Source: Anaerolineaceae bacterium (lineage in GTDB: Bacteria > Chloroflexota > Anaerolineae > Aggregatilineales > Phototrophicaceae). Taken from it: a DNA stretch of 64,000 nt. The DNA lies in assembly GCA_002702065.1 (NCBI GenBank), contig NZXX01000001.1, positions 62,001-126,000 of the forward strand, in the 5' to 3' direction. Shown one piece after another: positions 1 through 64,000 of the stretch. The notes beneath the pieces are model-generated. The model had not been told where the DNA came from. It was given only the letters and a program-made list of their open reading frames with translations, and did no database searches. The position numbers and the translations under genes are program-made. Positions within the stretch are counted from its first letter, which is position 1. Every line of letters begins with the position of its first letter.

Positions 1-2
1 AT

Positions 3-392
3 TTATCAGCCCTCTTTTTCCTAATTATTCCTGCTTATATATATGGTAGCTTATTCTACTTGTTCGTACCTCGATCGATAGGTGGTGGTCAGCCTTCTAG
101 TGTATATCTTATATGGGATGGCGAGGTACAAGAATTACAGCTAATTCTGCGTGAAACCGTGCCATTAGCTGACGAAATGATTTCGGCTTGTGTTTTAGCC
201 GAATCAAGCGATGGTTTACTTGTCTATAGACCGGATACGCAAGATACAATTGCAATCAGAAACAAAAATATTGTTCTAGCGATGTACGATACACCTCAAC
301 TACAGTTAGATTGTAGTCCTCCAAATCTCTCACAATCAGTATCAGAAGCCACACCTGAGCCTATAGCACCATCCGAAACACCACCGCCATGA
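3..392 (+). CDS. C-terminal part of an unidentified membrane-anchored protein
   Basis: The frame is open to the left edge of the window, so the gene begins outside it. The first 20 or so visible codons encode a hydrophobic stretch rich in Leu, Ile, Phe and Tyr that ends just before VPRSIGGG. This reads as a transmembrane helix or signal anchor. About 85 residues of presumably soluble protein follow, ending in a Pro/Ser/Glu tail (APSETPPP). I recognise no family. The coding is clearly richer in A+T than the next genes and resembles the gene at 37610-38581. TTG at 60 can be read as a start, but the open hydrophobic codons before it argue that the true start lies upstream. Confidence 0.6.
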   Translation, partial: LSALFFLIIPAYIYGSLFYLFVPRSIGGGQPSSVYLIWDGEVQELQLILRETVPLADEMISACVLAESSDGLLVYRPDTQDTIAIRNKNIVLAMYDTPQLQLDCSPPNLSQSVSEATPEPIAPSETPPP

Positions 393-417
393 AAATGAAT
401 TATAAATTTTTTGCCAG

Positions 418-1452
418 TCAATCCCCCGCACCCTGAGCCACCGCCTCGCCCTCACGCAGCGTGTCGAAGCGCCCCGTGAAGCGGGCGAACAGCCACCACA
501 GCCCATAAATCGCAAACACAACGCCGTACTCGATAAACGGGATGCGGATGACCTCATTCACCTGATAGGGCGCGCGCAGTACGGTGTAGGTGAACAGCAC
601 GCTCACGACGAAGCCCATGGAAAACAGCCACTTGACCCAGCGCTTCAGGCCGAGGCCGTGCATTTGTGTGATGATGAACATGGCGAGAAAGCCAAACAGG
701 AACATATAGATCAGGCTGGTGCCCTGATTAAACGCCACCAGCGCGGCGTGAGGCAGCACCAGGATTTCCAGCAGGAACTTCCAGTTGTTGTTCAGGTGCA
801 TCCGCGTGAACATCAGCGATCCCTGAATCATAACCAGAATAACATGGGCAAAGCCGAGCAGATGCCCCCAGGTCGGCACCATCGGGTGAAACCAGAAGGT
901 GTAGATCACGGCGAAGCTGAACGCATAACCATGATAGTCGCGCAGCCAGCGGTAGAACTCTTTGCGGAATTTGACCTTGCGCCCGAAGAACAGGCCGCGT
1001 CGTTTGTTCTCCATCGCCAGAATGACAACCAGCATCATAATGACGGCATATTGCGCGGTCCAACTGGGTATATCCTGCGCAATACCGTCATAAAAGAACG
1101 CGGTTTGCAGGTAATGCAGCCCGACAAACACGGCGTTGATCGCCAGCGCCCAGTAATTGGCCGGGCGCAGCTTGTCGGTGTATTTGTCATAATGCGCCCG
1201 CGCATACCAGATCGTGCCCCACACCAGCAGTTGATGCACCGCGAAGCCAATCCAGATGGTGGCGCGGCTCCAGAAAGTCGGCTCGGCCAGTTTCCATTCA
1301 TAGAAAAAACCGATGTCATCGGCTGGCGGCGTCGCCAGTTCAAAGCGCAGCAGCCATGTACCCAGTGCGACAATGCCCAGGCAGACCAGGACCGTTACGA
1401 TCAGGCCATAGTCGACGGCACGCTGGCCGTTCAGGTTGTTTCGTGAAAGCAT
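418..1452 (-). CDS. Polytopic membrane protein of unknown function (about 10 TM segments)
   Basis: The 344-residue product alternates hydrophobic segments and short loops along its whole length, about ten predicted transmembrane helices. The start is supported by a GGGGGAAC Shine-Dalgarno sequence just upstream of the ATG. His and Trp residues cluster near the middle of the chain (FWFHPMVPTWGH and similar), which loosely recalls haem-binding membrane proteins, but no diagnostic haem or transporter motif is visible. It is transcribed away from the aldehyde dehydrogenase gene on its right, so both may be driven from the 1453-1615 gap. The function cannot be assigned from sequence alone. Confidence 0.8.
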   Translation of the reverse strand: MLSRNNLNGQRAVDYGLIVTVLVCLGIVALGTWLLRFELATPPADDIGFFYEWKLAEPTFWSRATIWIGFAVHQLLVWGTIWYARAHYDKYTDKLRPANYWALAINAVFVGLHYLQTAFFYDGIAQDIPSWTAQYAVIMMLVVILAMENKRRGLFFGRKVKFRKEFYRWLRDYHGYAFSFAVIYTFWFHPMVPTWGHLLGFAHVILVMIQGSLMFTRMHLNNNWKFLLEILVLPHAALVAFNQGTSLIYMFLFGFLAMFIITQMHGLGLKRWVKWLFSMGFVVSVLFTYTVLRAPYQVNEVIRIPFIEYGVVFAIYGLWWLFARFTGRFDTLREGEAVAQGAGD

Positions 1453-1570
1453 TGTTCCCCCAATGCGGTTGTTCAGTCTCAGCCTGATTATAGAACCCAG
1501 TGCTGGCCGTGACCGTAGATTTTCATCAATGGCTCACGCACTCCCTAACCAGCACTAAGCCTGGTGGATA

Positions 1571-1590
1571 GGCTGCGTTATAATGCCTGC
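1571..1590 (+). promoter_or_regulatory. -10 promoter element (TATAAT at 1579-1584) before aldehyde dehydrogenase
   Basis: A perfect TATAAT lies in GGCTGCGTTATAATGCCTGC. The first possible ATG of the aldehyde dehydrogenase frame (1583) overlaps this box, which argues for the ATG at 1616 as the real start. No convincing -35 is seen. Seventeen of the 20 bases recur at 59780-59799. Confidence 0.5.
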
Positions 1591-1615
1591 CCACCCGACA
1601 GGAATTGAACGCGCT

Positions 1616-3109
1616 ATGGAACAGAACCACAGCATTCCGGTTATCAATCCGCTAACTGGCACCGCCATTGGCACCATTACCGCTGCGACGGATGCGGACG
1701 TTCATGCGGCGGTGATGCGTGCCCGTGCGGCGGAACCGGGCTGGGCGGCGCTGGGCGTCAAGGCGCGAATCCGACTGCTGTGTCGCTGGGCGGATTCGCT
1801 CTGGCATGAACCTGACCCGCTGCTGGACATCATCTGCGCCGAAACCGGCAAGACCCGCCTGAGCGCATTCAACGAATTGTTCGTGGTGGATAACACGCTG
1901 GCCTATTACCGCTATCATGGGCCGCGTTTGCTGCGACCCCAGACCCGCCGCGTGCTGTTCCCGGTTTTTCAATGGGCAAGGGTGCACTACAAGCCGCATG
2001 GCGTGGCCGGGTTTATCACCCCCTGGAATTTCCCGTATCTGCTGGCCTTCTGTGACGTGATACCCGCCCTCATCGCAGGCAATACGGCGGTCATCAAACC
2101 GAGCGAACTGACTCCGTTCACCGCGCATTACGGCGTGGATAGGATGCACAAAACGGGTATCCCGGCGGATGTTGTGCAGATCGTTGATGGTGCGGGCGAA
2201 ACCGGGGCGGCGCTGGTCGAGCAGGTCGATTATCTGGCCTTTACCGGCAGCACGGCTGTGGGGCGCAAGGTCGCGGCGCGGGCTGCGGAACGGTTGATCC
2301 CCTACAGCCTGGAACTCGGCGGCAATGATCCGCTGATTGTGCTGCGCGATGCCGACCTGGATCAGGCGGTGTCCGGCACGCTGATCGGCGCGATGGAGAA
2401 CGCGGGGCAGGCCTGTACCAGTGTGGAACGGGTTTATGTTGAAGCGGCCATTTATGAGGCTTTTCTGGAACGTCTGCAAGCGCGGGCTGCTGACCTCAAG
2501 CTGGGCACCGGCTACGACGATCACGTCGGCAGCCTGAAGAACGAACGCGAATTGCTGCGCACCGAGGCGCATATTGACGACGCCGTACGCAAAGGGGCGC
2601 GGCTGCTGGTGGGGGGCAAGCGCCGCCCGGACCTGGGACCGTTGTTCTTCGAGCCAACTATACTTGTCGGGGTGGATCACAGCATGGCGGTGATCCAGAC
2701 GGAAACGTTTGGGCCGTTGGTGGCGGTCATGCCGGTCGCCGATTCAGCCGAAGCGGTGCGGTTGGCGAATGACACACCTTACGGGTTATCCGGCGGCCTC
2801 TACACCCGTGACCTGCAACATGGTGAGCGGCTGGCCCTGCAAATGGACAGCGGCGACGTCAGCATCAATCGCCCGTTGTCGATCTGGGGTGCGCCTGCCG
2901 CGCCGATGGGTGGGCAGAAAACCAGCGGTAGTGGCCGCCGTAACGGACCCGAAGGGCTGCGCCGGTTTGTTGCATCGCAAACGATTGTGTTCGATGGGGT
3001 ACCCCGCTGGCTGGTGCCGCCGGGGTTGGTTCACCTTACCCCGTTTTTGCGCCGCCTGATTGTTCTGCGCCGCCGCTTCATGAGTTTCCTGCCCTTCCTT
3101 CGTCCATGA
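1616..3109 (+). CDS. Aldehyde dehydrogenase family protein (NAD(P)-dependent)
   Basis: The 497-residue product has the usual length and layout of the aldehyde dehydrogenase superfamily. These enzymes oxidise aldehydes to acids with NAD(P). Visible landmarks are the cofactor-binding GNTAVIKPSELTPF block, FTGSTAVG, the general base Glu in LELGGND (E233 counted from the ATG at 1616), and the catalytic Cys in GQACTS (C267). ETFGPLVAV and the C-terminal GGQKTSGSGRRNG also fit. The start at 1616 is chosen because AGGAA lies 11 bases upstream and the alternative ATG at 1583 sits in a promoter box. The last 30 residues are unusually hydrophobic and basic (RRLIVLRRRFMSFLPFLRP), which could give membrane association as in fatty-aldehyde dehydrogenases. 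The substrate is unknown and the neighbours do not define a pathway. Confidence 0.93.
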   Translation: MEQNHSIPVINPLTGTAIGTITAATDADVHAAVMRARAAEPGWAALGVKARIRLLCRWADSLWHEPDPLLDIICAETGKTRLSAFNELFVVDNTLAYYRYHGPRLLRPQTRRVLFPVFQWARVHYKPHGVAGFITPWNFPYLLAFCDVIPALIAGNTAVIKPSELTPFTAHYGVDRMHKTGIPADVVQIVDGAGETGAALVEQVDYLAFTGSTAVGRKVAARAAERLIPYSLELGGNDPLIVLRDADLDQAVSGTLIGAMENAGQACTSVERVYVEAAIYEAFLERLQARAADLKLGTGYDDHVGSLKNERELLRTEAHIDDAVRKGARLLVGGKRRPDLGPLFFEPTILVGVDHSMAVIQTETFGPLVAVMPVADSAEAVRLANDTPYGLSGGLYTRDLQHGERLALQMDSGDVSINRPLSIWGAPAAPMGGQKTSGSGRRNGPEGLRRFVASQTIVFDGVPRWLVPPGLVHLTPFLRRLIVLRRRFMSFLPFLRP

Positions 3110-3146
3110 ATTTTGTAAAATTGTGGAAAAATTCATTTCTCATTGA

Positions 3147-3175
3147 TTGATCACCACAAAATCCACGCTTACACT
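3147..3175 (+). promoter_or_regulatory. Promoter of the CpaF-type ATPase gene
   Basis: TTGATC (3147-3152) and TACACT (3170-3175) are separated by 17 bases, matching housekeeping sigma-factor spacing. The predicted transcript start is about 30 bases before the ATG at 3211, leaving room for the ATAAGG ribosome-binding site. Confidence 0.55.
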
Positions 3176-3210
3176 AACAAAATAAGCGACAGGTATAAGG
3201 GTGATTGACG

Positions 3211-4713
3211 ATGTCATCATTTCTCCAACGCAGATTACGTGAAGAACAAGGCGACGCAGCAGGGGCTGACGACGAATTTGCCCAATTGATTAATGAACTG
3301 GGCGAAGCACCTGCCGCCGAACCAGCGAAAAAGGCGCAGGCCGCCGCGGCCAAAGTGCAGCGGGTGGGGCATCTGAGCGAGCCGATCCGGCTGGATACCG
3401 GCTACACTGTGCCAGGCAAAATGCGTACCTCGACAAAAGTTATGCAACTGCGCAAACAACTGCGCACCAAGCTGCTTGGCTTCGAAGATGAAGCCGATCA
3501 CTGGCAGCGCGGCGACGCGGAAAAAGAAAAGATGATCACCGGGCGGCTGCAAACCGTCCTGCAAAAGATGGATGTCCGCTTGTCTGGTTCCGAAATGGCG
3601 GAACTGACCGATGGCCTGCTGAACGACTTGCTTGGCTTTGGCGCGATTCAGCCGCTGGTGGAAGACCCTGGCTGCTCCGAAATCATGGTGAACGGCCACG
3701 ATGTCATCTTCGCCGAGTTCAAAGGCAAATTGCAGGAGACTGACATTGTATTCGACGATGAGGACCATGTGCGGTTTACCGCCAAGCGCATTGTGCGTCC
3801 GCTAGGCCGTGATCTGTCACGTCAGAATCCGATGGTTGATGCGCGTCTGCCAGATGGTTCGCGCGTGCATGTGGTTTCTGACCCATCTGCCCTGAACGGG
3901 ACCACGATTACGATCCGTAAATTCCCGTCCGAGCGCATTACCGTCGATCATCTGATCAACTGGAAGTCGATGACCCGCGATATGGCGATGTTCTTTGAAG
4001 CCTGCGTGGTGTCTCGCCTGAATATCGTCGTGTCCGGTGGTACGGGTTCCGGTAAAACGACGCTGCTCAATGTCCTCAGTTCGTTCATCCCGGAGGACGA
4101 GCGCATTATCACCATTGAAGATTCGGCGGAACTGCAACTGGCCCAGCGGCATGTGGTTCGGCTGGAAACCGCCCCGCCGATTCCCGGCAGCAAATCTGAT
4201 GGTCGCCTCGAAATCCGCGATCTGGTGAAAGGGTCGCTGCGTATGCGGCCTGACCGTCTGGTGATTGGTGAATGTCGTTCCGGTGAAGCGCTGGACATGC
4301 TTCAGGCCATGAACACCGGCCACGATGGGTCGCTGACCACAGTGCACAGCAACAGCCCGCGTGATGCGATTGCCCGTCTGGAAACGCTGTGTATGATGGC
4401 CGGAATGGATCTGCCCGTGCTGACCATCCGCCAGCAGATTGCCGGTGCGGTTGACCTCATCGTGCAGCAGGCTCGTTTGAAGGATGGCAGCCGTAAGGTG
4501 GTGCAGGCTACAGAAGTGCAGGGCATGGAAGGCGAAAACATTACCCTGCAGGACATTTTCGTCTACCGGACGCCTGGCCAGACCGATCTCGGCTACTCAC
4601 ATGAAGGCGGCGGACGCATCGAGGGGACGGGCTTCCGGCCTAAATCCGTCGAGCGCTTCAAACAGTTCGGGTTCAACCTGCCGGCGCGCATCTTCCAGCA
4701 GCCCAAAGATTAA
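3211..4713 (+). CDS. CpaF/TadA-type secretion ATPase (type II/IV secretion family)
   Basis: This is a cytoplasmic hexameric ATPase of the CpaF class, which in other bacteria powers assembly of Flp/Tad pili or related secretion. The 500-residue product has a variable Ala/Glu-rich N-terminus (about residues 1-60), then the conserved N-terminal domain (LLGFGAIQPLVEDPGCSEIM). The RecA-like core carries Walker A GGTGSGKT (K282), the Asp box IITIEDSAEL, Walker B-like LVIGECRSGEA (E354) and the His box TGHDGSLTTVHSNSP. ATG 3211 follows ATAAGG at good spacing; TTG 3205 in frame is less likely. It stands alone: no TadB/TadC, prepilin, CpaB or CpaE gene lies within the window, and a strong terminator follows directly. 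It may serve a pilus encoded elsewhere. The C-terminal extension after the core (FVYRTPGQTD onwards) matches the family. Confidence 0.95.
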   Translation: MSSFLQRRLREEQGDAAGADDEFAQLINELGEAPAAEPAKKAQAAAAKVQRVGHLSEPIRLDTGYTVPGKMRTSTKVMQLRKQLRTKLLGFEDEADHWQRGDAEKEKMITGRLQTVLQKMDVRLSGSEMAELTDGLLNDLLGFGAIQPLVEDPGCSEIMVNGHDVIFAEFKGKLQETDIVFDDEDHVRFTAKRIVRPLGRDLSRQNPMVDARLPDGSRVHVVSDPSALNGTTITIRKFPSERITVDHLINWKSMTRDMAMFFEACVVSRLNIVVSGGTGSGKTTLLNVLSSFIPEDERIITIEDSAELQLAQRHVVRLETAPPIPGSKSDGRLEIRDLVKGSLRMRPDRLVIGECRSGEALDMLQAMNTGHDGSLTTVHSNSPRDAIARLETLCMMAGMDLPVLTIRQQIAGAVDLIVQQARLKDGSRKVVQATEVQGMEGENITLQDIFVYRTPGQTDLGYSHEGGGRIEGTGFRPKSVERFKQFGFNLPARIFQQPKD

Positions 4714-4740
4714 CTCGTTCACCCATCCATTGAACAAACA

Positions 4741-4773
4741 ACGCACCGGGGACCTGCCTCGGTGCGTTTTTCT
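4741..4773 (+). terminator. Rho-independent terminator after the CpaF-type gene
   Basis: ACGCACCG (4741-4748) pairs perfectly with CGGTGCGT (4760-4767), followed by TTTTTCTTTT. It sits 27 bases after the stop codon and ends the single-gene transcript before the oppositely oriented serA. Confidence 0.85.
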
Positions 4774-4797
4774 TTTGCACAAATGTGTATTCCGCTA

Positions 4798-5781
4798 TCA
4801 CCCGGCGGGTTTTGCCACCTTGTCCAGCACGGCGGGGTTGCACACGTTCTGGTAGGTGCCGCTGGTCAGCGCATCGACCACCAGCTGCGCCGCTTCGACG
4901 CCGACGTTGATCTGTGCGTCGGACGTGCTGGCAGCCAGATGCGGCGTGTCAATCACATTCTTGAGGCCAACCAGCGGGTGATCCTGGGGCGGCGGTTCAA
5001 ATTCGTAGACATCCAGCGCGGCGCCGGCGACATGCCCATCCTTGATGCCCTGTGCCAGATCCGCATCATTGATCAGGGCGCCTCGGGCGGCGTTGATGAT
5101 GCGCACACCTTTTTTCATCTTGGCGATACTGGCCGCGTTGATCATGTGGCGGGTTTCATCGGTGACGAGGCTGTGCAGCGTGATGAAATCGGCTCTGCCG
5201 TACAGGTCGTCGAGGCTCACTTTTTCGATACCCAGCGAGGCTAATGCCGATGCTTCGACGTAGGGGTCAAAGCCGATGACTGTCATCTCGAAGGCGATGG
5301 CGCGTTTGGCGACTTCGCGCCCGATGCGCCCCAGCCCGACAATGCCCAGAGTCTTGCCCTTCAGTTCGACGCCACCGAATGCCTTGCGATCCCACGCCCC
5401 ATTGCGCAGCGAGGCGTCACCCTGCGGGATATTGCGGGCCAGCGCCAGCATCAGGCCAAACGTGAACTCGGCGGTTGAAATGGTATTGCCGCCGGGGGTG
5501 TTCATCACCACCACACCATGTGCTGTCGCCGCGTCGAGGTCGACATTATCCACACCCACACCAGCGCGGGCGATTACTTTCAGTTTGCTGCCAGCCTGAA
5601 TAAGCTCGGCATCAGCCGTTGTGCCGCTGCGGATAATGATGGCATCGGCATCGCCAATAGCCGCCAGCGTTTCATCGCGTTTCATATTGCCCGGCGCGGT
5701 GACACGCAGCGCGTCAGATTTACTCAGCACATCCAGCGCCGCCTGGTCAACATTGTCCGGGATCAGTACGTGAAAGGTCAT
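4798..5781 (-). CDS. serA: D-3-phosphoglycerate dehydrogenase, short form without ACT domain
   Basis: Catalyses NAD-dependent oxidation of 3-phosphoglycerate to 3-phosphohydroxypyruvate, the first step of serine synthesis. The Rossmann motif GIVGLGRIGREVAKRA is followed by a basic/acidic pattern and the catalytic triad regions: Arg in NAARGALI, Glu in VYEFEPP and His in DTPHLAAST. At 327 residues it ends soon after the catalytic domain and lacks the C-terminal ACT domain that gives serine feedback in long forms, so direct allosteric control by serine is not expected. The start at 5781 is chosen because GGAG lies upstream of ATGACCTTTCACG. The longer frame to 5817 has no such signal. The gene lies 108 bases downstream of a class V aminotransferase in the same orientation, as expected for a serine operon. 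Confidence 0.93.
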   Translation of the reverse strand: MTFHVLIPDNVDQAALDVLSKSDALRVTAPGNMKRDETLAAIGDADAIIIRSGTTADAELIQAGSKLKVIARAGVGVDNVDLDAATAHGVVVMNTPGGNTISTAEFTFGLMLALARNIPQGDASLRNGAWDRKAFGGVELKGKTLGIVGLGRIGREVAKRAIAFEMTVIGFDPYVEASALASLGIEKVSLDDLYGRADFITLHSLVTDETRHMINAASIAKMKKGVRIINAARGALINDADLAQGIKDGHVAGAALDVYEFEPPPQDHPLVGLKNVIDTPHLAASTSDAQINVGVEAAQLVVDALTSGTYQNVCNPAVLDKVAKPAG

Positions 5782-5889
5782 AAGGGGTTGTCTCCAGTTT
5801 TCCACTTGGTCCAGCATTGATCGAATGGTAGAAAACTGCCGGGTGAAATGTGATCGACCCGGCAGCGAATTATCAGTTTGATAACGTCC

Positions 5890-6978
5890 TTATGCGCCCA
5901 AAAATTCGTCCAGCCCGCCCAGGACTTCCTCAAGGGTGGTGGGTTGCATATCGCCCATATGCGCGATACGGAAGGTCTTGCCCTTGATCTTGCCGTAGCC
6001 CTTGTCCATTTCGAAGCCCTTGCCCTTCATGAACTTCGCCATGTCGTTGACATCAATGCCACGCGAATTATCGACCGTGGTCACGGTGTTGGAGCGATAG
6101 CCGTCCTGCGCGAACAGGCCAAAATCGCGATCCAGCGCCCACTGGTGCGTCATGTCGCGCATCTGCTGGTGGCGTGTCCACCGGTTTTCCAGCCCTTCGG
6201 CCAGGATGTCATCCAGCTGCTTGTCGGCAGCAAACATCAGCGCGATCGGCGGGGTAGAGGGCGTGTTGTTCTTTTGCAGGCTTTTTTCCAGCTCGAGGAA
6301 GTCGAAATAATAGCCACGGTTGGTCACCTGTTTGGCGCGTTCCAGCACCTGATCACTGACCGACGCAAAGGCAATGCCGGGTGGCAGAGCAAACGCTTTT
6401 TGCGACGAGGTAAGGGCAATGTCGATACCCCAGTCGTCGGCGCGCAGTTCCGTGCCCAGGAAGCCGCTGACCGTATCGACCAGCAGCAGGGTGTCGTTGT
6501 ACTGCTTGACGACTTCGCCAATTTCCTTGATCGGGTTGGTGACGCCGGTGCTGGTTTCGTTGTGGACCACGCACACCGCATCGTAGGTTTCTTTTTTCAG
6601 GGCGTCGGCGACCATCTCGGCAGTATGGGCCTGACCCCATTCCACGTTGATAATATCCACCTGTTTGCCGTTGAGCTGGCTGATTTCCGCCCAGCGTTCG
6701 CTGAATGCGCCGCCGGTCAGGTGCAGCGCCTTGCGGTCATCGCGGATACAGTTGCGGGATGCGCCTTCCCACAGGCCGGTGCCGGACGAGCCACTGACGA
6801 ACACGCGGCTTTCGGTCAAAAAAACCTGGCGCAGCTTGGTTTGCAACCGGGCAAACAGGTCCGCAAAGGCGGATGAACGATGGCCGATCATCCATTCAGT
6901 CTGTGCTTCAAGAATCTCGGGGCGCACTTCAACGGGACCGGGAATAACCAATCGCGGATGGCCGTTTTTCGTCATCAT
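5890..6978 (-). CDS. Class V PLP-dependent aminotransferase, likely phosphoserine/serine-pathway
   Basis: The 362-residue fold-type I aminotransferase belongs to the alanine-glyoxylate/serine-pyruvate aminotransferase group. PLP-binding features are the Asp in LLVDTVSG (D168) and the Schiff-base lysine in SSQKAFALPPG (K194). The N-terminal IPGPVEVRPEI and SSGTGLWEGA blocks are also typical. Because serA follows immediately downstream, the simplest inference is that it makes phosphoserine from phosphohydroxypyruvate, the SerC role, as class V relatives do in some bacteria and archaea lacking classical SerC. A serine-glyoxylate role is an alternative. GAGGAG lies upstream of two adjacent ATG codons, so the start is 6978 or 6975. 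A candidate promoter lies at 7048-7076. Confidence 0.9.
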   Translation of the reverse strand: MMTKNGHPRLVIPGPVEVRPEILEAQTEWMIGHRSSAFADLFARLQTKLRQVFLTESRVFVSGSSGTGLWEGASRNCIRDDRKALHLTGGAFSERWAEISQLNGKQVDIINVEWGQAHTAEMVADALKKETYDAVCVVHNETSTGVTNPIKEIGEVVKQYNDTLLLVDTVSGFLGTELRADDWGIDIALTSSQKAFALPPGIAFASVSDQVLERAKQVTNRGYYFDFLELEKSLQKNNTPSTPPIALMFAADKQLDDILAEGLENRWTRHQQMRDMTHQWALDRDFGLFAQDGYRSNTVTTVDNSRGIDVNDMAKFMKGKGFEMDKGYGKIKGKTFRIAHMGDMQPTTLEEVLGGLDEFLGA

Positions 6979-7047
6979 GAATTCTCCTCACCGGGGCATT
7001 ATTTGTGAAAGGCGGCACAATAATAACACATGAATCATCAAGGCCAT

Positions 7048-7076
7048 ATTATAAAACTGAAATGGCTCTTACAAAA
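7048..7076 (-). promoter_or_regulatory. Promoter of the aminotransferase-serA operon
   Basis: On the minus strand TTTTGT (7071-7076) and a perfect TATAAT (7048-7053) are spaced 17 bases apart. The predicted transcript would carry about 60 untranslated bases before the ATG at 6978. Confidence 0.5.
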
Positions 7077-7173
7077 CGCCAAATCTCAAGCATCACTCTA
7101 ACATCGCGGGTTTCAATTATATGATATGGTAAAGATAATTCGTCAAATGCCCTTATCTGGAGGCTTTCATCTT

Positions 7174-7791
7174 ATGCCATCCTTGCCCAGTGACCGAGCG
7201 GAAGTGTTTCTGATGCAGGTGGAGGAAAAAATACGTGCGCTGCTGCGGGAATATTCGGAAGGTCACCTGAACAGCGAGCAATTTCATGTGATTTATGAGC
7301 GTTATGCCGGGCAGCGGTTGATTGCCCAGCAGGCCATGTTGACCGGCGATGATGAAGTCCTTCAAGATGCCACCGCAGAACAATCGACCATTGCCATCAA
7401 GGATGCGCACATGGGTAAGGCGCTGGGGCTGCGCATTTATCACCACCATACCGGCGCATTGATCGAAACGCTGGGCGAGTTTGACGTCTCCGCTTTTGTG
7501 ATTTCGCCGGTGCTGTCCGAACTGCTTCAGTCGCTTCGGGCCGGTAAGGTGGTGCGGTCACGGGCAGAACGTCTGGAAGATCGCCGCTGGCTGCTGTTTG
7601 CCGTCCAGCCGCTGACCAGCGTCGTCACCTTGTTTCGCAACGAGCCATCCCCTTTGCAGGTGCGCGAAATTCAGCGGTTGCACGAGGACTTTGAGGCAGC
7701 TAACGAAGCCAGCCTCAATACGGACGAGCCTGACGCCAAGAAGCTGGCCTATCCGTTTTATGCCTTCGTGCAGCGCAAATACCGAAAATAA
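7174..7791 (+). CDS. Hypothetical protein (205 aa), cytoplasmic
   Basis: I do not recognise a family. The start at 7174 is set by a GGAGG at 7159-7163; an upstream in-frame ATG at 7126 lacks one. The chain opens with an amphipathic helical region (VEEKIRALLREYSEGHLNSEQF), followed by a mixed alpha/beta part with regular hydrophobic strands (WLLFAVQPLTSVVTLF) and a charged helical C-terminus. There is no signal peptide, membrane span or metal motif. The helix with EGHLNSEQFHVIYERY suggests a short helical-hairpin oligomerisation module. The gene is convergent with the zinc-ribbon gene, with only 4 bases between their ends. Confidence 0.75.
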   Translation: MPSLPSDRAEVFLMQVEEKIRALLREYSEGHLNSEQFHVIYERYAGQRLIAQQAMLTGDDEVLQDATAEQSTIAIKDAHMGKALGLRIYHHHTGALIETLGEFDVSAFVISPVLSELLQSLRAGKVVRSRAERLEDRRWLLFAVQPLTSVVTLFRNEPSPLQVREIQRLHEDFEAANEASLNTDEPDAKKLAYPFYAFVQRKYRK

Positions 7792-7795
7792 AGCA

Positions 7796-8872
7796 CTAGC
7801 CGCCAGCGGGTTCCAGTGAATTGCAGTCCGGTTGATTAGTCAGCACGCCAACTTTGAAAGTCCACGTCGATTCGATAGGCATACTCATCCAAGCCGATTG
7901 TTCCAGGTTACAGGCATAGTCGTTGCTATCGGCCCGGAAATGCACGATGTAACGCGCCTGCCTGTCCCCCTCGCGCTCACAGCCAATGCAGGTGCCTGAC
8001 TGGGTGATATTCGTATCCGGCCAGTAGGGCTCGTCATTGACGCTGTCGCCATCAGCGCGGACGGATCGTTCGTAGCCCCAGCGGTTGACCGTAAAATAAC
8101 ACATCTGATCGTAGACCGGTTCCTCGCGGTAACGGGTGCGGCATTCGCGCCGTTCGCTGTATGTGCCATCGCCATTGTCGACCCGCATGGTTGAACATTC
8201 CTGCCCATCCGGAATTTGCCGGTAGCTGCGTACTTCGCTGCGGCGGCTGATGCTGTAGGCATCAGCGGGCATCACGTCGCACCATGCGTTCTGGGCACGC
8301 GGCGCAAATTCATCAATGCTGATTTCGCGCGTCCAGCTGTGGCCGGTTACATAGGCGGTCGTATCACGCTTCCAGAAGACGGCTGCCAACCCACCGAGGA
8401 TTACGACGGCGACCAGCCCCATGATGCCGTACAGCATCAGGTTATTGCGGCGTGGCTTTGGCTGACCGTTCTGGCTCAGCCCGGCGGCATCCAGCTTGGC
8501 ATCGTAACGTTTCTGTGCCACATTGCTGGACCCGGCAGCCTGAAAACTCTGGCCATCGGCGATGACCTGTTCATCCGTCACCAACTGCGCTTTTTCAGCA
8601 TCGGCGAGTGGTGTGCCGCACTGCTGGCAGAATTGCGTATTGGCGCTGTTGAGCGTGTCGCAGTTGGGGCAGATAACGTCGGCCCCATAATAAACATGGT
8701 CTTTGACGGCGACCTTCTCATCATCCGAAGGGAAATAACGCGCCTCATCGTCCTGCGGGGCACCGCAGTTGGGGCAGAAGCGGTGGGTTTTACCGAGTAA
8801 TTTTTTTGTGCCGCAGTACTTACAGTCCCACAGCATTTCATAAACTTGTTCACTGCTCATCGACACATCCAA
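7796..8872 (-). CDS. Double zinc-ribbon membrane protein with extracytoplasmic C-terminus
   Basis: The 358-residue protein starts with two zinc ribbons: CKYCGTKK...FCPNCGAP near residues 17-38 and CPNCDTLN...FCQQCGTP near residues 68-87. A linker then leads to one transmembrane helix (LYGIMGLVAVVILGGLAAVF) around residue 150. The remaining part of nearly 190 residues should lie outside the membrane. It contains several cysteines (DGQECSTM, ECRTRY, CIGCE, YACNLE) that could form disulfides or a further metal site. Zinc-ribbon/TM proteins of this kind are common in Chloroflexota, but their role is not established; a scaffold or sensing role is inference. ATG 8872 and ATG 8860 are both possible starts, with only weak ribosome-binding sequences. 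Confidence 0.85.
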   Translation of the reverse strand: MDVSMSSEQVYEMLWDCKYCGTKKLLGKTHRFCPNCGAPQDDEARYFPSDDEKVAVKDHVYYGADVICPNCDTLNSANTQFCQQCGTPLADAEKAQLVTDEQVIADGQSFQAAGSSNVAQKRYDAKLDAAGLSQNGQPKPRRNNLMLYGIMGLVAVVILGGLAAVFWKRDTTAYVTGHSWTREISIDEFAPRAQNAWCDVMPADAYSISRRSEVRSYRQIPDGQECSTMRVDNGDGTYSERRECRTRYREEPVYDQMCYFTVNRWGYERSVRADGDSVNDEPYWPDTNITQSGTCIGCEREGDRQARYIVHFRADSNDYACNLEQSAWMSMPIESTWTFKVGVLTNQPDCNSLEPAGG

Positions 8873-8996
8873 CGTTTGCTTTGATGTTTACCCTATTATA
8901 TACCCGTGCCCCCTGATACGGGATTAAACAGCGCACCGGGGCGAAACTCGTTATACTGAAACGAATGATGCCTGGATAAAAACCCCGGAGGTACCG

Positions 8997-10337
8997 ATGA
9001 AGCCGGTCCATAAGCGAACCTATCAGGTGTTCATGAGCCATTCATGGAGTGACAAGCAGATCGTCAGCCAGGTGAACGACTGGCTGTTGAAAAGCGGGCT
9101 GAAAACCTTTTACGACAGCTACGCCATCGTGCCGGGCAGCCAGTTCGTCGATGTGTTGCAGCGGGCGCTGCCGGAAAGCCGGGCGTTTCTGCTGTTTGTG
9201 TCGCAGGCTTCGCTGGCAAGCGGCTACGTCAACGAGGAGTATCAGGTCGCGCTGGACGAGGAGATTAACTACAAAAAGCGCTACGGGGATCGTGGCTTCC
9301 GGCTGATCCCCGTGCTGCTGGAAGATGTGCCCAACAGTGACCTGCCGACATTTTTGAAGACGCGGCTGTATCACAAAATGGATGACGGCCAACTGACGCT
9401 CGATTTTGCGGACCGCCTGTTTTACGCCCTGTACCAGCGCGACGACTTCAGCCACATGGATATCGAGGAAGAAGGGCGGCTGCGCGATGTTTACGTGGCG
9501 GCGACATGGCAGAGCCAGAAGGACCATGAACGTGTCCCGGCACAGCGGGCGATGCGCGCCTTTATCAATGCGGGGTTTCGCCTGATTGGTGACGCGCCGG
9601 ATCAGGATCATTTTGGCGGGCGCGAGCACCGGGTCGAAAATATTGTTCAGAGCTGTGGCGGGCTGCTGGCGATCCTGCCATACCGGGCAGACAAGCCGGA
9701 ATCCGGGTTTACCTCATCCTACATGCTCGAAGAAATCGAATTCGCCTATAAACACAATCTGCCCTACGTTCTTCTGGCGGAAACGCAGGTCGAAATTCCG
9801 GAGCAGCTGGAGCGCGGCGCCCAGACCGTGCAGCGCTTTGCCGCTTCTAATCTGGACACTTATAACGAAATGCTGGACGATGTGGTGCAGGTGATGCGCG
9901 AGGCGTGGAAGATGCCGACACGGTCGCATTATGTCTTCTTTGCTACCAATTTCTCCGACCTCGAACGCAACGAACGCATTCGCCGTCTGGTGCAGATGGT
10001 CACGGGCATGCGCTGCTTCATCGCCAACGAACTGACCCCCGTACCGGGCCTCTCGCCACAGCAGCAGGTCGTCGATATGATTGCCAACGCGCACCTGCTC
10101 ATTGCAGATATTACCGATGACAACCCCAACACACTGGTCGAAACGGGCATTGCGCGCGGTGCGGGCGTCTATTTCCGGCTGGTCAAGCGCGGCGAGCGAC
10201 ACCGCCCGGTGTACATGCTGCGCGATAATGAGCCGTTGTTCTATGACACCGATGCCGAACTGCTGGCGCGCATCCACAAAATTGCTTATGCCCACCGCCG
10301 CCGCGTCATCAATTTTGAAATGGAACCGGAAGGGTAG
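8997..10337 (+). CDS. TIR-domain protein with two further nucleotide-binding-like domains
   Basis: The 446-residue cytoplasmic protein has a clear N-terminal TIR domain (about residues 8-150): YQVFMSHSWSDK opens it, and the region SQASLASGYVNEEY places the putative NAD-hydrolysing Glu at E80 or E81. A second alpha/beta unit (about 165-305) begins VYVAATWQSQKDHERV and includes GGLLAILPYR and EEIEFAYKHNLPYVLLAE. A third (about 310-440) includes ANAHLLIADITDDNPNTL followed by VETGIARGAG, a signature shared by TIR-like and nucleoside 2-deoxyribosyltransferase-like proteins. Known TIR proteins cleave NAD or build cyclic-ADP-ribose signals; the extra domains could bind or process nucleotides. The start has a perfect GGAGG seven bases upstream. 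No recognisable SIR2, Argonaute, STING or effector partner is adjacent, so a defence role is inference. Confidence 0.85.
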   Translation: MKPVHKRTYQVFMSHSWSDKQIVSQVNDWLLKSGLKTFYDSYAIVPGSQFVDVLQRALPESRAFLLFVSQASLASGYVNEEYQVALDEEINYKKRYGDRGFRLIPVLLEDVPNSDLPTFLKTRLYHKMDDGQLTLDFADRLFYALYQRDDFSHMDIEEEGRLRDVYVAATWQSQKDHERVPAQRAMRAFINAGFRLIGDAPDQDHFGGREHRVENIVQSCGGLLAILPYRADKPESGFTSSYMLEEIEFAYKHNLPYVLLAETQVEIPEQLERGAQTVQRFAASNLDTYNEMLDDVVQVMREAWKMPTRSHYVFFATNFSDLERNERIRRLVQMVTGMRCFIANELTPVPGLSPQQQVVDMIANAHLLIADITDDNPNTLVETGIARGAGVYFRLVKRGERHRPVYMLRDNEPLFYDTDAELLARIHKIAYAHRRRVINFEMEPEG

Positions 10338-10439
10338 CGCCAGACCGTAGGCGAATGCTGCTGTGTCCGCTATCATTGGTCAGGTACGCCAGATGTACTA
10401 TCGGGCGACATAGAAATTGGCAGACTACAGGCAGCCGCG

Positions 10440-11213
10440 ATGCAGCAAGAACCACAATCCACACGCTACGACACTACCCGGCAGGCATGGGAGGATATCT
10501 GGGATAGTGCCTCGATCGCCGTTGAATTGCAGGCGGTGCGCTATCCCCGTTCGATGGCCACGATTGAAGCCTACCGGCCCTATCTGCCGCAGGATGAGCT
10601 GATCCTCGAAGCGGGCAGCGGGCTGAGCGCGGTGGTGCTGACTCTGCGGGAGATGGGCTATCACATCGCCGGGCTGGATTACGCCGTCAATGCTCTGTAT
10701 GCGTCGCACCATTATGATCCCACTCTGCCGCTGTTGGCCGGGGATGTTCACGCGCTGCCGGTGGCGGATTCATCGATTGGCGCTTATTTGTCGTTTGGCG
10801 TGCTGGAGCATTTCGAGCAGGGGATGGGGCCGGCGCTGGCGGAAGCGCGGCGCGTGCTCAAGCCGGGTGGCGTGCTGGTACTAACGATTCCGTACCCGAA
10901 TGTCGTGCAGCAGCTGGTGGCATGGCGACGGGAACTGGCAGGTCAGAGCCGTCTGACCGATGACGACTTTTATGAAAGCACCTACACCCGCGATCAACTG
11001 GTATCGGCGGTCACAGCAGCCGGGTTTGACCTGTGCGAAGCGCTGCCGACCAGCCACGCCTTTACATTGTGGGGTTTAGGTGGGCCATTTCGTGGCGCCG
11101 GATACTACGAAACCAGCCCACTGGCCGACCGGGTAGGCGGGGTGCTGGGCCGTGTATTGCCCTGGGCGTTCAATTTCATGACTCTCATCGTGGCGCGGAA
11201 ACCGGCTTCATGA
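10440..11213 (+). CDS. Class I SAM-dependent methyltransferase
   Basis: The 257-residue protein has the seven-strand methyltransferase core. Motif I is LILEAGSGLS, the acidic end of strand 2 is AGLDYA, and LAGDVHALPV and YLSFGVLEHFEQG are the following motifs. ARRVLKPGGVLVLTIPYPN is the classic post-motif III. The UbiE/Methyltransf_11-like pattern suggests a small-molecule or lipid/sugar substrate. The next two genes are coupled to it (4-base ATGA overlap with a GNAT gene, then a glycosyltransferase overlapping that), so the three are likely one operon for modifying a glycan or lipid. The exact substrate cannot be told. Confidence 0.88.
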   Translation: MQQEPQSTRYDTTRQAWEDIWDSASIAVELQAVRYPRSMATIEAYRPYLPQDELILEAGSGLSAVVLTLREMGYHIAGLDYAVNALYASHHYDPTLPLLAGDVHALPVADSSIGAYLSFGVLEHFEQGMGPALAEARRVLKPGGVLVLTIPYPNVVQQLVAWRRELAGQSRLTDDDFYESTYTRDQLVSAVTAAGFDLCEALPTSHAFTLWGLGGPFRGAGYYETSPLADRVGGVLGRVLPWAFNFMTLIVARKPAS

Positions 11214-11731
11214 CGACTGCCTGGCAGGTGCGGGAAGCTGTGCCATCGGATGCTGCCGGGATCGTGGCTCACATCCGGCGCATCGCTGATGAACCCAACA
11301 ACGGCATCTCGATTTCGTCAGCGACAGAGTTCAAATTCACCGAAGTAGACGAAGTCGAGATCATCAAAAAATATGCCGAGTCGGACAACAGGCTGATGCT
11401 GGTGGCTGAAGTCGAGAAGGCGATTATCGGTGTGGCGAACTGCCGCGGCAGCGACGGCGGTTATTCCCACACGCTGTCTTTTGGCATCACCGTCAACCGT
11501 GACTGGCGCGACCGGGGCGTGGGCACGGCCATGCTGCGATACATGATCGACTGGTGCCGGGCCAATCCTGTGGTTCACCGGCTGGAATTATGGGTCTTCC
11601 CGGATAATGTACGTGCCATTCATGTCTATGAAAAGCTGGGTTTCCAGCACGAAGGCAACCGGCGTGCATCTTTCCTGAAGGATGGCGAATTCCGTGATCT
11701 GCTGCTGATGGGGATGGTTTTTGAGCGTTAA
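11210..11731 (+). CDS. GNAT-family N-acetyltransferase
   Basis: The 173-residue protein carries the GNAT acetyl-CoA site in DWRDRGVGTAMLRYMIDW (R-x-x-G-x-G/A pattern) and the C-terminal VHRLELWVFPDNVRAI and YEKLGFQHEG motifs typical of RimI/RimJ-like or phosphinothricin-type acetyltransferases. The start is fixed by the ATGA overlap with the preceding methyltransferase stop, so a longer in-frame extension back to 11033 is rejected as antisense to reason: it would overlap 180 bases of a well-supported gene. Transfer is to an amine of an unknown small molecule, peptide or protein N-terminus. Confidence 0.9.
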   Translation: MTTAWQVREAVPSDAAGIVAHIRRIADEPNNGISISSATEFKFTEVDEVEIIKKYAESDNRLMLVAEVEKAIIGVANCRGSDGGYSHTLSFGITVNRDWRDRGVGTAMLRYMIDWCRANPVVHRLELWVFPDNVRAIHVYEKLGFQHEGNRRASFLKDGEFRDLLLMGMVFER

Positions 11732-12539
11732 GCTGTCAGTCATCATTGTGAATTACAACACGTGGGCACTGCTGCGGGCCTGCCTGGATGCGCTGGCAGC
11801 CAGCACACTCCAGCCTGAAATCATCGTTGTGGATAACGATGGCAGCGCGCACGCCGTTCCCGACCACTACCCCGACGTCGTTTATCTGCCCCAATCACAC
11901 AATCGCTGGTTCTGCGGTGGCAATCGCATCGGTGTCGAAGCTGCGCAGGGCGAGTATGTGCTGCTGCTCAACCCGGACACGGTGCCACAGCCGGACGCGC
12001 TGCAAACGCTGGTTGACTTTATGGATACTCACGCGGATTACAGCGGCGCGACCCTGCAACTGCGGTATCCGGATGGCAGCCTGCAACGCACGTGTTCGCG
12101 CCTGCCAACCTTTGAATACCTGCTGTTGAATCACACCCCGCTGGTTTTCCTCTTAAAAAACCGCACGGCACAGGTCAATGCCCATCACTGGTATGCGGCC
12201 TGGGACCGCGCCACATCACAGGATGTCGAGGTGATGCCGGGGTCGTGCCTATTGATGCGCCGGGCTGACCTGCGCATTGATGACCGCATGCGTCTGTATT
12301 TCCCGGAGGATGACCTGGGACGGCGGTTTGCCGGGCACAAATTTCGTTATCTGACCGGCTCCTTTATCACCCATCACGAAAAGTCAGTCACGCAGTCGTG
12401 GGGGGCGACGCAGGTCTATTACGATGACCTGTTCGTCTATACGCGCAAGCATCATGGTTTGCTGCCTATGCTGCTGCTGTGGCTGCTGTCGCGCCCGTTG
12501 TTCTGGGGCATGAAGCTGAAACGACTGACGCTGCATTAA
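11721..12539 (+). CDS. Family 2 glycosyltransferase
   Basis: The 272-residue GT-A enzyme has an N-terminal LSVIIVNYNTWALL strand, the nucleotide-sugar Asp in IIVVDNDG, the GGNRIGVEAAQGEYVLLL segment and the metal-binding LLNPDT (DxD-like) motif. The family transfers sugars from nucleotide donors, often rhamnose-type in the NPD subgroup. The C-terminus contains hydrophobic stretches that may touch the membrane. The likely start is TTG at 11721, overlapping the GNAT stop by 11 bases, with GGGGATGG upstream. No ATG is available before the conserved first strand. Translational coupling with the methyltransferase and GNAT genes suggests joint work on a surface glycan. Confidence 0.9.
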   Translation: MSVKLSVIIVNYNTWALLRACLDALAASTLQPEIIVVDNDGSAHAVPDHYPDVVYLPQSHNRWFCGGNRIGVEAAQGEYVLLLNPDTVPQPDALQTLVDFMDTHADYSGATLQLRYPDGSLQRTCSRLPTFEYLLLNHTPLVFLLKNRTAQVNAHHWYAAWDRATSQDVEVMPGSCLLMRRADLRIDDRMRLYFPEDDLGRRFAGHKFRYLTGSFITHHEKSVTQSWGATQVYYDDLFVYTRKHHGLLPMLLLWLLSRPLFWGMKLKRLTLH

Positions 12540-12607
12540 GACGCTGTACCGCGACTCAAATTGTCTTTTCTGCGTATACAGTCATGTTATGTAGAAAGGG
12601 CATTAAA

Positions 12608-12850
12608 ATGGCAAACGCTACGCAGATACTGGCAGAAAAATTTGTGTGTTCGCGCTGCGATCATCACGGTGCACACGTCGAAAAGCTGGCGATGTCTGGC
12701 ACGGGGCTCTCGCGCCTGTTTGAAATCCAGCCACACCGTTATGCTTTCGTCTCCTGTACCAACTGTGGCTTCACCGAAGTCTATAACCTGCGCACCCTCG
12801 AAGGGAACGATAACCTCGGCACCTTTATTGACATCCTGTTCGCGGATTAA
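12608..12850 (+). CDS. Zn-ribbon nucleic-acid-binding-like small protein (COG3478-like)
   Basis: The 80-residue protein has two CxxC-type knuckles, FVCSRCDHHG near residue 12 and VSCTNCGFTEVY near residue 50, with the characteristic GTGLSRLFEIQPHRYAFV between them. This matches the small predicted nucleic-acid-binding zinc-ribbon family typified by Bacillus YpzJ-like proteins. The start at 12608 follows AAAGGG. An in-frame extension to 12479 overlaps the glycosyltransferase and is rejected. Its partner and function are unknown. Confidence 0.85.
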   Translation: MANATQILAEKFVCSRCDHHGAHVEKLAMSGTGLSRLFEIQPHRYAFVSCTNCGFTEVYNLRTLEGNDNLGTFIDILFAD

Positions 12851-12882
12851 CCTTTGCGTTCTGGGCGGCTTTGCGTTAAACC
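12851..12882 (-). repeat. Copy of a short intergenic CGCAAAG-rich repeat
   Basis: Read on the minus strand this sequence contains AACGCAAAGCCGCCCAGAAC followed by GCAAAGG. It aligns with the sequence at 45190-45215 at about 22 of 27 positions and shares its CGCAAAG core with 45951-45971. It occupies the gap between the Zn-ribbon gene and homoserine dehydrogenase. Confidence 0.55.
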
Positions 12883-12909
12883 TTCTGCTTTTTCAGCGGA
12901 GGAAGCACC

Positions 12910-13923
12910 ATGCGAATACTGCTTATTGGTTTTGGGGCGGTTGGGCAGGGCCTGACCCAGATTCTGCGCGACCAGGCCGATTACCTGCGTGAGCGCGAAG
13001 GTTTTGAAGCACGGATTGTCGGGGTAGCGACGCGCAGTCGCGGCACGCTGTATCATCCCGGCGGTTTTGATCTCGATGCGCTGCTAGATGTGGCTGGGGA
13101 TGGCCGGTTTGATCGCTTCCCCCAGTTGGATGGTCTGCTGCGCGATCAGGATATTTTTGATTTGATTCGGATGGCCGACGCGGATGTACTGGTGGAAGTC
13201 AGTCATTCCAACCTGCAAACCGCCCAACCGGCGCTGGATTACTGCCGGGCGGCGCTCGACAGTGGCAAGCACGTCGTTATGGCGAACAAGGGACCGGTGG
13301 CACTGGCCTATGATGATCTGATGAATCATGCACAGCGCGTGGGCAAACAGGTCGGTTTCGAGGCGACGGTTATGGCCGGGACACCATCGCTGCGATTGGG
13401 GATGGACGCGCTGGCTGGTTGTCGTATCGAGTCGGCACGCGGCATTCTCAATGGCACGACCAACTACATCCTGACCCAGATGGAGGTGGGGATGGCTTAT
13501 AGCGATGCGCTGGAACAGGCACAGGCGCTGGGCTATGCCGAAGCCGACCCGACGGCGGATGTCGACGGCTGGGATGCGGCCAGCAAGGTGGTGATTCTGG
13601 CTGCGGCGCTGTTTGGTCAGCGTCTGTCGCTCGATTCCATGCCGGTTGCGGGTATCAGCAGCCTGACGCTGGCGGACATCGAAGCGGCCCGTGCTGCCGG
13701 GGAACGCTGGAAACTGATCGGTACAGCTACGCCGGATGGTGCTCGCGTCGAACCGGTGCGCCTGCCCGCCAATCATCCGCTGGCTCAGGTCAGTGGTGCG
13801 ACCAACGCCATCACCTATACCACTGATCTGCTGGGCGATGTGACGCTGGTTGGGCCGGGCGCCGGGCCGGTGGCAACCGGATTTGGCCTGCTGGCTGACC
13901 TGTTAGCCATACACCGGACGTGA
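12910..13923 (+). CDS. hom: Homoserine dehydrogenase, monofunctional, without ACT domain
   Basis: Reduces aspartate-4-semialdehyde to homoserine, the branch step toward threonine and methionine. The 337-residue protein has the Rossmann motif LLIGFGAVGQGL at the start, the NANKGPVA-like region VVMANKGPVAL, and the catalytic-domain signatures GILNGTTNYIL and AEADPTADVDGWDAASK containing the catalytic Asp/Lys residues. The sequence ends without the regulatory ACT domain found in longer homologues. GGAGGAAG lies eight bases before the ATG. Neighbours are unrelated to the aspartate pathway, so this is a scattered biosynthetic gene. Confidence 0.93.
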   Translation: MRILLIGFGAVGQGLTQILRDQADYLREREGFEARIVGVATRSRGTLYHPGGFDLDALLDVAGDGRFDRFPQLDGLLRDQDIFDLIRMADADVLVEVSHSNLQTAQPALDYCRAALDSGKHVVMANKGPVALAYDDLMNHAQRVGKQVGFEATVMAGTPSLRLGMDALAGCRIESARGILNGTTNYILTQMEVGMAYSDALEQAQALGYAEADPTADVDGWDAASKVVILAAALFGQRLSLDSMPVAGISSLTLADIEAARAAGERWKLIGTATPDGARVEPVRLPANHPLAQVSGATNAITYTTDLLGDVTLVGPGAGPVATGFGLLADLLAIHRT

Positions 13924-13985
13924 TTGTCAGCATAAAAAATCCATGAATTTCTTCCGTATTCATCCTTTGATCACCATCCTGTCCT

Positions 13986-13991
13986 TATAAT
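13986..13991 (+). promoter_or_regulatory. -10 box (TATAAT) before the receiver-kinase gene
   Basis: A perfect TATAAT lies 64 bases before the ATG at 14055 in an AT-rich gap. The nearest TTGA-type -35 (13967) is too close for standard spacing, so the -35 is uncertain. Confidence 0.4.
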
Positions 13992-14054
13992 GAATTGTGA
14001 GGTCATTTGATCTGTATGTAATCTGACGACGGAAATTACGAGAAGTAAATTAAC

Positions 14055-15218
14055 ATGACGGAAACGTTAGTAGCACAACACGGCAATCACATCGACGAGA
14101 AGAACTTCTCGGCTGCCATTCTGGTGGTTGAGGACGACGTGAACTTGCTTGAAGGTATTCGCAATATTCTGGAAATCGACGGTTACACGGTGCACACAGC
14201 CGAAAATGGTCTGGAAGCACTGGAAGTTCTTCGTCAATCCGCCGAACCGCCTGATTTAATTCTCTCGGACATTATGATGCCGCACATGAACGGGACACAA
14301 CTGCTGGCCGCGGTCCGTGATGAACCGAGCTGGCTCTCGATCCCGTTTATCTTCCTGACGGCACGCGGTGAGAAAGCGGACATTCAGAAGGGCAAGGAGA
14401 TGGGGGTTGAGGATTACATCGTCAAGCCTTATGACCCCATTGATCTGCTGATTACCATTCGCGCACGGCTGCGCCGCCGGGACGAAATTGAGTCCGTTCA
14501 TGCTACCGCCATGACCCAGTTGAAGCGGAATATTCTCACCATCCTCAATCACGAGTTCCGCACCCCGCTGACGTTTGTGGTCGCCTATGCGGACATGCTC
14601 AACGCGCCGACGCCGGAAAAACTCGACGATAGCGAAATGCTCAGCTTCCTCAAAGGCATCAGCACAGGTGCAGACCGGCTGCGCAACTTGATCGAGAATT
14701 TTATCCTGCTGGTTGAACTGGAAACCGGCGAGGCCAGAGAGACCTTTAACTGGCGCAAGCAGCCGGTGACCGATCTGGAAAATCTGCTCGAAACAGTCTG
14801 CCAGAATATGTTCGGGCACGAGGATGTGGCCCACCAGTACGAGCTGATCATCGAAAATGACATTGCGCCGTTCGTGGGTGATGAAGATTACCTGCGGCGC
14901 GCCTTACAGCAGCTTGTCGACAACGCCATCAAGTTTTCGCCGGCGGATGCACCGATCTATGTGAGCGCCGGTACCAGCCCGGATGGCTGCGTCGAAATTC
15001 GGGTGCAGGATGGTGGACGCGGCATTCCGCCCCACGAACTCAAAAGCATCTGGGATACCTTCTATCAGGTCAACCGCCCCTTCTACGAAGACCAGGGCGC
15101 GGGTTCCGGGCTGGCGATTGTCCGGCGCATTGTCGAACTGCATGGGGGCGAAGTGCTGATTGACACCGCCGTCAATGAAGGCAGCATCTTTACCCTGCGC
15201 ATCCCGGCGGTGCGATAG
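14055..15218 (+). CDS. Receiver domain-histidine kinase (RR-HK) signalling protein
   Basis: The 387-residue cytoplasmic protein has an N-terminal receiver domain (about 20-140) with the phospho-acceptor D72 in LILSDIMMP and the conserved K124 in YIVKPYD. A kinase core follows: H166 in LNHEFRTPL, N290 in LVDNAIKF, and the G boxes DGGRGIPP and GAGSGLAIVRRI. The receiver-first order means the kinase is probably controlled by phosphorylation from another kinase, or it passes phosphate in a relay. There is no membrane segment or sensor domain. No separate response regulator is adjacent. The next gene on the same strand is pspA, but a spacer and a possible -10 box separate them. Confidence 0.92.
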   Translation: MTETLVAQHGNHIDEKNFSAAILVVEDDVNLLEGIRNILEIDGYTVHTAENGLEALEVLRQSAEPPDLILSDIMMPHMNGTQLLAAVRDEPSWLSIPFIFLTARGEKADIQKGKEMGVEDYIVKPYDPIDLLITIRARLRRRDEIESVHATAMTQLKRNILTILNHEFRTPLTFVVAYADMLNAPTPEKLDDSEMLSFLKGISTGADRLRNLIENFILLVELETGEARETFNWRKQPVTDLENLLETVCQNMFGHEDVAHQYELIIENDIAPFVGDEDYLRRALQQLVDNAIKFSPADAPIYVSAGTSPDGCVEIRVQDGGRGIPPHELKSIWDTFYQVNRPFYEDQGAGSGLAIVRRIVELHGGEVLIDTAVNEGSIFTLRIPAVR

Positions 15219-15312
15219 CCCTAAAGCTGGGGGTCAAGTATTTTCAGAAAGCATGCCGGTGTGCTACACTAGGCCGCATGAAGCGAGGCCAATTATCCAG
15301 GAGATTCGGCTT

Positions 15313-16008
15313 ATGGCTCCCACGCTGTTTGAGAAGATTAATACGCTGATCAGTGCCAACTTACACGGCATTGTGGATCGGGCACTGGAATCGAATTCGG
15401 TTCAGGTGATGGACGAATACATCCGTCAGGTCGAACGGAACCTCGACGCGCTGGAAGACTCAGCGGCCACGGTGGGTGGCACGGTCAAGACGCTGAAACG
15501 CAAGTATGAAGAATTTGCGGCAGCCGCCGAAAAACTGGACCGCGACATCGACACACTGATCGTCAAAGGCAAGGATGATCTGGCCGCTGCGGCACAATCC
15601 GAACTGAACACCAAACAGCAGCTTGCTCAGGAATACTACGAGCAGTGGCAGGATCAGGAAGTCCAGTATCAGAAGATGCTGGAGATGCGCCTGAAGCTCG
15701 AAACCAAGCTGACGACGATCAAGCAGGAACGGGAGCATCTGCGGGCGCTGATCGAACTGGCCGAAGCCAAGAAGGTCACGATCAAGACCGTCAAGAGCCT
15801 GGACCAACTGGCGAACACTGGCGACGAACAGATTACTGGCCTGGCCCAGCGCATCCGCGCCAACCTCGACCGCGAGGATGCCCGGCTGGAAATGGCGACC
15901 GCCAACGTCAGCGATCAGATCGACGAGGCCATTCGCGGCAGCGAGGTCGACCGCCAGCTGGAAGAACGCCGCCGCCGGTTGGGGATGAGCGGCGACAGCT
16001 CCAGCTAG
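15313..16008 (+). CDS. pspA: PspA/IM30 (Vipp1) family membrane-stress protein
   Basis: The 231-residue protein is almost entirely helical with the family N-terminus (MAPTLFEKINTLISANLHGI) and the continuing VDRALES, EYIRQVERNLDAL and long charged coiled coil. PspA/IM30 proteins form ESCRT-III-like rods that bind and protect damaged membranes from the inner face. The start at 15313 follows CCAGGAGATT. The in-frame extension to 15160 overlaps the kinase gene and is rejected. A candidate -10 box, TACACT, lies at 15265-15270. The downstream terminator and the following membrane coiled-coil gene suggest a small membrane-maintenance locus. No PspB, PspC or PspF gene is visible. Confidence 0.93.
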   Translation: MAPTLFEKINTLISANLHGIVDRALESNSVQVMDEYIRQVERNLDALEDSAATVGGTVKTLKRKYEEFAAAAEKLDRDIDTLIVKGKDDLAAAAQSELNTKQQLAQEYYEQWQDQEVQYQKMLEMRLKLETKLTTIKQEREHLRALIELAEAKKVTIKTVKSLDQLANTGDEQITGLAQRIRANLDREDARLEMATANVSDQIDEAIRGSEVDRQLEERRRRLGMSGDSSS

Positions 16009-16033
16009 CCGGTTTTGAAGCAATGATTGTGTA

Positions 16034-16060
16034 AACAGGGTCCTGGCGACCCTGTTTTGG
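16034..16060 (+). terminator. Terminator after pspA
   Basis: AACAGGGTC (16034-16042) pairs perfectly with GACCCTGTT (16048-16056) across a five-base loop, followed by TTGGTTTT. The U-run is interrupted, so it may be partial termination before the next co-oriented gene. Confidence 0.65.
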
Positions 16061-16089
16061 TTTTCGCAACCAGACGCTATAGTTAAGCG

Positions 16090-16095
16090 TATAAT
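16090..16095 (+). promoter_or_regulatory. -10 box (TATAAT) before the membrane coiled-coil gene
   Basis: GCGTATAATAG places a perfect TATAAT 27 bases before the ATG at 16123 and downstream of the pspA terminator, so the second gene can be transcribed independently. No clear -35 is visible. Confidence 0.45.
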
Positions 16096-16122
16096 AGATG
16101 GATACGCACAAACGAGGTATTC

Positions 16123-16947
16123 ATGTCCAGAAGTGATACATCTGATCCGATTCGCCGCCGAGCGCTGGGGGCCGTGGTGAGCAGCGCGTTTTTGCGCTGG
16201 GAAAGCCTGGTCACTATTCTGCTGACGGTGGTGCTTTATATGGCTGTGCCGCAGCCTTTCCCCTGGTGGCAGAACTGGTTCTGGCTGCTTGGCGGTGCCA
16301 TTGCCGAGATTGCGCTGGTGGCCGCTACTCTGACCGATGAACAGGCCGCCGAACGTGCCGTTGCCCGCGAGTTTGCCAGCAAGTTTGACCTGCGTCCCAT
16401 CAAAAGCCGGGTCTCGCGGGAGCGTCTGCAAAACGCGCTGGAGTACCGTCAGGGAATGCTGTCCATGCTTGACCGGCATCGCGGGGCCATGCGTGTCAGC
16501 CTGAAGCAGACCATCGACGATGTGGACGACTGGATCACCCATATGTATAACCTGGCGCTGCACATCGACTCATTTGAAGAAAATGATCTGGTAGAGCGCG
16601 ATCGTAAAATGGTGCCGCAGCAGTTGGAAAAAACGCGCATCCGCCTGGACCGCGAAACCGACCCGGACGTACGCCGCGATCTTGAAGGCCAGCTGCGCCA
16701 GCTTGAACAACAGCTTGCCAACCTCGAAGCGACCGCCAACAGCGTCAAGCGTGCCGAAATCCAGCTCGAAAGCACGCTCTCGTCCCTGGGGACCATCTAT
16801 GCGCAGATTTCGCTGATGGGGACCAAAGAGGTAGACAGTTCACGCGCCAAGCGCCTGCGGCTGGAAATTCAAGATGAGGTCGCCAGCCTGCAAGATACCA
16901 TCGAAGCGATGGACGAGGTTCACGCCCAGCGTTTACGGCTGTCCTGA
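16123..16947 (+). CDS. Membrane-anchored coiled-coil protein, possible PspA partner
   Basis: The 274-residue protein has two hydrophobic segments near the N-terminus (LVTILLTVVLYMAV around 30-45 and WFWLLGGAIAEIALVAATL around 53-72). About 200 residues of heptad-like charged helix follow (LRQLEQQLANLEATANSVKRAE and similar). GAGG lies eight bases before the ATG. I recognise no named family. Its position directly after pspA, in the same orientation, and its membrane-plus-coiled-coil plan make a membrane-scaffolding partner a reasonable inference. A bidirectional terminator closes the locus. Confidence 0.82.
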   Translation: MSRSDTSDPIRRRALGAVVSSAFLRWESLVTILLTVVLYMAVPQPFPWWQNWFWLLGGAIAEIALVAATLTDEQAAERAVAREFASKFDLRPIKSRVSRERLQNALEYRQGMLSMLDRHRGAMRVSLKQTIDDVDDWITHMYNLALHIDSFEENDLVERDRKMVPQQLEKTRIRLDRETDPDVRRDLEGQLRQLEQQLANLEATANSVKRAEIQLESTLSSLGTIYAQISLMGTKEVDSSRAKRLRLEIQDEVASLQDTIEAMDEVHAQRLRLS

Positions 16948-16976
16948 TTCACGTTTGATCGTCGGTAACAAGCGAT

Positions 16977-17024
16977 AAAAAAAACTCCCTCTCGTCCGTA
17001 CACCGGATTGGAGAGAGTTTTTTT
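16977..17024. terminator. Bidirectional terminator between convergent genes
   Basis: An A-run, ACTCCCTCTC stem, loop, GGAGAGAGT stem and seven T residues form a hairpin flanked by A on one side and T on the other. It can stop transcription from both the coiled-coil gene and the opposing FAD oxidoreductase gene. Confidence 0.75.
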
Positions 17025-17045
17025 GTTGAGGGTTGGGGTGTTGGT

Positions 17046-18407
17046 TCAGGCCACCGGAACAGGTGCGGCAGCCGGTGCGGTCTTCAGATCAGCCAGGACC
17101 TGATCGATCACTTTGTACGCATAACGCGTCACGGCTTCGCCATTGCCCAGGTCCGGGTAGATCATGACAGTGTTGCCCATGTACAGGCCATCCACCGGCG
17201 TCTTGATCGACGGGATCTGGTCGGATGTCCCCATCGGGCGAATCGGCTCCACATAGCGCGCACGCTGTACGATAAACTCCGTAATCCAGCTTTCCTGAAA
17301 GTCCGGGAACATGCGCTTCAGGTGCCCCAGCCATTCAGTCTTGACCTTGTCGTCGGGCCAGCGGGCCATTTCATTGTCCGGCGCGAGGTACTTGGGCAGG
17401 TACACTAGATGATGCCCCTTCACATGCTTGGGGTCGATCAGACGAGTCGTTTCGACAACGGCGGTGAACGGGATGCGCTGGTCGGTAATGTTGACGACGT
17501 AATAGGGTGTGAGCGACCGGTTCAGAATCAGCAGCGGGCACAGCACCCCCAGATATTCCTGATCGAGCAGTTGGCTGCGGAAGTTTTGCGGTGCATCCGG
17601 CACAAGCTGCCCCAGGATGGGCGATTGCAGCGTGCTGATTACCATATCATACGGGTGCAGTTCGCCGTCCACGCTCAGGCCAACGGCGCGCCCGTTTTCG
17701 ATAACCACTTTCTCAACCGCGGTGTTTAGCTTGATATTGACACCCTGGCCTTCGGCTTTGGCGGCCAGTGCTTCGATCAGGGTGAAATAACCATTTTCGA
17801 GATAGCACATCATTTCCTTGGAGGTGACGCCCTGGCGGGTGCCCATCATGCGCTTCAGCCGCGACCAGATGTAGGTGGCCGGCACACCGGTGAAAGCGGT
17901 GTCGAACTTGGCACGCAGCATCGGCTTCCAGACCTTCTCGTAAACGCCGCGTCCACTCACCCGCACCAGCCAGTCCTCGACCGGCACTTCATCCATTTTG
18001 CGCCAGTCACTTTCGAACTGCGCCACCACGATCTGAAGCGCCAGCCGCAGCCGCTGGATAATGTTCAGGGGTGGAAAGGTGAGCAGCTCAACAGGGGTAT
18101 TAAACGGATACAGCTTGCCAGCGTCATAGAAACCCTGTTTGGTTTCGGTAAAGTGCAGCCGGTCATCGACGCCGGATTCTTTCATCAGGTTCTGCATCGA
18201 CATATCGCTGCTCAGGATGGTATGGTAGAACCGATCCATCCGCACACCATCATAGGGCATATACCCGGCCAGACCACCAAGGTATGCGCCGCGTTCATAA
18301 ATCGTTATCGAAAGGCCGGGTTGTTGGGACAACTTGTAAGCCAGTGTGACACCCATAATGCCACCGCCGATAATGGCGATCTGTTTCTCATTCATGTATG
18401 TATCCAT
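17046..18407 (-). CDS. FAD-dependent amine oxidase/protoporphyrinogen-oxidase-like oxidoreductase
   Basis: The 453-residue flavoprotein begins with the dinucleotide motif IAIIGGGIMGVTLAYKL and continues with the ERGAYLGGLAGY segment typical of NAD(P)/FAD oxidoreductases related to protoporphyrinogen oxidase, phytoene desaturase and UDP-galactopyranose mutase. The C-terminal FAD-binding region (DGLYMGNTVMIYPDLGNGEA) also fits. Relatives often lie near glycan genes and annotate as NAD(P)/FAD-dependent oxidoreductase. The substrate is unknown. The tail is Ala/Pro-rich (APAAAPVPVA). Start codons at 18407 and 18395 are both possible; neither has a strong ribosome-binding site. Confidence 0.9.
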   Translation of the reverse strand: MDTYMNEKQIAIIGGGIMGVTLAYKLSQQPGLSITIYERGAYLGGLAGYMPYDGVRMDRFYHTILSSDMSMQNLMKESGVDDRLHFTETKQGFYDAGKLYPFNTPVELLTFPPLNIIQRLRLALQIVVAQFESDWRKMDEVPVEDWLVRVSGRGVYEKVWKPMLRAKFDTAFTGVPATYIWSRLKRMMGTRQGVTSKEMMCYLENGYFTLIEALAAKAEGQGVNIKLNTAVEKVVIENGRAVGLSVDGELHPYDMVISTLQSPILGQLVPDAPQNFRSQLLDQEYLGVLCPLLILNRSLTPYYVVNITDQRIPFTAVVETTRLIDPKHVKGHHLVYLPKYLAPDNEMARWPDDKVKTEWLGHLKRMFPDFQESWITEFIVQRARYVEPIRPMGTSDQIPSIKTPVDGLYMGNTVMIYPDLGNGEAVTRYAYKVIDQVLADLKTAPAAAPVPVA

Positions 18408-18624
18408 CTGATGAGTTTTTCGAGAAGTTCACTTCATGAAATTATCAAGTCGGCCTAACAGCCTGCTAACGCTAACCTTGCGCCTGAGCGTATAGGTAGA
18501 TGGTCCCAAAATAGCCACTTATCGTACATTTTGCCGAATGAGAACATGCGCTAAAAACAGCTTTTATTTATCATGAGGTGTATAACAGATTATATTGCGA
18601 TGTACCACCAGAAAGCAGAAACTC

Positions 18625-19029
18625 TTGAGTATTCAGGTCAGTTGGTTCGACGACAAACAGCGGATCCTCTATTTTGCAATGCAGCCAGGCTGGGCGTGGG
18701 AAGAACTGAACCGGCAGATCGAGAGGGCATTACGCATGATCCGGGCTGGTGGTGTGCCGACACCGGTTATTCTGGATGTGGGGGGTGACCTGGAACTGCC
18801 CCAGGGCAACCTGTTCCAGATGGATAATCTGCAAGAGGTGAACCGCCTCCTGAAGCAAAACGCACGACGCACGGCGCCGGTCGTGGTGGTGCACGCCGGC
18901 GAACAAACCCGGCTCCTCTACGAATCGCTGCGCCTCATTGACCCGCAGGTGGGGCGGCAGGTATTTTTTACGGACAGCCTCGACGATGCCCGCGCATACC
19001 TGGAAGATAATTGTATTCCGATCTCATAG
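18625..19029 (+). CDS. STAS/SpoIIAA-like small protein
   Basis: The 134-residue product alternates beta strands and helices (VPTPVILDVGGDLELP, APVVVVHAGEQTRLL, GRQVFFTDSLDDARAYL), the layout of STAS/SpoIIAA-like proteins that act as phospho-switches or anti-anti-sigma-like partners. The final DSLDDARAYLE parallels TLDEALHFIA in the gene at 42010-42411. With TTG at 18625 as start, its beginning (MSIQVSW) also aligns with MPVELSW of that gene. TTG at 18595 is an alternative. No adjacent anti-sigma factor or kinase is seen. Assignment is at fold level only. Confidence 0.65.
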   Translation: MSIQVSWFDDKQRILYFAMQPGWAWEELNRQIERALRMIRAGGVPTPVILDVGGDLELPQGNLFQMDNLQEVNRLLKQNARRTAPVVVVHAGEQTRLLYESLRLIDPQVGRQVFFTDSLDDARAYLEDNCIPIS

Positions 19030-19043
19030 TCACAACAACTGTA

Positions 19044-19664
19044 TCAGCAGGGAACCCGCCGGCGCAGGTTGCAGAACTCATATTGGGTGTCGTCGGTGCG
19101 GATATAGCGCAGCAGGTCATCCGTGCTGTACAGAAAGTCCGTATCGGCCATCGTTTGATGACAGTTGAAGCAGGCCACGAGGTCTTCGTCGAAACGCTCC
19201 CCCGTCTCAACATCGAATGAACCGAAATTCCACTGACCATTCCGGGCGATGCTGGGGAAATCGCTGTCTGCCCAGTTCGCGCGGCGGTGCGCCACGTGCA
19301 GCATCGCCAGCGGCGCGGCTTTGACATAACGCCCATCCTCCAGCACCGGCTGACCCTGGGCGTCGATTTCCGCGTGAAAACCATCGACTACGATGACGGT
19401 ATTCTGTGGCAGCGGGCGACCCTGCCGCAGTTCTGCGACGGCGTCCGCATTGATGTAAATATCGCGCACGGTGCCGTCGGGTCGGTCGACTGTCAGATAA
19501 TGCGAAAAGTCATCTGGAAAGTTGGCCGGGTAGGGCACGGCGGAGCCCGGAAACTGATCGTCGGTTCCGGCACGAGAAGGCGATGCCGGGGTCGGCTGGG
19601 TGGGTTGGGTTGTCGTCGCGCAGGCGGTCAGCAGCACCAGCAGCAGGCATATGTACAAACGCAT
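19044..19664 (-). CDS. Cytochrome P460 family lipoprotein with CxxCH haem site
   Basis: The 206-residue exported protein has a lipoprotein signal (LLLVLLTAC, lipid Cys at residue 15). A Thr/Pro linker leads into a P460-type domain: YLTVDRPDGTVRDIYIN, NTVIVVDGFHAE and the c-type haem motif CFNCH (residues 165-169) followed by QTMADTDFLYS. Family members bind covalent haem and occur as periplasmic redox proteins, some oxidising hydroxylamine; most in this branch are uncharacterised. The start at 19664 has GAGGA upstream, while the longer frame to 19682 does not. The gene is convergent with the STAS-like gene, with a 14-base gap. Confidence 0.87.
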   Translation of the reverse strand: MRLYICLLLVLLTACATTTQPTQPTPASPSRAGTDDQFPGSAVPYPANFPDDFSHYLTVDRPDGTVRDIYINADAVAELRQGRPLPQNTVIVVDGFHAEIDAQGQPVLEDGRYVKAAPLAMLHVAHRRANWADSDFPSIARNGQWNFGSFDVETGERFDEDLVACFNCHQTMADTDFLYSTDDLLRYIRTDDTQYEFCNLRRRVPC

Positions 19665-19849
19665 CAAATAAATCCTCATCACAGAGTTTGATTATCACTC
19701 TGAATTCTTACAGATTGGTAACCGTTACCCCGAAAGTGCTATACCAGGACTCTACGAACATCCGACATGAAATGGATCAAATCACCCTGATCGCATAATA
19801 CGCCTTATTCTATACTCGGCTTTTTGACAGAAGAATACAGGAGAGACAT

Positions 19850-21121
19850 ATGCGACACTTCGTCAAATGGTTTACTCCATTGTTCCTTATGCTGCTCACG
19901 ATTGTCCCCGCCACAGCGCAGGAGACCACCACGTCGCTGGTACAGTTGGCGCTCGAAGATATGAGCGAGCGAACTGGCCAGACGGTAAACCTGAGCACAA
20001 TTACCTCATGGACCTATCAGCGCCGGGTGTATCCCGATGCCAGCCTGGGTTGTGCGCAGCCGGGTCAGGTCTACGCACAGGTGCAGACACCCGCCTATCA
20101 GTTTGACATCAGCTATCGCGGGCAGACCTACGATTACCGTGTTGCTGAGGATGGCAGCGCCATGATTTTCTGCGGCATTGCTCAGGCGCCAGACCAGCCC
20201 CCGGTTGGCAGCACACCACCCGCCGGTCAGCCCACCTGTGATGACCCCTATACGGTTGACTTTGGCGATACACTCTACGAAATCGCACGTTCGTGCAACA
20301 CCTCGGTCGATGCTTTGCTGGCGGCCAACCCGGACATCGAGAACCCGGCCATTATCTATATTGGGCAAGAGATTGCGATGCCGGATGGTGGCAGCGATGA
20401 TGAGTTTACACCAGAACCGCAGCCAATCAGTATCTCCCCCATGGCTGGCCCGCCCGGTACGTCAGTGACGGTGAGCGCCAGTGGTTTTGCACCCGCCGCC
20501 CAGGTCGATATTGGGTTTGGCCCCTGGGAATCTGAATACGATGTGCTGACCACTGTACAGGCGCAAGCTGATGGTTCGGTGAGCGCAACGGTGCCAGTGC
20601 CAGACTTTGCCGACCCGGATAATCAGTGGGTCTTTGTCGCCGCTGTTCCCGGTGGCCGCAGCCTGACATCTGGCTTTTTCGAAGTGACCGGCCATCCGTC
20701 GACACCGGAAGCGCCACGCTTCACCAGCGCCAACATCTTTCTGGTCGCGTTGGAAGATGCGGGGCAGACCGGGATGGAGATCGGCTGTGGTGATAGCCTT
20801 GTACCCGTCGAAGTGACATTTGCGCCGACAGTCGCACCGCTGACCGCCGCCCTTGAAGAATTGTTCAGCATCAACAGCGAATTTTATGGTCAGTCTGGCC
20901 TGTATAATGCGCTTTACCAGTCCGACCTGACGATTGATGGGATCGACATTACTGATGCTGACGTGGCGCAGATTGAATTGTCCGGCACGATTCGGTCTGG
21001 CGGTACCTGTGATGTGCCCCGGATTGAAGCGCAGATCGAACAGACCGCGTTGCAGTATGGCACCATCGACCGTGTATCGATCACGGTTAATGGGCAGCCG
21101 CTGGCAGACGCCCTGAACTAA
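19850..21121 (+). CDS. Secreted LysM protein with GerMN-like C-terminal domain
   Basis: The 423-residue protein starts with a signal peptide (MRHFVKWFTPLFLMLLTIV then ATAQ). A first globular region (25-115) is followed by a LysM motif (about 125-180): CDDPYTVDFGDTLYEIARS and NPAIIYIGQEIAMP, which binds peptidoglycan or chitin-like glycans. Next comes an Ig/IPT-like domain (about 190-285; PPGTSVTVSASGFAP). The last 120 residues resemble a GerMN domain (TAALEELFSI, GLYNALYQSDLTIDGI). CAGGAGAGAC lies before the ATG. It is likely to sit in the cell wall. The GerMN match is by pattern and less certain than LysM. Confidence 0.85.
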   Translation: MRHFVKWFTPLFLMLLTIVPATAQETTTSLVQLALEDMSERTGQTVNLSTITSWTYQRRVYPDASLGCAQPGQVYAQVQTPAYQFDISYRGQTYDYRVAEDGSAMIFCGIAQAPDQPPVGSTPPAGQPTCDDPYTVDFGDTLYEIARSCNTSVDALLAANPDIENPAIIYIGQEIAMPDGGSDDEFTPEPQPISISPMAGPPGTSVTVSASGFAPAAQVDIGFGPWESEYDVLTTVQAQADGSVSATVPVPDFADPDNQWVFVAAVPGGRSLTSGFFEVTGHPSTPEAPRFTSANIFLVALEDAGQTGMEIGCGDSLVPVEVTFAPTVAPLTAALEELFSINSEFYGQSGLYNALYQSDLTIDGIDITDADVAQIELSGTIRSGGTCDVPRIEAQIEQTALQYGTIDRVSITVNGQPLADALN

Positions 21122-21217
21122 ATCGCAGCGGTGTCAGAAAACAATCAAACAAACATCAGCGAGGCTTTGGCTCAAACAACGGGCCAGGGCCTGCTGTTTT
21201 AGTGGAGGTCTGGACGG

Positions 21218-22129
21218 TTAATCGCCGACCTTCTTGATGGCATGGCCGCCAAACTGATTGCGCATCGCCGCCAGCAGACGGTCACTGAAGGGCTGGTCTT
21301 CGCGTGAGTGAAAGCGTTCTTGCAGGGCGAGTGTGATGACCGGAATCGCTACCCCCAGGTCAATCGATTCGACGACCGTCCAGCGGCCTTCGCCCGAATC
21401 CGGCACATAGGCGGCAATGCCTTCGAGGCTGGGGTTTTCGGCCAGCGCGTTGGATGTCAGATCGAGCAGCCAGGACCGAATGACGCTGCCGAAACGCCAG
21501 ATTTCCGCAATCTGGTGCATGTCGAGCTGCATCTCGGTTTTGGCCCGCATCAGCTCGAAGCCTTCGGCGTAGGCTTCCATAATGCCGTACTCGATGCCGT
21601 TGTGCACCATCTTGACAAAGTGACCCGCCCCGACCGGCCCGACATGCCCCCAACCCCTATCCGGCGCAGGTGCCAGCGTTTCCAATGCCGGGCGGATATG
21701 CGCGACCGATTCTGTCAGACCGCCGACCATCATGCTGTAACCTTCTTCCAGACCCCAGATTCCGCCGCTGGTTCCGACATCGACAAAGTGGATTTCGTGG
21801 GCTTTCAGCGCTTCGGCACGGCGCAGCGAATCTTTATAGTTGCTGTTGCCACCGTCAATGACGATGTCGCCGGGTTGGAGCAGGCCCGCCAGCTGGTTGA
21901 TAATTTGCTCGGTTGGGTCGCCGGATGGCACCATGACCCATACGGCGCGTGGCACATCGAGTTTGTTGACGATTTCCTGGAGGGTGCGTGCCCCGGTTCC
22001 CCCCTCGGCCTCAGCCTGCTGGATCGCGGTTTCGTTCAGGTCATAAGCCACAATCTCATGTCCGCCGCGCAGCAGCCGCGTCGCCATGTTCAAACCCATT
22101 TTGCCCAGGCCAATCATCCCCAGTTGCAT
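21218..22129 (-). CDS. gnd: 6-phosphogluconate dehydrogenase, decarboxylating (short, NAD-type-like)
   Basis: Converts 6-phosphogluconate to ribulose-5-phosphate and CO2. The 303-residue protein has the Rossmann motif LGMIGLGKMGLNMA, DGGNSNYKDSLRR, and the substrate/catalytic GAGHFVKMVHNGIEYG with the Lys and His-Asn pair. Its length matches the shorter dimer-of-monomer group (YqeC/GntZ-like) rather than the 470-residue enzyme, and this group commonly prefers NAD. AGGAG lies before the ATG at 22129; a 10-residue longer frame lacks this signal. The gene is divergent from the TIR-TM gene, sharing a 170-base spacer. Confidence 0.9.
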   Translation of the reverse strand: MQLGMIGLGKMGLNMATRLLRGGHEIVAYDLNETAIQQAEAEGGTGARTLQEIVNKLDVPRAVWVMVPSGDPTEQIINQLAGLLQPGDIVIDGGNSNYKDSLRRAEALKAHEIHFVDVGTSGGIWGLEEGYSMMVGGLTESVAHIRPALETLAPAPDRGWGHVGPVGAGHFVKMVHNGIEYGIMEAYAEGFELMRAKTEMQLDMHQIAEIWRFGSVIRSWLLDLTSNALAENPSLEGIAAYVPDSGEGRWTVVESIDLGVAIPVITLALQERFHSREDQPFSDRLLAAMRNQFGGHAIKKVGD

Positions 22130-22244
22130 ACCATTACTCCTGTTTACATTTTGCCACACGCACTGGATTATGAATCAAAAAGAGGTGATTAGCCAAACTT
22201 TCTGCGTGATCGAAAACCCGAGTCGCAATGCGAATGTAAGTTTG

Positions 22245-22273
22245 TTGGTGAAACATAGGATTTTGTCTATACT
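22245..22273 (+). promoter_or_regulatory. Promoter of the membrane TIR gene
   Basis: TTGGTG (22245-22250) and TATACT (22268-22273) are spaced exactly 17 bases. The predicted transcript start is about 20 bases before the ATG at 22302. Confidence 0.55.
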
Positions 22274-22301
22274 GTGACGTGGCACCTGTTCGCAATTTTT
22301 G

Positions 22302-23447
22302 ATGACTATGGCGCAAATCTTTATCAGCTACAGTCGGGTAGACCGGCCCTTTGTCGACAACTTCCTGCCCTTGCTGCACGAGGTCTATGGCTACAGCAGT
22401 ATCTGGTTTGACGCGGAGCTGCACGGCGGGCAGGTGTGGTGGGACGAAATTCTGAGTCAGATTGCGCGTTGTGACATCTTTGTATTCCTGATGTCGAATG
22501 AGTCGCTGGCCTCAACCTATTGTCTTGCCGAACTGGCGGAGGCGCGGCGGCTGGGCAAGCTGATCTTGCCGGTTCAGATACGCGCTCGTACCACGATCCC
22601 CGATGACTTGACGACTATTCATTATGTGGATTTATCACAAGGTGTGGGTGATGTCCGGGGTATGAATCGCTTTCATGCAGCGGTACGGCGCTTACTTCAG
22701 CAGATGCCCGATCAGCCGCCTGCTCCTGCCCGTGCCGAACCGATTACCATGCCAGTTGTACCAGCAAGCGAAAAAAGCGGGGCGGCGAAAAAATCTGCTC
22801 GTGGGTTAATCCTGGTTGGTGTGGTCGGTGCCGCGCTCCTTGTGATCATCGTACTTGTGTTATCGGACATGCTCCCTATCTTCCAGCAGCAGCCCGCCAA
22901 TGAGACGGAAAGTCCTACCAACGAAGTGGTTGATACACCGACCATTGATATTGCTTTGGTGGTGGCGACCCTGGATGCGCAAGGTACGGCTGCTGTCCGT
23001 GCGACCAGTATCATTGGCACCATGACGCAAAGCGCTGTCGATGAACAAGCCACACAGACCCATCTTATGGGCTTGACGGTGACAGCAACCCGATGGACGC
23101 CGACCCCGGTTCCCACTCATACCCCGACACCAGATATGACAGCAAGCATTACTGCACTCACAGAGCAGGCGGTTGCTGATATGGCTACGGCTCTGATGCG
23201 CGATAGAACTGCCACGGCTGCCGCATGGACTGATACCCCCACCCGGACTCAAACAGCGACCAGAACCCCAACACCAACGCGAACCCCGTCACGCACGCCG
23301 CGACCAACGGAGCGAGATGACTCTGACGTAGAGAGTTACAGCGCATCGGAAAGAATGGCGACCTTCGCGGCCATGCAGGATGAAGACTCTGATGATCCTG
23401 ATAACAAGGTCGTTGATCCGCCGCGTCCACCATCATTTGGCGGCTAG
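22302..23447 (+). CDS. Membrane-anchored TIR-domain protein with Thr/Pro-rich exterior
   Basis: The 381-residue protein has a TIR_2-type domain (about 1-135). AQIFISYSRVDRPF opens it, WFDAELHGGQ forms the BB-loop region, and SNESLASTYCLAELAEA holds the putative catalytic Glu (E75 counted from the ATG at 22308). A basic linker leads to one transmembrane helix (LILVGVVGAALLVIIVLVLS, about 165-187). The rest is low-complexity, with many Thr-Pro repeats (RTPTPTRTPSRTPRP) and a final acidic tail. The TIR domain should face the cytoplasm. Start is ATG 22302 or 22308; neither has a good Shine-Dalgarno. Similar TIR/TM proteins are frequent in Chloroflexota, with unknown function. Confidence 0.87.
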   Translation: MTMAQIFISYSRVDRPFVDNFLPLLHEVYGYSSIWFDAELHGGQVWWDEILSQIARCDIFVFLMSNESLASTYCLAELAEARRLGKLILPVQIRARTTIPDDLTTIHYVDLSQGVGDVRGMNRFHAAVRRLLQQMPDQPPAPARAEPITMPVVPASEKSGAAKKSARGLILVGVVGAALLVIIVLVLSDMLPIFQQQPANETESPTNEVVDTPTIDIALVVATLDAQGTAAVRATSIIGTMTQSAVDEQATQTHLMGLTVTATRWTPTPVPTHTPTPDMTASITALTEQAVADMATALMRDRTATAAAWTDTPTRTQTATRTPTPTRTPSRTPRPTERDDSDVESYSASERMATFAAMQDEDSDDPDNKVVDPPRPPSFGG

Positions 23448-23499
23448 GTGTTTGCATGAACCAGTGAGCCGTCGGATTGATGTCTTTACATCAGATAGC

Positions 23500-24141
23500 T
23501 CATGTTTTGTCAGCGGCTTTTTCAAAGTAAGTGCGCCACGTTGCTGACAGCGCGGGAAGCTGGGCAGCACGTGCGGCGGCCTCGCGGTTGGCCTTGTCCG
23601 CAATTCGCAGGTGGAAGACCTCCTGTACCGACATGCGACCCTCGCCTGTTGCAACGCGCTCAATCGTATCACCGGCACCGACTTCGCCGGGTTGCAGCAC
23701 CCGCACATAAAAACCGGTACGTTCGGCGTGCGTGAATTGCTTGACGAATGTGGGTTCCTGCATCTTATGGGCCAGTTTGAAACACGGGATGCGGCCTTGA
23801 GTCACCTGCACCTGCGTGCCACCGATGCGGTAAATATCACCGATGTAAACGGCATCTTCCAGCAGGCCTTCGACCGTGAAGTTCTCGCCAAACTGACCAT
23901 AGGTAAAATCGTCCCGGCCCAGCGTCTGTGACCAGAAGGCGTAATGCTCAAACGGGTAGACATAAACCGCCATATCCCGCCCGCCGTGTGCGTTGAGGTC
24001 AGCCTGACCATCGCCGTCCAGGTTGAGGGTGTTCAACCGGACACGTCCGGTGACCGGTTGTTTATAGATGCCGGTGCGCAGGGTGCTGTCACGATAGGGA
24101 ACATCTTTGGGCAGGGAGACATTGACAGAACGAAGCTTCAT
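23500..24141 (-). CDS. MOSC-domain protein (YiiM-like)
   Basis: The 213-residue protein matches the YiiM/MOSC layout. LNLDGDGQADLNAHGGRDMA carries the conserved Asp/His region, WSQTLGRDDFTYGQFGENFT follows, and IPCFKLAHKM carries the conserved Cys expected to ligate molybdenum cofactor sulfur. The C-terminal helical part (MSVQEVFHLRIADKANREA) is the 3-alpha extension. Family members bind or use Moco, for instance in N-hydroxylated base detoxification. GAGGT lies before the ATG. No Moco enzyme is adjacent. Confidence 0.9.
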   Translation of the reverse strand: MKLRSVNVSLPKDVPYRDSTLRTGIYKQPVTGRVRLNTLNLDGDGQADLNAHGGRDMAVYVYPFEHYAFWSQTLGRDDFTYGQFGENFTVEGLLEDAVYIGDIYRIGGTQVQVTQGRIPCFKLAHKMQEPTFVKQFTHAERTGFYVRVLQPGEVGAGDTIERVATGEGRMSVQEVFHLRIADKANREAAARAAQLPALSATWRTYFEKAADKT

Positions 24142-24211
24142 GATGCGGTTTACCTCGGCTGATGGATGACGGATGATAGGAACTGCGGCGGCGCGGTATA
24201 CCGCGCTATGC

Positions 24212-24649
24212 TCAGCGCAGGATGAGATACACGCCGACCATCAGCACGCCGACGCCGAGCAGGCGTTGAAGGTCAATGGTCCGGCTGTCAATATCGAACA
24301 GGCCAAAGTGGTCGATCATCAGGCCGATCACCAACTGGCCGGCGACGATGAGCGCGATCGTGCCGGTTGCGCCTAACTTCGGGATGGTGAAGTTGGCCGC
24401 GCTGACGACGATCAACCCAAAAACCCCGGCGATCAGCGTGTACCAGGGCAGGGTCTGCCACTGGCCCAGGTTTCCGCCGCGCGCCCCCAGCAGCAGTAGT
24501 CCGGACGCCAGCGCGCCACCGATATGCACAATGAAGACACTTTCCAGTGAACCAAGCCGCTGACCGATGATGCTGGCAAGTGGGCCTTGCAAACCAACGG
24601 CGACCCCGCCGATGAGACCGGCAATGATAAAAACAATGAGAGGCTGCAT
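24212..24649 (-). CDS. DMT-superfamily membrane protein (DUF606/EamA-like)
   Basis: The 145-residue protein has about five hydrophobic helices and the DUF606 pattern: GLIGGVAVGLQGPLA at the start, GGALASGLLLL, YTLIAGVFGLIVVSAANF and GVGVLMVGVYLIL at the end. These small proteins are half-size relatives of drug/metabolite transporters and probably act as dimers. The Met at 24649 is the sensible start, because the longer frame adds hydrophilic residues before the first helix. Substrate unknown. It lies between MOSC and RidA genes on the same strand. Confidence 0.85.
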   Translation of the reverse strand: MQPLIVFIIAGLIGGVAVGLQGPLASIIGQRLGSLESVFIVHIGGALASGLLLLGARGGNLGQWQTLPWYTLIAGVFGLIVVSAANFTIPKLGATGTIALIVAGQLVIGLMIDHFGLFDIDSRTIDLQRLLGVGVLMVGVYLILR

Positions 24650-24755
24650 GAATTTTTCCCGGGTGATGTAAAGTTTATTGTTTCGTTTTACCAATACGTC
24701 ACCCACGAAACAAGAACCGGTTACATCCGTTTCCGGATTGGGCGCAGGATGGAGC

Positions 24756-25136
24756 TTATACCTGAGCGATGGCCTCGATTTCGACCAGTGCCCCAAGTGG
24801 CAGTCGCGAGACTTCCACCGCCGAGCGTGCGGGCCGGTTGCGCCAGAAGTAACGGGCGTAGATTTCGTTCATGGCGGCGAAGTCATCCATGTTTGCCAGA
24901 AAGACGGTCGTCTTCACCACTTTTTCCAGTTGGGAACCGCTGGCTTCCAGCACCCCTTTGAGGTTTTCGAGAACCTGAGCGGTCTGGCCCTGGATGCCGC
25001 CATCCGCGAATTCCTTGGTTCCGGGGATCAGGCCGATCTGTCCGGCGGTATACACCAGCCCATTGACGACGACAGCGTGTGAATAGGGCCCGACTGCTGG
25101 CGGTGCCAGGGGAGCCGTCACATTAATTTTAGACAT
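24756..25136 (-). CDS. ridA: RidA family reactive enamine/imine deaminase
   Basis: The 126-residue protein carries APPAVGPYSHAV, VYTAGQIGL and the active-site RPARSAVEVSRLPLGALVEIEAIA with Arg104 and Glu119, matching RidA (YjgF/YER057c). It hydrolyses reactive 2-aminoacrylate and related imines released by PLP enzymes. AGGAG lies ten bases before the ATG at 25136. It probably stands as a separate transcription unit or with DUF606. Confidence 0.93.
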   Translation of the reverse strand: MSKINVTAPLAPPAVGPYSHAVVVNGLVYTAGQIGLIPGTKEFADGGIQGQTAQVLENLKGVLEASGSQLEKVVKTTVFLANMDDFAAMNEIYARYFWRNRPARSAVEVSRLPLGALVEIEAIAQV

Positions 25137-25205
25137 AAACAACGCTCCTGTACATCAAATTTCATTGATTTTATTGTAACCCATGCAAAATCTTGCGCAA
25201 AGCGG

Positions 25206-25211
25206 TATAAT
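25206..25211 (+). promoter_or_regulatory. -10 box (TATAAT) before the YtxH-like gene
   Basis: GCGGTATAATAGG includes a perfect TATAAT 34 bases before the ATG at 25245. No good -35 was found. Confidence 0.45.
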
Positions 25212-25244
25212 AGGTAAAGTGTCGGAAATTCCTGAGGGGCATCT

Positions 25245-25454
25245 ATGCGCAAATTGCTTAGCTGGCTGCTCGGAATTGGCCTCGGAGCAACGGTCGGCGC
25301 AGTCCTTGTCATGTTGTTTGCACCGGCTTCTGGTCAGGAAATTGTTGCCAGCCTGAAACTGGGTTGGGCACAAACACTGGCAGAGGCACGCAAAGCCAAT
25401 GCACATCGCCGCGCGGAGCTTGAAGCCGAACTGGCACAAATGAGACAGAAATAG
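25245..25454 (+). CDS. Small YtxH-like membrane protein
   Basis: The 69-residue protein has one N-terminal transmembrane helix (LLGIGLGATVGAVLVMLFAPASG), with the Gly-rich helix and LFAPxSG turn typical of YtxH-like proteins. A short charged amphipathic helix (LAEARKANAHRRAELEAEL) follows. GAGG lies before the ATG. YtxH proteins are associated with general stress in Firmicutes; the role here is unknown. Confidence 0.82.
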   Translation: MRKLLSWLLGIGLGATVGAVLVMLFAPASGQEIVASLKLGWAQTLAEARKANAHRRAELEAELAQMRQK

Positions 25455-25481
25455 TTCTGCTTTAAAGAACTACCCGCGCCA

Positions 25482-25524
25482 ACAGGACCACCGGTTACAG
25501 ACAAGCCGGTGGTCGCTGTTTTTA
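25482..25524 (+). terminator. Terminator after the YtxH-like gene
   Basis: GACCACCGG pairs with CCGGTGGTC, and flanking AACAG and CTGTT extend the stem with one bulge. TTTT follows at 25521. It also separates the convergent beta-propeller-like gene. Confidence 0.75.
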
Positions 25525-25544
25525 AACGGGCTGCTACTAGCGGG

Positions 25545-26690
25545 TTACTTCAGAATCGGAGTCAGCGGTTCCATAGCCTCGTGGCCCATCACCGGCGTTT
25601 CGAGCAGGACCACCGAGCCACCGATATTCGACCACTCGCTGGATGTGACCTGGCCTTCGGTCGTGATCTGAAACTGATACACAACTGATTCGTTGCGCTG
25701 CATCAGCCAGCCATCTGGCGTTCCGGTGACAAAGTGCAGGTCAGCCGGTAAGTCGATAACCTGCTCATGTCCATCGCGGAAAATCAGCACTGCGGTTGGC
25801 TGGCCCCAGTTATGCAGCAGATAGGCCTGCCCGTCCGCTACCCAGTTGGGCCGTGCCAGGTCGAGATTTTGCGGATCGAAATAGACCTGTGTGGCCTGCT
25901 CCGGATTGCTGTCGGGCAGGTAGGCGATGACGTTGGCCGGTGGGAACATGCCATCCCCATTGCTGACAGGGCGCGATTCGTCACGCTCCGGGATCAGATA
26001 CTCGCCCGTTCCCTCCAGCCGGTCGCCAAGGAAATTGACATAGCGCGCCTGACGGTCGATCTCGCCAGTTTCAGGGTTCCAGCGGGCATAATACCCTTCA
26101 ACCGGGCCACCACAGGCCAGACAGGTCGGGAACAGCAAAATTCCGTCTGTTGTCCAGGTTTCCAGAAATGCACCCGGATTGCCAAACTCGGCCATCATGT
26201 CCAGTTCATGGACGATTTCCAATGTTTCCAGATCGACCACCGCGAGCAGGGGCGGGGTTTGCTGCTGGCTGTAGATCTGGGCAAAGTTGACCACGAACTG
26301 CGTACCATCGGGGCTGAACGGCCCAACCGTTACCGCGTCCGGCTGCATGCCATCGGGTGATGGAACCGTGCGGCAGCAGGTCTGTTCGGCCAGATTGGCG
26401 ATCTGAACAGAAGCCAGCGGGGCAACGCCTTCGCCACCGCCAGAGCCGCTGACAAACACCAGATGCTGACGATCCGGCGACAATTGCACGTGGCCCAGAC
26501 CGGTAAAGGGGACAATGCCGCGTGCTTCTGCCGGGACCTCTATCTGGTCAACGATGCCTGCCTCAGTCATCACCTGAATGCTCGACAAATCGTAAAACAG
26601 CATTTCCCAGTCGCCGTCTTGTGCCAGCGCGCCCGACGCCAGCAGCAGCATGGCGAATACTATCAGGAAGAGACAACCCTTTTTGAACAT
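25545..26690 (-). CDS. Secreted beta-propeller-like protein
   Basis: The 381-residue exported protein has a signal peptide (MFKKGCLFLIVFAMLLLAS then ALAQ). Repeated WD40/TolB-like blades follow, such as GHVQLSPDRQHLVFVSG, VGPFSPDGTQFVVNFAQI and HFVTGTPDGWLMQRNE. CC and CLACGG hint at disulfides. The start at 26690 gives the signal peptide directly; a frame to 26765 only adds 25 hydrophilic residues. The function is unknown. The same general design occurs in the AT-rich gene at 37610-38581. Confidence 0.8.
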   Translation of the reverse strand: MFKKGCLFLIVFAMLLLASGALAQDGDWEMLFYDLSSIQVMTEAGIVDQIEVPAEARGIVPFTGLGHVQLSPDRQHLVFVSGSGGGEGVAPLASVQIANLAEQTCCRTVPSPDGMQPDAVTVGPFSPDGTQFVVNFAQIYSQQQTPPLLAVVDLETLEIVHELDMMAEFGNPGAFLETWTTDGILLFPTCLACGGPVEGYYARWNPETGEIDRQARYVNFLGDRLEGTGEYLIPERDESRPVSNGDGMFPPANVIAYLPDSNPEQATQVYFDPQNLDLARPNWVADGQAYLLHNWGQPTAVLIFRDGHEQVIDLPADLHFVTGTPDGWLMQRNESVVYQFQITTEGQVTSSEWSNIGGSVVLLETPVMGHEAMEPLTPILK

Positions 26691-26928
26691 AAAATTCCGT
26701 ACCTGACCTTTCCATTGCGGATACAAGATCAGTGTACGGAATCTGACAGACAAAACCTGAACCATGCGCCGCCGTTCGGCCTACGGTTATGCGGCGTTGT
26801 CCGGCGTTCTGATGATCAAGCCATGTTATGAATGGCGTCATCACCGAGCCTGCTCGACGCGCTCAGGGGCGGCTCCCGGCAGCATCATGTTGTGCTGAAT
26901 GTTTCAAAAAGTCTGGACCCTGCTTGTC

Positions 26929-27384
26929 TTAAACGGTCCCGGTTTCTATCAGTTTCTTCAAATTGGCGACCGTTTGCGTAAAGTCTTTATCCATCATGCG
27001 GCGCACAAACAAGTTTTCCAGCAGCCAGCCCAGCGGTCGCAGCGCGGGCAGCAGCTGGTACTCCACCATATAAGTTAATTTCGTTCCCTGACCCTGCGGC
27101 TCAAGATCGCCTGTCAGGGTGGCACTAAATTCGGAAGAGCGCGTGACGTGGACCAGATGCTTTGGTGGATCCAGTTCGGTGATCGTCCACTCCGTCTCAG
27201 ACTTTGAGGGACCAATCTGGGAGAGCTCTCGATAAACCGTGCCGACCTTAACGGGATCATCGCTCACATAGACAAGCTCGAGCATCACGTCGACGTACTC
27301 TGGCCCTCGGCGCAGATCGCAAATGACATCCCATACCGTTTGAGGCGACGCGTTAATATACTCGGTTGTACGAAAAACAGGCAT
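26929..27384 (-). CDS. SRPBCC (START-like) family protein
   Basis: The 151-residue protein has the SRPBCC pattern: TTEYINASPQTVWDVICDLR, YVDVMLELVYVSDDP, WTITELDPPKHLVHVTRSSE and EPQGQGTKLTYMVEYQL. These helix-grip proteins bind hydrophobic ligands in a deep pocket. GAGGAG lies eight bases before the ATG at 27384. No neighbouring gene identifies the ligand. Confidence 0.87.
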   Translation of the reverse strand: MPVFRTTEYINASPQTVWDVICDLRRGPEYVDVMLELVYVSDDPVKVGTVYRELSQIGPSKSETEWTITELDPPKHLVHVTRSSEFSATLTGDLEPQGQGTKLTYMVEYQLLPALRPLGWLLENLFVRRMMDKDFTQTVANLKKLIETGTV

Positions 27385-27699
27385 AATTCTCTCCTCACCA
27401 GCGGACTTAAATAAATTTTTAGAACGGATACCGGTGGAATGGGGTCGCAGCGTGCTGAGCAACGCCCCAGGAAATTCCAGCCTAAGCGAAACCTGCTCAA
27501 ATCGCGGCGGTCAGACCGGTCAACCTTATTGTGTCCGGTCGGCTAGTTGGGGATAAGCCAGATGCGCCTGATGATCGAACGGCCTTAGAACCTTACCGGT
27601 AAATGTTGCATAATTGAAATTTAGTTTAGCGTTTTTTAACAGATACGAACAGAAAGTCCACGCACACTCAGGTCCGACAGCCCAAAAATGAAATCGTAG
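27385..27699. other. Non-coding stretch upstream of a degenerate open frame
   Basis: About 315 bases with no convincing gene, RNA or terminator. The SRPBCC promoter should be near its left end. Confidence 0.4.
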
Positions 27700-27963
27700 G
27701 CGGGTGATTTAAAGCGACTTCCGGGCGGTCAGCCTGTCCCGCCTGAGAGCCTGCGCATCAGCTACACGTGCTATGTCAGTTGGGATGGCACCGATACTGT
27801 CTGTACGCGCCGGCTAGCAGGGTGGATTAACGAGCGATACCGCAACGCCGTCGTTGTGACATGCTTACTGGGGGCAAAAGACCGGCCATACGATAGGAGG
27901 CTTTTGACCCACACGTATGGCCGTTGGTTGGATAAAGTATGTTTTGCTGCTTTGACGAATTAG
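27700..27963 (+). pseudogene. Start-less open frame of 87 codons, possible gene remnant
   Basis: After a TAG at 27697 a frame stays open to the TAG at 27961. It encodes protein-like sequence (ISYTCYVSWDGTDTVCTRRL, GWINERYRNAVVVTCLLGAK, THTYGRWLDK) but has no ATG or usable early start. GTG at 27856 would leave only 35 codons. It could be a truncated remnant of a larger gene or chance in GC-rich DNA. No family is recognised. An interleaved inverted-repeat pair lies inside it. Confidence 0.3.
27871..27923. repeat. Interleaved inverted repeats
   Basis: CGGCCATACG (27883-27892) is a perfect inverse of CGTATGGCCG (27914-27923). GGGGCAAAAG (27871-27880) is the inverse of CTTTTGACCC (27901-27910) with one mismatch. 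The order A-B-A'-B' interleaves the arms, and an AGGAGG sits between them. Confidence 0.5.
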
Positions 27964-29825
27964 CGAACGGTTACGTCAAGCGCCAGGGTGTACGGCATCG
28001 GCACGGTGGTCAGCGGCGCGAAGGGCGAAATGGCCAGCATGACCTGATCGACCCCTTCTACCAGTTCCAGTGCGATGGGTGCATCTGCCGGGACCAGCCA
28101 GCGATCGAACTGCCGGTCTGTGCCGCTTTCCTGAACGGCCTGCACCCACACCTGCTGCGGCAAGGTGTTATCCGTCCAGATCCAACCCCGGGCTTCCCAA
28201 CCGCCGCTGTCCGCCTCGAAGTCGCTGGCATAGTCGATTTCCGGGATGCGGACATCGTCAATCAGCATACCGGGCTGCGTGGTGGCGTCGTCGGTGATCA
28301 TCTCAAAACGCAGCAGGATGTCCTGCCCGGCGTAAGCATCCAGCGAAATGCTTTCGGCCACCCAGCCATCGCTGAGGCCGGTGTAGCCGGGACCATAAGC
28401 GTTATTGTGCGGGTTCTCCCACGTCATCTCCGGCGTTTCGAGGATGTCCCACGTCGCGCCATCATCGGTGCTGACCATGACATAGCCGTAATCCCACAGG
28501 TTTTCGATGTGATACCAGACATTGTATGCCAGCGTGGCGCTGTCCACCCCAGACAGGTCAAAGCGCCGGGTGATAGTGGTGTCGCTGTTATCGGCCTTGT
28601 TGCTGTACCACATGCGCTCACCGCTGGTGGGGGTGGCGGGCACCAGCTGCACCATTTCGGGTGTGGTCAGGTTAATTTCGAGCGTGGTGCCGCCAGTGAG
28701 GTTGTTGAACACATAATAATCGGTCGAGTACTGGTTGGCCTCGTCGGCGTGCGTGTAGGGCAGTTCGCCGCTGATCATGCGCAGCTTCGGCGGTGACAAC
28801 GCGGGCAGCGAATGATAGCCGTAGATGCCTGCGCCAACGGTCGTGTCCTGTACGTAGTTCGCCAGCACCCAGTCGGCAAACAACGAATCGGCGTCCGTTT
28901 CGCCCCGTTCAGCCAGCACGGCATCGATGCCTTCCAGCCCGTTGGCCGGATGCTGCGCCAGCGCCCGCACCGCGTCCTCGCCAAAGCGGTCATAAAAATA
29001 GGTCACAAACAGCAGGCCCGCGCCATAATGGGGAATCGTCGTGCCATCTTCCGGCCAGTGATTCAACTGCGTTTCCGGCAGGCCCAGAAAAGTAGCAGCG
29101 GTGGCTATGGTGCTGAACGGGAAGCCGACGTAGATTTCGGAAAACTTGGAGAAGCCTTCGTTCAGCCAGATGGATTCATTGGTGTCCAGATGTTCCTGAA
29201 TCATGTGCTGGAATTCGTGCGCGACCACCCCGGCAACCGGTTCCGCCGGGAAGTCTGTGCCAAGCGTGTCCAGGTTGAAGGAGAACATCTCATGCTCGTT
29301 GCTGGTGGAAACCGCTTCAACCGGGTAAATGTGTTCGCTGGCGAAGTAAGCCGCGACACCCGGCCCCTGCCCATAGGCGAACAGGCCATAAACGCGGGGG
29401 TCGCCATCAATGCCCGGTGAATTTTCGCTGCCCCACAAGTGGTGCATGGGTTCGTAAATGTCGTCGTCAAAGAGCTGGGCCAGTTCGTCCAGCGTGGCCG
29501 TATCGACATCTACACCCGCCTCGACCCACAGGTAAATATGCTCACCGATAGCGCGCAGGCTGGCCTCAACCTGGAACAATTGGTCCTCGTATTCGTTGGT
29601 GACCCAGAATGTTTTCACATCGCCGACCTGCCACTGGGGCGGGGCAGCGGGTGGTGGCGCGATCTCCGTCACACCCAGCAATCGCCCGGCCAGATCGATG
29701 CGATCTCGTGGTGGAATGACCGCCGCGGCCAGCTCGCTTGCGGTGTCATTTTCGATCTCGGCCAGCACCGGGCTGATCAGGAGCGACGCCAGCACGATGC
29801 AAACCCAATAGCGTAAAACCTTCAT
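27960..29825 (-). CDS. Secreted zinc metallopeptidase (gluzincin-like, immune inhibitor A-related)
   Basis: The 621-residue exported protein has a signal peptide (MKVLRYWVCIVLASLLISP). The catalytic motif is HEFQH (H203, E204, H207), with the third ligand Glu223 in LNEGFSKFSE, a gluzincin arrangement. Downstream regions (TTITRRFDLSGVDSATLAY, WVAESISLDAYAGQDILLRF and MLIDDVRIPEI) resemble the jelly-roll/MAM-like domains of immune inhibitor A (M6) peptidases. The start at 29825 follows AGGATACGCGC. The M6 family usually has a HExxH with a different spacing, so the exact family is uncertain. Extracellular protein degradation is expected. Confidence 0.85.
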   Translation of the reverse strand: MKVLRYWVCIVLASLLISPVLAEIENDTASELAAAVIPPRDRIDLAGRLLGVTEIAPPPAAPPQWQVGDVKTFWVTNEYEDQLFQVEASLRAIGEHIYLWVEAGVDVDTATLDELAQLFDDDIYEPMHHLWGSENSPGIDGDPRVYGLFAYGQGPGVAAYFASEHIYPVEAVSTSNEHEMFSFNLDTLGTDFPAEPVAGVVAHEFQHMIQEHLDTNESIWLNEGFSKFSEIYVGFPFSTIATAATFLGLPETQLNHWPEDGTTIPHYGAGLLFVTYFYDRFGEDAVRALAQHPANGLEGIDAVLAERGETDADSLFADWVLANYVQDTTVGAGIYGYHSLPALSPPKLRMISGELPYTHADEANQYSTDYYVFNNLTGGTTLEINLTTPEMVQLVPATPTSGERMWYSNKADNSDTTITRRFDLSGVDSATLAYNVWYHIENLWDYGYVMVSTDDGATWDILETPEMTWENPHNNAYGPGYTGLSDGWVAESISLDAYAGQDILLRFEMITDDATTQPGMLIDDVRIPEIDYASDFEADSGGWEARGWIWTDNTLPQQVWVQAVQESGTDRQFDRWLVPADAPIALELVEGVDQVMLAISPFAPLTTVPMPYTLALDVTVR

Positions 29826-29907
29826 GCGCGTATCCTGTTGGTTGGTCATGCCTCTATTGTAGCCGATGTGCCCGTGTTACCATGTGAGGAAATGGAGAGT
29901 CCTGACG

Positions 29908-30906
29908 ATGTTTCGACGTCTGTTCTTTGCGCTGGTCTTGATCTACGCCGTGGCGCTCATCCTGTTTTTACTCATTCGCTGGCGTGTGGGTGAGCCAACG
30001 CCTGTCGCGCTGGTCAACCGTTTTCTGCCATTGATTTTGATGCCATCGCTCGTATTGCTGCCGTTGTGCCTGCTGGGGCGGCGGGTACGGCTGGCGCTGC
30101 TACTGGTCCCGGCGGTGTGGCTGTTCGGGGCGGATTACGGGCCGCTGTTTCTGCCCAACGCTGACCCCCCGGTGGATGCGCCGCGTCTGGTTCTGGCGAC
30201 GTACAATATCGGCGCTCGTACCACCCTCATTGAACCGCTGATCGACACCATGCGCGCGGTGGATGCCGACATCATCGCGTTGCAGGAAGTCAGCCAGCAG
30301 GCCGCCACCCAGATCGAAACGGGGCTGGCGGAGCTGTATCCGTACATGGCGCTGCACCCGCACGAAAGTATGTTTTTGGGTTATGGACTGCTCAGCAAAT
30401 ATCCCATCACCGATGATTACGCGTATCCCACCGAGACGGATCGCCTGCGATTGCAGCGGACCCAGGTGGATTATGAGGGTGTGCCGGTGACGCTGTTCAA
30501 TTTCCACGCCCAGCCCGTGACCGAAAGCTGGCGCTCGCCGGATGTGATGGTGCGGCGCAGGCAGGTGTGGCAGTTGCTTGATGAAGCCGACAACGTGAGC
30601 GCGGCCCGTATTTTGCTGGGCGATTTCAACCTCAACGAACAATCGGACGATTATGCCGCGATCACGGCAGGCTATCATGATGCGTTTTATGAAGCAGGCT
30701 GGGGGATGGGTTTTACCAACCCGGTTTGGGTTGATCTGGAACAGCCACCGGCCAGTCGTGATCTGCTGGGCATGGTACCGCCGCATCGTCGCATCGACTT
30801 CGTGTTTTACGATTCGCGCTGGCAGGCCGCCCGTGCCGAAACCTGGCCGCAGTCCGGTGGCTCTGACCACCTGCCGTTGATCGTTGAACTGGCGTTTACT
30901 GGCTAA
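29908..30906 (+). CDS. Membrane-anchored endonuclease/exonuclease/phosphatase (EEP) family protein
   Basis: The 332-residue protein begins with about three transmembrane helices (residues 5-75). An EEP domain follows with ATYNIGA (N100), DIIALQEVS (E127), LLGDFNLNE (D239 and N241), RRIDFVFYD and GSDHLPLIVEL (D320-H321), the full catalytic set. The domain should face outside. Homologues hydrolyse phosphodiesters such as lipids, DNA or sphingomyelin; this membrane-anchored type is undefined. GGAGAG precedes the ATG at 29908. Confidence 0.88.
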   Translation: MFRRLFFALVLIYAVALILFLLIRWRVGEPTPVALVNRFLPLILMPSLVLLPLCLLGRRVRLALLLVPAVWLFGADYGPLFLPNADPPVDAPRLVLATYNIGARTTLIEPLIDTMRAVDADIIALQEVSQQAATQIETGLAELYPYMALHPHESMFLGYGLLSKYPITDDYAYPTETDRLRLQRTQVDYEGVPVTLFNFHAQPVTESWRSPDVMVRRRQVWQLLDEADNVSAARILLGDFNLNEQSDDYAAITAGYHDAFYEAGWGMGFTNPVWVDLEQPPASRDLLGMVPPHRRIDFVFYDSRWQAARAETWPQSGGSDHLPLIVELAFTG

Positions 30907-31700
30907 ACCAGGACGATGCGCGCCTCATGAGTCCGTTCGACATCCAGCAAACCGGCTGGTTGCAGCTGGTTGGTGCGCAGGTGGATTTCATACGGGACTT
31001 CACCGCGCTGCTTCAGGTAATCATACAGTGGGCTGTCTTGCACTGATGGCGCCGCCAGGGTCAGCGTGAACCCTGCCAGCGTGAAACTGGCTGTGCCTGC
31101 GTCGGCTATCGGCGGACCGTTGCGCGGTTCGACGCCGAGCATAGCGCGGTAATAATCGCTGCTTTTTCCCAGATTCTGCACCGCTACAATCATGGAATCG
31201 ACGCCAGTGACGCCGTTAGCATGGGTCACTTTGTCCGCGTCATCCGGCACGCGCAAGACACGCGGCGTCTCATCCGTGATGAAAAAGGGCGTGCGCGTGT
31301 TGTCGATAGCGATGGTGCGCCAGGCGAGTTCGGTGCCATCCGGGCGGGTGCGGCCATTCGCGGTTGGCCCGGTGACGGACAGCTGGCGGTCACGCATGGC
31401 CTGTGCTGCCGCATCGATATCTTCCACTTGCAGGGCATAACCGGCCCAGCCATCGCCCTTGGCGACAAAATCGAGGAAGCTCGACAGATCAACCGTATCG
31501 AGCGACGCCATAAAGTCGACATCGACCGGGGCCAGCAGTTCCAGATAGCCCCCGTCCTCAAAGACAACGAGGCCGTTGTGCGTTTTTCCATCGGCATGTT
31601 GGCCGCCGTAAAATGCGCTGAAACCGAGCGCCCTGAAATGCTCGATGGCCGGTTCAAGTGCCCCGACAGCGATGATGGCATGGTCGAACGCAAAACTCAC
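30903..31700 (-). CDS. VOC superfamily (glyoxalase-like domain) protein
   Basis: The 265-residue protein has two glyoxalase-like beta-alpha-beta-beta-beta halves: FDHAIIAVGALEPAIEHFRA near the start, and a second unit near GVDSMIVAVQNLGKSSDYYR. Conserved His, Glu and Tyr residues in VFEDGGYLELLAP and similar segments fit metal-dependent VOC enzymes (PF13468-like). The start is a GTG whose GTGA overlaps the stop of the upstream esterase-like gene, implying coupled translation. Its 3' end also overlaps the convergent EEP gene by 4 bases. The substrate is unknown. Confidence 0.85.
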   Translation of the reverse strand: MSFAFDHAIIAVGALEPAIEHFRALGFSAFYGGQHADGKTHNGLVVFEDGGYLELLAPVDVDFMASLDTVDLSSFLDFVAKGDGWAGYALQVEDIDAAAQAMRDRQLSVTGPTANGRTRPDGTELAWRTIAIDNTRTPFFITDETPRVLRVPDDADKVTHANGVTGVDSMIVAVQNLGKSSDYYRAMLGVEPRNGPPIADAGTASFTLAGFTLTLAAPSVQDSPLYDYLKQRGEVPYEIHLRTNQLQPAGLLDVERTHEARIVLV

Positions 31701-32899
31701 GTTGGTTTTACCTCTCCGGGGAATGTCCACGCCAGTGCTTCCGGCAATACGCTCTTGAATCCGACGAGGCCATGCCCGCTGCCAATCTCGACATAGCGAT
31801 AGGCGGTCATACTGCGCCGGTACAGCACTTCGGATAACTGCCGCGCTGGTCTCAGAAAGCGGCCTGGAATTTCGTAGCGGCCCACCGACTGGAAGATGCG
31901 CCGGGGCAGCAGGGATGCGGTCTGGAACCGGGTCTGATAATGGTCGAGGGTGGCTTCCCCTGCGCCTTTGCCCTGGCCCCGCAGTGGCGGCGAGATCATG
32001 ATCAGCCGGGAGAAGGCAGCCGCGTTGCTCAGCACAGCATGGGCGGCAGCGACCGCGCCGATACCTATGCCGCCGACACCAACTTCAAGCAAATTGACGC
32101 GGTAATGATTCCGCACAAACGGCAGCAGCTCGGTCAGGACAAACAGGGCGTGCTGGTCATTGCTGATCAACTCCGCCGGGCGCTGGTCCTGGGTAGGGCT
32201 TTGCATCATGGCAATAAGGATTGGCTGCATCCGACGGTGCTTGATGAGCGCGTCAGCGATGTACGGCACTTGCAGGGGCCCGTTGGCCCACACGGCATCC
32301 ATCAGCAGCAGTAATGGATATTCCCGATTGGAATCATAACCCGGTGGTGTGTAGATCCAGACTTTGCGATCTTCAAATTCGAGGTGGCTGCTGTCGATGC
32401 TGTGTTCGTGAACCGTGCCGCGCGGTACTGCCGGCATTGCAGACCAATCCGGGAAGGGGCGCGCTTTCGGCATTTGCAGCACCGACACATTCAACTGCGC
32501 GGTTTTCAGTTGGAGATCGTTGAGCGGGTCTGTCTGCCAGTGCTTGCTCACCCGCTCGACCAGATTTTTTTCCTGGGCCAGCGGTGTCATCGGATCATCA
32601 ATCGCCAGCAGGTAATCCAGCAGATCATCCGTCTCGAACTGCCGGGTGACATGCCAGAGCGTTGTGCCTTCCAGATTGGTCAGCGGCACAAATGGCGGAT
32701 CATCCTTAATCGTATCCAGGTTGAGCGCTGCGCTCTGGGTTCCGCTTTTGGAATAAATGAAAGTGACCTGATTACCATTAATCCACGGCCATTGAATGTC
32801 CTGCCGCAGCAGTACATTGACCAGATCCTGTCGCTGCTTGGCGTCATCTTCCAGTTCGACTTCAGCCAGAAAAGCCTCGAACGAATCCCAATCCGGCAT
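31697..32899 (-). CDS. Enterochelin-esterase-like alpha/beta hydrolase, nucleophile apparently lost
   Basis: The 400-residue protein has an N-terminal beta-sandwich-like region (about 35-145) as in Fes-type esterases, then an alpha/beta-hydrolase fold: KVWIYTPPGYDSNREYPLLL and the LLLLMDAVWANGP segment. The elbow expected to read GxSxG is GIGIG (G277-G281), so the Ser is Gly279. A His is present in GSGHGL (H376). This suggests an inactive or altered enzyme, perhaps binding a ligand for the VOC partner. The coupled VOC gene downstream supports joint function. GGGAG lies before the ATG. Confidence 0.82.
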   Translation of the reverse strand: MPDWDSFEAFLAEVELEDDAKQRQDLVNVLLRQDIQWPWINGNQVTFIYSKSGTQSAALNLDTIKDDPPFVPLTNLEGTTLWHVTRQFETDDLLDYLLAIDDPMTPLAQEKNLVERVSKHWQTDPLNDLQLKTAQLNVSVLQMPKARPFPDWSAMPAVPRGTVHEHSIDSSHLEFEDRKVWIYTPPGYDSNREYPLLLLMDAVWANGPLQVPYIADALIKHRRMQPILIAMMQSPTQDQRPAELISNDQHALFVLTELLPFVRNHYRVNLLEVGVGGIGIGAVAAAHAVLSNAAAFSRLIMISPPLRGQGKGAGEATLDHYQTRFQTASLLPRRIFQSVGRYEIPGRFLRPARQLSEVLYRRSMTAYRYVEIGSGHGLVGFKSVLPEALAWTFPGEVKPT

Positions 32900-33139
32900 C
32901 GTTCTGCTCCCTTTAGTGTGCGCGTTCTTTGCCTGCTATTGTAGCATCAAGCCCGGTCTCGCACGAATAGTAACTGGTCTTCACCTGCGCTATTTATGCA
33001 TAGGTCATGTGGCCCATGAAAAAACCCTCGGCCTGTGGGTGAACAGCCGCAAGCAGGTTTATTACAATAAGTGACGTTGAAGGGCTGGCACATCAACAGT
33101 CAGCCTTAATTACTGAATTTTACACAGGAGGTGCATTGA

Positions 33140-34363
33140 ATGCGCTTGTTAAGCACAATCATGCTGGCACTGTTCCTCGTCTTTTCGATGAGCGGCGCAG
33201 TTTTGGCACAGGAAGCACAAACCAATACCACAGACCCCATTATTGTCGGTAATCAGGATGCCGAAAGTCTGCAAGTGGTGCAGTCCTATTTTGAAACCAT
33301 GGACTCCAACCTGCTGGCTGAGGACGTGAGTTACTTTGATGAACAATCCATCCAGGCCATCGAAGGCCGCGACATGCTGACCCAATCGCCAACGTTTATG
33401 TACGGTGATTCGTTTACCGAGCAGCAGTTGACCCCGCTTCGCTATATCGTGACTGAAGACGTCGTGGTGGTGGAATATACCTTTGTGGGTCGTAACACCG
33501 GTTCCTATGCGACCCTGCCGGCTACCAACCAGCTCGTGAGTGTCCCGACAGTGGGCATCTATCACGTGGAAGATGGTCAGATCACCGGTATTCGCGAATA
33601 TATGGACTCGGATGATCTGTATACCCAGCTTGGCTATCCGGCTTATACGGGTGTGCAGCCGGTCGCGCCGTTCACCCTGCCAGAGCCGAACGCCGTCGAT
33701 GACATCGTCGATAATCCGCCTGCGTTTTATGGTCAGGAAGTGACGATTGAAGGTGGCTTTGGTGAAATGGTCGGGCCGAATGCCTTTACCCTGTGGGATG
33801 AAGATTTCATCGATATTGGTCAGGAAGGGCTGCTTGTCCTTGCCGCGTCCGATGGTGCGTTTGACTTCACACCAGTAGAAGAAACCATGCTGCGTGTGAC
33901 CGGTACGGTCTATGAATATGATCGTGCGTCCCTTGAAGGCACCGTTGGTTATGCGCTGGATGAAGGCACGTTTACGGACTATCAAAACTTTACCGTCCTG
34001 GTCGCCAGTGAAATTGCCAACATGGATAACGTCGACACCCTGGCGAACGTTGATCAGCAGCCAGAGAGCTTTTATGGTCAGACAGTGACGCTGGAAGGTC
34101 ATATTGGTGACACCGTTGGAGACAGTGCATTTGTCCTTTTCCGCGACCAGCTCGTGGGTGTGGGCGGGCGTGTCCTGGTGATTGCCCCGGACTTTGACCC
34201 TGCGACTGTCGAGAACAATCAGGTGCAGGTCACGGGTGTGGTCCAGCCGGTTGATGCGCCGACGATTGTAACGGAAACCGGCCTGACACTGGACGAAAAC
34301 CTGCTGTCCGATTATCAGGACTGGACAGCCTTGATCGCTAACGAAGTGATGTCTGTTGAATAG
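33140..34363 (+). CDS. Secreted protein: NTF2-like domain plus duplicated beta domain
   Basis: The 407-residue exported protein has a signal peptide (LLSTIMLALFLVFSMSGAVL then AQ). An NTF2/SnoaL-like domain (about 40-165) follows with AESLQVVQSYFETMDSNLL and a long beta-sheet containing VVVVEYTFVG and GQITGIREYM. Two repeats follow, each about 80 residues: PPAFYGQEVTIEGGFGEMVG with LLVLAASDGAFDF, and PESFYGQTVTLEGHIGDTVG with VLVIAPDFDPATV. They resemble small OB- or jelly-roll-like beta units. AGGAGG precedes the ATG. Ligand and role are unknown. Confidence 0.82.
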   Translation: MRLLSTIMLALFLVFSMSGAVLAQEAQTNTTDPIIVGNQDAESLQVVQSYFETMDSNLLAEDVSYFDEQSIQAIEGRDMLTQSPTFMYGDSFTEQQLTPLRYIVTEDVVVVEYTFVGRNTGSYATLPATNQLVSVPTVGIYHVEDGQITGIREYMDSDDLYTQLGYPAYTGVQPVAPFTLPEPNAVDDIVDNPPAFYGQEVTIEGGFGEMVGPNAFTLWDEDFIDIGQEGLLVLAASDGAFDFTPVEETMLRVTGTVYEYDRASLEGTVGYALDEGTFTDYQNFTVLVASEIANMDNVDTLANVDQQPESFYGQTVTLEGHIGDTVGDSAFVLFRDQLVGVGGRVLVIAPDFDPATVENNQVQVTGVVQPVDAPTIVTETGLTLDENLLSDYQDWTALIANEVMSVE

Positions 34364-34382
34364 ACACTGAATTCGCACCAAA

Positions 34383-34415
34383 AAACCCGGCTTGCCATCA
34401 CGTGGGGCCGGGTTT
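34383..34415 (+). terminator. Terminator after the NTF2-like gene
   Basis: AAACCCGGC (34383-34391) and GCCGGGTTT (34407-34415) form a perfect nine-base stem, followed by only a short T tract, so termination may be incomplete before the next small gene. Confidence 0.6.
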
Positions 34416-34437
34416 CTGGATTCTAGGGAGATAAACC

Positions 34438-34647
34438 ATGCAGAGCAAAGCATTCCATATTTTTACGGTCAAGGACGAAAACGAAGTCAAACTCATTTGT
34501 GAGCATATCAGCGGGGTGGATGGCGTCGACAATGTGTATGGCGACCACAGCACCAAGATTTTTGCGGTGCAATGGTCTGCGCCCGCCACCTGGGAAGACA
34601 TTGAAGACACGCTGACCAGGCAGGGCTACCAACCGGCACACCAGTAA
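34438..34647 (+). CDS. Small HMA-like fold protein lacking CxxC
   Basis: The 69-residue protein shows a beta-alpha-beta-beta-alpha-beta pattern (FHIFTVKDENEVKLICEHIS then VDNVYGDHSTKIFAVQW and WEDIEDTLTRQGYQP) resembling heavy-metal-associated domains. The expected metal-binding CxxC loop is absent; only one Cys occurs. It may be a fold-only relative or regulator. GGGAG precedes the ATG. It lies just upstream of the antiporter gene with its own promoter in between, so linkage is uncertain. Confidence 0.6.
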   Translation: MQSKAFHIFTVKDENEVKLICEHISGVDGVDNVYGDHSTKIFAVQWSAPATWEDIEDTLTRQGYQPAHQ

Positions 34648-34660
34648 CCTGAAGCAGGAA

Positions 34661-34689
34661 ATTACAATTGAGCAGTGAGTTGGTATACT
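34661..34689 (+). promoter_or_regulatory. Promoter of the antiporter gene
   Basis: ATTACA (34661-34666) and TATACT (34684-34689) are separated by 17 bases. It sits downstream of the HMA-like gene and 46 bases before TTG 34735. Confidence 0.45.
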
Positions 34690-34734
34690 CGTCCGTAATC
34701 TGACGAACGAGATCCATGCTGAGGGTTCTGCTGC

Positions 34735-36204
34735 TTGAATGATCCGCTCCACGTGATTTTCATTGTTGTTTCGGCGCTGTTGTTACTCAGCATTTTTGCC
34801 AGCAAACTGGCGACGCGCTTCGGGATTCCGGCACTGCTGCTGTTTATTCTGATCGGCATTGGCGTTGGCTCTGAAGGGTTTGGCGGGGTCGAATTCGATA
34901 ATCCTCAGCTAACTCAGTCGGTCGGGGTGGTGGCGCTGGTCTTCATTCTGTTTTCCGGCGGGCTGGATACGCGGTGGCAGAGTGTGCAGTCTGCGCTGAA
35001 GGAGGGGCTGCTGCTGTCGACCGTTGGGGTGGGCCTGACGGCGGTGGCAGTGGCCTGGCTGGCCCACACCGTTCTGGGGTTTTCGTGGGAGGGCGGCATC
35101 CTGCTGGGTGCAACGATGGCCTCGACCGATGCGGCAGCCGTTTTTTCGGTGCTGCGCGGCAAGAATGTCAACCTGAAGGGCAAGCTCCAGCCCGTGCTCG
35201 AACTGGAATCCGGCAGCAACGACCCCATGGCCGTGTTCCTGACTCTCGGTATGATTCAATTGATCACCCTGCCCAATGCGCAGCCCAGCGACCTGATCGT
35301 CATGTTTGTTGTGCAGATGAGCATCGGCGCGATTATGGGCGTGGCGGTGGGCTTCCTCATGCTGTCGGCCATCAATCGACTGCGGCTGGAATATGATGGC
35401 CTCTACCCTGTGCTCACGATTAGCTTTGTGCTGCTGTGTTATGGGCTGACCAGCACGCTGGGGGGGAATGGCTTCCTGGCGATCTACTTAACCGGGCTGA
35501 TTGTTGGTCGGGGCAATGTCATCCACAAAAACAGCCTGCTCGATTTTCATGATGGCCTGGCGTGGTTGATGCAGATTGCCATGTTCATCCTCCTCGGCTT
35601 GCAGGTGTTTCCATCGCGCCTTGTGGATGTGGCCGGGGTGGGATTGCTGGTCGCCATATTCCTGATTTTTGTCGCGCGTCCGCTGAGTGTGTTTATCGCC
35701 CTGACGCCGCTGCGGGTGCGCTTTCGCGAAATGGTGTTTATTTCGTGGGTGGGGCTGCGGGGTGCGGCGCCAATTATCCTGGCGACTTTCACTCAGATCG
35801 CGGGCATCAGCCTGCCACTACCCATTTTTGACCTGGTCTTTTTTGTTGTGCTGGTGTCTGTGCTGCTGCAAGGGACCACCATTGTACCGGTCGCGCGCTG
35901 GCTGGGCCTGTACGAGAGTGGCGAACCGGACACCTCGTTGATCGCGGGCATTCGGAAAGGCAGTCGCATCAACGATTTTCTGCTGGAGATCCGCACGACG
36001 GCAGCAAGCGCGGCCAATGGCATGCAGATTATTGACCTCCAGTTACCCAAAGGGACGTTGATTGTCCTGATTAATCGCCAGTCTGAGGTGATTGTGCCAC
36101 AGGGCAGCACCACGATTGAAGCGGGCGATCAAATCCTGTTTCTGACGCCTAAAGATACACACGCCCTGATAAGGCGCTTGTTTACGGAACCCGCTAGTCC
36201 GTAG
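34735..36204 (+). CDS. Potassium/proton antiporter (CPA1/CPA2, NhaP2/CvrA-like) with TrkA-C domain
   Basis: The 489-residue protein has about 12-13 transmembrane helices with the CPA signature TMASTDAAAVFSVL (conserved Asp in TDAAA) and LELESGSNDPMAVFL (Asn-Asp pair). A C-terminal TrkA-C-like domain follows (about 410-480), with MQIIDLQLPKGTLIVLI and GDQILFLTPKDTH, which usually binds nucleotides. This combination is typical of the NhaP2/CvrA K+/H+ antiporters that protect against K+ overload and pH change. The start is TTG 34735, with GAGGG upstream; no better ATG gives the first helix. Confidence 0.92.
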   Translation: MNDPLHVIFIVVSALLLLSIFASKLATRFGIPALLLFILIGIGVGSEGFGGVEFDNPQLTQSVGVVALVFILFSGGLDTRWQSVQSALKEGLLLSTVGVGLTAVAVAWLAHTVLGFSWEGGILLGATMASTDAAAVFSVLRGKNVNLKGKLQPVLELESGSNDPMAVFLTLGMIQLITLPNAQPSDLIVMFVVQMSIGAIMGVAVGFLMLSAINRLRLEYDGLYPVLTISFVLLCYGLTSTLGGNGFLAIYLTGLIVGRGNVIHKNSLLDFHDGLAWLMQIAMFILLGLQVFPSRLVDVAGVGLLVAIFLIFVARPLSVFIALTPLRVRFREMVFISWVGLRGAAPIILATFTQIAGISLPLPIFDLVFFVVLVSVLLQGTTIVPVARWLGLYESGEPDTSLIAGIRKGSRINDFLLEIRTTAASAANGMQIIDLQLPKGTLIVLINRQSEVIVPQGSTTIEAGDQILFLTPKDTHALIRRLFTEPASP

Positions 36205-36727
36205 CGGCTTCGGCATCCGCTGAAATCTGCGACAGAATGCGCCCGGGGCTGACGATGGAAATGCCCTGGGTGTCGCGCGCGCTGACCATAACCGCTTCGA
36301 CGATGGGTTCCGATACTGGCTGTTCGCCCACCCATTCCACAATGAAATTGGCGCCAAAACCGCCGCGCTTGTCATCGTCGGGTACGATAAAGCCGATGGT
36401 TGCCAGCGGACCCACCTCAACCGGCTGCTCGACATAGTCACGGATCAATACGCCGTCCGTGTCGTAGTAACGCACGGTCTGGATGATGATGGTATTTTCC
36501 TGATCAGTGTTGTGAATCGTGAGGGTGATGCCGAGGGGATACGTGCGGTCGCGCGTGCCGTAGAAAACTTCGGAGTAAGCCGGGACATATAAGGTCTGTC
36601 CGGTGACGATCTGCAAGGTTCTGTCCAGCAGCGGGCGTGGATTACCTTGCAGCGTGGATACTTCCCGATTGGATTCGCAGGCAGCCAGCAGAACGATCAG
36701 CAGCCATCCGAAAATGAGGGTTCTCAT
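36194..36727 (-). CDS. DUF3124-family lipoprotein
   Basis: The 177-residue exported lipoprotein has the lipobox LLIVLLAAC (Cys17). The mature part shows the DUF3124 pattern: TLYVPAYSEVFYGTRDR, ITLTIHNTDQ, RYYDTDGVLIRDYVEQPV and a final GGFGANFIVEWVG. The function of this family is unknown; the wide bacterial spread suggests an envelope role. Its end overlaps the convergent antiporter end by 11 bases. Confidence 0.87.
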   Translation of the reverse strand: MRTLIFGWLLIVLLAACESNREVSTLQGNPRPLLDRTLQIVTGQTLYVPAYSEVFYGTRDRTYPLGITLTIHNTDQENTIIIQTVRYYDTDGVLIRDYVEQPVEVGPLATIGFIVPDDDKRGGFGANFIVEWVGEQPVSEPIVEAVMVSARDTQGISIVSPGRILSQISADAEAATD

Positions 36728-36818
36728 GGTGAATCACTCCTGACACGTATCGGGCCTGTCTGCAAACAGAGTTTACTGAAACAAGACGTTTCTGTCGATA
36801 TGACCGGGGCAATTAAAA

Positions 36819-36841
36819 AAGGGCGCATTTCACGCCCTTTA
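36819..36841 (-). terminator. Terminator after the tandem mini-protein genes
   Basis: On the minus strand AAAGGGCG and CGCCCTTT form a perfect 8-bp stem with a 7-base loop, followed by TTTTTT. It ends 18 bases after the stop of the 36859-37029 gene. Confidence 0.82.
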
Positions 36842-36858
36842 TGCTTCAGTTTTTCTGG

Positions 36859-37029
36859 TCAGTTGTCGTCGTGCGGCTGGTTATCGGATTGCTTATTTTG
36901 GGACATACTCATGCCGGCGCCAATCGCGATGCCGACTGCAACCCCAACAGCGATATTGTCCGTTACGATACCAATAACCACACCGAGCGCCACACCGACA
37001 CCCATCCAGGTTGCTGACTTGTCACCCAT
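36859..37029 (-). CDS. 56-residue glycine-zipper membrane mini-protein (second of a tandem pair)
   Basis: This small frame encodes an N-terminal MGDKSATWMGVG, then two Gly/Val/Ile-rich segments (VALGVVIGIVTDNIAVGVAV and GIAIGAG) with G-x3-G spacing and a short hydrophilic tail ending in QPHDDN. AAAGGT lies before the ATG. The upstream neighbour at 37102-37269 has the same plan, and both share one terminator. The Asp between the two hydrophobic helices (VTDNIAVG versus MDQIALG) is conserved, indicating paralogy. A pore- or oligomer-forming role is possible but unproven. Confidence 0.75.
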   Translation of the reverse strand: MGDKSATWMGVGVALGVVIGIVTDNIAVGVAVGIAIGAGMSMSQNKQSDNQPHDDN

Positions 37030-37101
37030 GATTGCTTACCTTTCCACTCGACTACCAGTTTATAAGCACAGGCCGTCGAGCAATACGCCAATCATTAGGG
37101 G

Positions 37102-37269
37102 TCAGCCCATGCGGTCGATGGTCTGGGCAAGGGCGATGCCCAGCGCTGCGCCTAATGCGACGCCAATCGGGATACCGAGTGCGATCTGATCCATCGCCAA
37201 CCCGATAAACAACCCGATCACCAGCCCCAGACCTAACCCCAGGCCGATGAATTGATTGCGATTGTCCAT
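37102..37269 (-). CDS. 55-residue glycine-zipper membrane mini-protein (first of a tandem pair)
   Basis: The product begins MDNRNQFIGLGLGLGLVIGL, then FIGLAMDQIALGIPIGVALG and a last helix ending AQTIDRMG. Glycines recur at G-x3-G and G-x-G spacing, as in tightly packing helix dimers or oligomers. GAGG lies four to seven bases before the ATG, so translation looks real despite the small size. It shares the central Asp and length with the neighbour at 36859-37029. Confidence 0.75.
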   Translation of the reverse strand: MDNRNQFIGLGLGLGLVIGLFIGLAMDQIALGIPIGVALGAALGIALAQTIDRMG

Positions 37270-37609
37270 TACACCTCTGCTTTCCCGGCAAATGCAGCCA
37301 CATCATAACGTGCTTTGCAGGGTTACGAAAGCGGGATTATACCGGTATATGGGTCTGTTTATCATTACGCAGAAATGAGGGGTTTGGGTGCAGATCAATG
37401 GCAGGGGCAGTCAATGCAGGCTGCCCCTCTTGTCCAGTTATTGTAGTGCACTGGTTTTTATACGACATCGCAAGCAATTTATGTCCAACAGCGAGCCAAT
37501 CAATGAAAGTTACGCTTCGAAAACACCCATTGGAGATGCGTTTTCAGACCGTGATAGAAGGGCGAACAGGATGTTTCAGGTTACGGGTTCGCTAAGAAAA
37601 CTACGGAGA
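37270..37609. other. Intergenic stretch without a convincing gene
   Basis: This 340-base gap is AT-richer to the right. A plus-strand frame (37388-37651) shows no family, composition or ribosome-binding support and overlaps the end of the opposite gene, so it is not annotated. The mini-protein promoter should lie near the left edge. Confidence 0.4.
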
Positions 37610-38581
37610 TTAAAAACATTGAAGGTGGAGTTTTCTATCATCAAATTGTGAAGAAAGCACAATATATTGTTTTGTTTCAGAAAAAAGCCAATTTGCAGGT
37701 GTTATTTGAGCGAGCTCACTGCCTAATGAAATGGTCTGAATGAATTCTCCAGTTACCAGATTTATCTGAAATACCTTCATATCGACATCTTCATTAAGCC
37801 CCATAACATACACAGACCCATTATTTGTAGACCAATATGGTGGCAAATCTCCAAGAAGTGAACCGTTAAGCGCAATTCTTTTGAGAACTGAATTATTCAA
37901 CAAGCTATAGACAAGCAGATTGTTTGTGGCGATGTCATAAACTGCTAGTTTTTGCGCGTCAGAACTGACACTTGGTCTGCCAATGACTGAACCGATATTC
38001 TCGCTTATATTGTTTCGACAATCCTCTTGTAGACATAATTGAATGATTCCGTATCCAATGCCTTCAGGAGGGGCATGAACTATCAAGATGTTTTCGTCGG
38101 ATAACCAGATCGTCTCAATTATTGTGTGTATTGGAAATTCACCCAGAACGGTTCGTTCCATAGTACGGGTGTCGATTTTGTATATTTCTCCAGAAGTGAA
38201 ATAAATTGCGTTTTCCCCAGATGGTGACAGCGAAATGAAAATTTCATTACTCAAGAATTCTTGATGAAGTCCAAAGGTATCAACGATTTGGAGAGCCATG
38301 ATTGTGTTAGGTAAGTGCGCCAATTTGATTGTTTCGGTCTCTATTTCCCATTGGAGCCATAATTGAAGAAACCTATTCTCATTGTGCTGGTCGATGCCTA
38401 CTATCACATGCCCTGAATCTTGATCCCAACTAATATTTGAGACGTTTGAGATTCCAGTCGGTATACCAGGACATGGCGTAGGCTGTGCCGATATTGTTGG
38501 GCAAACCATCAGAAGCAGCATAATAAACATAGTAGTTGTAAAAACTACTATGTTTTGCTTGATGAATGCTACGATGTGCAT
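37610..38581 (-). CDS. AT-rich secreted beta-propeller-like protein
   Basis: The 323-residue exported protein has a hydrophobic signal (HIVAFIKQNIVVFTTTMFIM then LLLMVCPTISAQP). Several blade-like segments follow (VSNISWDQDSGHVIVGIDQ, ISLSPSGENAIYF, PYWSTNNGSVYVMGLNED), arguing for a WD40/TolB-type repeat fold. The start at 38581 is favoured by AAAGGG before the ATG; a frame to 38794 would overlap the metal ATPase. Codon choice is AT-rich (many aaa, aat, att), unlike neighbours, which suggests recent acquisition. It may be a paralogue of the gene at 25545-26690 by design, not closely by sequence. Confidence 0.75.
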   Translation of the reverse strand: MHIVAFIKQNIVVFTTTMFIMLLLMVCPTISAQPTPCPGIPTGISNVSNISWDQDSGHVIVGIDQHNENRFLQLWLQWEIETETIKLAHLPNTIMALQIVDTFGLHQEFLSNEIFISLSPSGENAIYFTSGEIYKIDTRTMERTVLGEFPIHTIIETIWLSDENILIVHAPPEGIGYGIIQLCLQEDCRNNISENIGSVIGRPSVSSDAQKLAVYDIATNNLLVYSLLNNSVLKRIALNGSLLGDLPPYWSTNNGSVYVMGLNEDVDMKVFQINLVTGEFIQTISLGSELAQITPANWLFSETKQYIVLSSQFDDRKLHLQCF

Positions 38582-38601
38582 GTGCCCTTTCAAAATATGC
38601 T

Positions 38602-40629
38602 CTAGATATGGATGCGCCCGGTGCGGCGGCGGATCAGTTCCGGCCACAGCAGCAGGGCGATCAGACCATTGAGGACGACGATCACCGTGCTGCCTTCGTG
38701 CCCCAGCACGCCCAGTGGCAGCGGCAGGCTGACAAACAGCGCCCCGGCGATCAGCATAATAATCACCGCAATCGAGAAGATGATGTTCTGCCAAACGACG
38801 CGGCGGGCCTTCTTGCTCAGTTTGATGGCGTACGCGATCAATTCGAGCTTGTCGCCCATCAGCACGACGTCAGCCGTTTCAAGGGCGACATCGGTACCGG
38901 CAGCGCCCATCGCCACGCCGACCGCGGCGGTTGCCAGCGCGGGGGCATCGTTGACGCCATCGCCAACCATCGCCACCGGGCCCGTCTCATCCTGAATCTG
39001 CTTGAGGATGCGGACTTTGTCTTCGGGCAGCAGCCCGGCGTACACGCGGTCGATGCCCAGTTCGTGAGCGATGGTGTGGGCCACACGCGGGTTATCCCCG
39101 GTGAGCATGGCGACCTGCTCGATTCCGGCTTGCTTCAGCCCGGCGATAACGCTTTTGGCTTCCGGCCGCAGTTGATCGGCCATGGCGATGATACCCATCC
39201 AGTCGCAGTCGCGGCGTCCATAATCGCACGCGCCGCAGTCATCACACTGACCCTCGCGCACCACGCCGATCACGGTTTTGCCCTGCGCTTCCAGCTTGCC
39301 AAAGGCCTCATTTAACTGGGGGGGCATGGGGTTGCGTTCTTGCAGGTACTTGATGCTGCCCAACCGGACCACCCGGCCATCGACTTTGGAGACGACGCCC
39401 ATCCCGGTAACCGCTTCGAAATCCTGCACCTCGCCGACGACCAGACCGCGATGCTCTGCTTCGTGGACGACGGCCTTTGCCAGTGGATGCTCCGACCGAA
39501 CCTCGACCGTTGCCGCAACCGTGAGCAGTTCATTTTCGCCCAGCTCACAGCAGGAAATCACGTCGGTGACTTCCGGTTTGCCTTCGGTCAGGGTGCCTGT
39601 CTTGTCGAAGGTAATCGCTTTGATGGCGGCCATCTGCTCGATATAGGCACCGCCCTTGAACAACACACCGGCCCGCGCGGCGGCGGCGATCGCGGAGATA
39701 AACGCGGCTGGGGTACTGATGACCAGTGCGCAGGGTGATGCAACAGTCATGAGCACCATTGCCAGATAAAAATGTGCCTCGAAATTATCCACCATGCCCA
39801 GCAGCGGCGGTACCAGAATGAACAGCAGCACCGCGCCGATAATGAACGTGGCATAGACCTGTTCGAAGCGCTCCAGAAAACGCTCGGTCGGTGCTTTCGT
39901 GTCCTGCGCATCTTCCACCAGCTTGATGATGCGGGCCAGCGTAGTGTTGGACGCCGCCTGTGTCGCTTCGACATCCAGCACGCCCTGCTGGTTGAGCGTG
40001 CCTGCAAAGACATGATCGCCCGGTATTTTCTCAACGGGCATCGATTCGCCGGTAATGCTGGATTCGTCAATTGCCGACCGGCCCTGCCGCACCGTGCCAT
40101 CCACGGGGATCCGTTCGCCGGGTTCGATCAGCACAACTTCGCCGATCTGTATCTGCGTGGCGGGGATCACTTCGATAGTGCTGCCGCGCCGGACTCGCGC
40201 TTCCTCCGGGTATAGCTTCATCAGGCTTTTGATCGCCTGCCGGCTGCGCCCGATGGCGTACTCCTGAAGCACATTGCTCAGCGAGAACAGAAACAGCAGG
40301 ATGGCGCCTTCGTGCCACTGGCCGATGAGTGCAGCGCCCAATGCCGCCAGCACCATCAGCATGTCGACATCAATGCGCCGTTCGCGCAGGCTTTCGAGCG
40401 CAGTTTTCGCACCGAACAAACCACCCGCCACATAGGAGGTGATATTCATCAGCAGCACAAGCCAATCCGGTGCATGCAAGCGCGCGCTGATAACACTCAG
40501 GACAATGGCAACACCTGTGACGACCACCAGTCGCGGTTCCAGCCAGCTTTGAGTCAGCCAGTGCGGCAGCGTCTGTTCAGGGTGGTCAGTCTCCTCAGTT
40601 TGATTCTGGCTTTTGATATACGCATTCAT
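38602..40629 (-). CDS. P1B-type heavy-metal ATPase (Zn/Cd/Pb type) with Cys-rich insert
   Basis: The 675-residue transporter exports divalent soft metals. The core is complete: TGES (193-196), SPC in ASPCALVIST (298-300), phosphorylation site DKTGT (D342), SEHPLA (HP 381-382) and GDGVNDAP (about 556). The SPC motif and the absence of an N-terminal HMA domain fit a Zn2+/Cd2+/Pb2+ (ZntA/CadA) group more than copper. Inside the nucleotide-binding region there is an unusual CDDCGACDYGRRDC cluster (Cys 462, 465, 468 and 475), suggesting a metal site there. GAGGAAAG precedes the ATG at 40629. A dyad and promoter upstream suggest metal-responsive regulation; no regulator gene lies adjacent. Confidence 0.92.
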   Translation of the reverse strand: MNAYIKSQNQTEETDHPEQTLPHWLTQSWLEPRLVVVTGVAIVLSVISARLHAPDWLVLLMNITSYVAGGLFGAKTALESLRERRIDVDMLMVLAALGAALIGQWHEGAILLFLFSLSNVLQEYAIGRSRQAIKSLMKLYPEEARVRRGSTIEVIPATQIQIGEVVLIEPGERIPVDGTVRQGRSAIDESSITGESMPVEKIPGDHVFAGTLNQQGVLDVEATQAASNTTLARIIKLVEDAQDTKAPTERFLERFEQVYATFIIGAVLLFILVPPLLGMVDNFEAHFYLAMVLMTVASPCALVISTPAAFISAIAAAARAGVLFKGGAYIEQMAAIKAITFDKTGTLTEGKPEVTDVISCCELGENELLTVAATVEVRSEHPLAKAVVHEAEHRGLVVGEVQDFEAVTGMGVVSKVDGRVVRLGSIKYLQERNPMPPQLNEAFGKLEAQGKTVIGVVREGQCDDCGACDYGRRDCDWMGIIAMADQLRPEAKSVIAGLKQAGIEQVAMLTGDNPRVAHTIAHELGIDRVYAGLLPEDKVRILKQIQDETGPVAMVGDGVNDAPALATAAVGVAMGAAGTDVALETADVVLMGDKLELIAYAIKLSKKARRVVWQNIIFSIAVIIMLIAGALFVSLPLPLGVLGHEGSTVIVVLNGLIALLLWPELIRRRTGRIHI

Positions 40630-40687
40630 GGTTACTTTCCTCACAACATAACCGGCATGAAATTAGATTTCCGATCATGATGTTTCT

Positions 40688-40717
40688 ATTTTAACATCAG
40701 TTAAACTAATTTGACAA
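40688..40717 (-). promoter_or_regulatory. Promoter with spacer dyad upstream of the metal ATPase
   Basis: On the minus strand TTGTCA (40712-40717) and TAAAAT (40688-40693) are 18 bases apart. The dyad TTTAAC-N4-GTTAAA (40690-40705) overlaps the spacer and -10, as operators of ArsR- or MerR-type metal regulators often do. Confidence 0.55.
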
Positions 40718-40790
40718 GTACCGTTCATAACCATTTTCCGCGTCAGATATAATCTGTTAGGCTGGCGGGCGAGTTTACGCAGATTGGCTC

Positions 40791-40819
40791 TCGTCACAGG
40801 CTGGTTGTGGGGTTAAAAT
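40791..40819 (+). promoter_or_regulatory. Promoter for a possibly leaderless transcript
   Basis: TCGTCA (40791-40796) and TAAAAT (40814-40819) are 17 bases apart. The predicted start of transcription, seven bases after the -10, is the A of the ATG at 40826. No ribosome-binding site precedes that ATG. Confidence 0.5.
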
Positions 40820-40825
40820 GCCACT

Positions 40826-41563
40826 ATGCCAACACCATTCAACCATCTCAGAGTAGCGCAACAGCTGCTGAAAGATCCTGATGTACCGCCGGGTACACGC
40901 CATCTGCTGCAAGTGGAGCGGAGCGCGTTTTTATTAGGCAATATTGCGGCGGACGCACGCGTAAGTTCCGGGCTGCCGCGGGCCGAAACGCATTTCTATC
41001 AGTACGACCAGCCCATGATCGAACACCCGTGGCAGGTGATGCTGTCACGTTACCCCATCATGGCGACCAACGAGGTACAACAGGCATTTATTGCGGGTTA
41101 TGTGGCGCATCTGTCGATGGATGAATTGTGGACCACCGAAATATTGCTCCCGTTATTCTTCGAACGCGAGTGGGGGATTGATCGGGGATATCGTTTTTTT
41201 ATGCTGAATGTGCTGCTGGCGTACCTGGACGAACGGGATTACGGGCATCTCGAAGGCTGGCAGGCAGACGCGCTGTTTGCGGCCCGGCCCGACCATTGGC
41301 TGCCGTTTATTCCCGACCCGGATTTATGTGCGTGGCGTGACCTGGTGGCGCAGCAGCTGGTCAATGAGAGCCAGACGCTGTCGATTCTGGGTGCGCGCGC
41401 CCGCAGAACGCCGGAAGAATTCCGCGCCGTGCTGGATTCTCCATCCAAAATGCAGGCGGATCTGTGGGACAATGTGCCGCCCGATGCTGTACAACAGGTA
41501 GAACGGCACATGTACACATTTGCGCGCGAACAGATGCTGGTGTATCTGGACTCGTCTGCCTGA
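40826..41563 (+). CDS. Zinc-dependent phospholipase C-like protein
   Basis: The 245-residue helical protein has the family pattern: PTPFNHLRVAQQLL at the start, SAFLLGNIAADARV, ETHFYQY and GYVAHLSMDELWTTEILLP, which supply the expected His/Asp zinc ligands. Proteins of this type in environmental bacteria are related to zinc-dependent phospholipase C or S1/P1-like hydrolases, but the exact activity is unproven. There is no signal peptide, so it is likely cytoplasmic. Its translation may be leaderless. The downstream DUF423 gene is convergent. Confidence 0.8.
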   Translation: MPTPFNHLRVAQQLLKDPDVPPGTRHLLQVERSAFLLGNIAADARVSSGLPRAETHFYQYDQPMIEHPWQVMLSRYPIMATNEVQQAFIAGYVAHLSMDELWTTEILLPLFFEREWGIDRGYRFFMLNVLLAYLDERDYGHLEGWQADALFAARPDHWLPFIPDPDLCAWRDLVAQQLVNESQTLSILGARARRTPEEFRAVLDSPSKMQADLWDNVPPDAVQQVERHMYTFAREQMLVYLDSSA

Positions 41564-41564
41564 T

Positions 41565-41939
41565 CTAGCGTTTTTGCCAGGCGGCGATTCCGAGGCAAAT
41601 CCACCCGACGATGAGTGCCGTCCCACCGATTGGCGCGACAGCCCCCATAAAACGCACATTGAAGATCGCGAGAATATACAGGCTGCCGGAGAAGATGATC
41701 ACCCCGGCGATGAACAAATAGCCGGCACGACGCAGCCACTGCACCGGCAGCTTTGTCTCTAACCCCGTCAGGATGAGCAGCGCCAGCGCATGATACATCA
41801 GGTAGCGGGTGGCTGTCTCGAAGGTGTCGGCCCGTCCATTCGCTTCCAGTACGGCGGCCAGCCCATGTGCGCCAAAAGCCCCCAGCCCGACACCCAGCGC
41901 ACCCAACCCGGCAGCGACCAGCATAAAGGTCTTGTTCAT
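41565..41939 (-). CDS. DUF423 family small membrane protein (YgdD-like)
   Basis: The 124-residue protein has four hydrophobic helices and the DUF423 signature: GALGVGLGAFGAHGL, TRYLMYHALALLIL, GYLFIAGVIIFSGSLYIL and APIGGTALIVGW. Its role is unknown. AGGGAATTG lies before the ATG at 41939. The stop is one base from the end of the opposing gene. Confidence 0.9.
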   Translation of the reverse strand: MNKTFMLVAAGLGALGVGLGAFGAHGLAAVLEANGRADTFETATRYLMYHALALLILTGLETKLPVQWLRRAGYLFIAGVIIFSGSLYILAIFNVRFMGAVAPIGGTALIVGWICLGIAAWQKR

Positions 41940-42009
41940 GATCAATTCCCTGTATCCTGTTTAGATTGTGAACAATTGTACAAAATGGATACAGGGTTGG
42001 CGAGTGATA

Positions 42010-42411
42010 TCAGGAACCGGTGTCTTCGAAATAGGCGGACACATCAACGGATTTGTCCTGATCAGCAATGAAATGCAGCGCTTCATCCAGTGTGTCATAC
42101 ATCCGGTACCGCTGGCCCATCACTTGCAGAATGATCGACCCGATAAAGCGGGCAACCGCGTTTGCACCCACCATCACCCGCCAGCCTTCATTGGGATACG
42201 TGCGCAGCGATGAATGTTCGTGAATGTCCTTGATGCTGGGGTGCGATGTGACGTTGGTTGCATCAATGATGGTATGGATGAGGGGCACACCTTCCTCCAT
42301 AAACGGCGGCAAGGTCGATGCGAGTTCCTGAATATCTTCGATCGTCACGTCACCATAAAATCGTTCATGCAGCACCCGTTCTGGGATGAGCCAGCTCAGT
42401 TCGACAGGCAT
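42010..42411 (-). CDS. STAS/SpoIIAA-like small protein
   Basis: The 133-residue protein begins MPVELSWLIPERVLHERFYG and continues with alternating strands and helices (PLIHTIIDATNVTSHPSI, WRVMVGANAVARFIGSI) and ends DTLDEALHFIADQ. This is the SpoIIAA/STAS-like layout used in protein-protein switches. GGGAGGA lies before the ATG. The first seven residues and the C-terminal helix resemble the gene at 18625-19029. No partner gene is adjacent. Confidence 0.7.
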   Translation of the reverse strand: MPVELSWLIPERVLHERFYGDVTIEDIQELASTLPPFMEEGVPLIHTIIDATNVTSHPSIKDIHEHSSLRTYPNEGWRVMVGANAVARFIGSIILQVMGQRYRMYDTLDEALHFIADQDKSVDVSAYFEDTGS

Positions 42412-42603
42412 GTGTCCTCCCGCTATAAGTTGACTGTTGCATTCAGTATGGTTGATTTTAGAATGTTGAAGTGTTGAGATTATTATTACAATTGGTCAAT
42501 TTGGTAAGCACCTCCGCTGCCCCTGCTGGACTATTTTCGTCTGCACGGATGTCTCAGATTAGCTATACTTGGTCAATTCTGAATGCAAGCTGAAAGGTCG
42601 TTC

Positions 42604-44559
42604 ATGCTCGTTGGCGTAGATATTGGCGGTACCTTCACGGACCTCGTCGTCAGTGTGGACGGTCAGCTCAACATTCACAAGTTGCTCAGCACGCCGCACA
42701 ACCCTGCCGAAGCCATGCTCAATGGCCTGACCGCCGTTGGGGCGGTTGCCGGGGCACGCGTGTCGCATGGCTCGACCGTGGCAACGAACGCCATCCTCGA
42801 ACGCAAGGGCGCTCGTACGGCCCTGATTACCACGCACGGCTTCCGCGATGTGCTGGCAATTGGCCGCCAGAACCGACCGGTGCTTTATGCCTTGCAGCCG
42901 CAGCTTCCGCCGCCGCTGATTCCGCAAAAATGGTGCTACGAAGTCCCGGAACGGCTCGACCATCATGGCCATGAACTGGTGCCGCTTGACCTGGATGTGC
43001 TGGACGCGGTGCTGGATCAGATCGCGCTGGAACGTATCGAATCGGTCGCTGTGTGTTTTCTGTACAGCTATGTCAACCCGGTGCATGAATGGGCGGTGCG
43101 TGATCGTATTCTCGAGCGTGGGCTGCTGCAAGCCTGGCAGATTTCGCTGTCGAGCGAGGTGCTGCCACAGTTCCGCGAGTATGAACGGGCCAGTACGGTG
43201 GCGCTGGATGCCTATGTGCGCCCGGTCATGAGCCGCTATCTCAACCAGTTGGAGCAGTCGCTGCCAGCCGAATCCCGCTTGCTGGTGATGAAATCGGACG
43301 GGGGTGTGGTCAGCGCGGCAACCGCACGGGAACAAGCGATTCAAACGGCGCTCAGCGGCCCGGCGGCGGGTGTGATCGGCGCGTTTCATGTGGCACACAT
43401 GGCCGGGTTTGATCGCATTATCACGCTGGACATGGGCGGCACATCCACCGATGTGGCGTTGTGCCCCGGCACACCGGCGCGTCGCTCCGATGCAGAGATT
43501 GATGGTCTGCCGCTGCGGATGCGCGTCATTGATATTGAGACGATTGGCGCGGGTGGCGGTTCGATTGCGCGGCTGGATGCGGGCGGGGCGCTGCGGGTCG
43601 GGCCGGAAAGCGCCGGGGCAGACCCTGGGCCGATTGTATATGGGCGAGGTGGCGATCAGATTACGGTGAGCGATGCCAATGCGCTGCTGGGCAGGTTGGA
43701 CCCCGATCACTTTCTCGGTGGCGGCATGTCACTTGATCTGGATAGCGCACGCGTGGCGATGAAAAAACTCGCCGGGCAGATGCAGCGCTCGGTTGAAGAA
43801 ACTGCGCAGGGTGTGCTGAATGTCGCCAACGTCAATATTGACCGGGCGGTGCGGCGGGTTTCGATTGCGCGGGGGTATGATCCGCGTCAGTTTACGTTGA
43901 TGGCGTTTGGCGGGGCGGGACCGCTGCATGCCTGTGCGGTGGCGGATCGGCTGGAAATGCCGCGAGTCCTCATCCCGCGTTATCCGGGGGTGCTGTGCGC
44001 CTATGGGCTGCTGGTCGCCGATGTGCTGCGCGATTACAGCCAGACGGTGCTGCAACCGTTGCACGATGATGCCCTCAATGGCCTGAAATCCACTGTCAAG
44101 GCCATGATTAAGCAGGCGCGGGCGGACCTGCGCGCTGAAGGGATTGTTCCGGCGTCGATGACCTTTGCGCCATCGCTGGATATGCGCTACGCCGGGCAGT
44201 CGTTCGAGCTGAATGTACCCTACGGGGAAGATTTGGCAGGGGCTTTTCATGCGGCCCATGAGAATCGTTATGGGCATGCACTGCGCGAACGTGCCATCGA
44301 GGTGGTGAATGTGCGCTTGCAGGCCGTCGGTTCGGTCGAGAAACCAATCGAGGAGCCGGAATCTGTCGTGGCGCAGGCGGCGGTGGCGGTCCATCAGAAA
44401 AATGGCCTCGATTTGTACGACCGTGAGTCGCTGGTGCCCGGCTCCCACTTGACCGGCCCGGCCATCATCTTCCAGTTGGACAGCACGACCTGGGTCGCCC
44501 CCGGCTGGGCAGCATGGGTGGACGCCTACCGCAATCTCGTGCTGGAACGTACCGAATAG
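42604..44559 (+). CDS. hyuA: Hydantoinase/oxoprolinase HyuA-type subunit
   Basis: The 651-residue protein has the actin-like nucleotide site at its start (MLVGVDIGGTFTDLVV), HGSTVATNAILERKGA, and the second phosphate region ITLDMGGTSTDVAL. The GPLHACAVADRL region is near the C-terminal half. HyuA proteins hydrolyse hydantoins or 5-oxoproline, or carboxylate ketones, with ATP and a HyuB partner. AAAGG before ATG 42604 sets the start; a frame beginning at 42583 adds seven residues. The partner gene is 1.5 kb downstream rather than adjacent. The substrate cannot be read from sequence. Confidence 0.93.
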   Translation: MLVGVDIGGTFTDLVVSVDGQLNIHKLLSTPHNPAEAMLNGLTAVGAVAGARVSHGSTVATNAILERKGARTALITTHGFRDVLAIGRQNRPVLYALQPQLPPPLIPQKWCYEVPERLDHHGHELVPLDLDVLDAVLDQIALERIESVAVCFLYSYVNPVHEWAVRDRILERGLLQAWQISLSSEVLPQFREYERASTVALDAYVRPVMSRYLNQLEQSLPAESRLLVMKSDGGVVSAATAREQAIQTALSGPAAGVIGAFHVAHMAGFDRIITLDMGGTSTDVALCPGTPARRSDAEIDGLPLRMRVIDIETIGAGGGSIARLDAGGALRVGPESAGADPGPIVYGRGGDQITVSDANALLGRLDPDHFLGGGMSLDLDSARVAMKKLAGQMQRSVEETAQGVLNVANVNIDRAVRRVSIARGYDPRQFTLMAFGGAGPLHACAVADRLEMPRVLIPRYPGVLCAYGLLVADVLRDYSQTVLQPLHDDALNGLKSTVKAMIKQARADLRAEGIVPASMTFAPSLDMRYAGQSFELNVPYGEDLAGAFHAAHENRYGHALRERAIEVVNVRLQAVGSVEKPIEEPESVVAQAAVAVHQKNGLDLYDRESLVPGSHLTGPAIIFQLDSTTWVAPGWAAWVDAYRNLVLERTE

Positions 44560-44576
44560 TTACGAAGGATTTTGTC

Positions 44577-45167
44577 ATGTCTGCGACAACGAATGCCGGA
44601 CGCGGTCTGCTGGCGGATTGGTATCCGGCAGGTGGCTGGCGGCGCTGGCTGTTTCGTGCGCCGCTGGTGCTGTGGCGAATGGGGCTGGGTTGGCTGCTGC
44701 CCCGGCAGATGCTGGTGCTGGCGACGACCGGGCGCAAAAGCGGCCTGCCACGTTATGTGATGATCGAGCACTTCAAAGCCGGTCGCACCATCTATTTTGT
44801 CAGCGGTTGGGGCAAACAGGCGCAGTGGGTGAAGAATATCCAGGCGGACCCGCTGGTGACGGTCGAAACCATGCGCGATGGCGTTGTGACCGGCACCGTT
44901 CGCCGTGTGACCAGCGAAGATGAATTCCGCCGGTTGTGGCCGGTGATGCAGCAAAGCCCGATGTTTGATACGCAGCTGCGCTACTGGGGGATGCAGCCTA
45001 CACGCGAGGATTTTGTGGCCAAGCGCGACCGGGCATTGATCTTCATGCTGGAACCGGGCAACGTTCCCGCACCGCCGCCGCTAAAACGTGATTTACGGTG
45101 GGTGACGGTTATCCTTGGTGCGCTGCTGCTGCTGCGACTGCTGCGGGGTGGGAAGAAAAAGCGGTAA
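44577..45167 (+). CDS. Deazaflavin (F420)-dependent nitroreductase-family protein
   Basis: The 196-residue protein has the split-barrel pattern of the deazaflavin-dependent nitroreductase (DDN) family: LATTGRKSGLPRYVMIEHFK, GRTIYFVSGWGKQAQWVKNI and a C-terminal REDFVAKRDRALIFMLEPG. A basic hydrophobic C-terminus (LGALLLLRLLRGGKKKR) suggests membrane contact. AAGGA precedes ATG 44577, 18 bases after the hyuA stop, so it probably belongs to the hyuA transcript. F420 use is inferred from the family. Confidence 0.87.
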   Translation: MSATTNAGRGLLADWYPAGGWRRWLFRAPLVLWRMGLGWLLPRQMLVLATTGRKSGLPRYVMIEHFKAGRTIYFVSGWGKQAQWVKNIQADPLVTVETMRDGVVTGTVRRVTSEDEFRRLWPVMQQSPMFDTQLRYWGMQPTREDFVAKRDRALIFMLEPGNVPAPPPLKRDLRWVTVILGALLLLRLLRGGKKKR

Positions 45168-45184
45168 AATCAGGATAAGAAAAA

Positions 45185-45215
45185 ACCAAAACGCAAAGGC
45201 GCGAAGCCGCAAAGG
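45185..45215 (+). repeat. Left copy of the CGCAAAG-rich repeat flanking vapBC
   Basis: ACCAAAACGCAAAGGCGCGAAG (45185-45206) matches ACCAAAGCGCAAGGCGCAAAG at 45951-45971 at 19 of 22 positions with one gap. The copy continues as CCGCAAAGG, which matches the repeat at 12851-12882 on the other strand. Confidence 0.65.
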
Positions 45216-45297
45216 ATTTCAGTCGAATGCCTTCTCGCTGCCGGTGACTGATCAATAAATGATACAATTGGTACGTAATGCAAACGGAGTTTGAACG

Positions 45298-45576
45298 ATG
45301 GTAACGCTGCGCGTGCAAATAGACGTAACCGAAGATCGGGAAGTGACGATCAAACTACCAAGTGATTTCCCCGTGGGTAAAGCAGAGGTCGTGATCGAAG
45401 TAGAATCGGGTGCGGAACCCGTGGGTCCTGCACGTCAGGAGCCGCTGTCTGGGGCTGAGATTGTTGCTCGTGGCCTGACAGGCGGCTGGAAGAACCTGGA
45501 TATTGAAGACAGCACCGCATGGGTTGAAGCTCAAAAACGCAAACGCCGGGAACGCCATCAATGGCAGCAGGATTAG
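45298..45576 (+). CDS. Antitoxin-like partner of the downstream PIN toxin
   Basis: The 92-residue protein begins with beta-rich VTLRVQIDVTEDREVTIKLP and continues VGKAEVVIEVES, then has a helical basic C-terminus (WVEAQKRKRRERHQWQQD). This is typical of small antitoxins that neutralise PIN-domain toxins. It overlaps the toxin gene by 16 bases, so they are translationally linked. GGAG lies before the ATG. A DNA-binding fold is not obvious, so the family cannot be named securely. Confidence 0.7.
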   Translation: MVTLRVQIDVTEDREVTIKLPSDFPVGKAEVVIEVESGAEPVGPARQEPLSGAEIVARGLTGGWKNLDIEDSTAWVEAQKRKRRERHQWQQD

Positions 45577-45941
45577 TTGATACCAACGTCGTTGTTGATC
45601 TGCTGCGGGGTTACGAACCCGCCGAGAGATGGCTGGTATCAATAGGGCAGTTAGGGGTTACACGTGGTGTTTATTTCGAGATTATTGAAGGCGTCGAGAA
45701 CAAAGTGCAGTTACAAGCTGCTCTAAATTTGCTGGATCGATTTGAGACGATTGAATACACTTTGACTGATATGATGTGGGCCACTGACCGGTTGTCCGAA
45801 CACTGGCTTAGCCATAAGATTGATGGTTACGACTGCCTCATCGCCGCGCCGAGCCACCGGCTGCAACTGCCGCTGTACACCCGCAATCTGAAGCACTTCG
45901 CACCGCTGCTGGGTAAGTTGGCGCAGGAGCCGTATACTTAA
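45561..45941 (+). CDS. PIN-domain ribonuclease toxin (VapC-like)
   Basis: The 126-residue protein has the VapC-like PIN plan: N-terminal LVDTNVVVDLL (D7), a middle Glu in YFEIIEG, DGYDCLIAA (D91) and a terminal LYTRNLKHF. These residues coordinate Mg2+ for RNA cleavage in VapC toxins. The start overlaps the preceding antitoxin-like gene. The pair is flanked by near-direct repeats (45185-45206 and 45951-45971) and sits between hyuA and hyuB. Confidence 0.87.
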   Translation: MAAGLVDTNVVVDLLRGYEPAERWLVSIGQLGVTRGVYFEIIEGVENKVQLQAALNLLDRFETIEYTLTDMMWATDRLSEHWLSHKIDGYDCLIAAPSHRLQLPLYTRNLKHFAPLLGKLAQEPYT

Positions 45942-45950
45942 TCCACTAAC

Positions 45951-45971
45951 ACCAAAGCGCAAGGCGCAAAG
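45951..45971 (+). repeat. Right copy of the CGCAAAG-rich repeat flanking vapBC
   Basis: ACCAAAGCGCAAGGCGCAAAG follows the vapC stop by nine bases. It is in the same orientation as the copy at 45185-45206. Confidence 0.65.
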
Positions 45972-46024
45972 TTTTATGAAGTATCCCGTAGCATAAACAG
46001 CCTGTTCAAAGTTGAAGAAACCCT

Positions 46025-47578
46025 ATGCCTGTAGACGCAATTTCCCTCGAAGTGTTCAAGAATCTGTTCGCCTCGGTGGCGGAAGAAATGGGCGAGACGC
46101 TCAAGCGGGCCAGCTTCAGCCCCAACATTAAGGAGCGGCTCGATTTTAGCTGCGCCGTGTTCGATGCGGAGGGGCGCATGGTGGCCCAGGCGGCGCACAT
46201 CCCGGTGCATTTGGGCAGTATGCCCGCCTCGGTCGAGACGGCGATCAGAGCCTTTGAGTCGTTTCAGCAGGGCGATGTCGTCGTGCTCAATGACCCGTAT
46301 GGTGGTGGCACGCATCTGCCCGATATTACGATGGTGTCGCCGGTGTTTGCCGGGGGGCGGATCGCGTATTTCGTCGCCAGCCGCGCCCATCACGCGGATG
46401 TCGGTGGCATGTCACCGGGGTCGCTGCCACTCAGCACCGAGCTGTATCAGGAAGGGTTGATTATCCCGCCGATCAAGCTGATTTACAGCGGCTGGATCAA
46501 CGAGGCGGCGCTGGCGCTGATCACGGCCAACAGTCGCGCCCCGGAAGAACGCACCGGCGACCTGGAAGCACAGCTCGCAGCACATCGCGTGGGCGAAAAC
46601 CGGCTGCGCGACCTGATGGTGGAGCATGGTGTCGAGGTGGTGCGCGAACACGCCGATGCCTTGCAGGATTACTCGCGCCGCATGACGGAATCTGTCATCG
46701 AGTCGATACCGGATGGGGTGTATACCTTCGAGGACGCGCTCGAAGGCGACGGCCAGCGCGAGTTTCGCATCCCGATTATTGTGTCGATCACGGTGAACGG
46801 GGCACAGATGATCGTCGATTTTGCCGGGACCGCGCCGCAGGTCGCCGGTAATCTCAACGCGGTGTCGGCCATTGCCCGTAGTGCCACCTGGTACTGCATC
46901 CGCCTGCTGGCTGAAGATGACGTACCCGTGAATCATGGCTGCTTTTTACCCGTTGAAGTGATGGTGCCGCCGCACAGCCTGCTCAACCCGGATTTTCCGG
47001 CGGCGGTGGCGGTGGGGAACACCGAAACGGGCCAGCGTGTGACCGACGCGGTGCTGGGGGCGCTGGCGCAGGCTTTGCCGAATCGGATTCCGGCGGCCAG
47101 CCAGGGCACGATGAACAACTTCACGTTCGGCGGCGTGCTCGATGGGCATCAATTTGTCTATTACGAAACCATCGGTGGTGGGCATGGCGGTGGTCCGTTA
47201 GGGCATGGGGTCAGCGGGCGGCACAGCCACATGACGAATACGCTCAATACGCCGGTTGAGGCTATCGAACACAGCCTGCCAGTGCGCGTGCTGGAGTATC
47301 GCCTGCGGGATGATTCGGGCGGGCCCGGCAAGGCACGGGGTGGCGATGGAATCCGGCGGGTGTACGAATTTCTGGCCCCGGCGACGATTACGCTTAACAG
47401 CGAACGCCGCATTTATGCGCCCTATGGTCTGCGCGGCGGCGAGGATGGGGAACGCGGCGAAAACCGGCTGATCCAGAACGGCGAGTCGCAGGTGATCAGC
47501 GGCAAATTTACCACGCAGGTCGGCCCCGGCGATCAGGTCATCATCGAGACTCCCGGCGGTGGCGGCTGGGGCAAATAG
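46025..47578 (+). CDS. hyuB: Hydantoinase/oxoprolinase HyuB-type subunit
   Basis: The 517-residue protein has the HyuB pattern: VDAISLEVFKNLFASVAEEM, SPNIKERLDFSCAVFDAEGR, and NDPYGGGTHLPDITMVSPVF. Also present are TETGQRVTDAVLGAL, and GGGHGGGP and GGDGIRRVYEF near the end. It works with HyuA in hydantoin, oxoproline or ketone chemistry. The ribosome-binding site is weak. Between HyuA and HyuB lie a DDN-like gene and the VapBC cassette, so the pair may have been split by an insertion. Confidence 0.93.
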   Translation: MPVDAISLEVFKNLFASVAEEMGETLKRASFSPNIKERLDFSCAVFDAEGRMVAQAAHIPVHLGSMPASVETAIRAFESFQQGDVVVLNDPYGGGTHLPDITMVSPVFAGGRIAYFVASRAHHADVGGMSPGSLPLSTELYQEGLIIPPIKLIYSGWINEAALALITANSRAPEERTGDLEAQLAAHRVGENRLRDLMVEHGVEVVREHADALQDYSRRMTESVIESIPDGVYTFEDALEGDGQREFRIPIIVSITVNGAQMIVDFAGTAPQVAGNLNAVSAIARSATWYCIRLLAEDDVPVNHGCFLPVEVMVPPHSLLNPDFPAAVAVGNTETGQRVTDAVLGALAQALPNRIPAASQGTMNNFTFGGVLDGHQFVYYETIGGGHGGGPLGHGVSGRHSHMTNTLNTPVEAIEHSLPVRVLEYRLRDDSGGPGKARGGDGIRRVYEFLAPATITLNSERRIYAPYGLRGGEDGERGENRLIQNGESQVISGKFTTQVGPGDQVIIETPGGGGWGK

Positions 47579-47581
47579 CGC

Positions 47582-48007
47582 TTACTGCTTTTTATAGACG
47601 GATACGTTATGGAAGGTCTTGCCTTCTGGGGTGATGCCGGACTGCGTGACCGCCATGCTCTGCCCATCCTCCGACAACACCCGCCGCGCGTGCGCAATCT
47701 CAACATCACCCTTGTATGACACCGAATCCAGTGTGCGCTCGTCAACCCGTGTCGTACAGACCGCATCGACAGCCGGGGAACCTTCAAACGGGTACACGAC
47801 GCCATCCGGTGTGGACTGATACGCCGTTTCGAAAGGGTTATCTGACGCATCCGTCCAGCGAATATCCATGCGGTATTGATGGCCCAGGGCGCTTACTTGA
47901 TAGGTGCCGGTTTTGGGTGGTTGACCGAACGCATACTGGGATTGTGCGGGCTGAAGCACCCACGTACCGAGAAAAACGTCGTCCGGCGGGATGGGTTGAG
48001 CAGGCAT
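47582..48007 (-). CDS. Hypothetical protein (141 aa), lipocalin-like pattern
   Basis: The protein begins MPAQPIPPDDVFLGTWVLQP, then LALLQSQYAFGQPP-like sequence and several strands, and ends GKTFHNVSVYKKQ. The GTW opening and predicted beta barrel resemble lipocalin-like or small beta-barrel proteins, but no family is sure. GGAGGATG precedes the ATG at 48007; a longer frame adds five residues. It is convergent with hyuB, with a three-base gap. Confidence 0.72.
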   Translation of the reverse strand: MPAQPIPPDDVFLGTWVLQPAQSQYAFGQPPKTGTYQVSALGHQYRMDIRWTDASDNPFETAYQSTPDGVVYPFEGSPAVDAVCTTRVDERTLDSVSYKGDVEIAHARRVLSEDGQSMAVTQSGITPEGKTFHNVSVYKKQ

Positions 48008-48141
48008 GATAGCATCCTCCATGTCAGTGCTGCACCCAGTATATATCGTCTGGCAGCCGTTTGCAGGATGCCTGTCACTCCAGCAAACATCATGATCTCC
48101 TTAGAATGAATTTGAACAATATGTGCATAGGAGGTTATGCG

Positions 48142-48510
48142 GTGCGTATGCACGGGGGCGCGGCAATGACCAACCGCCACAAACTGCTGATCGTCAAGTC
48201 GGTGCATACCGCAGTTTTTGTCTTTATGGTGGCCTGCATCGTCTATTTGTGGTACGCGGCGCTGACAAGAACCTATGACTGGAAATTGTGGGCGGCGCTG
48301 GGCGCGATTGTGCTGGAAGGGTTGGTGTGGTGGTTTGCTGGCCGCCGCTGCCCGCTGACGGCGCTGGCCCGCCGTTATGGCGACGACACCGGTCACGAAT
48401 GGTTTGCCGATATGTTTCTGCCCGCGTGGGCAGCGTTGAAGATTGTTCCCGTCAGTTCGGCGCTGGTGGTGCTGGGGTTGATTGTCTTGCTGGTGAACCG
48501 GCCCGGCTGA
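48142..48510 (+). CDS. Small polytopic membrane protein
   Basis: The 122-residue protein has about three hydrophobic helices (VHTAVFVFMVACIVYLWYAA, WAALGAIVLEGLVWWFAG and SSALVVLGLIVLLV). A CPLTALARRYGDD segment lies between helices, recalling the CPLT motif of some DUF2784-like proteins. A TAGGAGG lies seven bases before GTG 48142; ATG 48148 or 48166 are alternatives. Function unknown. Confidence 0.65.
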   Translation: MRMHGGAAMTNRHKLLIVKSVHTAVFVFMVACIVYLWYAALTRTYDWKLWAALGAIVLEGLVWWFAGRRCPLTALARRYGDDTGHEWFADMFLPAWAALKIVPVSSALVVLGLIVLLVNRPG

Positions 48511-48514
48511 GATT

Positions 48515-51500
48515 TTACGATGAAATTTGCAGGGTATGATCGCTGTCGGATACGGGCAGCGTAAAAATGAAGATACTGCCGCCTGCGGGATTGTCGTCGA
48601 TCCAGATGCGCCCGTTGTGCGCTTCCACTGCCAGCTTGCAGAAGTTCAGGCCCAGCCCGCTTCCCCGCCTCAGCCTGCCACTCTGGTTTTGAATCTGCAC
48701 GAAACGGTCGAAGATGCTTAGTCGTTCGGCTTCGGGTACGCCCGGCCCCTGATCAATGACCTCAACGCGCAAGACTTTCTCTTGTAACACAGCGTGAATA
48801 CGAATTTCGCTTTCGCGTGGGCTGAACTTGAGCGCATTATCGACCAGGTTGAGCAGGACGCGCTCGATCTTTTCGACATCCATCACGGTCTGCGGCAGAT
48901 CGTCCGGGATGTGCGCCGTGATGTGGACGCCCAGATCGTTGGCCAGCGGTTCCAGTTCGCTGCACACATTTTCCGCCAGCGGCCCCAGGACAGAAACTTC
49001 CAGATGCAGGGACATGATGCCGCTTTTCATGCGGGAAATATCCAGCAGCGAGTCGACGCGGTTCAGCAGTTTGCGAATAGCCCGTTTGCTGGAACCGGCT
49101 GTCTTCTGGACGAGCGCGCTGAATTCATTCTCCGGCGGCATAATCTCGCTGAGCAGTTCCACGCTGCTGGTAATAGCTGTCAGCGGGCTGCGGAGATCGT
49201 GAATAATCATTTGCGAGAATTCTTCGCGGGCACGTTCCAGGTTATGGCGTTCGGTTTCGTCGCTGAACACCAGCAGTAATCCAATGACATCTGCCTGCTC
49301 ATCGCGTACGGGGATCATCTGCCGCCGGATATACCGGGCGTTGGTTTCGGTCGTCAGGTTGTAGGCACAGGTATCCGCCCGCACGACAGGCGCCCGCAGT
49401 GTATTCACCACGCGCAGCAGTTCCGAATCCGTCTCGAAGCCCAGCCGCTCGGCCAGCCGCAGGTCCGGGTTTGCCAGCAGATCGCTCAGGTTCTGGCTGA
49501 TCAGGACATCGCTTTCGAGGCCGAGCAGGTCCACTCGTGGATTGGCCAGCGCAATATAGGCGCGCCGGTTAATCAGAATCAAGCCATCCGTCATGGTGTT
49601 CAGGATCGCCTGCATCCGGTCGCGGCCTTCGGCGGCATTATGGAACAGGTGGGCATTCTCGATTGCAAAAACTGCCTGATTCACCAGCCGTTCCACAAAA
49701 TCGTGTTGTTCGTCGGTGTATGGCTGGTTGTTTTCCAGGGTAATGGCCCCCAGTGTGTCGCCCTGCCAGTTAATCGGGATCGACAACTGGACGTTATTCC
49801 CCTCGACCAGACTGATGTAGGCCGGGTCACTTTGCGAGCTGTGGATGGCCTGACCGCTGCTGAGGACGCGCCCGGTTATGCCCTCGGTGAACGGGTGACC
49901 GTTAAGGGTGTTTGCCGGATAGCCATGTCGCGCCATCAGGTGCATGTGGCCGTTATAGCGGTCGCGCAGCAGGACGACCCCGGCTTTGGTGTTGGTGGCC
50001 GCCACTGCCGACTGAAGCAGCAGGTTGGAAATCATCTCCAGGTCCGTCGTCGCCATCAGATGCCGCGCCAGCGCCGCCAGCACGGAAAGCTGCTCGATGC
50101 GGTTTTCCAGCGCGCGATACGTGCCCGCATACAGGTCCGCATTGCGAATGGCCTGTGCCGCCTGATTAGCAAAGGTGCGCAGCAGTTCGATTTCTTCACC
50201 GGAGAAAAACTGCGGACTGTCAAAATACAGAATGATCGCGCCGATGGTCTGTCCGCTGACAGCTAGTGGCAGCTCGATCCACGCCTGTTTGCGTTCCGCC
50301 AGCCAGGCCGGGTGTTGTTTGCTCACACGATGATCTGTCGCGGCGTTTTCGATCACCACCGGTTGGGCGGCGCTGCCGAGCCGGTCTTGATCCTGAACAT
50401 TCAGAATCGGGTTTGCGTCGAATGATTCGCTCAGCCCGGCGCAGCGCACCAGCGTAAAGTCCTCTGTCTCATAACGGTAGACAGCAATGGCGGTCGCGTC
50501 CGAAACGGCGGAAGCTGACGAGATGACCGTATCCAGCACGTCATCCGGCGACAGGGTTTCGGTCAGCAGCATCAGCACCATGTTCAGGTTGCTCAGGCGC
50601 ACAGCCCGCTCGGTCTGCTGTTTATAGAGCTGCGCATTGTCGATGGCAGCGCTAACCGCTGAAGCAATGATATGAAGAACGCGCTGTTCCGACTCACCGT
50701 AGCGCTGCGCCGGGTCAACCGACGCGATTTCGAGTACGCCCAGCACGCGACCGCCCACCAGCAGCGGCACGCCCAGCCAGCACCACGCCGGGTAATCCGG
50801 TGGAGTCAGCCCTCGGCGTTGAGCGTCTTGTGTGGCGTTGGCACTCAACAGCAGCGGTGACTGGGTGCGCAGGACCTGATCGATTACGGTGTTGGGCTGG
50901 TGGCGTTGGGGGTCAGATACGGGTATCTGCTGTCCCTGACGGATAGCCACGATGCCGTGCAGATGCTTGCTGTCCGGTTCGTAGAGCATGGCGGTAAAGT
51001 GGTCAATGGGTACGACTTCACCTAACTCCTGATAGACGGCCTGCAACAGTTTTTCGATGTCCTGGTTGGCTCGCATCGCACGGCTGACATTGGCGATCAC
51101 CCGCATTTCCCGGATTCGCTGCATCCGGTCGTTGTGCATTCTGCTGAAGCCATGCAGGCCGGGGACGAGTGGAACCATCACTGCCACGATCAGGCCATAG
51201 TAGACGTTGGGTGTACCAGCGTCGAGCCGGGCCAGAAACAGTACCAGCGGCAGCGGCGCTACAAACACCAGCAGCAGCAGGATTCGGTTATCAGACACAG
51301 TTTCCCAAACCGGGAGACCATCAACATAAAGCGCCAACAGGTAAATCAAAAGACCGATCAGTGGATAGGCGGCGGCAAACAGAATGAGTTGGCCAAGTTG
51401 CTCGGTTGCTTGCGGGTACAGGCTGCTAATGATGCCAAAAGACAGAATGGTCGCGGCAGCCATCATGAAGATCTGGGCGTTAGAGGCCGGGTACTGTCTG

Positions 51501-51811
51501 CCGGGCTGCTGCTGGGGATAGCCAATGATCGCCAGCGCACCGGCCACAGCTCCTGTCGCGATACCCCATAGCAGCGTTGAATGTGATTCGGCGGGCAGCA
51601 TCACGACAGCCATCAGCCCCACCACATAAGCGGTGCTGACCCAGCCTCTGGTCAGGCGAACCCCATAATACTGGGCGGCAAACGTCAGCGCGCCACATAA
51701 CAGGGCCGCACCGGCATATTCCGGGCGAAACTGCGGCAGCCGCAGCAGCAGAACAAGGGTCGTGAGCAGGGCCAGCAGCGATAAAATCAAATTCCGATTC
51801 AGGCGAATCAT
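48515..51811 (-). CDS. Multi-GAF membrane sensor histidine kinase (1098 aa)
   Basis: The 1098-residue kinase has about seven N-terminal transmembrane helices (residues 1-220), then three GAF domains (about 250-395, 415-560 and 580-725). A PAS-like domain (735-850) is followed by a HisKA domain with H871 in IIHDLRSPLTAI and a HATPase_c domain with N992 in LVDNALKF. The G boxes DQGPGVPEA and RRGSGLGLNFCKLAV are intact, so it should be an active kinase. GAF domains bind small molecules, haem or bilins; here they give no chromophore Cys that I can name. It lies directly downstream of the larger kinase at 51894-56069, separated by a hairpin. No response regulator is adjacent. Confidence 0.93.
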   Translation of the reverse strand: MIRLNRNLILSLLALLTTLVLLLRLPQFRPEYAGAALLCGALTFAAQYYGVRLTRGWVSTAYVVGLMAVVMLPAESHSTLLWGIATGAVAGALAIIGYPQQQPGRQYPASNAQIFMMAAATILSFGIISSLYPQATEQLGQLILFAAAYPLIGLLIYLLALYVDGLPVWETVSDNRILLLLVFVAPLPLVLFLARLDAGTPNVYYGLIVAVMVPLVPGLHGFSRMHNDRMQRIREMRVIANVSRAMRANQDIEKLLQAVYQELGEVVPIDHFTAMLYEPDSKHLHGIVAIRQGQQIPVSDPQRHQPNTVIDQVLRTQSPLLLSANATQDAQRRGLTPPDYPAWCWLGVPLLVGGRVLGVLEIASVDPAQRYGESEQRVLHIIASAVSAAIDNAQLYKQQTERAVRLSNLNMVLMLLTETLSPDDVLDTVISSASAVSDATAIAVYRYETEDFTLVRCAGLSESFDANPILNVQDQDRLGSAAQPVVIENAATDHRVSKQHPAWLAERKQAWIELPLAVSGQTIGAIILYFDSPQFFSGEEIELLRTFANQAAQAIRNADLYAGTYRALENRIEQLSVLAALARHLMATTDLEMISNLLLQSAVAATNTKAGVVLLRDRYNGHMHLMARHGYPANTLNGHPFTEGITGRVLSSGQAIHSSQSDPAYISLVEGNNVQLSIPINWQGDTLGAITLENNQPYTDEQHDFVERLVNQAVFAIENAHLFHNAAEGRDRMQAILNTMTDGLILINRRAYIALANPRVDLLGLESDVLISQNLSDLLANPDLRLAERLGFETDSELLRVVNTLRAPVVRADTCAYNLTTETNARYIRRQMIPVRDEQADVIGLLLVFSDETERHNLERAREEFSQMIIHDLRSPLTAITSSVELLSEIMPPENEFSALVQKTAGSSKRAIRKLLNRVDSLLDISRMKSGIMSLHLEVSVLGPLAENVCSELEPLANDLGVHITAHIPDDLPQTVMDVEKIERVLLNLVDNALKFSPRESEIRIHAVLQEKVLRVEVIDQGPGVPEAERLSIFDRFVQIQNQSGRLRRGSGLGLNFCKLAVEAHNGRIWIDDNPAGGSIFIFTLPVSDSDHTLQISS

Positions 51812-51850
51812 ACGCAGCCGTTGGTATGCTTTTTCAGATAAATGATCAAA

Positions 51851-51875
51851 GTAACAGGACTGAAGACCCTGTTAC
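51851..51875 (-). terminator. Hairpin between the two giant kinases
   Basis: GTAACAGG (51851-51858) and CCTGTTAC (51868-51875) form a perfect stem. On the minus strand TTTGATCATTT follows. It could end or attenuate the 51894-56069 transcript before the next kinase gene. Confidence 0.55.
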
Positions 51876-51893
51876 ATTACAGTGTATAACAAT

Positions 51894-54800
51894 TTATATC
51901 CTGGCGATAGGTAAGGTAAAAATAAAACATGCGCCCGGCAGGTCACAGTCATCGTCAATGCGGATGGTGCCGCCGTGACGTTCAATCGCCACTTTGACGA
52001 AGTTCAGGCCCAGTCCGTGACCTTTGTGGCCGCGCCGGGGTTCCTGGCCAGGGACCCGACGAAATCGCTCGAAAATGTCACTGCGCCGCTGGGGTGGGAT
52101 ACCCGGGCCAGAGTCTGCCAGCCGCACCTCGATCCATTTCCCCGGTTCCAGCACTTTTGCTGTCAGTTGAATGATGCCGCCTGTGGGGGTGTAGCGCACC
52201 GCGTTATCCAGCAGGTTGATGAGCGTACGCTCGATTTTCTCCCGGTCAACGTCGACGGGTGGCAAGTCATCGGGGAAGGTGGCTTTCAATTGAATGTCCG
52301 CTTTTTGCGCCGAAATCATGATGGCGTTGAAGGCGGTATCGACCAGAACAGGCAGGGTCGTGTTCTCGCGTTTGAGTTCCAGGCCGGGGCGCTGCATGCG
52401 GGAAATATCGAGCAGAGTCTCGACCAGCCGCAGCAGCCGGAAGGCGTTATCTCTGGAAGTGGAAATGAGAATGGCATTGTCGTCATTGTCTTCAGGGATA
52501 CCCAACCGGGGCAGCACGAGTTCCATAGCGCTCTGCATGGCCCCCAGCGGGCCGCGCAGGTCATGCACAACCATATCGGTAAAATCCTCGCGCTGTTCTT
52601 CCAGCAGGCGGGCCTCGGTAATGTCGCGCAGCACCAGCAAACGCCCGGTGATCTGCCCCTGTTCATCCCGAACGGGCAGGCCCACTTCCTCGATATACAA
52701 CGTGCTGCTGCCGTTCTGGCGTTGGAGTTCGCGTCGGGTTTCCGCTTCGGGGTGGGTGCGCAGCGTATTGACCAGCAAGTTTACATCCTGATGATCGTAC
52801 GCTTTCGTCCCGTTGTTTTCGATATGCGCGCCGAGTACATCGGGGAAATGCTGCCCAATGTGGTGGCGCAGGTCCATACCCAGCAGATACTCCGCGGATG
52901 GGTTGGTTTCGATGAGCAATACGTCGCAGTCGAGCAAGATCAGACCATCACGTGTCGAGTCGAGAATCGCCCGCATCTGGTCGCGCCCGGCCCGAATGCG
53001 CTCGTGCAAACCGGCATTTTCCAGGTGGCCGATGGCCTGGCTGGCCAGCAGATCAATGGTATTCGTATCCCGCTCGATGAACTGCCGATGATCGTCAAAG
53101 CCCAGGAAGATAATATAGCGTACTTCAAGCGCCCGTTTCAGCGGGACGGCGACCGCACTCGCATAATCGAAAACTTCGGTTTCGCTGTAAGCCGGGTGAT
53201 CATGCACGTCGAGCAGATGCACGACCTGCCCGGTCCTGCCGGCTTCGATGGCCAGATCATGCGGTAATGTTTCCTGGGCCTGAACGCTGTTTTGTTCGCT
53301 GTACCACAACTTTGCCAGGGTGCGTACCTGATTCCCCTCATATTCGTACAGCACTGCCTGATCCCCTTGCAGCAGTTGCAGGGCGGTTTCGAGGATTTCG
53401 TGCCCCACCGACCGAATATCATCAGCGCTCACCAGCCAGATCGAAAGCTCGCGCAGGCTTCGCAACAATTCAATTTCGTGCTGGCGATCTTCGACAAACC
53501 GGGCGTTTTCAATACTCATGACCGCGTGCCCGGCCAGGCTGGAAAGAAAACCGGCCTGCTCGGTACTGAACGCGTTCAACTGTTGGCTTTCTACCGTGAG
53601 TGCGCCCACCACTTCGCCAGATTTCAGCATCGGCACACCGATTGAGGATCGGTATTGATCGCCATAATCGGACTGGTAAAAGTCTGCTGCCTGATTATTC
53701 GGCACGATGACTGTTTGCCCGGTGGCCAGCACATAACCGGGCAGGCCTTCATGACGTTGCCTGGAGAGGTAGCGCGGTTCGGTCAGGCCATCTTCAATGC
53801 GACGCTCAATCGTCCACATTTCGCCGGTATCCGTCTCCAGCGCCAGCACCACCAGCCCGGCATCGGTCGCATGAACGGCTGCCTCAAGCACATGGTCAAT
53901 GATCTGCTGGAAATCCAGCGAACTGGAAACCTGCTGGGCGATGTCCTCAATGATGCTGGCCTGGGTCAGGCGTCGGTTGAGTTCGCGCTGGGTCCGTTCG
54001 TACAGGCGTACATTATTAATCTGGGTGGCAATCTGATTGGTTGCCATTTCAACGAACTGCCACTCTCGTGTGTCGAAGTGCCGGGGTTCCCGGCTGCCCA
54101 GCAGCACGGCGCCCAGGACCGTGTTGTTGGTCACCAGCGGCACCAGCGCCAGCGTAAATTCGTTGTAGGCGGTCATCTGCTCGAACATCGGCTGCGAGAG
54201 GGTGTCTTCGTTGTAATGAAAGGCATGGGCCGACGGCGATTTGGAGCGCGCCATGTGCAGCAGTTCGGGCAAAGGGTCGATGTACTGAACCGTTGAAGTG
54301 GATGATTTGTCGTTGGACGTTGCCAGCAGTTGTGCTCGCTGCGTATCGGTATCCAGCAGGATGATGGCTACCCGGCTGGCATCCGTCATCTGTTGGAGCA
54401 TATCCGCCACATCATGAACAACGGTATTCAGATCCAGGCTGGAGGTCGAAATGCGCGAAAGCTGAACCAACTGGCTCATCTCGGTCGCGTATTGTTCCAT
54501 CACGTCAAACAGGCGCACACTCTCTAGCATGGCTGCAATCTGATTCGCCAGCGTACCCAGCAGGTCAATCTCCTGTTGGGGGAAGTAGTGCGGTACATCA
54601 TAATAAGCGACCAGCGTACCTTGTGGTGACCGACCGGCGCTCAGCGGAATCATGGCGATTGCCTGGAACGACCCGGCAATGCTGGCTTTATGAAGATGGG
54701 TGTCGGCAGCGGTATCCACCTGACTGACGACCTGTGCCTGTTGAGGGATATGAGGCGGGTTTAGCGCAAGCCAGTCTTTGAATGAATCGGACAGCCCGAT

Positions 54801-56069
54801 ATTGGACTGAAGCTGAAGCGCATTGTCCTTCATCAGAAAAATGCCGATGCGCGATGCGCCCGTAATGGTATGGGCCGTACGGCAGGCCGCTTCGAGCGCG
54901 CTGTCGCGGTTGTTGCTGAACAGCACCTGATGCACCGACTCGTTGACTCGCGATAATTTGTTGACCAGATCCGCCTGGCGTGTGTAAAGGATGGCGTTTC
55001 TGACGGTAAGGCCCGCCTGATTGGCCAGTGTCTGAAGCACCTGGATTTCATCCTGACCGAAGGCATCTTCGCGCACCGTGCTCAGGACCGACATCACACC
55101 GATGACATGCGACCCAACCAGCAGGGGCACACCCAGGTAATCCATAAATGGCGCCGTAGGGGTCTCTTTTTCGATTTCCGGGTATTTATCGCGCTGGCTG
55201 GATTTCAGGTGCAGGGGCTGCTTGTGCTGAATAATATGATAGGCAGCGCCGCGATTGATCTCGCGTGCTTGCCAGTGGATGCGTTTGCCATCGGCAACGA
55301 CCAACCGAAAATCGAGCATCTGGCGTTGATCATCGTAGGTGGCAATGTAGAAGATTGAGACCTGAATCAACCGGGCGACACTCTCGTAGATGTTCCACAA
55401 GACATCATCGAGGTCCAGGTTGTCCGAGGTTAACTGGCCGACACTATTCAGCAGAGTCACTTCCTTGGCGCGCCGCTGAAGGGCTGCATTTGTGCGGTCG
55501 GTCTCGCGCGTATAGGTCGTTTGCAGGAGGAACAGGGCAATCAACAGCAGAAACAAGCCGGGGTTGTTGGTCGAGACCAGAAAGAGGATAAACAGCAGGT
55601 AGATCACCTGAAGGGCGATTTCAATTGGCGTTGGCCGGGCGATTGGCTGTCTGGTCAGGGCGAATTCAATCAGCGGGTTGGCGGTAAAACCAACCAGCAG
55701 GGCGATGCCGAGTGACAGGAGCGAAGCGGGTTGTGGATCCGTCAAAGGAACGGCTGTACCGAGCAGCGTCGCCAGAGTGGCGGTAATCAGCAGTGCCGCC
55801 AGCGTGGACAGTGTTTGCAGCAAAATCCGCCTGAAGTGTGCCAGCCGGTGCACGGCGATGGCCAATGCCATACCAACCAGCGCGACCACAGCCGCTGGCA
55901 GAATACCTAACGACGACCAGCACAGGAATATTGCCAGGGTGCGATATCCTGTCCATAAACTGCTGGTCTTATGGCTGTTTATAGTCAGTGCCAAAACAAA
56001 CAGGCTAAGACAACTACCTGCTTGTAATAGGCTAAACAGATCGGCCACGTCACCCCCCGGCGTTGGCAC
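51894..56069 (-). CDS. Very large multi-GAF membrane sensor histidine kinase (1391 aa)
   Basis: The 1391-residue kinase begins with about six transmembrane helices (residues 10-185). Five GAF-like domains follow (about 205-365, 370-520, 540-690, 705-860 and 870-1020), then a PAS-like domain (1030-1150). HisKA carries H1169 in VVHDLRGPLGAM and HATPase_c has N1289 in LLDNAVRY, with DSGPGIPP and GHGLGLNFVKVAI G boxes. The start is GTG 56069; there is no ATG nearby in frame and the Shine-Dalgarno is weak. The intergenic side faces the BTAD regulator, which is transcribed divergently, so a functional link is plausible. The five-GAF array is longer than usual. Confidence 0.9.
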   Translation of the reverse strand: MPTPGGDVADLFSLLQAGSCLSLFVLALTINSHKTSSLWTGYRTLAIFLCWSSLGILPAAVVALVGMALAIAVHRLAHFRRILLQTLSTLAALLITATLATLLGTAVPLTDPQPASLLSLGIALLVGFTANPLIEFALTRQPIARPTPIEIALQVIYLLFILFLVSTNNPGLFLLLIALFLLQTTYTRETDRTNAALQRRAKEVTLLNSVGQLTSDNLDLDDVLWNIYESVARLIQVSIFYIATYDDQRQMLDFRLVVADGKRIHWQAREINRGAAYHIIQHKQPLHLKSSQRDKYPEIEKETPTAPFMDYLGVPLLVGSHVIGVMSVLSTVREDAFGQDEIQVLQTLANQAGLTVRNAILYTRQADLVNKLSRVNESVHQVLFSNNRDSALEAACRTAHTITGASRIGIFLMKDNALQLQSNIGLSDSFKDWLALNPPHIPQQAQVVSQVDTAADTHLHKASIAGSFQAIAMIPLSAGRSPQGTLVAYYDVPHYFPQQEIDLLGTLANQIAAMLESVRLFDVMEQYATEMSQLVQLSRISTSSLDLNTVVHDVADMLQQMTDASRVAIILLDTDTQRAQLLATSNDKSSTSTVQYIDPLPELLHMARSKSPSAHAFHYNEDTLSQPMFEQMTAYNEFTLALVPLVTNNTVLGAVLLGSREPRHFDTREWQFVEMATNQIATQINNVRLYERTQRELNRRLTQASIIEDIAQQVSSSLDFQQIIDHVLEAAVHATDAGLVVLALETDTGEMWTIERRIEDGLTEPRYLSRQRHEGLPGYVLATGQTVIVPNNQAADFYQSDYGDQYRSSIGVPMLKSGEVVGALTVESQQLNAFSTEQAGFLSSLAGHAVMSIENARFVEDRQHEIELLRSLRELSIWLVSADDIRSVGHEILETALQLLQGDQAVLYEYEGNQVRTLAKLWYSEQNSVQAQETLPHDLAIEAGRTGQVVHLLDVHDHPAYSETEVFDYASAVAVPLKRALEVRYIIFLGFDDHRQFIERDTNTIDLLASQAIGHLENAGLHERIRAGRDQMRAILDSTRDGLILLDCDVLLIETNPSAEYLLGMDLRHHIGQHFPDVLGAHIENNGTKAYDHQDVNLLVNTLRTHPEAETRRELQRQNGSSTLYIEEVGLPVRDEQGQITGRLLVLRDITEARLLEEQREDFTDMVVHDLRGPLGAMQSAMELVLPRLGIPEDNDDNAILISTSRDNAFRLLRLVETLLDISRMQRPGLELKRENTTLPVLVDTAFNAIMISAQKADIQLKATFPDDLPPVDVDREKIERTLINLLDNAVRYTPTGGIIQLTAKVLEPGKWIEVRLADSGPGIPPQRRSDIFERFRRVPGQEPRRGHKGHGLGLNFVKVAIERHGGTIRIDDDCDLPGACFIFTLPIARI

Positions 56070-56627
56070 TCACGTCTGCCATTGTCCTCGTAACATGTCA
56101 AATTGATCAGGTCGGTAAAGTGAATGTTACGAAAATTGACAAAAGATTGTCGAAAGGCCTTCAATCAATCATTCTATTCAAACTATAGCATAGAAAGAAT
56201 ACAAATGTTAGCGGACTTCTTCATAAATAAGGTTATGAGGATCGATTTTTCACCAGTTATTTGACGTAAATACGATATTGTGGTATTGGTTCGGCGGCGT
56301 TGCAAAAAGTCGTTATTTTCGAAAACTCCAAAATCTGGGGCTTGTGATTTTTGTCACGTAAAACTTGTATTTTGTTAAAGATAAGTTTTATCCGGGTTCA
56401 ATTCTTCTAATAAGTTACGCAAATTCTTTCCAACACCTTGCAACCCTCGTTAAAAATCGTTAAACTAGGATAAGTAAACTGTTGTATTCTGATTGAGTTT
56501 TTATTTTCAGTGTATATTTGCTTGTAAAAGGAACCACTGTGCGGACGCTTTGTCCCTTGGTAGTGAGTTGTAATTCACAAGCACCTGGCATTGTCGTAAA
56601 ACATGCCTGCCTGGATAAGGTGTCTAT
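56070..56627. promoter_or_regulatory. Large AT-rich divergent intergenic region
   Basis: This 558-base stretch separates the giant kinase and BTAD genes. It contains GACAA-N4-TTGTC (from about 56138), a near copy TTGTTAAA (56372-56379), the tandem TCGTTAAA pair, and poly-T/poly-A runs. No ORF of note is present. It probably holds promoters for both directions. Confidence 0.6.
56438..56466 (+). promoter_or_regulatory. Promoter with direct repeats before the BTAD regulator
   Basis: TTGCAA (56438-56443) and TAAACT (56461-56466) are 17 bases apart. Two perfect TCGTTAAA copies (56447-56454 and 56457-56464) repeat with a period of 10 bases inside this span. Direct repeats of this spacing suit OmpR-type winged-helix regulators. 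Confidence 0.55.
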
Positions 56628-57929
56628 ATGATTTCACAAATTACGAACGTTACCGTTGCTGATTTTGAGCAGCGTTCTGAGGGTAAAAAAGTAATCCTGC
56701 TGTATCCCTGGACCAACTATCGTACTGTTTTTCTCGCTCATCTCCTGGAAAGTGTTGACAAAGGCTTATTGTATTATCGCATTGTCGACGAAAACCCGAG
56801 CCTAGAAACATGGCTGTCGGCGATGCTGGCAGAACTGGATCAGGTGTTGGAGGGATGGGGCACTAACCTGCAACAAGCGATCGAGTCCGGGAAGCCCAGT
56901 CAGATGGGTGAGGCGCTGGCGGCTGACCTCGCGCAGTATGCTAAAGACAATCGCATCATTTTGTTCATCGATGAGTTTGATCGGGTCCCTTTAAATGGGA
57001 AGTTTCGCGAATTCATCGAAGCGGCTGTGGCGGCGTTAGGACCAGACATACAACTGGCCTTTAGCTCCCGGCGTTTGACGTTTGAACCGTGGTATCGTAT
57101 GGTCGCCGATGGCGAAGCCTGCGTACTCGGTACCGAACTGCGCAAAAATGATGGTATGTTCACCGTCGAGCCAGCGGCACGGCCTCAACTCGAGGTTTAT
57201 GCGCTGGGGCGGGGTTATGCTATCGTCAATGGACAGATGATTACGAACTGGGATGGCGCTTTGCCGCGCAACCTGTTCTTCTACTTTATGGATAACCCTC
57301 TGGTCACCAGAGATGAGATATTTGCGACTTTCTGGCCGGACTTGTCCGTGAAGGAAGCCACCAATGTTTTCCATGTGACCAAGCGTAAAATCAGCGAACG
57401 CATCAGCATGAAGGTCGGCGACGGCAAAAGCTACGAATTGACCATGTATTCGGGCGGTTTTTACACACCGGGTGAAAAAATTGTCCGGCATTACGATGTG
57501 GCCGATTTTCAGGATTCGATTGATCGGGCGATGATCGCCACCAGCGACGAACAGGAAAAAGCGCTGCTGGCTGAGGCTATCGAATTGTATAAGGCCCCCT
57601 ACCTGCAAACCGTCGATATGCCCTGGGTGGTCGAACGGCGCGATCAGCTGCGCCAGTTATACGCCCAGACATTAATCAGCATGGCGCGTCTGCATAAACG
57701 GCGTAATGAACTCGATCACGCGTTGGGTTATTTTATTCGCGCCCTCAAGGAAACACCTGAGCGCGAAGATATTCACCGCGAAGTGATGACTATTTATCTG
57801 AAACAGGAAATGTTCCAGGATGCCCGGCGTCAGTACCGGACACTGGAAAAAATTCTGCAAGAGACACTCGGTATTGGTCCATCACGTGAGACGCGGGAAC
57901 TGTTTGACTTGATCGCGGCGCGCAGCTAG
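56628..57929 (+). CDS. BTAD-family transcriptional regulator with degenerate ATPase N-terminus
   Basis: The 433-residue protein has three parts. Residues 1-180 look like a reduced STAND-type ATPase: Walker-B-like IILFIDEFDRV (D115-E116) and the AFSSRR sensor are present, but the P-loop G-x4-GK(S/T) is missing from the place it should occupy (VILLYPWTNYRTVFLAHLL). Residues 185-285 are a winged-helix OmpR-type domain (LFFYFMDNPLVTRDEIFATF and NVFHVTKRKISERI). Residues 288-430 are a BTAD helical repeat (ALGYFIRALKETPEREDIHR and YRTLEKILQETLGIGPSRET). AAGGTG lies before the ATG. BTAD regulators activate secondary functions in Actinobacteria and Chloroflexota. Here the divergent giant kinase and the exported-protein genes on its right are candidate targets. 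Confidence 0.87.
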   Translation: MISQITNVTVADFEQRSEGKKVILLYPWTNYRTVFLAHLLESVDKGLLYYRIVDENPSLETWLSAMLAELDQVLEGWGTNLQQAIESGKPSQMGEALAADLAQYAKDNRIILFIDEFDRVPLNGKFREFIEAAVAALGPDIQLAFSSRRLTFEPWYRMVADGEACVLGTELRKNDGMFTVEPAARPQLEVYALGRGYAIVNGQMITNWDGALPRNLFFYFMDNPLVTRDEIFATFWPDLSVKEATNVFHVTKRKISERISMKVGDGKSYELTMYSGGFYTPGEKIVRHYDVADFQDSIDRAMIATSDEQEKALLAEAIELYKAPYLQTVDMPWVVERRDQLRQLYAQTLISMARLHKRRNELDHALGYFIRALKETPEREDIHREVMTIYLKQEMFQDARRQYRTLEKILQETLGIGPSRETRELFDLIAARS

Positions 57930-58543
57930 CGATACTGCCAGATCGGTGCAAAGCCGTGCCAGCGATAATCGCCGGGTGCGGCACAGGCCGGATACCCCTC
58001 AAATATACCCAGTAGTGAAATCGTCGCGGATGGCTGCCACGCATCAGGGCTTGGCAGCAGCACCGTGCCGCTGATGACATGATGTTCGGTTTGCCACGAA
58101 ACAGCGACCAGCTCATGCCCATCGGTCCCCTGGGAAATGCGGATACAGTCCGGTGCGCCCAGCAGTTCCATGACCTGCCACAGCGGCAGATGGGTTTCCA
58201 ATCGTACACCACTGACTAATCCCCGCTTATCGTAAACCACGCCGCGCAGGGTTTGCCCCGGTGTGGTCGCCGCAAAGTTAATTTGGGTCACGACCCCCCG
58301 AAATTCGACATTCATGCCGGGCAGGTGCGCGGTGATTAATCTCGGCACCGCGTCGGTTCGTGTTTCCGCCGGCGTAATCCCTGCCCAACACGGCAGCGGG
58401 CAGGTATCGAATCCCGGATTGACCTGGTCATCCACCGCAGGGTGCGGGGGCGGCGTGGTGGTGGCCAGCGACAGCCCTACCAGCACTGTGAACAACAACA
58501 GCAGCCGGATACCCCAACGTTGAACTACCAGCAACAAGGGCAA
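57926..58543 (-). CDS. Exported Cys-motif protein, third paralogue of a tandem set
   Basis: The 205-residue protein has an N-terminal hydrophobic anchor (RLLLLFTVLVGLSLA), then TCPLPCWAGITPAETRTD, a strand-rich middle, LPLWQVMELLGAPDCI and a final YPACAAPGDYRWHGF. The start is TTG (58543, 58537 or 58534); GAGG is best placed for 58537. The stop overlaps the BTAD gene end by 4 bases. The shared Cys/Trp pattern with the next two genes shows common origin, but this copy is most divergent (ITPAETR in place of IEPGRTP). Confidence 0.75.
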   Translation of the reverse strand: MPLLLVVQRWGIRLLLLFTVLVGLSLATTTPPPHPAVDDQVNPGFDTCPLPCWAGITPAETRTDAVPRLITAHLPGMNVEFRGVVTQINFAATTPGQTLRGVVYDKRGLVSGVRLETHLPLWQVMELLGAPDCIRISQGTDGHELVAVSWQTEHHVISGTVLLPSPDAWQPSATISLLGIFEGYPACAAPGDYRWHGFAPIWQYR

Positions 58544-58547
58544 ATCC

Positions 58548-59120
58548 TCATGTCAACCGCAGGGAGGCCAGTCCGCGCCAGGCAGACAAGTCGATGCACG
58601 GGTCTTTGGCCACTCTGGTAAGCACCAGCACTTCGCTGCGCCATTCCGGGTTGGAGGGGGCCGCCAGAAAATGCGAATGCACATAAATATCGTTGATTCG
58701 CCAGTACACATCAAACACGACCGGGTTGCTCTCTGTGCGCTGGTAACAGGCTGGCTCATCAAATAACAACAACAGCCGCCATAGCGGTAACGTGGCCCGC
58801 AGTTGAATCGAATAGACCAGACCGTTGCTGTCGTCGATGGTGGCGCGGTTGCCGTCTTCTGTGGGGTAGACCATGTAGGACCGGATGCCGCGCACCTGCC
58901 AGCGGCGTTCCGGGAAGCGCTGGGCGATGATATTTTGCACCGCTGCGAAGGGGGTGCGTCCCGGTTCGATGCCAATCCAGCAGGGAACCGTACACAGCGC
59001 CAGTCCATCCAGATACTGGTCCAGCAGTGGCTGGCTGTGCGCGAGGCCAACCAGCAGTCCGATGGTCAGAACGAGGACAATACCGGTAATCAGCATGAGG
59101 CGGGTCATCAGCGGGAGCAT
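58548..59120 (-). CDS. Exported Cys-motif protein, second paralogue of a tandem set
   Basis: The 190-residue protein starts at ATG 59120 (GAGG seven bases before), seven bases after the previous gene's stop. It has a signal-anchor (MLITGIVLVLTIGLLVGLA), then LCTVPCWIGIEPGRTPF, TLPLWRLLLLFDEPACY and a terminal DPCIDLSAWRGLASL. The four cysteines in these conserved positions are probably paired outside the membrane. A frame to 59189 overlaps the previous gene and is rejected. Function unknown. Confidence 0.78.
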   Translation of the reverse strand: MLPLMTRLMLITGIVLVLTIGLLVGLAHSQPLLDQYLDGLALCTVPCWIGIEPGRTPFAAVQNIIAQRFPERRWQVRGIRSYMVYPTEDGNRATIDDSNGLVYSIQLRATLPLWRLLLLFDEPACYQRTESNPVVFDVYWRINDIYVHSHFLAAPSNPEWRSEVLVLTRVAKDPCIDLSAWRGLASLRLT

Positions 59121-59127
59121 GGCGGCC

Positions 59128-59748
59128 TCATGGATAGCGGGCGAGCACAGCGTAACCTGGCCACGCCAGCGATTGGCCCGGTTTGTCACAGGGCATGGCC
59201 GAGCCGGGAGCAGGTGACCAGACAGTCAATGCGTGTGTGGGCATATCCGAATCCGCGTGCGACAGCTCCAGGCTGGACATGATGTAAACGTCATTCTGTT
59301 CCCAGAAAATATTGATTGCTCCCAGTTCCCGCCGGTTGTCGAGCCACTCGATGCAGCGTGGTTGATCGAGCAGCAGCAGCATTTGCCACAACGGCTGGAC
59401 GACGTCGAGGCGAATCAGACTGACTGTGCCTTCGCGCGCCGAAATGGACCCTGTGATATGGCGTGCAGAGACATCGATGACGTAATTGGCGAAGCGCTGA
59501 TAAGGTTGAATACTGACAGGTGCATCGGCCATATAGGTCTGAACCACATCCGCGACCTGATCGACTGGTGTGCGCCCCGGCTCCAACCCGGCCCAGCAGG
59601 GCACAGTGCAGAGTTGCAGGCCGGATTCGAGGTCAGGCAGCGGCTGCCGTTGTGTGATGGCCAGTGTCGCCAGCAGGGCCAGCGCCCAAACTGCCAGCAT
59701 GATGATGCTCAGCCGCCAGAGCAGATTTTGCATGTCGCGCAATCTCAC
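59128..59748 (-). CDS. Exported Cys-motif protein, first paralogue of a tandem set
   Basis: The 206-residue protein has an N-terminal helix (LSIIMLAVWALALLATLAI), then LCTVPCWAGLEPGRTPV, a sheet-rich middle, QPLWQMLLLLDQPRCI and the C-terminal MPCDKPGQSLAWPGYAV. Start GTG 59748 or ATG 59733 cannot be separated; neither has a Shine-Dalgarno. It heads an operon of three similar genes, which end at the BTAD gene. I recognise no named family. Confidence 0.78.
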   Translation of the reverse strand: MRLRDMQNLLWRLSIIMLAVWALALLATLAITQRQPLPDLESGLQLCTVPCWAGLEPGRTPVDQVADVVQTYMADAPVSIQPYQRFANYVIDVSARHITGSISAREGTVSLIRLDVVQPLWQMLLLLDQPRCIEWLDNRRELGAINIFWEQNDVYIMSSLELSHADSDMPTHALTVWSPAPGSAMPCDKPGQSLAWPGYAVLARYP

Positions 59749-59779
59749 ACAAGCGGATCGTTGATGTTATAGTAGCACA

Positions 59780-59799
59780 GGCTGCGCTATAATACCCGC
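59780..59799 (+). promoter_or_regulatory. -10 promoter element (TATAAT at 59788-59793) for a leaderless transcript
   Basis: GGCTGCGCTATAATACCCGC directly precedes the ATG at 59800. Transcription starting seven bases after the TATAAT would begin at the A of the ATG. Seventeen of these 20 bases occur at 1571-1590. Confidence 0.6.
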
Positions 59800-60213
59800 A
59801 TGGCAAATCAACCCAACAAGATTCCTTCCGATCATATTGGCGTATTGCTGGCTGCGACGGTGATGATTGTCGGCGGCTGGGGTGGTCTGTATACCCTGGT
59901 GACGACGACCTTGCCCCGCGTGGGCCAGCGCTGGCTGTTTTTTGTGCTGCTGCATATCGCTGTGACGGGGACGGTGCTGCCGTTTGTGCGTTACCTCAAC
60001 GTACGCTTCACCCCGATTGATGTGCCGCTGCCGCCGGGTGGTGTGCTGGTGCGCCAGAGTGTGTGGGTTGGCCTGTTTGTTGTGACCTGTGCGTGGCTGC
60101 AAATACCGCGTGTGCTCAACCCGCCCATCGCCTTTTTTATCGCGCTGGTATTCGTGGTGATCGAGGTGTTTTTGCGGTCCAGAGAAATCGCGCAGGAACG
60201 TTACGACGACTGA
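59800..60213 (+). CDS. Four-TM hypothetical membrane protein
   Basis: The 137-residue protein has four hydrophobic helices (IGVLLAATVMIVGGWGGLYTL, WLFFVLLHIAVTGTVLPF, VWVGLFVVTCAWLQI and IAFFIALVFVVIEVFL) and short loops. No family is named. There is no Shine-Dalgarno, but an immediately preceding TATAAT suggests leaderless translation. It is transcribed away from the exported Cys-motif operon. Confidence 0.78.
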   Translation: MANQPNKIPSDHIGVLLAATVMIVGGWGGLYTLVTTTLPRVGQRWLFFVLLHIAVTGTVLPFVRYLNVRFTPIDVPLPPGGVLVRQSVWVGLFVVTCAWLQIPRVLNPPIAFFIALVFVVIEVFLRSREIAQERYDD

Positions 60214-60229
60214 ACCAGATGCCTGAACC

Positions 60230-60964
60230 TCAACTATCCCGATCCCAGCGCGGGATAAACTCACCGCGATAAAACGTACTGATATAACCAGGCACAGGAT
60301 GATGCAGCTGGTCGAGCTGGCGCAGCACGGCGGTTGTGTCGTAGGTGACCCGATGCAGGCTGATGCGATAGCCGGATTCATCGGCGTCGAGGATGCCGTA
60401 ACAGGCGCGGGTATCCGCCCCCAGCGGATTGCCGATGCTGCCGGGATTGACGATATGCTGCCCGTTCAGGCGGCGTTCCTGTGGCAGATGGGTATGCCCG
60501 ACCAGGATCAGTGATTCTTCAGCCATGCCAAACAATGCTTGCACGGCTTCGTCACTTTGCCGGGGGTGCAGGCCATCACCGTTGTTATTGCCGGGCGAGG
60601 CGTGGACGGCCAGCAGCGAGGTGCCATCGGGCAGGGTCAACCGTTGTTCCAGGGGCAAAGTCGTCAGCCACTCGTACCAGCCCGTTTGCGTGACGCAGCC
60701 CCGCGTCCAACTGTAGCTGGTATTGGTTTCGACATGGTGTTCGAAGGGGACATCAGCAATTACGGAATCGCCATTGCCGCCGATACAGATAACCGCCGGT
60801 AGCGATTTCAAGCGTTCCAGCACCCCGACCGGGTCCGGGCCAACGACGCAGTAATCCCCAAGCAGCATGTAAGCATCCACGCCGCCATGCCGTTGAATAT
60901 CTTCCAGTACCGCATCCAGTCCAATGCTGTTGCCGTGCATATCAGCCAGCAGAGCGTACCGCAT
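60230..60964 (-). CDS. Calcineurin-like metallophosphoesterase
   Basis: The 244-residue protein has the metallophosphoesterase set: ALLADMHGNSIGL (D-x-H), LLGDYCVVGPDP (GD), IGGNGDSV in place of the usual GN(H/D), LLAVHASPGN, ILVGHTHLPQ and IVNPGSIGNP. The GNGD variant replaces the typical GNHD/GNCD His/Cys by Gly, though the Asn is kept. YfcE/PrpE-like phosphodiesterases and phosphatases have this length. It starts three bases after the stop of the RAM-domain gene. Confidence 0.9.
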   Translation of the reverse strand: MRYALLADMHGNSIGLDAVLEDIQRHGGVDAYMLLGDYCVVGPDPVGVLERLKSLPAVICIGGNGDSVIADVPFEHHVETNTSYSWTRGCVTQTGWYEWLTTLPLEQRLTLPDGTSLLAVHASPGNNNGDGLHPRQSDEAVQALFGMAEESLILVGHTHLPQERRLNGQHIVNPGSIGNPLGADTRACYGILDADESGYRISLHRVTYDTTAVLRQLDQLHHPVPGYISTFYRGEFIPRWDRDS

Positions 60965-60967
60965 GCG

Positions 60968-61201
60968 TTACAATTCCGCTGCCGACCGCATATCGGTGCG
61001 CAGCACACCTTTGATGGCACGAATGGTTTTCAGGACGTCCATGGCCTGCTGCTGCGAATCCACTTCGAGATAGGCAATGCAGTCGTTGGGGCCAACCACC
61101 AGATGCGCCTGCTGCACACCCGGCACCGCCCGGATCGCCGCCAGGGCTACCGGTTCATCTACGTCGATACTGATGTCGATCAGAATGTACGCTGCGACCA
61201 T
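60968..61201 (-). CDS. Stand-alone Lrp/AsnC-type ligand-binding (RAM) domain protein
   Basis: The 77-residue protein is just the effector-binding half of an Lrp/AsnC regulator: AAYILIDISIDVDEPVALAA, VPGVQQAHLVVGPNDCIAYL and a C-terminal IRAIKGVLRTDMRS. It lacks the DNA-binding helix-turn-helix. Such proteins form octamers that sense amino acids. GAGGAG precedes ATG 61201. Its three-base spacing to the metallophosphoesterase suggests one transcript. Confidence 0.87.
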   Translation of the reverse strand: MVAAYILIDISIDVDEPVALAAIRAVPGVQQAHLVVGPNDCIAYLEVDSQQQAMDVLKTIRAIKGVLRTDMRSAAEL

Positions 61202-61215
61202 AGACTCCTCTTGAA

Positions 61216-61587
61216 TCAATTATCCGAATCGGAATCATTGGATTCGTCTTCTTGTACCAGTACAGCTTGAACCTGATTGTAAAGTTCAGGGATTGCAATG
61301 ATCACGGTATCCCAGACCACATCAAGGTCAACATCAAAATAGGCATGAACAAGCCTGTTTCGCATACCGATTATCGCCGCCCACGGTATTTGATCGTATT
61401 TCTGTCTGAAATCATGACTGGTTCGTGAAGCCGCTTCGCCTATTATCTCTACCAGTCGAACGAGCGAGAGCTGTAGCTTTTCATCCGCCTCAAGGGAATC
61501 ACGACTTTCATTATCGGTAAATGCCATGATTTTCTGACAGGCTTCAAGGATGTGTCTTAATCGGGTGATATTGTCAGTTACGCTCAT
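61216..61587 (-). CDS. hepT: HepT-like toxin (HEPN RNase fold)
   Basis: The 123-residue helical protein has the HEPN catalytic motif RNRLVHAYF (R76 to H81 to Y83) and HepT-like N-terminal helices (ITRLRHILEACQKIMAF). The C-terminus is acidic (EDESNDSDSDN). The partner MntA-like gene overlaps its start by 14 bases, so antitoxin is translated first. In known pairs, MntA adds AMP to HepT to silence it. Confidence 0.9.
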   Translation of the reverse strand: MSVTDNITRLRHILEACQKIMAFTDNESRDSLEADEKLQLSLVRLVEIIGEAASRTSHDFRQKYDQIPWAAIIGMRNRLVHAYFDVDLDVVWDTVIIAIPELYNQVQAVLVQEDESNDSDSDN

Positions 61588-61882
61588 AAATTGGAACAGC
61601 CGTGTTTAGGATGTGCTGGCGAAAGTGCTTGCTGAGTTCATTTGGGGTGCGCAGATCAACTTTGTGTCCGATAATTTCCCCAAGGTCTATCTCCTGTTGG
61701 GCCATATCCAGCAGGGTGATCCTTGCACCGGGAACATATTCAACCAGTAGATCAACATCTGATTGATGGGAAAAGTCGTCGCGTAAAACCGACCCAAACA
61801 GTGATAAGCGTTTGATTGGGTGTCGCTTGCAGTAATCGTCGATGGCTTCAAGAGGCAGCGGAATCGATGTCTGATAAATCAT
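61574..61882 (-). CDS. mntA: MntA-like minimal nucleotidyltransferase antitoxin
   Basis: The 102-residue protein has the nucleotidyltransferase motif LSLFGSVLRDDFSHQSDVDL (G30-S31 ... D42 and D44), the metal/nucleotide site, followed by VDLRTPNELSKHFRQHIL. Of three ATGs in a row, 61882 has GGAG at seven bases, so it is taken as the start. It forms a toxin-antitoxin pair with HepT. Confidence 0.9.
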   Translation of the reverse strand: MIYQTSIPLPLEAIDDYCKRHPIKRLSLFGSVLRDDFSHQSDVDLLVEYVPGARITLLDMAQQEIDLGEIIGHKVDLRTPNELSKHFRQHILNTAVPIYERN

Positions 61883-61962
61883 CATCATTCTCCGTCTGTA
61901 TATTTAGCCTATTATACAGGATGGGCAGCTTGTCAGGTGGACTGCCCATCCATTGTGACACG

Positions 61963-62760
61963 CTACAGACTGCCGAGTTCGTCCTCGGTGGCGGTCAGGC
62001 CGAGGATGTTGTACCCGGCGTCGACATGCACCACCTCACCGGTAACGGCGCTGCCCAGCTCGGATGCCAGCCACAGGGCCGTATTGCCGATGTCATCCTG
62101 TGAAACCAGTTTACGCAAGGGCGCGGCTTTCTCGGAATACTTGAGCATCAGCCGGAAGCCGGGCACCCCCGCCGCGGCCAGTGTTTTGATCGGCCCGGCG
62201 CTGATGGCATTCACCCGGATATTCTTTGGCCCCAGGTCGTTCGCCAGATAGCGGGTGATCGTTTCCAGCGCGGCTTTGGCGACCGCCATCACATGATATT
62301 TCGGCATGACTTTTTCTGAAGCATAGTAAGTCATGCTCAGGATACTGCCGCCGTCGGCCATCAGTGGTTCGGCGCGTTTTGCCATCGCGATCAGGCTGTA
62401 GGCGCTGATGTCGAGGGCCAGCTTGAACCCTTCGCGCGAGACATCGACGAACCGCCCGCCGAGGTCGTCGCGGTTGGCGAACGCGACGGAGTGTACCAGC
62501 GTGTCGAGCCGCTTATAGCGGGCCTCGAATTTCTCGAACAGGGCGTCCAGTTCGCTGTCATCTGTGACATCGCATTGTTCGACGAAATCGCAGTCGATTT
62601 CTTCCGCCAGTGGCCGAACACGCTTTTCCAGCATGTCCCCGGCATAGCTGAGCGCAATCGTAGCGCCCTCGTCGTGCAGGCGTTTGGCAATGCCCCATGC
62701 GATGGAATTCTTGTTTGCCACACCAAATATCAAGACGACTTTGCCGTCCATTAAACCCAT
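61963..62760 (-). CDS. fabI: Enoyl-[acyl-carrier-protein] reductase FabI
   Basis: Reduces trans-2-enoyl-ACP with NAD(P)H, the last step of each fatty-acid elongation cycle. The 265-residue SDR protein has the FabI-style [17 protein letters not shown], the [13 protein letters not shown] region and the catalytic Tyr155/Lys162 in [12 protein letters not shown]. The C-terminus [18 protein letters not shown] and [10 protein letters not shown] is FabI-like. Position-wise there is no other fatty-acid gene nearby. Triclosan-type sensitivity would be expected from the family. Confidence 0.95.
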
Positions 62761-62865
62761 AATAATTTCTCCTCATCAAGAGCAGCGTGATGCGCTAATT
62801 TAACACGCGAACAGGTTCGGCGCTATGGCCTGCCTGACCATCGCCGGTGAATCGCGTTTGACGCA

Positions 62866-63753
62866 CTAACCATACTGGCGCTGCCATTCTGCTTCGACAT
62901 AGGCCGCGCTGATTTCCGGATGTACCAGTTGTGGTGAGGTCACGGTGATCCCGCCGGTGATCGTCGCCAGTTGCAGGCAGCGTTCTGCCGGGTAGCCCTG
63001 GGCGTGGCCGTAGAGATAACCCGCAAAGAAGGCATCGCCAGCCCCATTCGTGTCGACTTGAGCATAAGTCGTCAGGGCAGGTTGCTCCAACCATTCATGA
63101 TTCTGCGTCAGGGCGGTGGACCCGTCCCTGCCATGCGTGCAGACCACCAGCTGCTTGCCCTGTGCGATCATGGATTGCATGAAAGTGCGGACGTCCGGCA
63201 TGGCATCTGAACTCATAAACAGCACATCGGCAGCTTCGATGAAGTCCTGATGATAGCGGTTGTGCCCATCATAATCGTGAATATCACACCAGATCGGTTT
63301 GGCGTGCTGCCGCGCCAGCGGGATCAACCAGCGGCAGTAGTTGATGATATTCAGCACCACCAGATCACAGCTGGCGATCTCGGCATCGAGGCGTTCCAGG
63401 TCGATTTCCGGCTCGAAGGTGGCGTAAGTCGCATAAATCGAGATACGCCCACCCGTTGTGTCCATCAGGTTGATATGGCGTTCGGTGCCCTGCGGGTCAG
63501 GGTCGTACAAAAAGCGAAGCTGCTCGTGGGCGAACGTTTCGCGGATGATCGTGCCCGGCGTATCGTCACCAACCAGCGCGTGCAGGGTGACGTCGAACCC
63601 CAGACGGTTGAGGTTGAGTGCTTTGCCCGCGCCCGTTGACCCGACCGCTTCGTGATAGCCCTTGCTGAAAAGCGTTTGGGATTTGGGTGGGGGAAAGGCA
63701 TCCAGTTGAACGATGCTATCGTAGGAAATACCGCCTGCGACCAGTATACGCAT
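62866..63753 (-). CDS. PfkB-family carbohydrate kinase
   Basis: The 295-residue protein has the ribokinase-like plan: LVAGGISYDSIVQLDAFPPP at the start, GSTGAGKALNLNRLG, and the C-terminal DTNGAGDAFFAGYLYG containing the catalytic Asp. The family phosphorylates sugars or nucleosides. GAGGTTTG lies before ATG 63753. The upstream tautomerase gene stops two bases before this start, so they are likely co-transcribed. Confidence 0.9.
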   Translation of the reverse strand: MRILVAGGISYDSIVQLDAFPPPKSQTLFSKGYHEAVGSTGAGKALNLNRLGFDVTLHALVGDDTPGTIIRETFAHEQLRFLYDPDPQGTERHINLMDTTGGRISIYATYATFEPEIDLERLDAEIASCDLVVLNIINYCRWLIPLARQHAKPIWCDIHDYDGHNRYHQDFIEAADVLFMSSDAMPDVRTFMQSMIAQGKQLVVCTHGRDGSTALTQNHEWLEQPALTTYAQVDTNGAGDAFFAGYLYGHAQGYPAERCLQLATITGGITVTSPQLVHPEISAAYVEAEWQRQYG

Positions 63754-63755
63754 GA

Positions 63756-64000
63756 TCAAACCTCAACCCGATAATTCAGCTCCAGTTCGTCACCGGGCAG
63801 GCCACGGATCCCCCAGTTGTGGCGCGGCGTCTCAAAAATAGTGATTTCGACATCGTTGGGGGCGATATCCGCTTCTGCTGCCAGCCGGGCGAACAACAGC
63901 CGGATCAACGCTTTTTTGGCTTCTGCTGAGCGTCCCTCGAACATGGAAATTTCGATGATGGTATAGCGTTCTGACCGATCTGCCGGGTAAATAAAATTCT
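63756..64000 (-). CDS. Tautomerase-family protein, N-terminal part missing at window edge
   Basis: The frame is open to the right edge of the window. The visible 81 codons show RYTIIEISMFEGRS, FETPRHNWGIRGLPGDE and a final LELNYRVEV, matching the C-terminal domain of tautomerase-family proteins such as cis-CaaD/MSAD relatives. The NWGIRG motif carries the usual Arg. The Pro-1 end cannot be checked because it is outside the window; an internal ATG at 63944 is unlikely to be the start. It probably precedes the PfkB gene in an operon. Confidence 0.85.
   Translation of the reverse strand, partial: NFIYPADRSERYTIIEISMFEGRSAEAKKALIRLLFARLAAEADIAPNDVEITIFETPRHNWGIRGLPGDELELNYRVEV

What the first reader, a model, noticed from the sequence alone, without database searches (positions are those of the whole stretch)
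57926..59748. Three tandem paralogues of an unnamed exported Cys-motif family
Each protein has one N-terminal membrane helix, a Cys-x2-(V/L)PCW-x-G-(I/L)-x-P motif, a PLW...(D/G)-x-P-x-C motif, and a C-terminal Cys-plus-Trp segment. The pattern is shared by all three and matches no family I can name. Local triplication in one operon beside a regulator suggests diversified binding partners or a secreted structure.
Basis: seen in the sequence. Interest (0 to 1): 0.55.

Follow-up and report, generated by a model that had tools for sequence, protein, structure and literature searches.

The report
Chloroflexi exported BLIP-like disulfide protein family
Three neighbouring genes make membrane-anchored outside-facing proteins of an unnamed family found almost only in Anaerolineae bacteria, and a sister branch of the family sits directly behind Rhs metallopeptidase toxin genes like an immunity protein.

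Summary
Three same-strand ORFs share an N-terminal helix, CxxPCWxG(I/L)xP, PLW...(D/G)xPxC and a C-terminal Cys/Trp segment. No Pfam or NCBIfam family matches.
The triplet is part of a larger family: 20 copies in the genome, 12 of them in one array, and 38 of 41 nearby genomes. A DNA pattern for the motif hit almost only Chloroflexota records.
Cysteine number from the motif onward is even in 128 of 131 members, against 146 of 249 control ORFs, which indicates disulfides. The AlphaFold model (pLDDT 81.5) has two helix-plus-sheet units; nearest solved folds are YjgB/DUF4309, SCP-associated domains and, weakly, BLIP.
The strongest functional clue lies outside the window. The 'CWWG' branch, mostly lipoproteins, follows Rhs proteins ending in an unannotated HExxH zincin. 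Searching with the zincin found a family gene just downstream at 16 of 21 loci; without 5 seed loci, 11 of 14 testable ones.
I read the window proteins as anchored, disulfide-stabilised, BLIP-like protein-binding domains. Whether they are immunity proteins is untested. The regulator is conserved beside them but convergent.

The parts
59128..59748 (-). Family member P0003 (206 aa from GTG; likely start ATG at 59733)
   Evidence: AlphaFold model pLDDT 81.5
58548..59189 (-). Family member P0002 (213 aa from GTG; likely start ATG at 59120, just after the P0003 stop)
57926..58543 (-). Family member P0001 (205 aa, TTG start 4 bases after the P0002 stop)
59578..59610 (-). CTVPCWAGLEP motif of P0003 (C1, C2)
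58962..58994 (-). CTVPCWIGIEP motif of P0002 (C1, C2)
58370..58402 (-). CPLPCWAGITP motif of P0001 (C1, C2)
59353..59394 (-). PLWQMLLLLDQPRC of P0003: helix of the second unit and C3
58746..58787 (-). PLWRLLLLFDEPAC of P0002
58145..58186 (-). PLWQVMELLGAPDC of P0001
56628..57929 (+). P0004, BTAD-domain protein, convergent neighbour conserved beside the family gene in 6 of 7 relative loci fetched around P0003 matches (L205, L206, L208-L211; not L207)
   Evidence: BTAD 1.4e-17; conserved neighbourhood
59800..60213 (+). P0005, divergent small membrane protein; homologues beside family genes in L206, L207, L208

Best explanation
The triplet encodes three diverged copies of an exported domain held at the outer face of the membrane by an uncleaved or signal-like N-terminal helix. 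The domain folds as two helix-plus-four-strand units (BLIP-like/DUF4309-like). The CxxPC pair at the head of unit 1, and usually a second pair, form disulfides made by the cell's VKOR/DsbA-type oxidation pathway. It most likely works as a protein-binding domain: the sheet face binds, and in one branch inhibits, an extracytoplasmic partner, and copies in arrays diverge to bind different partners. In the 'CWWG' sister branch the partner is inferred to be the zincin at the tip of an Rhs protein, with the family lipoprotein as its immunity protein. Shown by tools: family, motif, copy number, Cys parity, predicted fold, gene pairing. Inferred: disulfide connectivity, location, binding, inhibition.
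For: Family and copies. Hydrophobic stretch ahead of the motif in 108 of 110 members under 300 aa examined, 58 of them also with a lipobox pattern. Even Cys count in 128 of 131 vs 146 of 249 controls; 13 members have only C1 and C2 from the motif on. DsbA-like Thioredoxin_4 domain fused ahead of the family domain in L029, L035, L064, L071, L143, L152, L161; VKOR-type gene cluster near it in 22 loci, 4 of 4 scanned members confirmed; own genome has 2 VKOR genes. Fold: two models with the same repeated order and the same best match, YjgB/DUF4309 Z 8.8 and 7.3 (131 and 134 residues, 3.9 and 4.7 A), with SCP-associated domains 4ifa and 4h0a and YfeY next. Pairing: zincin upstream of 15 of 30 CWWG/CWGG genes vs 1 of 83 others, the one (L136) falling in the CWWG clade; from the zincin side, 16 of 21, 11 of 14 testable without seed loci.
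Against: The window clade lies outside the CWWG clade, and neither this zincin nor an Rhs core above cut-off was found in the window's genome, so function cannot be carried over directly. Fold matches are modest (Z under 9; BLIP itself 2.7-4.5), Foldseek gave no PDB hit at E<=0.001, and a profile test for an internal repeat was negative. The conserved synteny with a BTAD gene could mean a housekeeping role instead.
Confidence: 0.55

Rival explanations
1. The window triplet and the arrays are orphan immunity proteins: each neutralises an incoming extracellular toxin (metallopeptidase or other) made by competitors, hence local duplication and divergence.
For: CWWG branch pairs with Rhs zincins; arrays of 2-12 diverged copies; one solved fold match is an Rhs immunity protein, RhsI1 6xtd_B Z 6.2 and 4.2.
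Against: No toxin gene recognised next to the triplet or arrays in the loci read; window clade is separate from the CWWG clade; the RhsI1 match is in the range of chance Z.
Confidence: 0.2
2. The CxxPC pair is redox-active and the protein is a thiol partner of the DsbA/VKOR pathway.
For: DsbA-like fusions and VKOR neighbourhood; CxxPC invariant in A3.
Against: No thioredoxin fold in the domain models; spacing is C-x3-C, not CXXC; extra Cys come in pairs as in structural disulfides. The 115-member alignment was selected partly by this motif.
Confidence: 0.12
3. A BamE-like envelope structural or assembly factor, with tandem copies adjusting dosage or variants.
For: Lipoprotein subfamily sits in a conserved block with a PPC-domain secreted protein (33 loci); near-universal in the close relatives.
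Against: Expansion to 12 diverged copies and the toxin-linked branch do not fit a housekeeping factor; patchy in the class, 31 of 199.
Confidence: 0.1

Closest known systems
DUF4309 (B. subtilis YjgB, PDB 4ygt)
   Same: best solved-structure match for both models, over 131-134 residues
   Different: no match to the DUF4309 Pfam model in 115 members at E<=0.1; the CxxPCW motif is not part of it as far as I recall
BLIP (beta-lactamase inhibitory protein)
   Same: two helix-plus-sheet units in order (BLIP layout recalled); weak structural match Z 2.7-4.5
   Different: anchored or lipoprotein; CxxPC motif; no Pfam-level sequence match; target not known
Polymorphic toxin immunity proteins, e.g. lipoprotein Imm65 (Zhang et al. 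2012, PMC3482391; passages read)
   Same: CWWG branch: gene directly downstream of an Rhs C-terminal toxin-like domain; lipobox in most
   Different: the passages call Imm65 the only lipoprotein immunity protein in that collection, tied to Tox-JAB-1, and list no immunity protein for the HExxH families Tox-MPTase1-5; no Imm model matched here
DsbA-like Thioredoxin_4 proteins
   Same: fused in front of the family domain in seven proteins
   Different: the family domain itself has no Thioredoxin match and a different predicted fold

Membership tests
BLIP-like / DUF4309 fold class | two tandem helix-plus-four-strand units | tested here: met
   DSSP order helix-4 strands-helix-strands in both models, the second unit less regular
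BLIP-like / DUF4309 fold class | structural match above background to solved members | tested here: inconclusive
   YjgB Z 8.8 and 7.3, BLIP 2.7-4.5; tool notes that Z under 8 may be a common arrangement
DUF4309 (Pfam) | match to the Pfam profile | tested here: not met
   no DUF4309 match at E<=0.1 in 115 members
Polymorphic toxin immunity protein (CWWG branch) | gene directly downstream of the toxin gene | tested here: met
   16 of 21 zincin loci; 11 of 14 testable without seed loci
Polymorphic toxin immunity protein (CWWG branch) | neutralises the toxin | not testable with these tools
   needs experiment
Polymorphic toxin immunity protein (window triplet) | gene directly downstream of a toxin gene | tested here: not met
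   neighbours are P0005 and P0004; zincin not found in the genome at E<=1e-5
Thiol oxidoreductase (DsbA/thioredoxin) | thioredoxin fold with CXXC | tested here: not met
   C-x3-C and a helix/sheet repeat instead; no Pfam match

The most novel reading that the evidence does not exclude
Anaerolineae carry a large, lineage-specific system of exported BLIP-like inhibitors: lipoproteins paired one to one with Rhs-borne metallopeptidase toxins in one branch, and tandem arrays of orphan inhibitors (including this triplet) that shield the cell surface from competitors' toxins in others.
Probability: 0.2. Interest if true: 0.78.

Novelty: new variant of a known kind. Interest (0 to 1): 0.58.

Why it matters
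It gives a first handle on one of the many unnamed exported families of Anaerolineae, which are abundant in sludge and sediment but hard to culture. The CWWG branch makes a directly testable toxin-immunity pair whose immunity partner would act outside the membrane against a peptidase. In the 2012 survey passages that I read, the HExxH toxin families had no listed immunity protein. The arrays would then be a natural library of diverged binders on a common disulfide-stabilised scaffold.

Tried and rejected
Known enzyme or domain: rejected, no Pfam or NCBIfam match for the three proteins at E<=1, and only scattered weak Pfam matches among 115 relatives. Profile against PDB sequences: one meaningless hit, E 0.21. 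Internal repeat by profile-profile comparison of the two halves: negative, so the repeat rests on predicted structure only. Foldseek against viral models: one hit at E<=0.001, an unnamed phage protein, not followed. Viral contigs: a looser DNA pattern hit 9 stretches, and none of these gave an ORF with the protein motif in the listing. Same operon as the regulator: rejected (convergent). Recent triplication: rejected (21-33% identity). Own genome as source of the zincin toxin: none found; Rhs core only one sub-threshold match. Array next to exopolysaccharide genes: AsnB-like and sugar-transferase-like genes flank the 12-gene array, but the next genes are unrelated (partly by eye), so I did not build on it. 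Literature: seven searches listed no paper that I recognised as describing this family; only passages of PMC3482391 were read, all other papers were seen as listings only. The first zincin count (13 of 21 upstream ORFs in the CWWG group) was made by eye on the same loci and is replaced. A misfit kept in view: three zincin loci (L172, L175, L181) gave no family match by profile; L172 has an ORF downstream that looks like a diverged member without CxxPC (by eye), while L175 and L181 have other proteins there. Cys position coordinates in the models were not available, so disulfide geometry was not tested.

Full report
Observation. The three ORFs are real and tandem on the minus strand at the stated coordinates. 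Each has an N-terminal hydrophobic helix, CxxPCWxG(I/L)xP, PLW...(D/G)xPxC and a C-terminal Cys plus W-x-G-x-A segment, with four Cys from the motif on. They align with 25 invariant columns at 21-25% identity to P0001. The neighbour at 56628-57929 has a BTAD domain but runs convergently on the plus strand.

Family in the genome. P0003 alone finds its two neighbours plus weak matches. Reading those places showed a singleton and a 12-gene tandem array on another contig with CxxPC(F/L)xG(I/L/V)xPG and a second motif around LGxP. A profile of 16 copies finds 20 places in the genome, and 38 of 41 genomes of the same genus, family and order at E<=0.01. A 115-row profile finds 31 of 199 genomes of the class and 12 of 201 of a phylum sample at E<=1e-6, two of those outside the class: near-universal close by, patchy further off.

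Family beyond. Of the 80 rows printed, 78 bear Chloroflexota-type names; L056 (Pleurocapsa) and L110 (Bacteroidetes) do not, and L136 is labelled Nanosynbacter in the tree listing. These may be binning errors. The hits are chosen by motif, so motif invariance in A3 is partly by construction.

Export and disulfides. Of 110 members under 300 aa examined, 108 had a hydrophobic stretch ahead of the motif and 58 of these also a lipobox pattern by a simple script. From the motif onward the Cys number is even in 128 of 131 complete ORFs; among 249 neighbouring mechanical ORFs of 120-400 aa with 2-8 Cys it is even in 146. Thirteen members have only C1 and C2, so C1 pairs most simply with C2. At least two of the 131 are the same array genes read from different starts (one search shows identical pairs), and P0001, whose motif has PA for PG, is not among the 131. 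Seven members carry an N-terminal DsbA-like Thioredoxin_4 domain; in the lipoprotein subfamily a VKOR gene cluster lies nearby in 22 loci; the window's genome has two VKOR genes.

Fold. P0003 with 115 rows gave pLDDT 81.5, pTM 0.71: helix 2-27, then helix, four strands, helix, strands. A CWWG protein (L132) gave pLDDT 91.8, pTM 0.89 with the same repeated order and a C-terminal helical extension. Second-look structural alignment puts YjgB/DUF4309 first for both (Z 8.8 and 7.3), followed among others by SCP-associated domains, YfeY and, much lower, BLIP. Foldseek found no PDB match at E<=0.001 for either. Z values are middling, so the fold class is likely but not proven; that DUF4309 is BLIP-like is recalled, not tested.

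Gene context of the window. Around P0003 matches in relatives, seven loci were fetched (L205-L211). A P0004 homologue (34-78% identity) lies convergent beside the family gene in six of them (L205, L206, L208-L211); L205 has two family genes, the others one by the profile used. A kinase cluster related to the two giant window ORFs lies near in L205, L206, L208 and L209. So the locus is conserved and the copy number grew in this lineage; another genome has two adjacent copies related to the window group (L031).

Rhs-linked branch. In the tree the CWWG proteins form a supported group of 25 rows (99/96), and the three window proteins fall in a separate group of five with two adjacent copies of another genome (100/95); the bootstrap had not settled. 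Many CWWG genes start close behind the end of an Rhs-core protein (8 of 8 scanned carry TIGR03696; distances) whose C-terminus has invariant HExGH and ExFAD...W and no Pfam family. By profile, 15 of 30 CWWG/CWGG genes have this zincin within 1.2 kb upstream, against 1 of 83 other members; that one, L136, sits in the CWWG clade. The profile was built from 13 of these loci, so I searched from the other side: 298 genomes of the class gave 21 zincin matches in 11 genomes, 16 with a family gene directly downstream. Five of the 21 are seed loci. Of the remaining 16, two run off the contig, 11 of 14 have the family gene, and three do not (L172, L175, L181). This is the arrangement of a toxin and its immunity gene; neutralisation is inferred.

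Reading. For the window I commit to an anchored, extracytoplasmic, disulfide-stabilised BLIP-like binding domain (0.55). That the triplet itself is orphan immunity is possible (0.2) but no toxin lies beside it and the genome lacks the zincin and any Rhs core above cut-off. Redox partner (0.12) and envelope assembly factor (0.1) are the other rivals.

Known or new. No curated family covers it in the libraries searched. Zhang et al. 2012 (PMC3482391, passages only) describe Imm65 as the only lipoprotein in their immunity set and list no immunity protein for Tox-MPTase1-5. Seven literature searches listed nothing that I recognised as this family. I file it as a new variant of a known kind: an unnamed exported family whose one branch extends toxin-immunity systems.

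Noticed in passing
L166-L186; L055, L091, L104, L132, L154 and others: Unannotated HExxH zincin domain (HELGH...EEFADMYLGWVY) at the C-terminus of Rhs proteins; no Pfam family matched.
   Followed up: partly
L029:631-2139, L035:1357-2586, L064:4203-5999, L071:5342-7153, L161:6139-7431: Fusions of one or two DsbA-like Thioredoxin_4 domains to the family domain.
   Followed up: partly
L009:9580-17463 (own genome, other contig): Twelve-gene tandem array of the family beside an asparagine-synthase-like gene; genes of the same cluster also lie near family genes in L200, L204, L214, L217.
   Followed up: partly
L195:7418-8074, L200:6783-7349, L201:8362-8961, L217:5821-6441: A DSP-PTPase-type gene (PF22785/PF00782 in L195) lies beside or inside family gene clusters; the other three belong to the same blastp cluster.
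   Followed up: no
L056, L110, L136: Records labelled Pleurocapsa, Bacteroidetes and Nanosynbacter carry the otherwise Chloroflexota family; possible binning errors or transfer.
   Followed up: no
window 48515-51811 and 51894-56069, minus strand: Two giant sensor-kinase-like ORFs (1098 and 1391 aa, named by eye); the related cluster is near the family gene in L205, L206, L208, L209.
   Followed up: partly
L083:3162-5060, L114:3837-5636: Single proteins with two copies of the CxxPCW domain.
   Followed up: no
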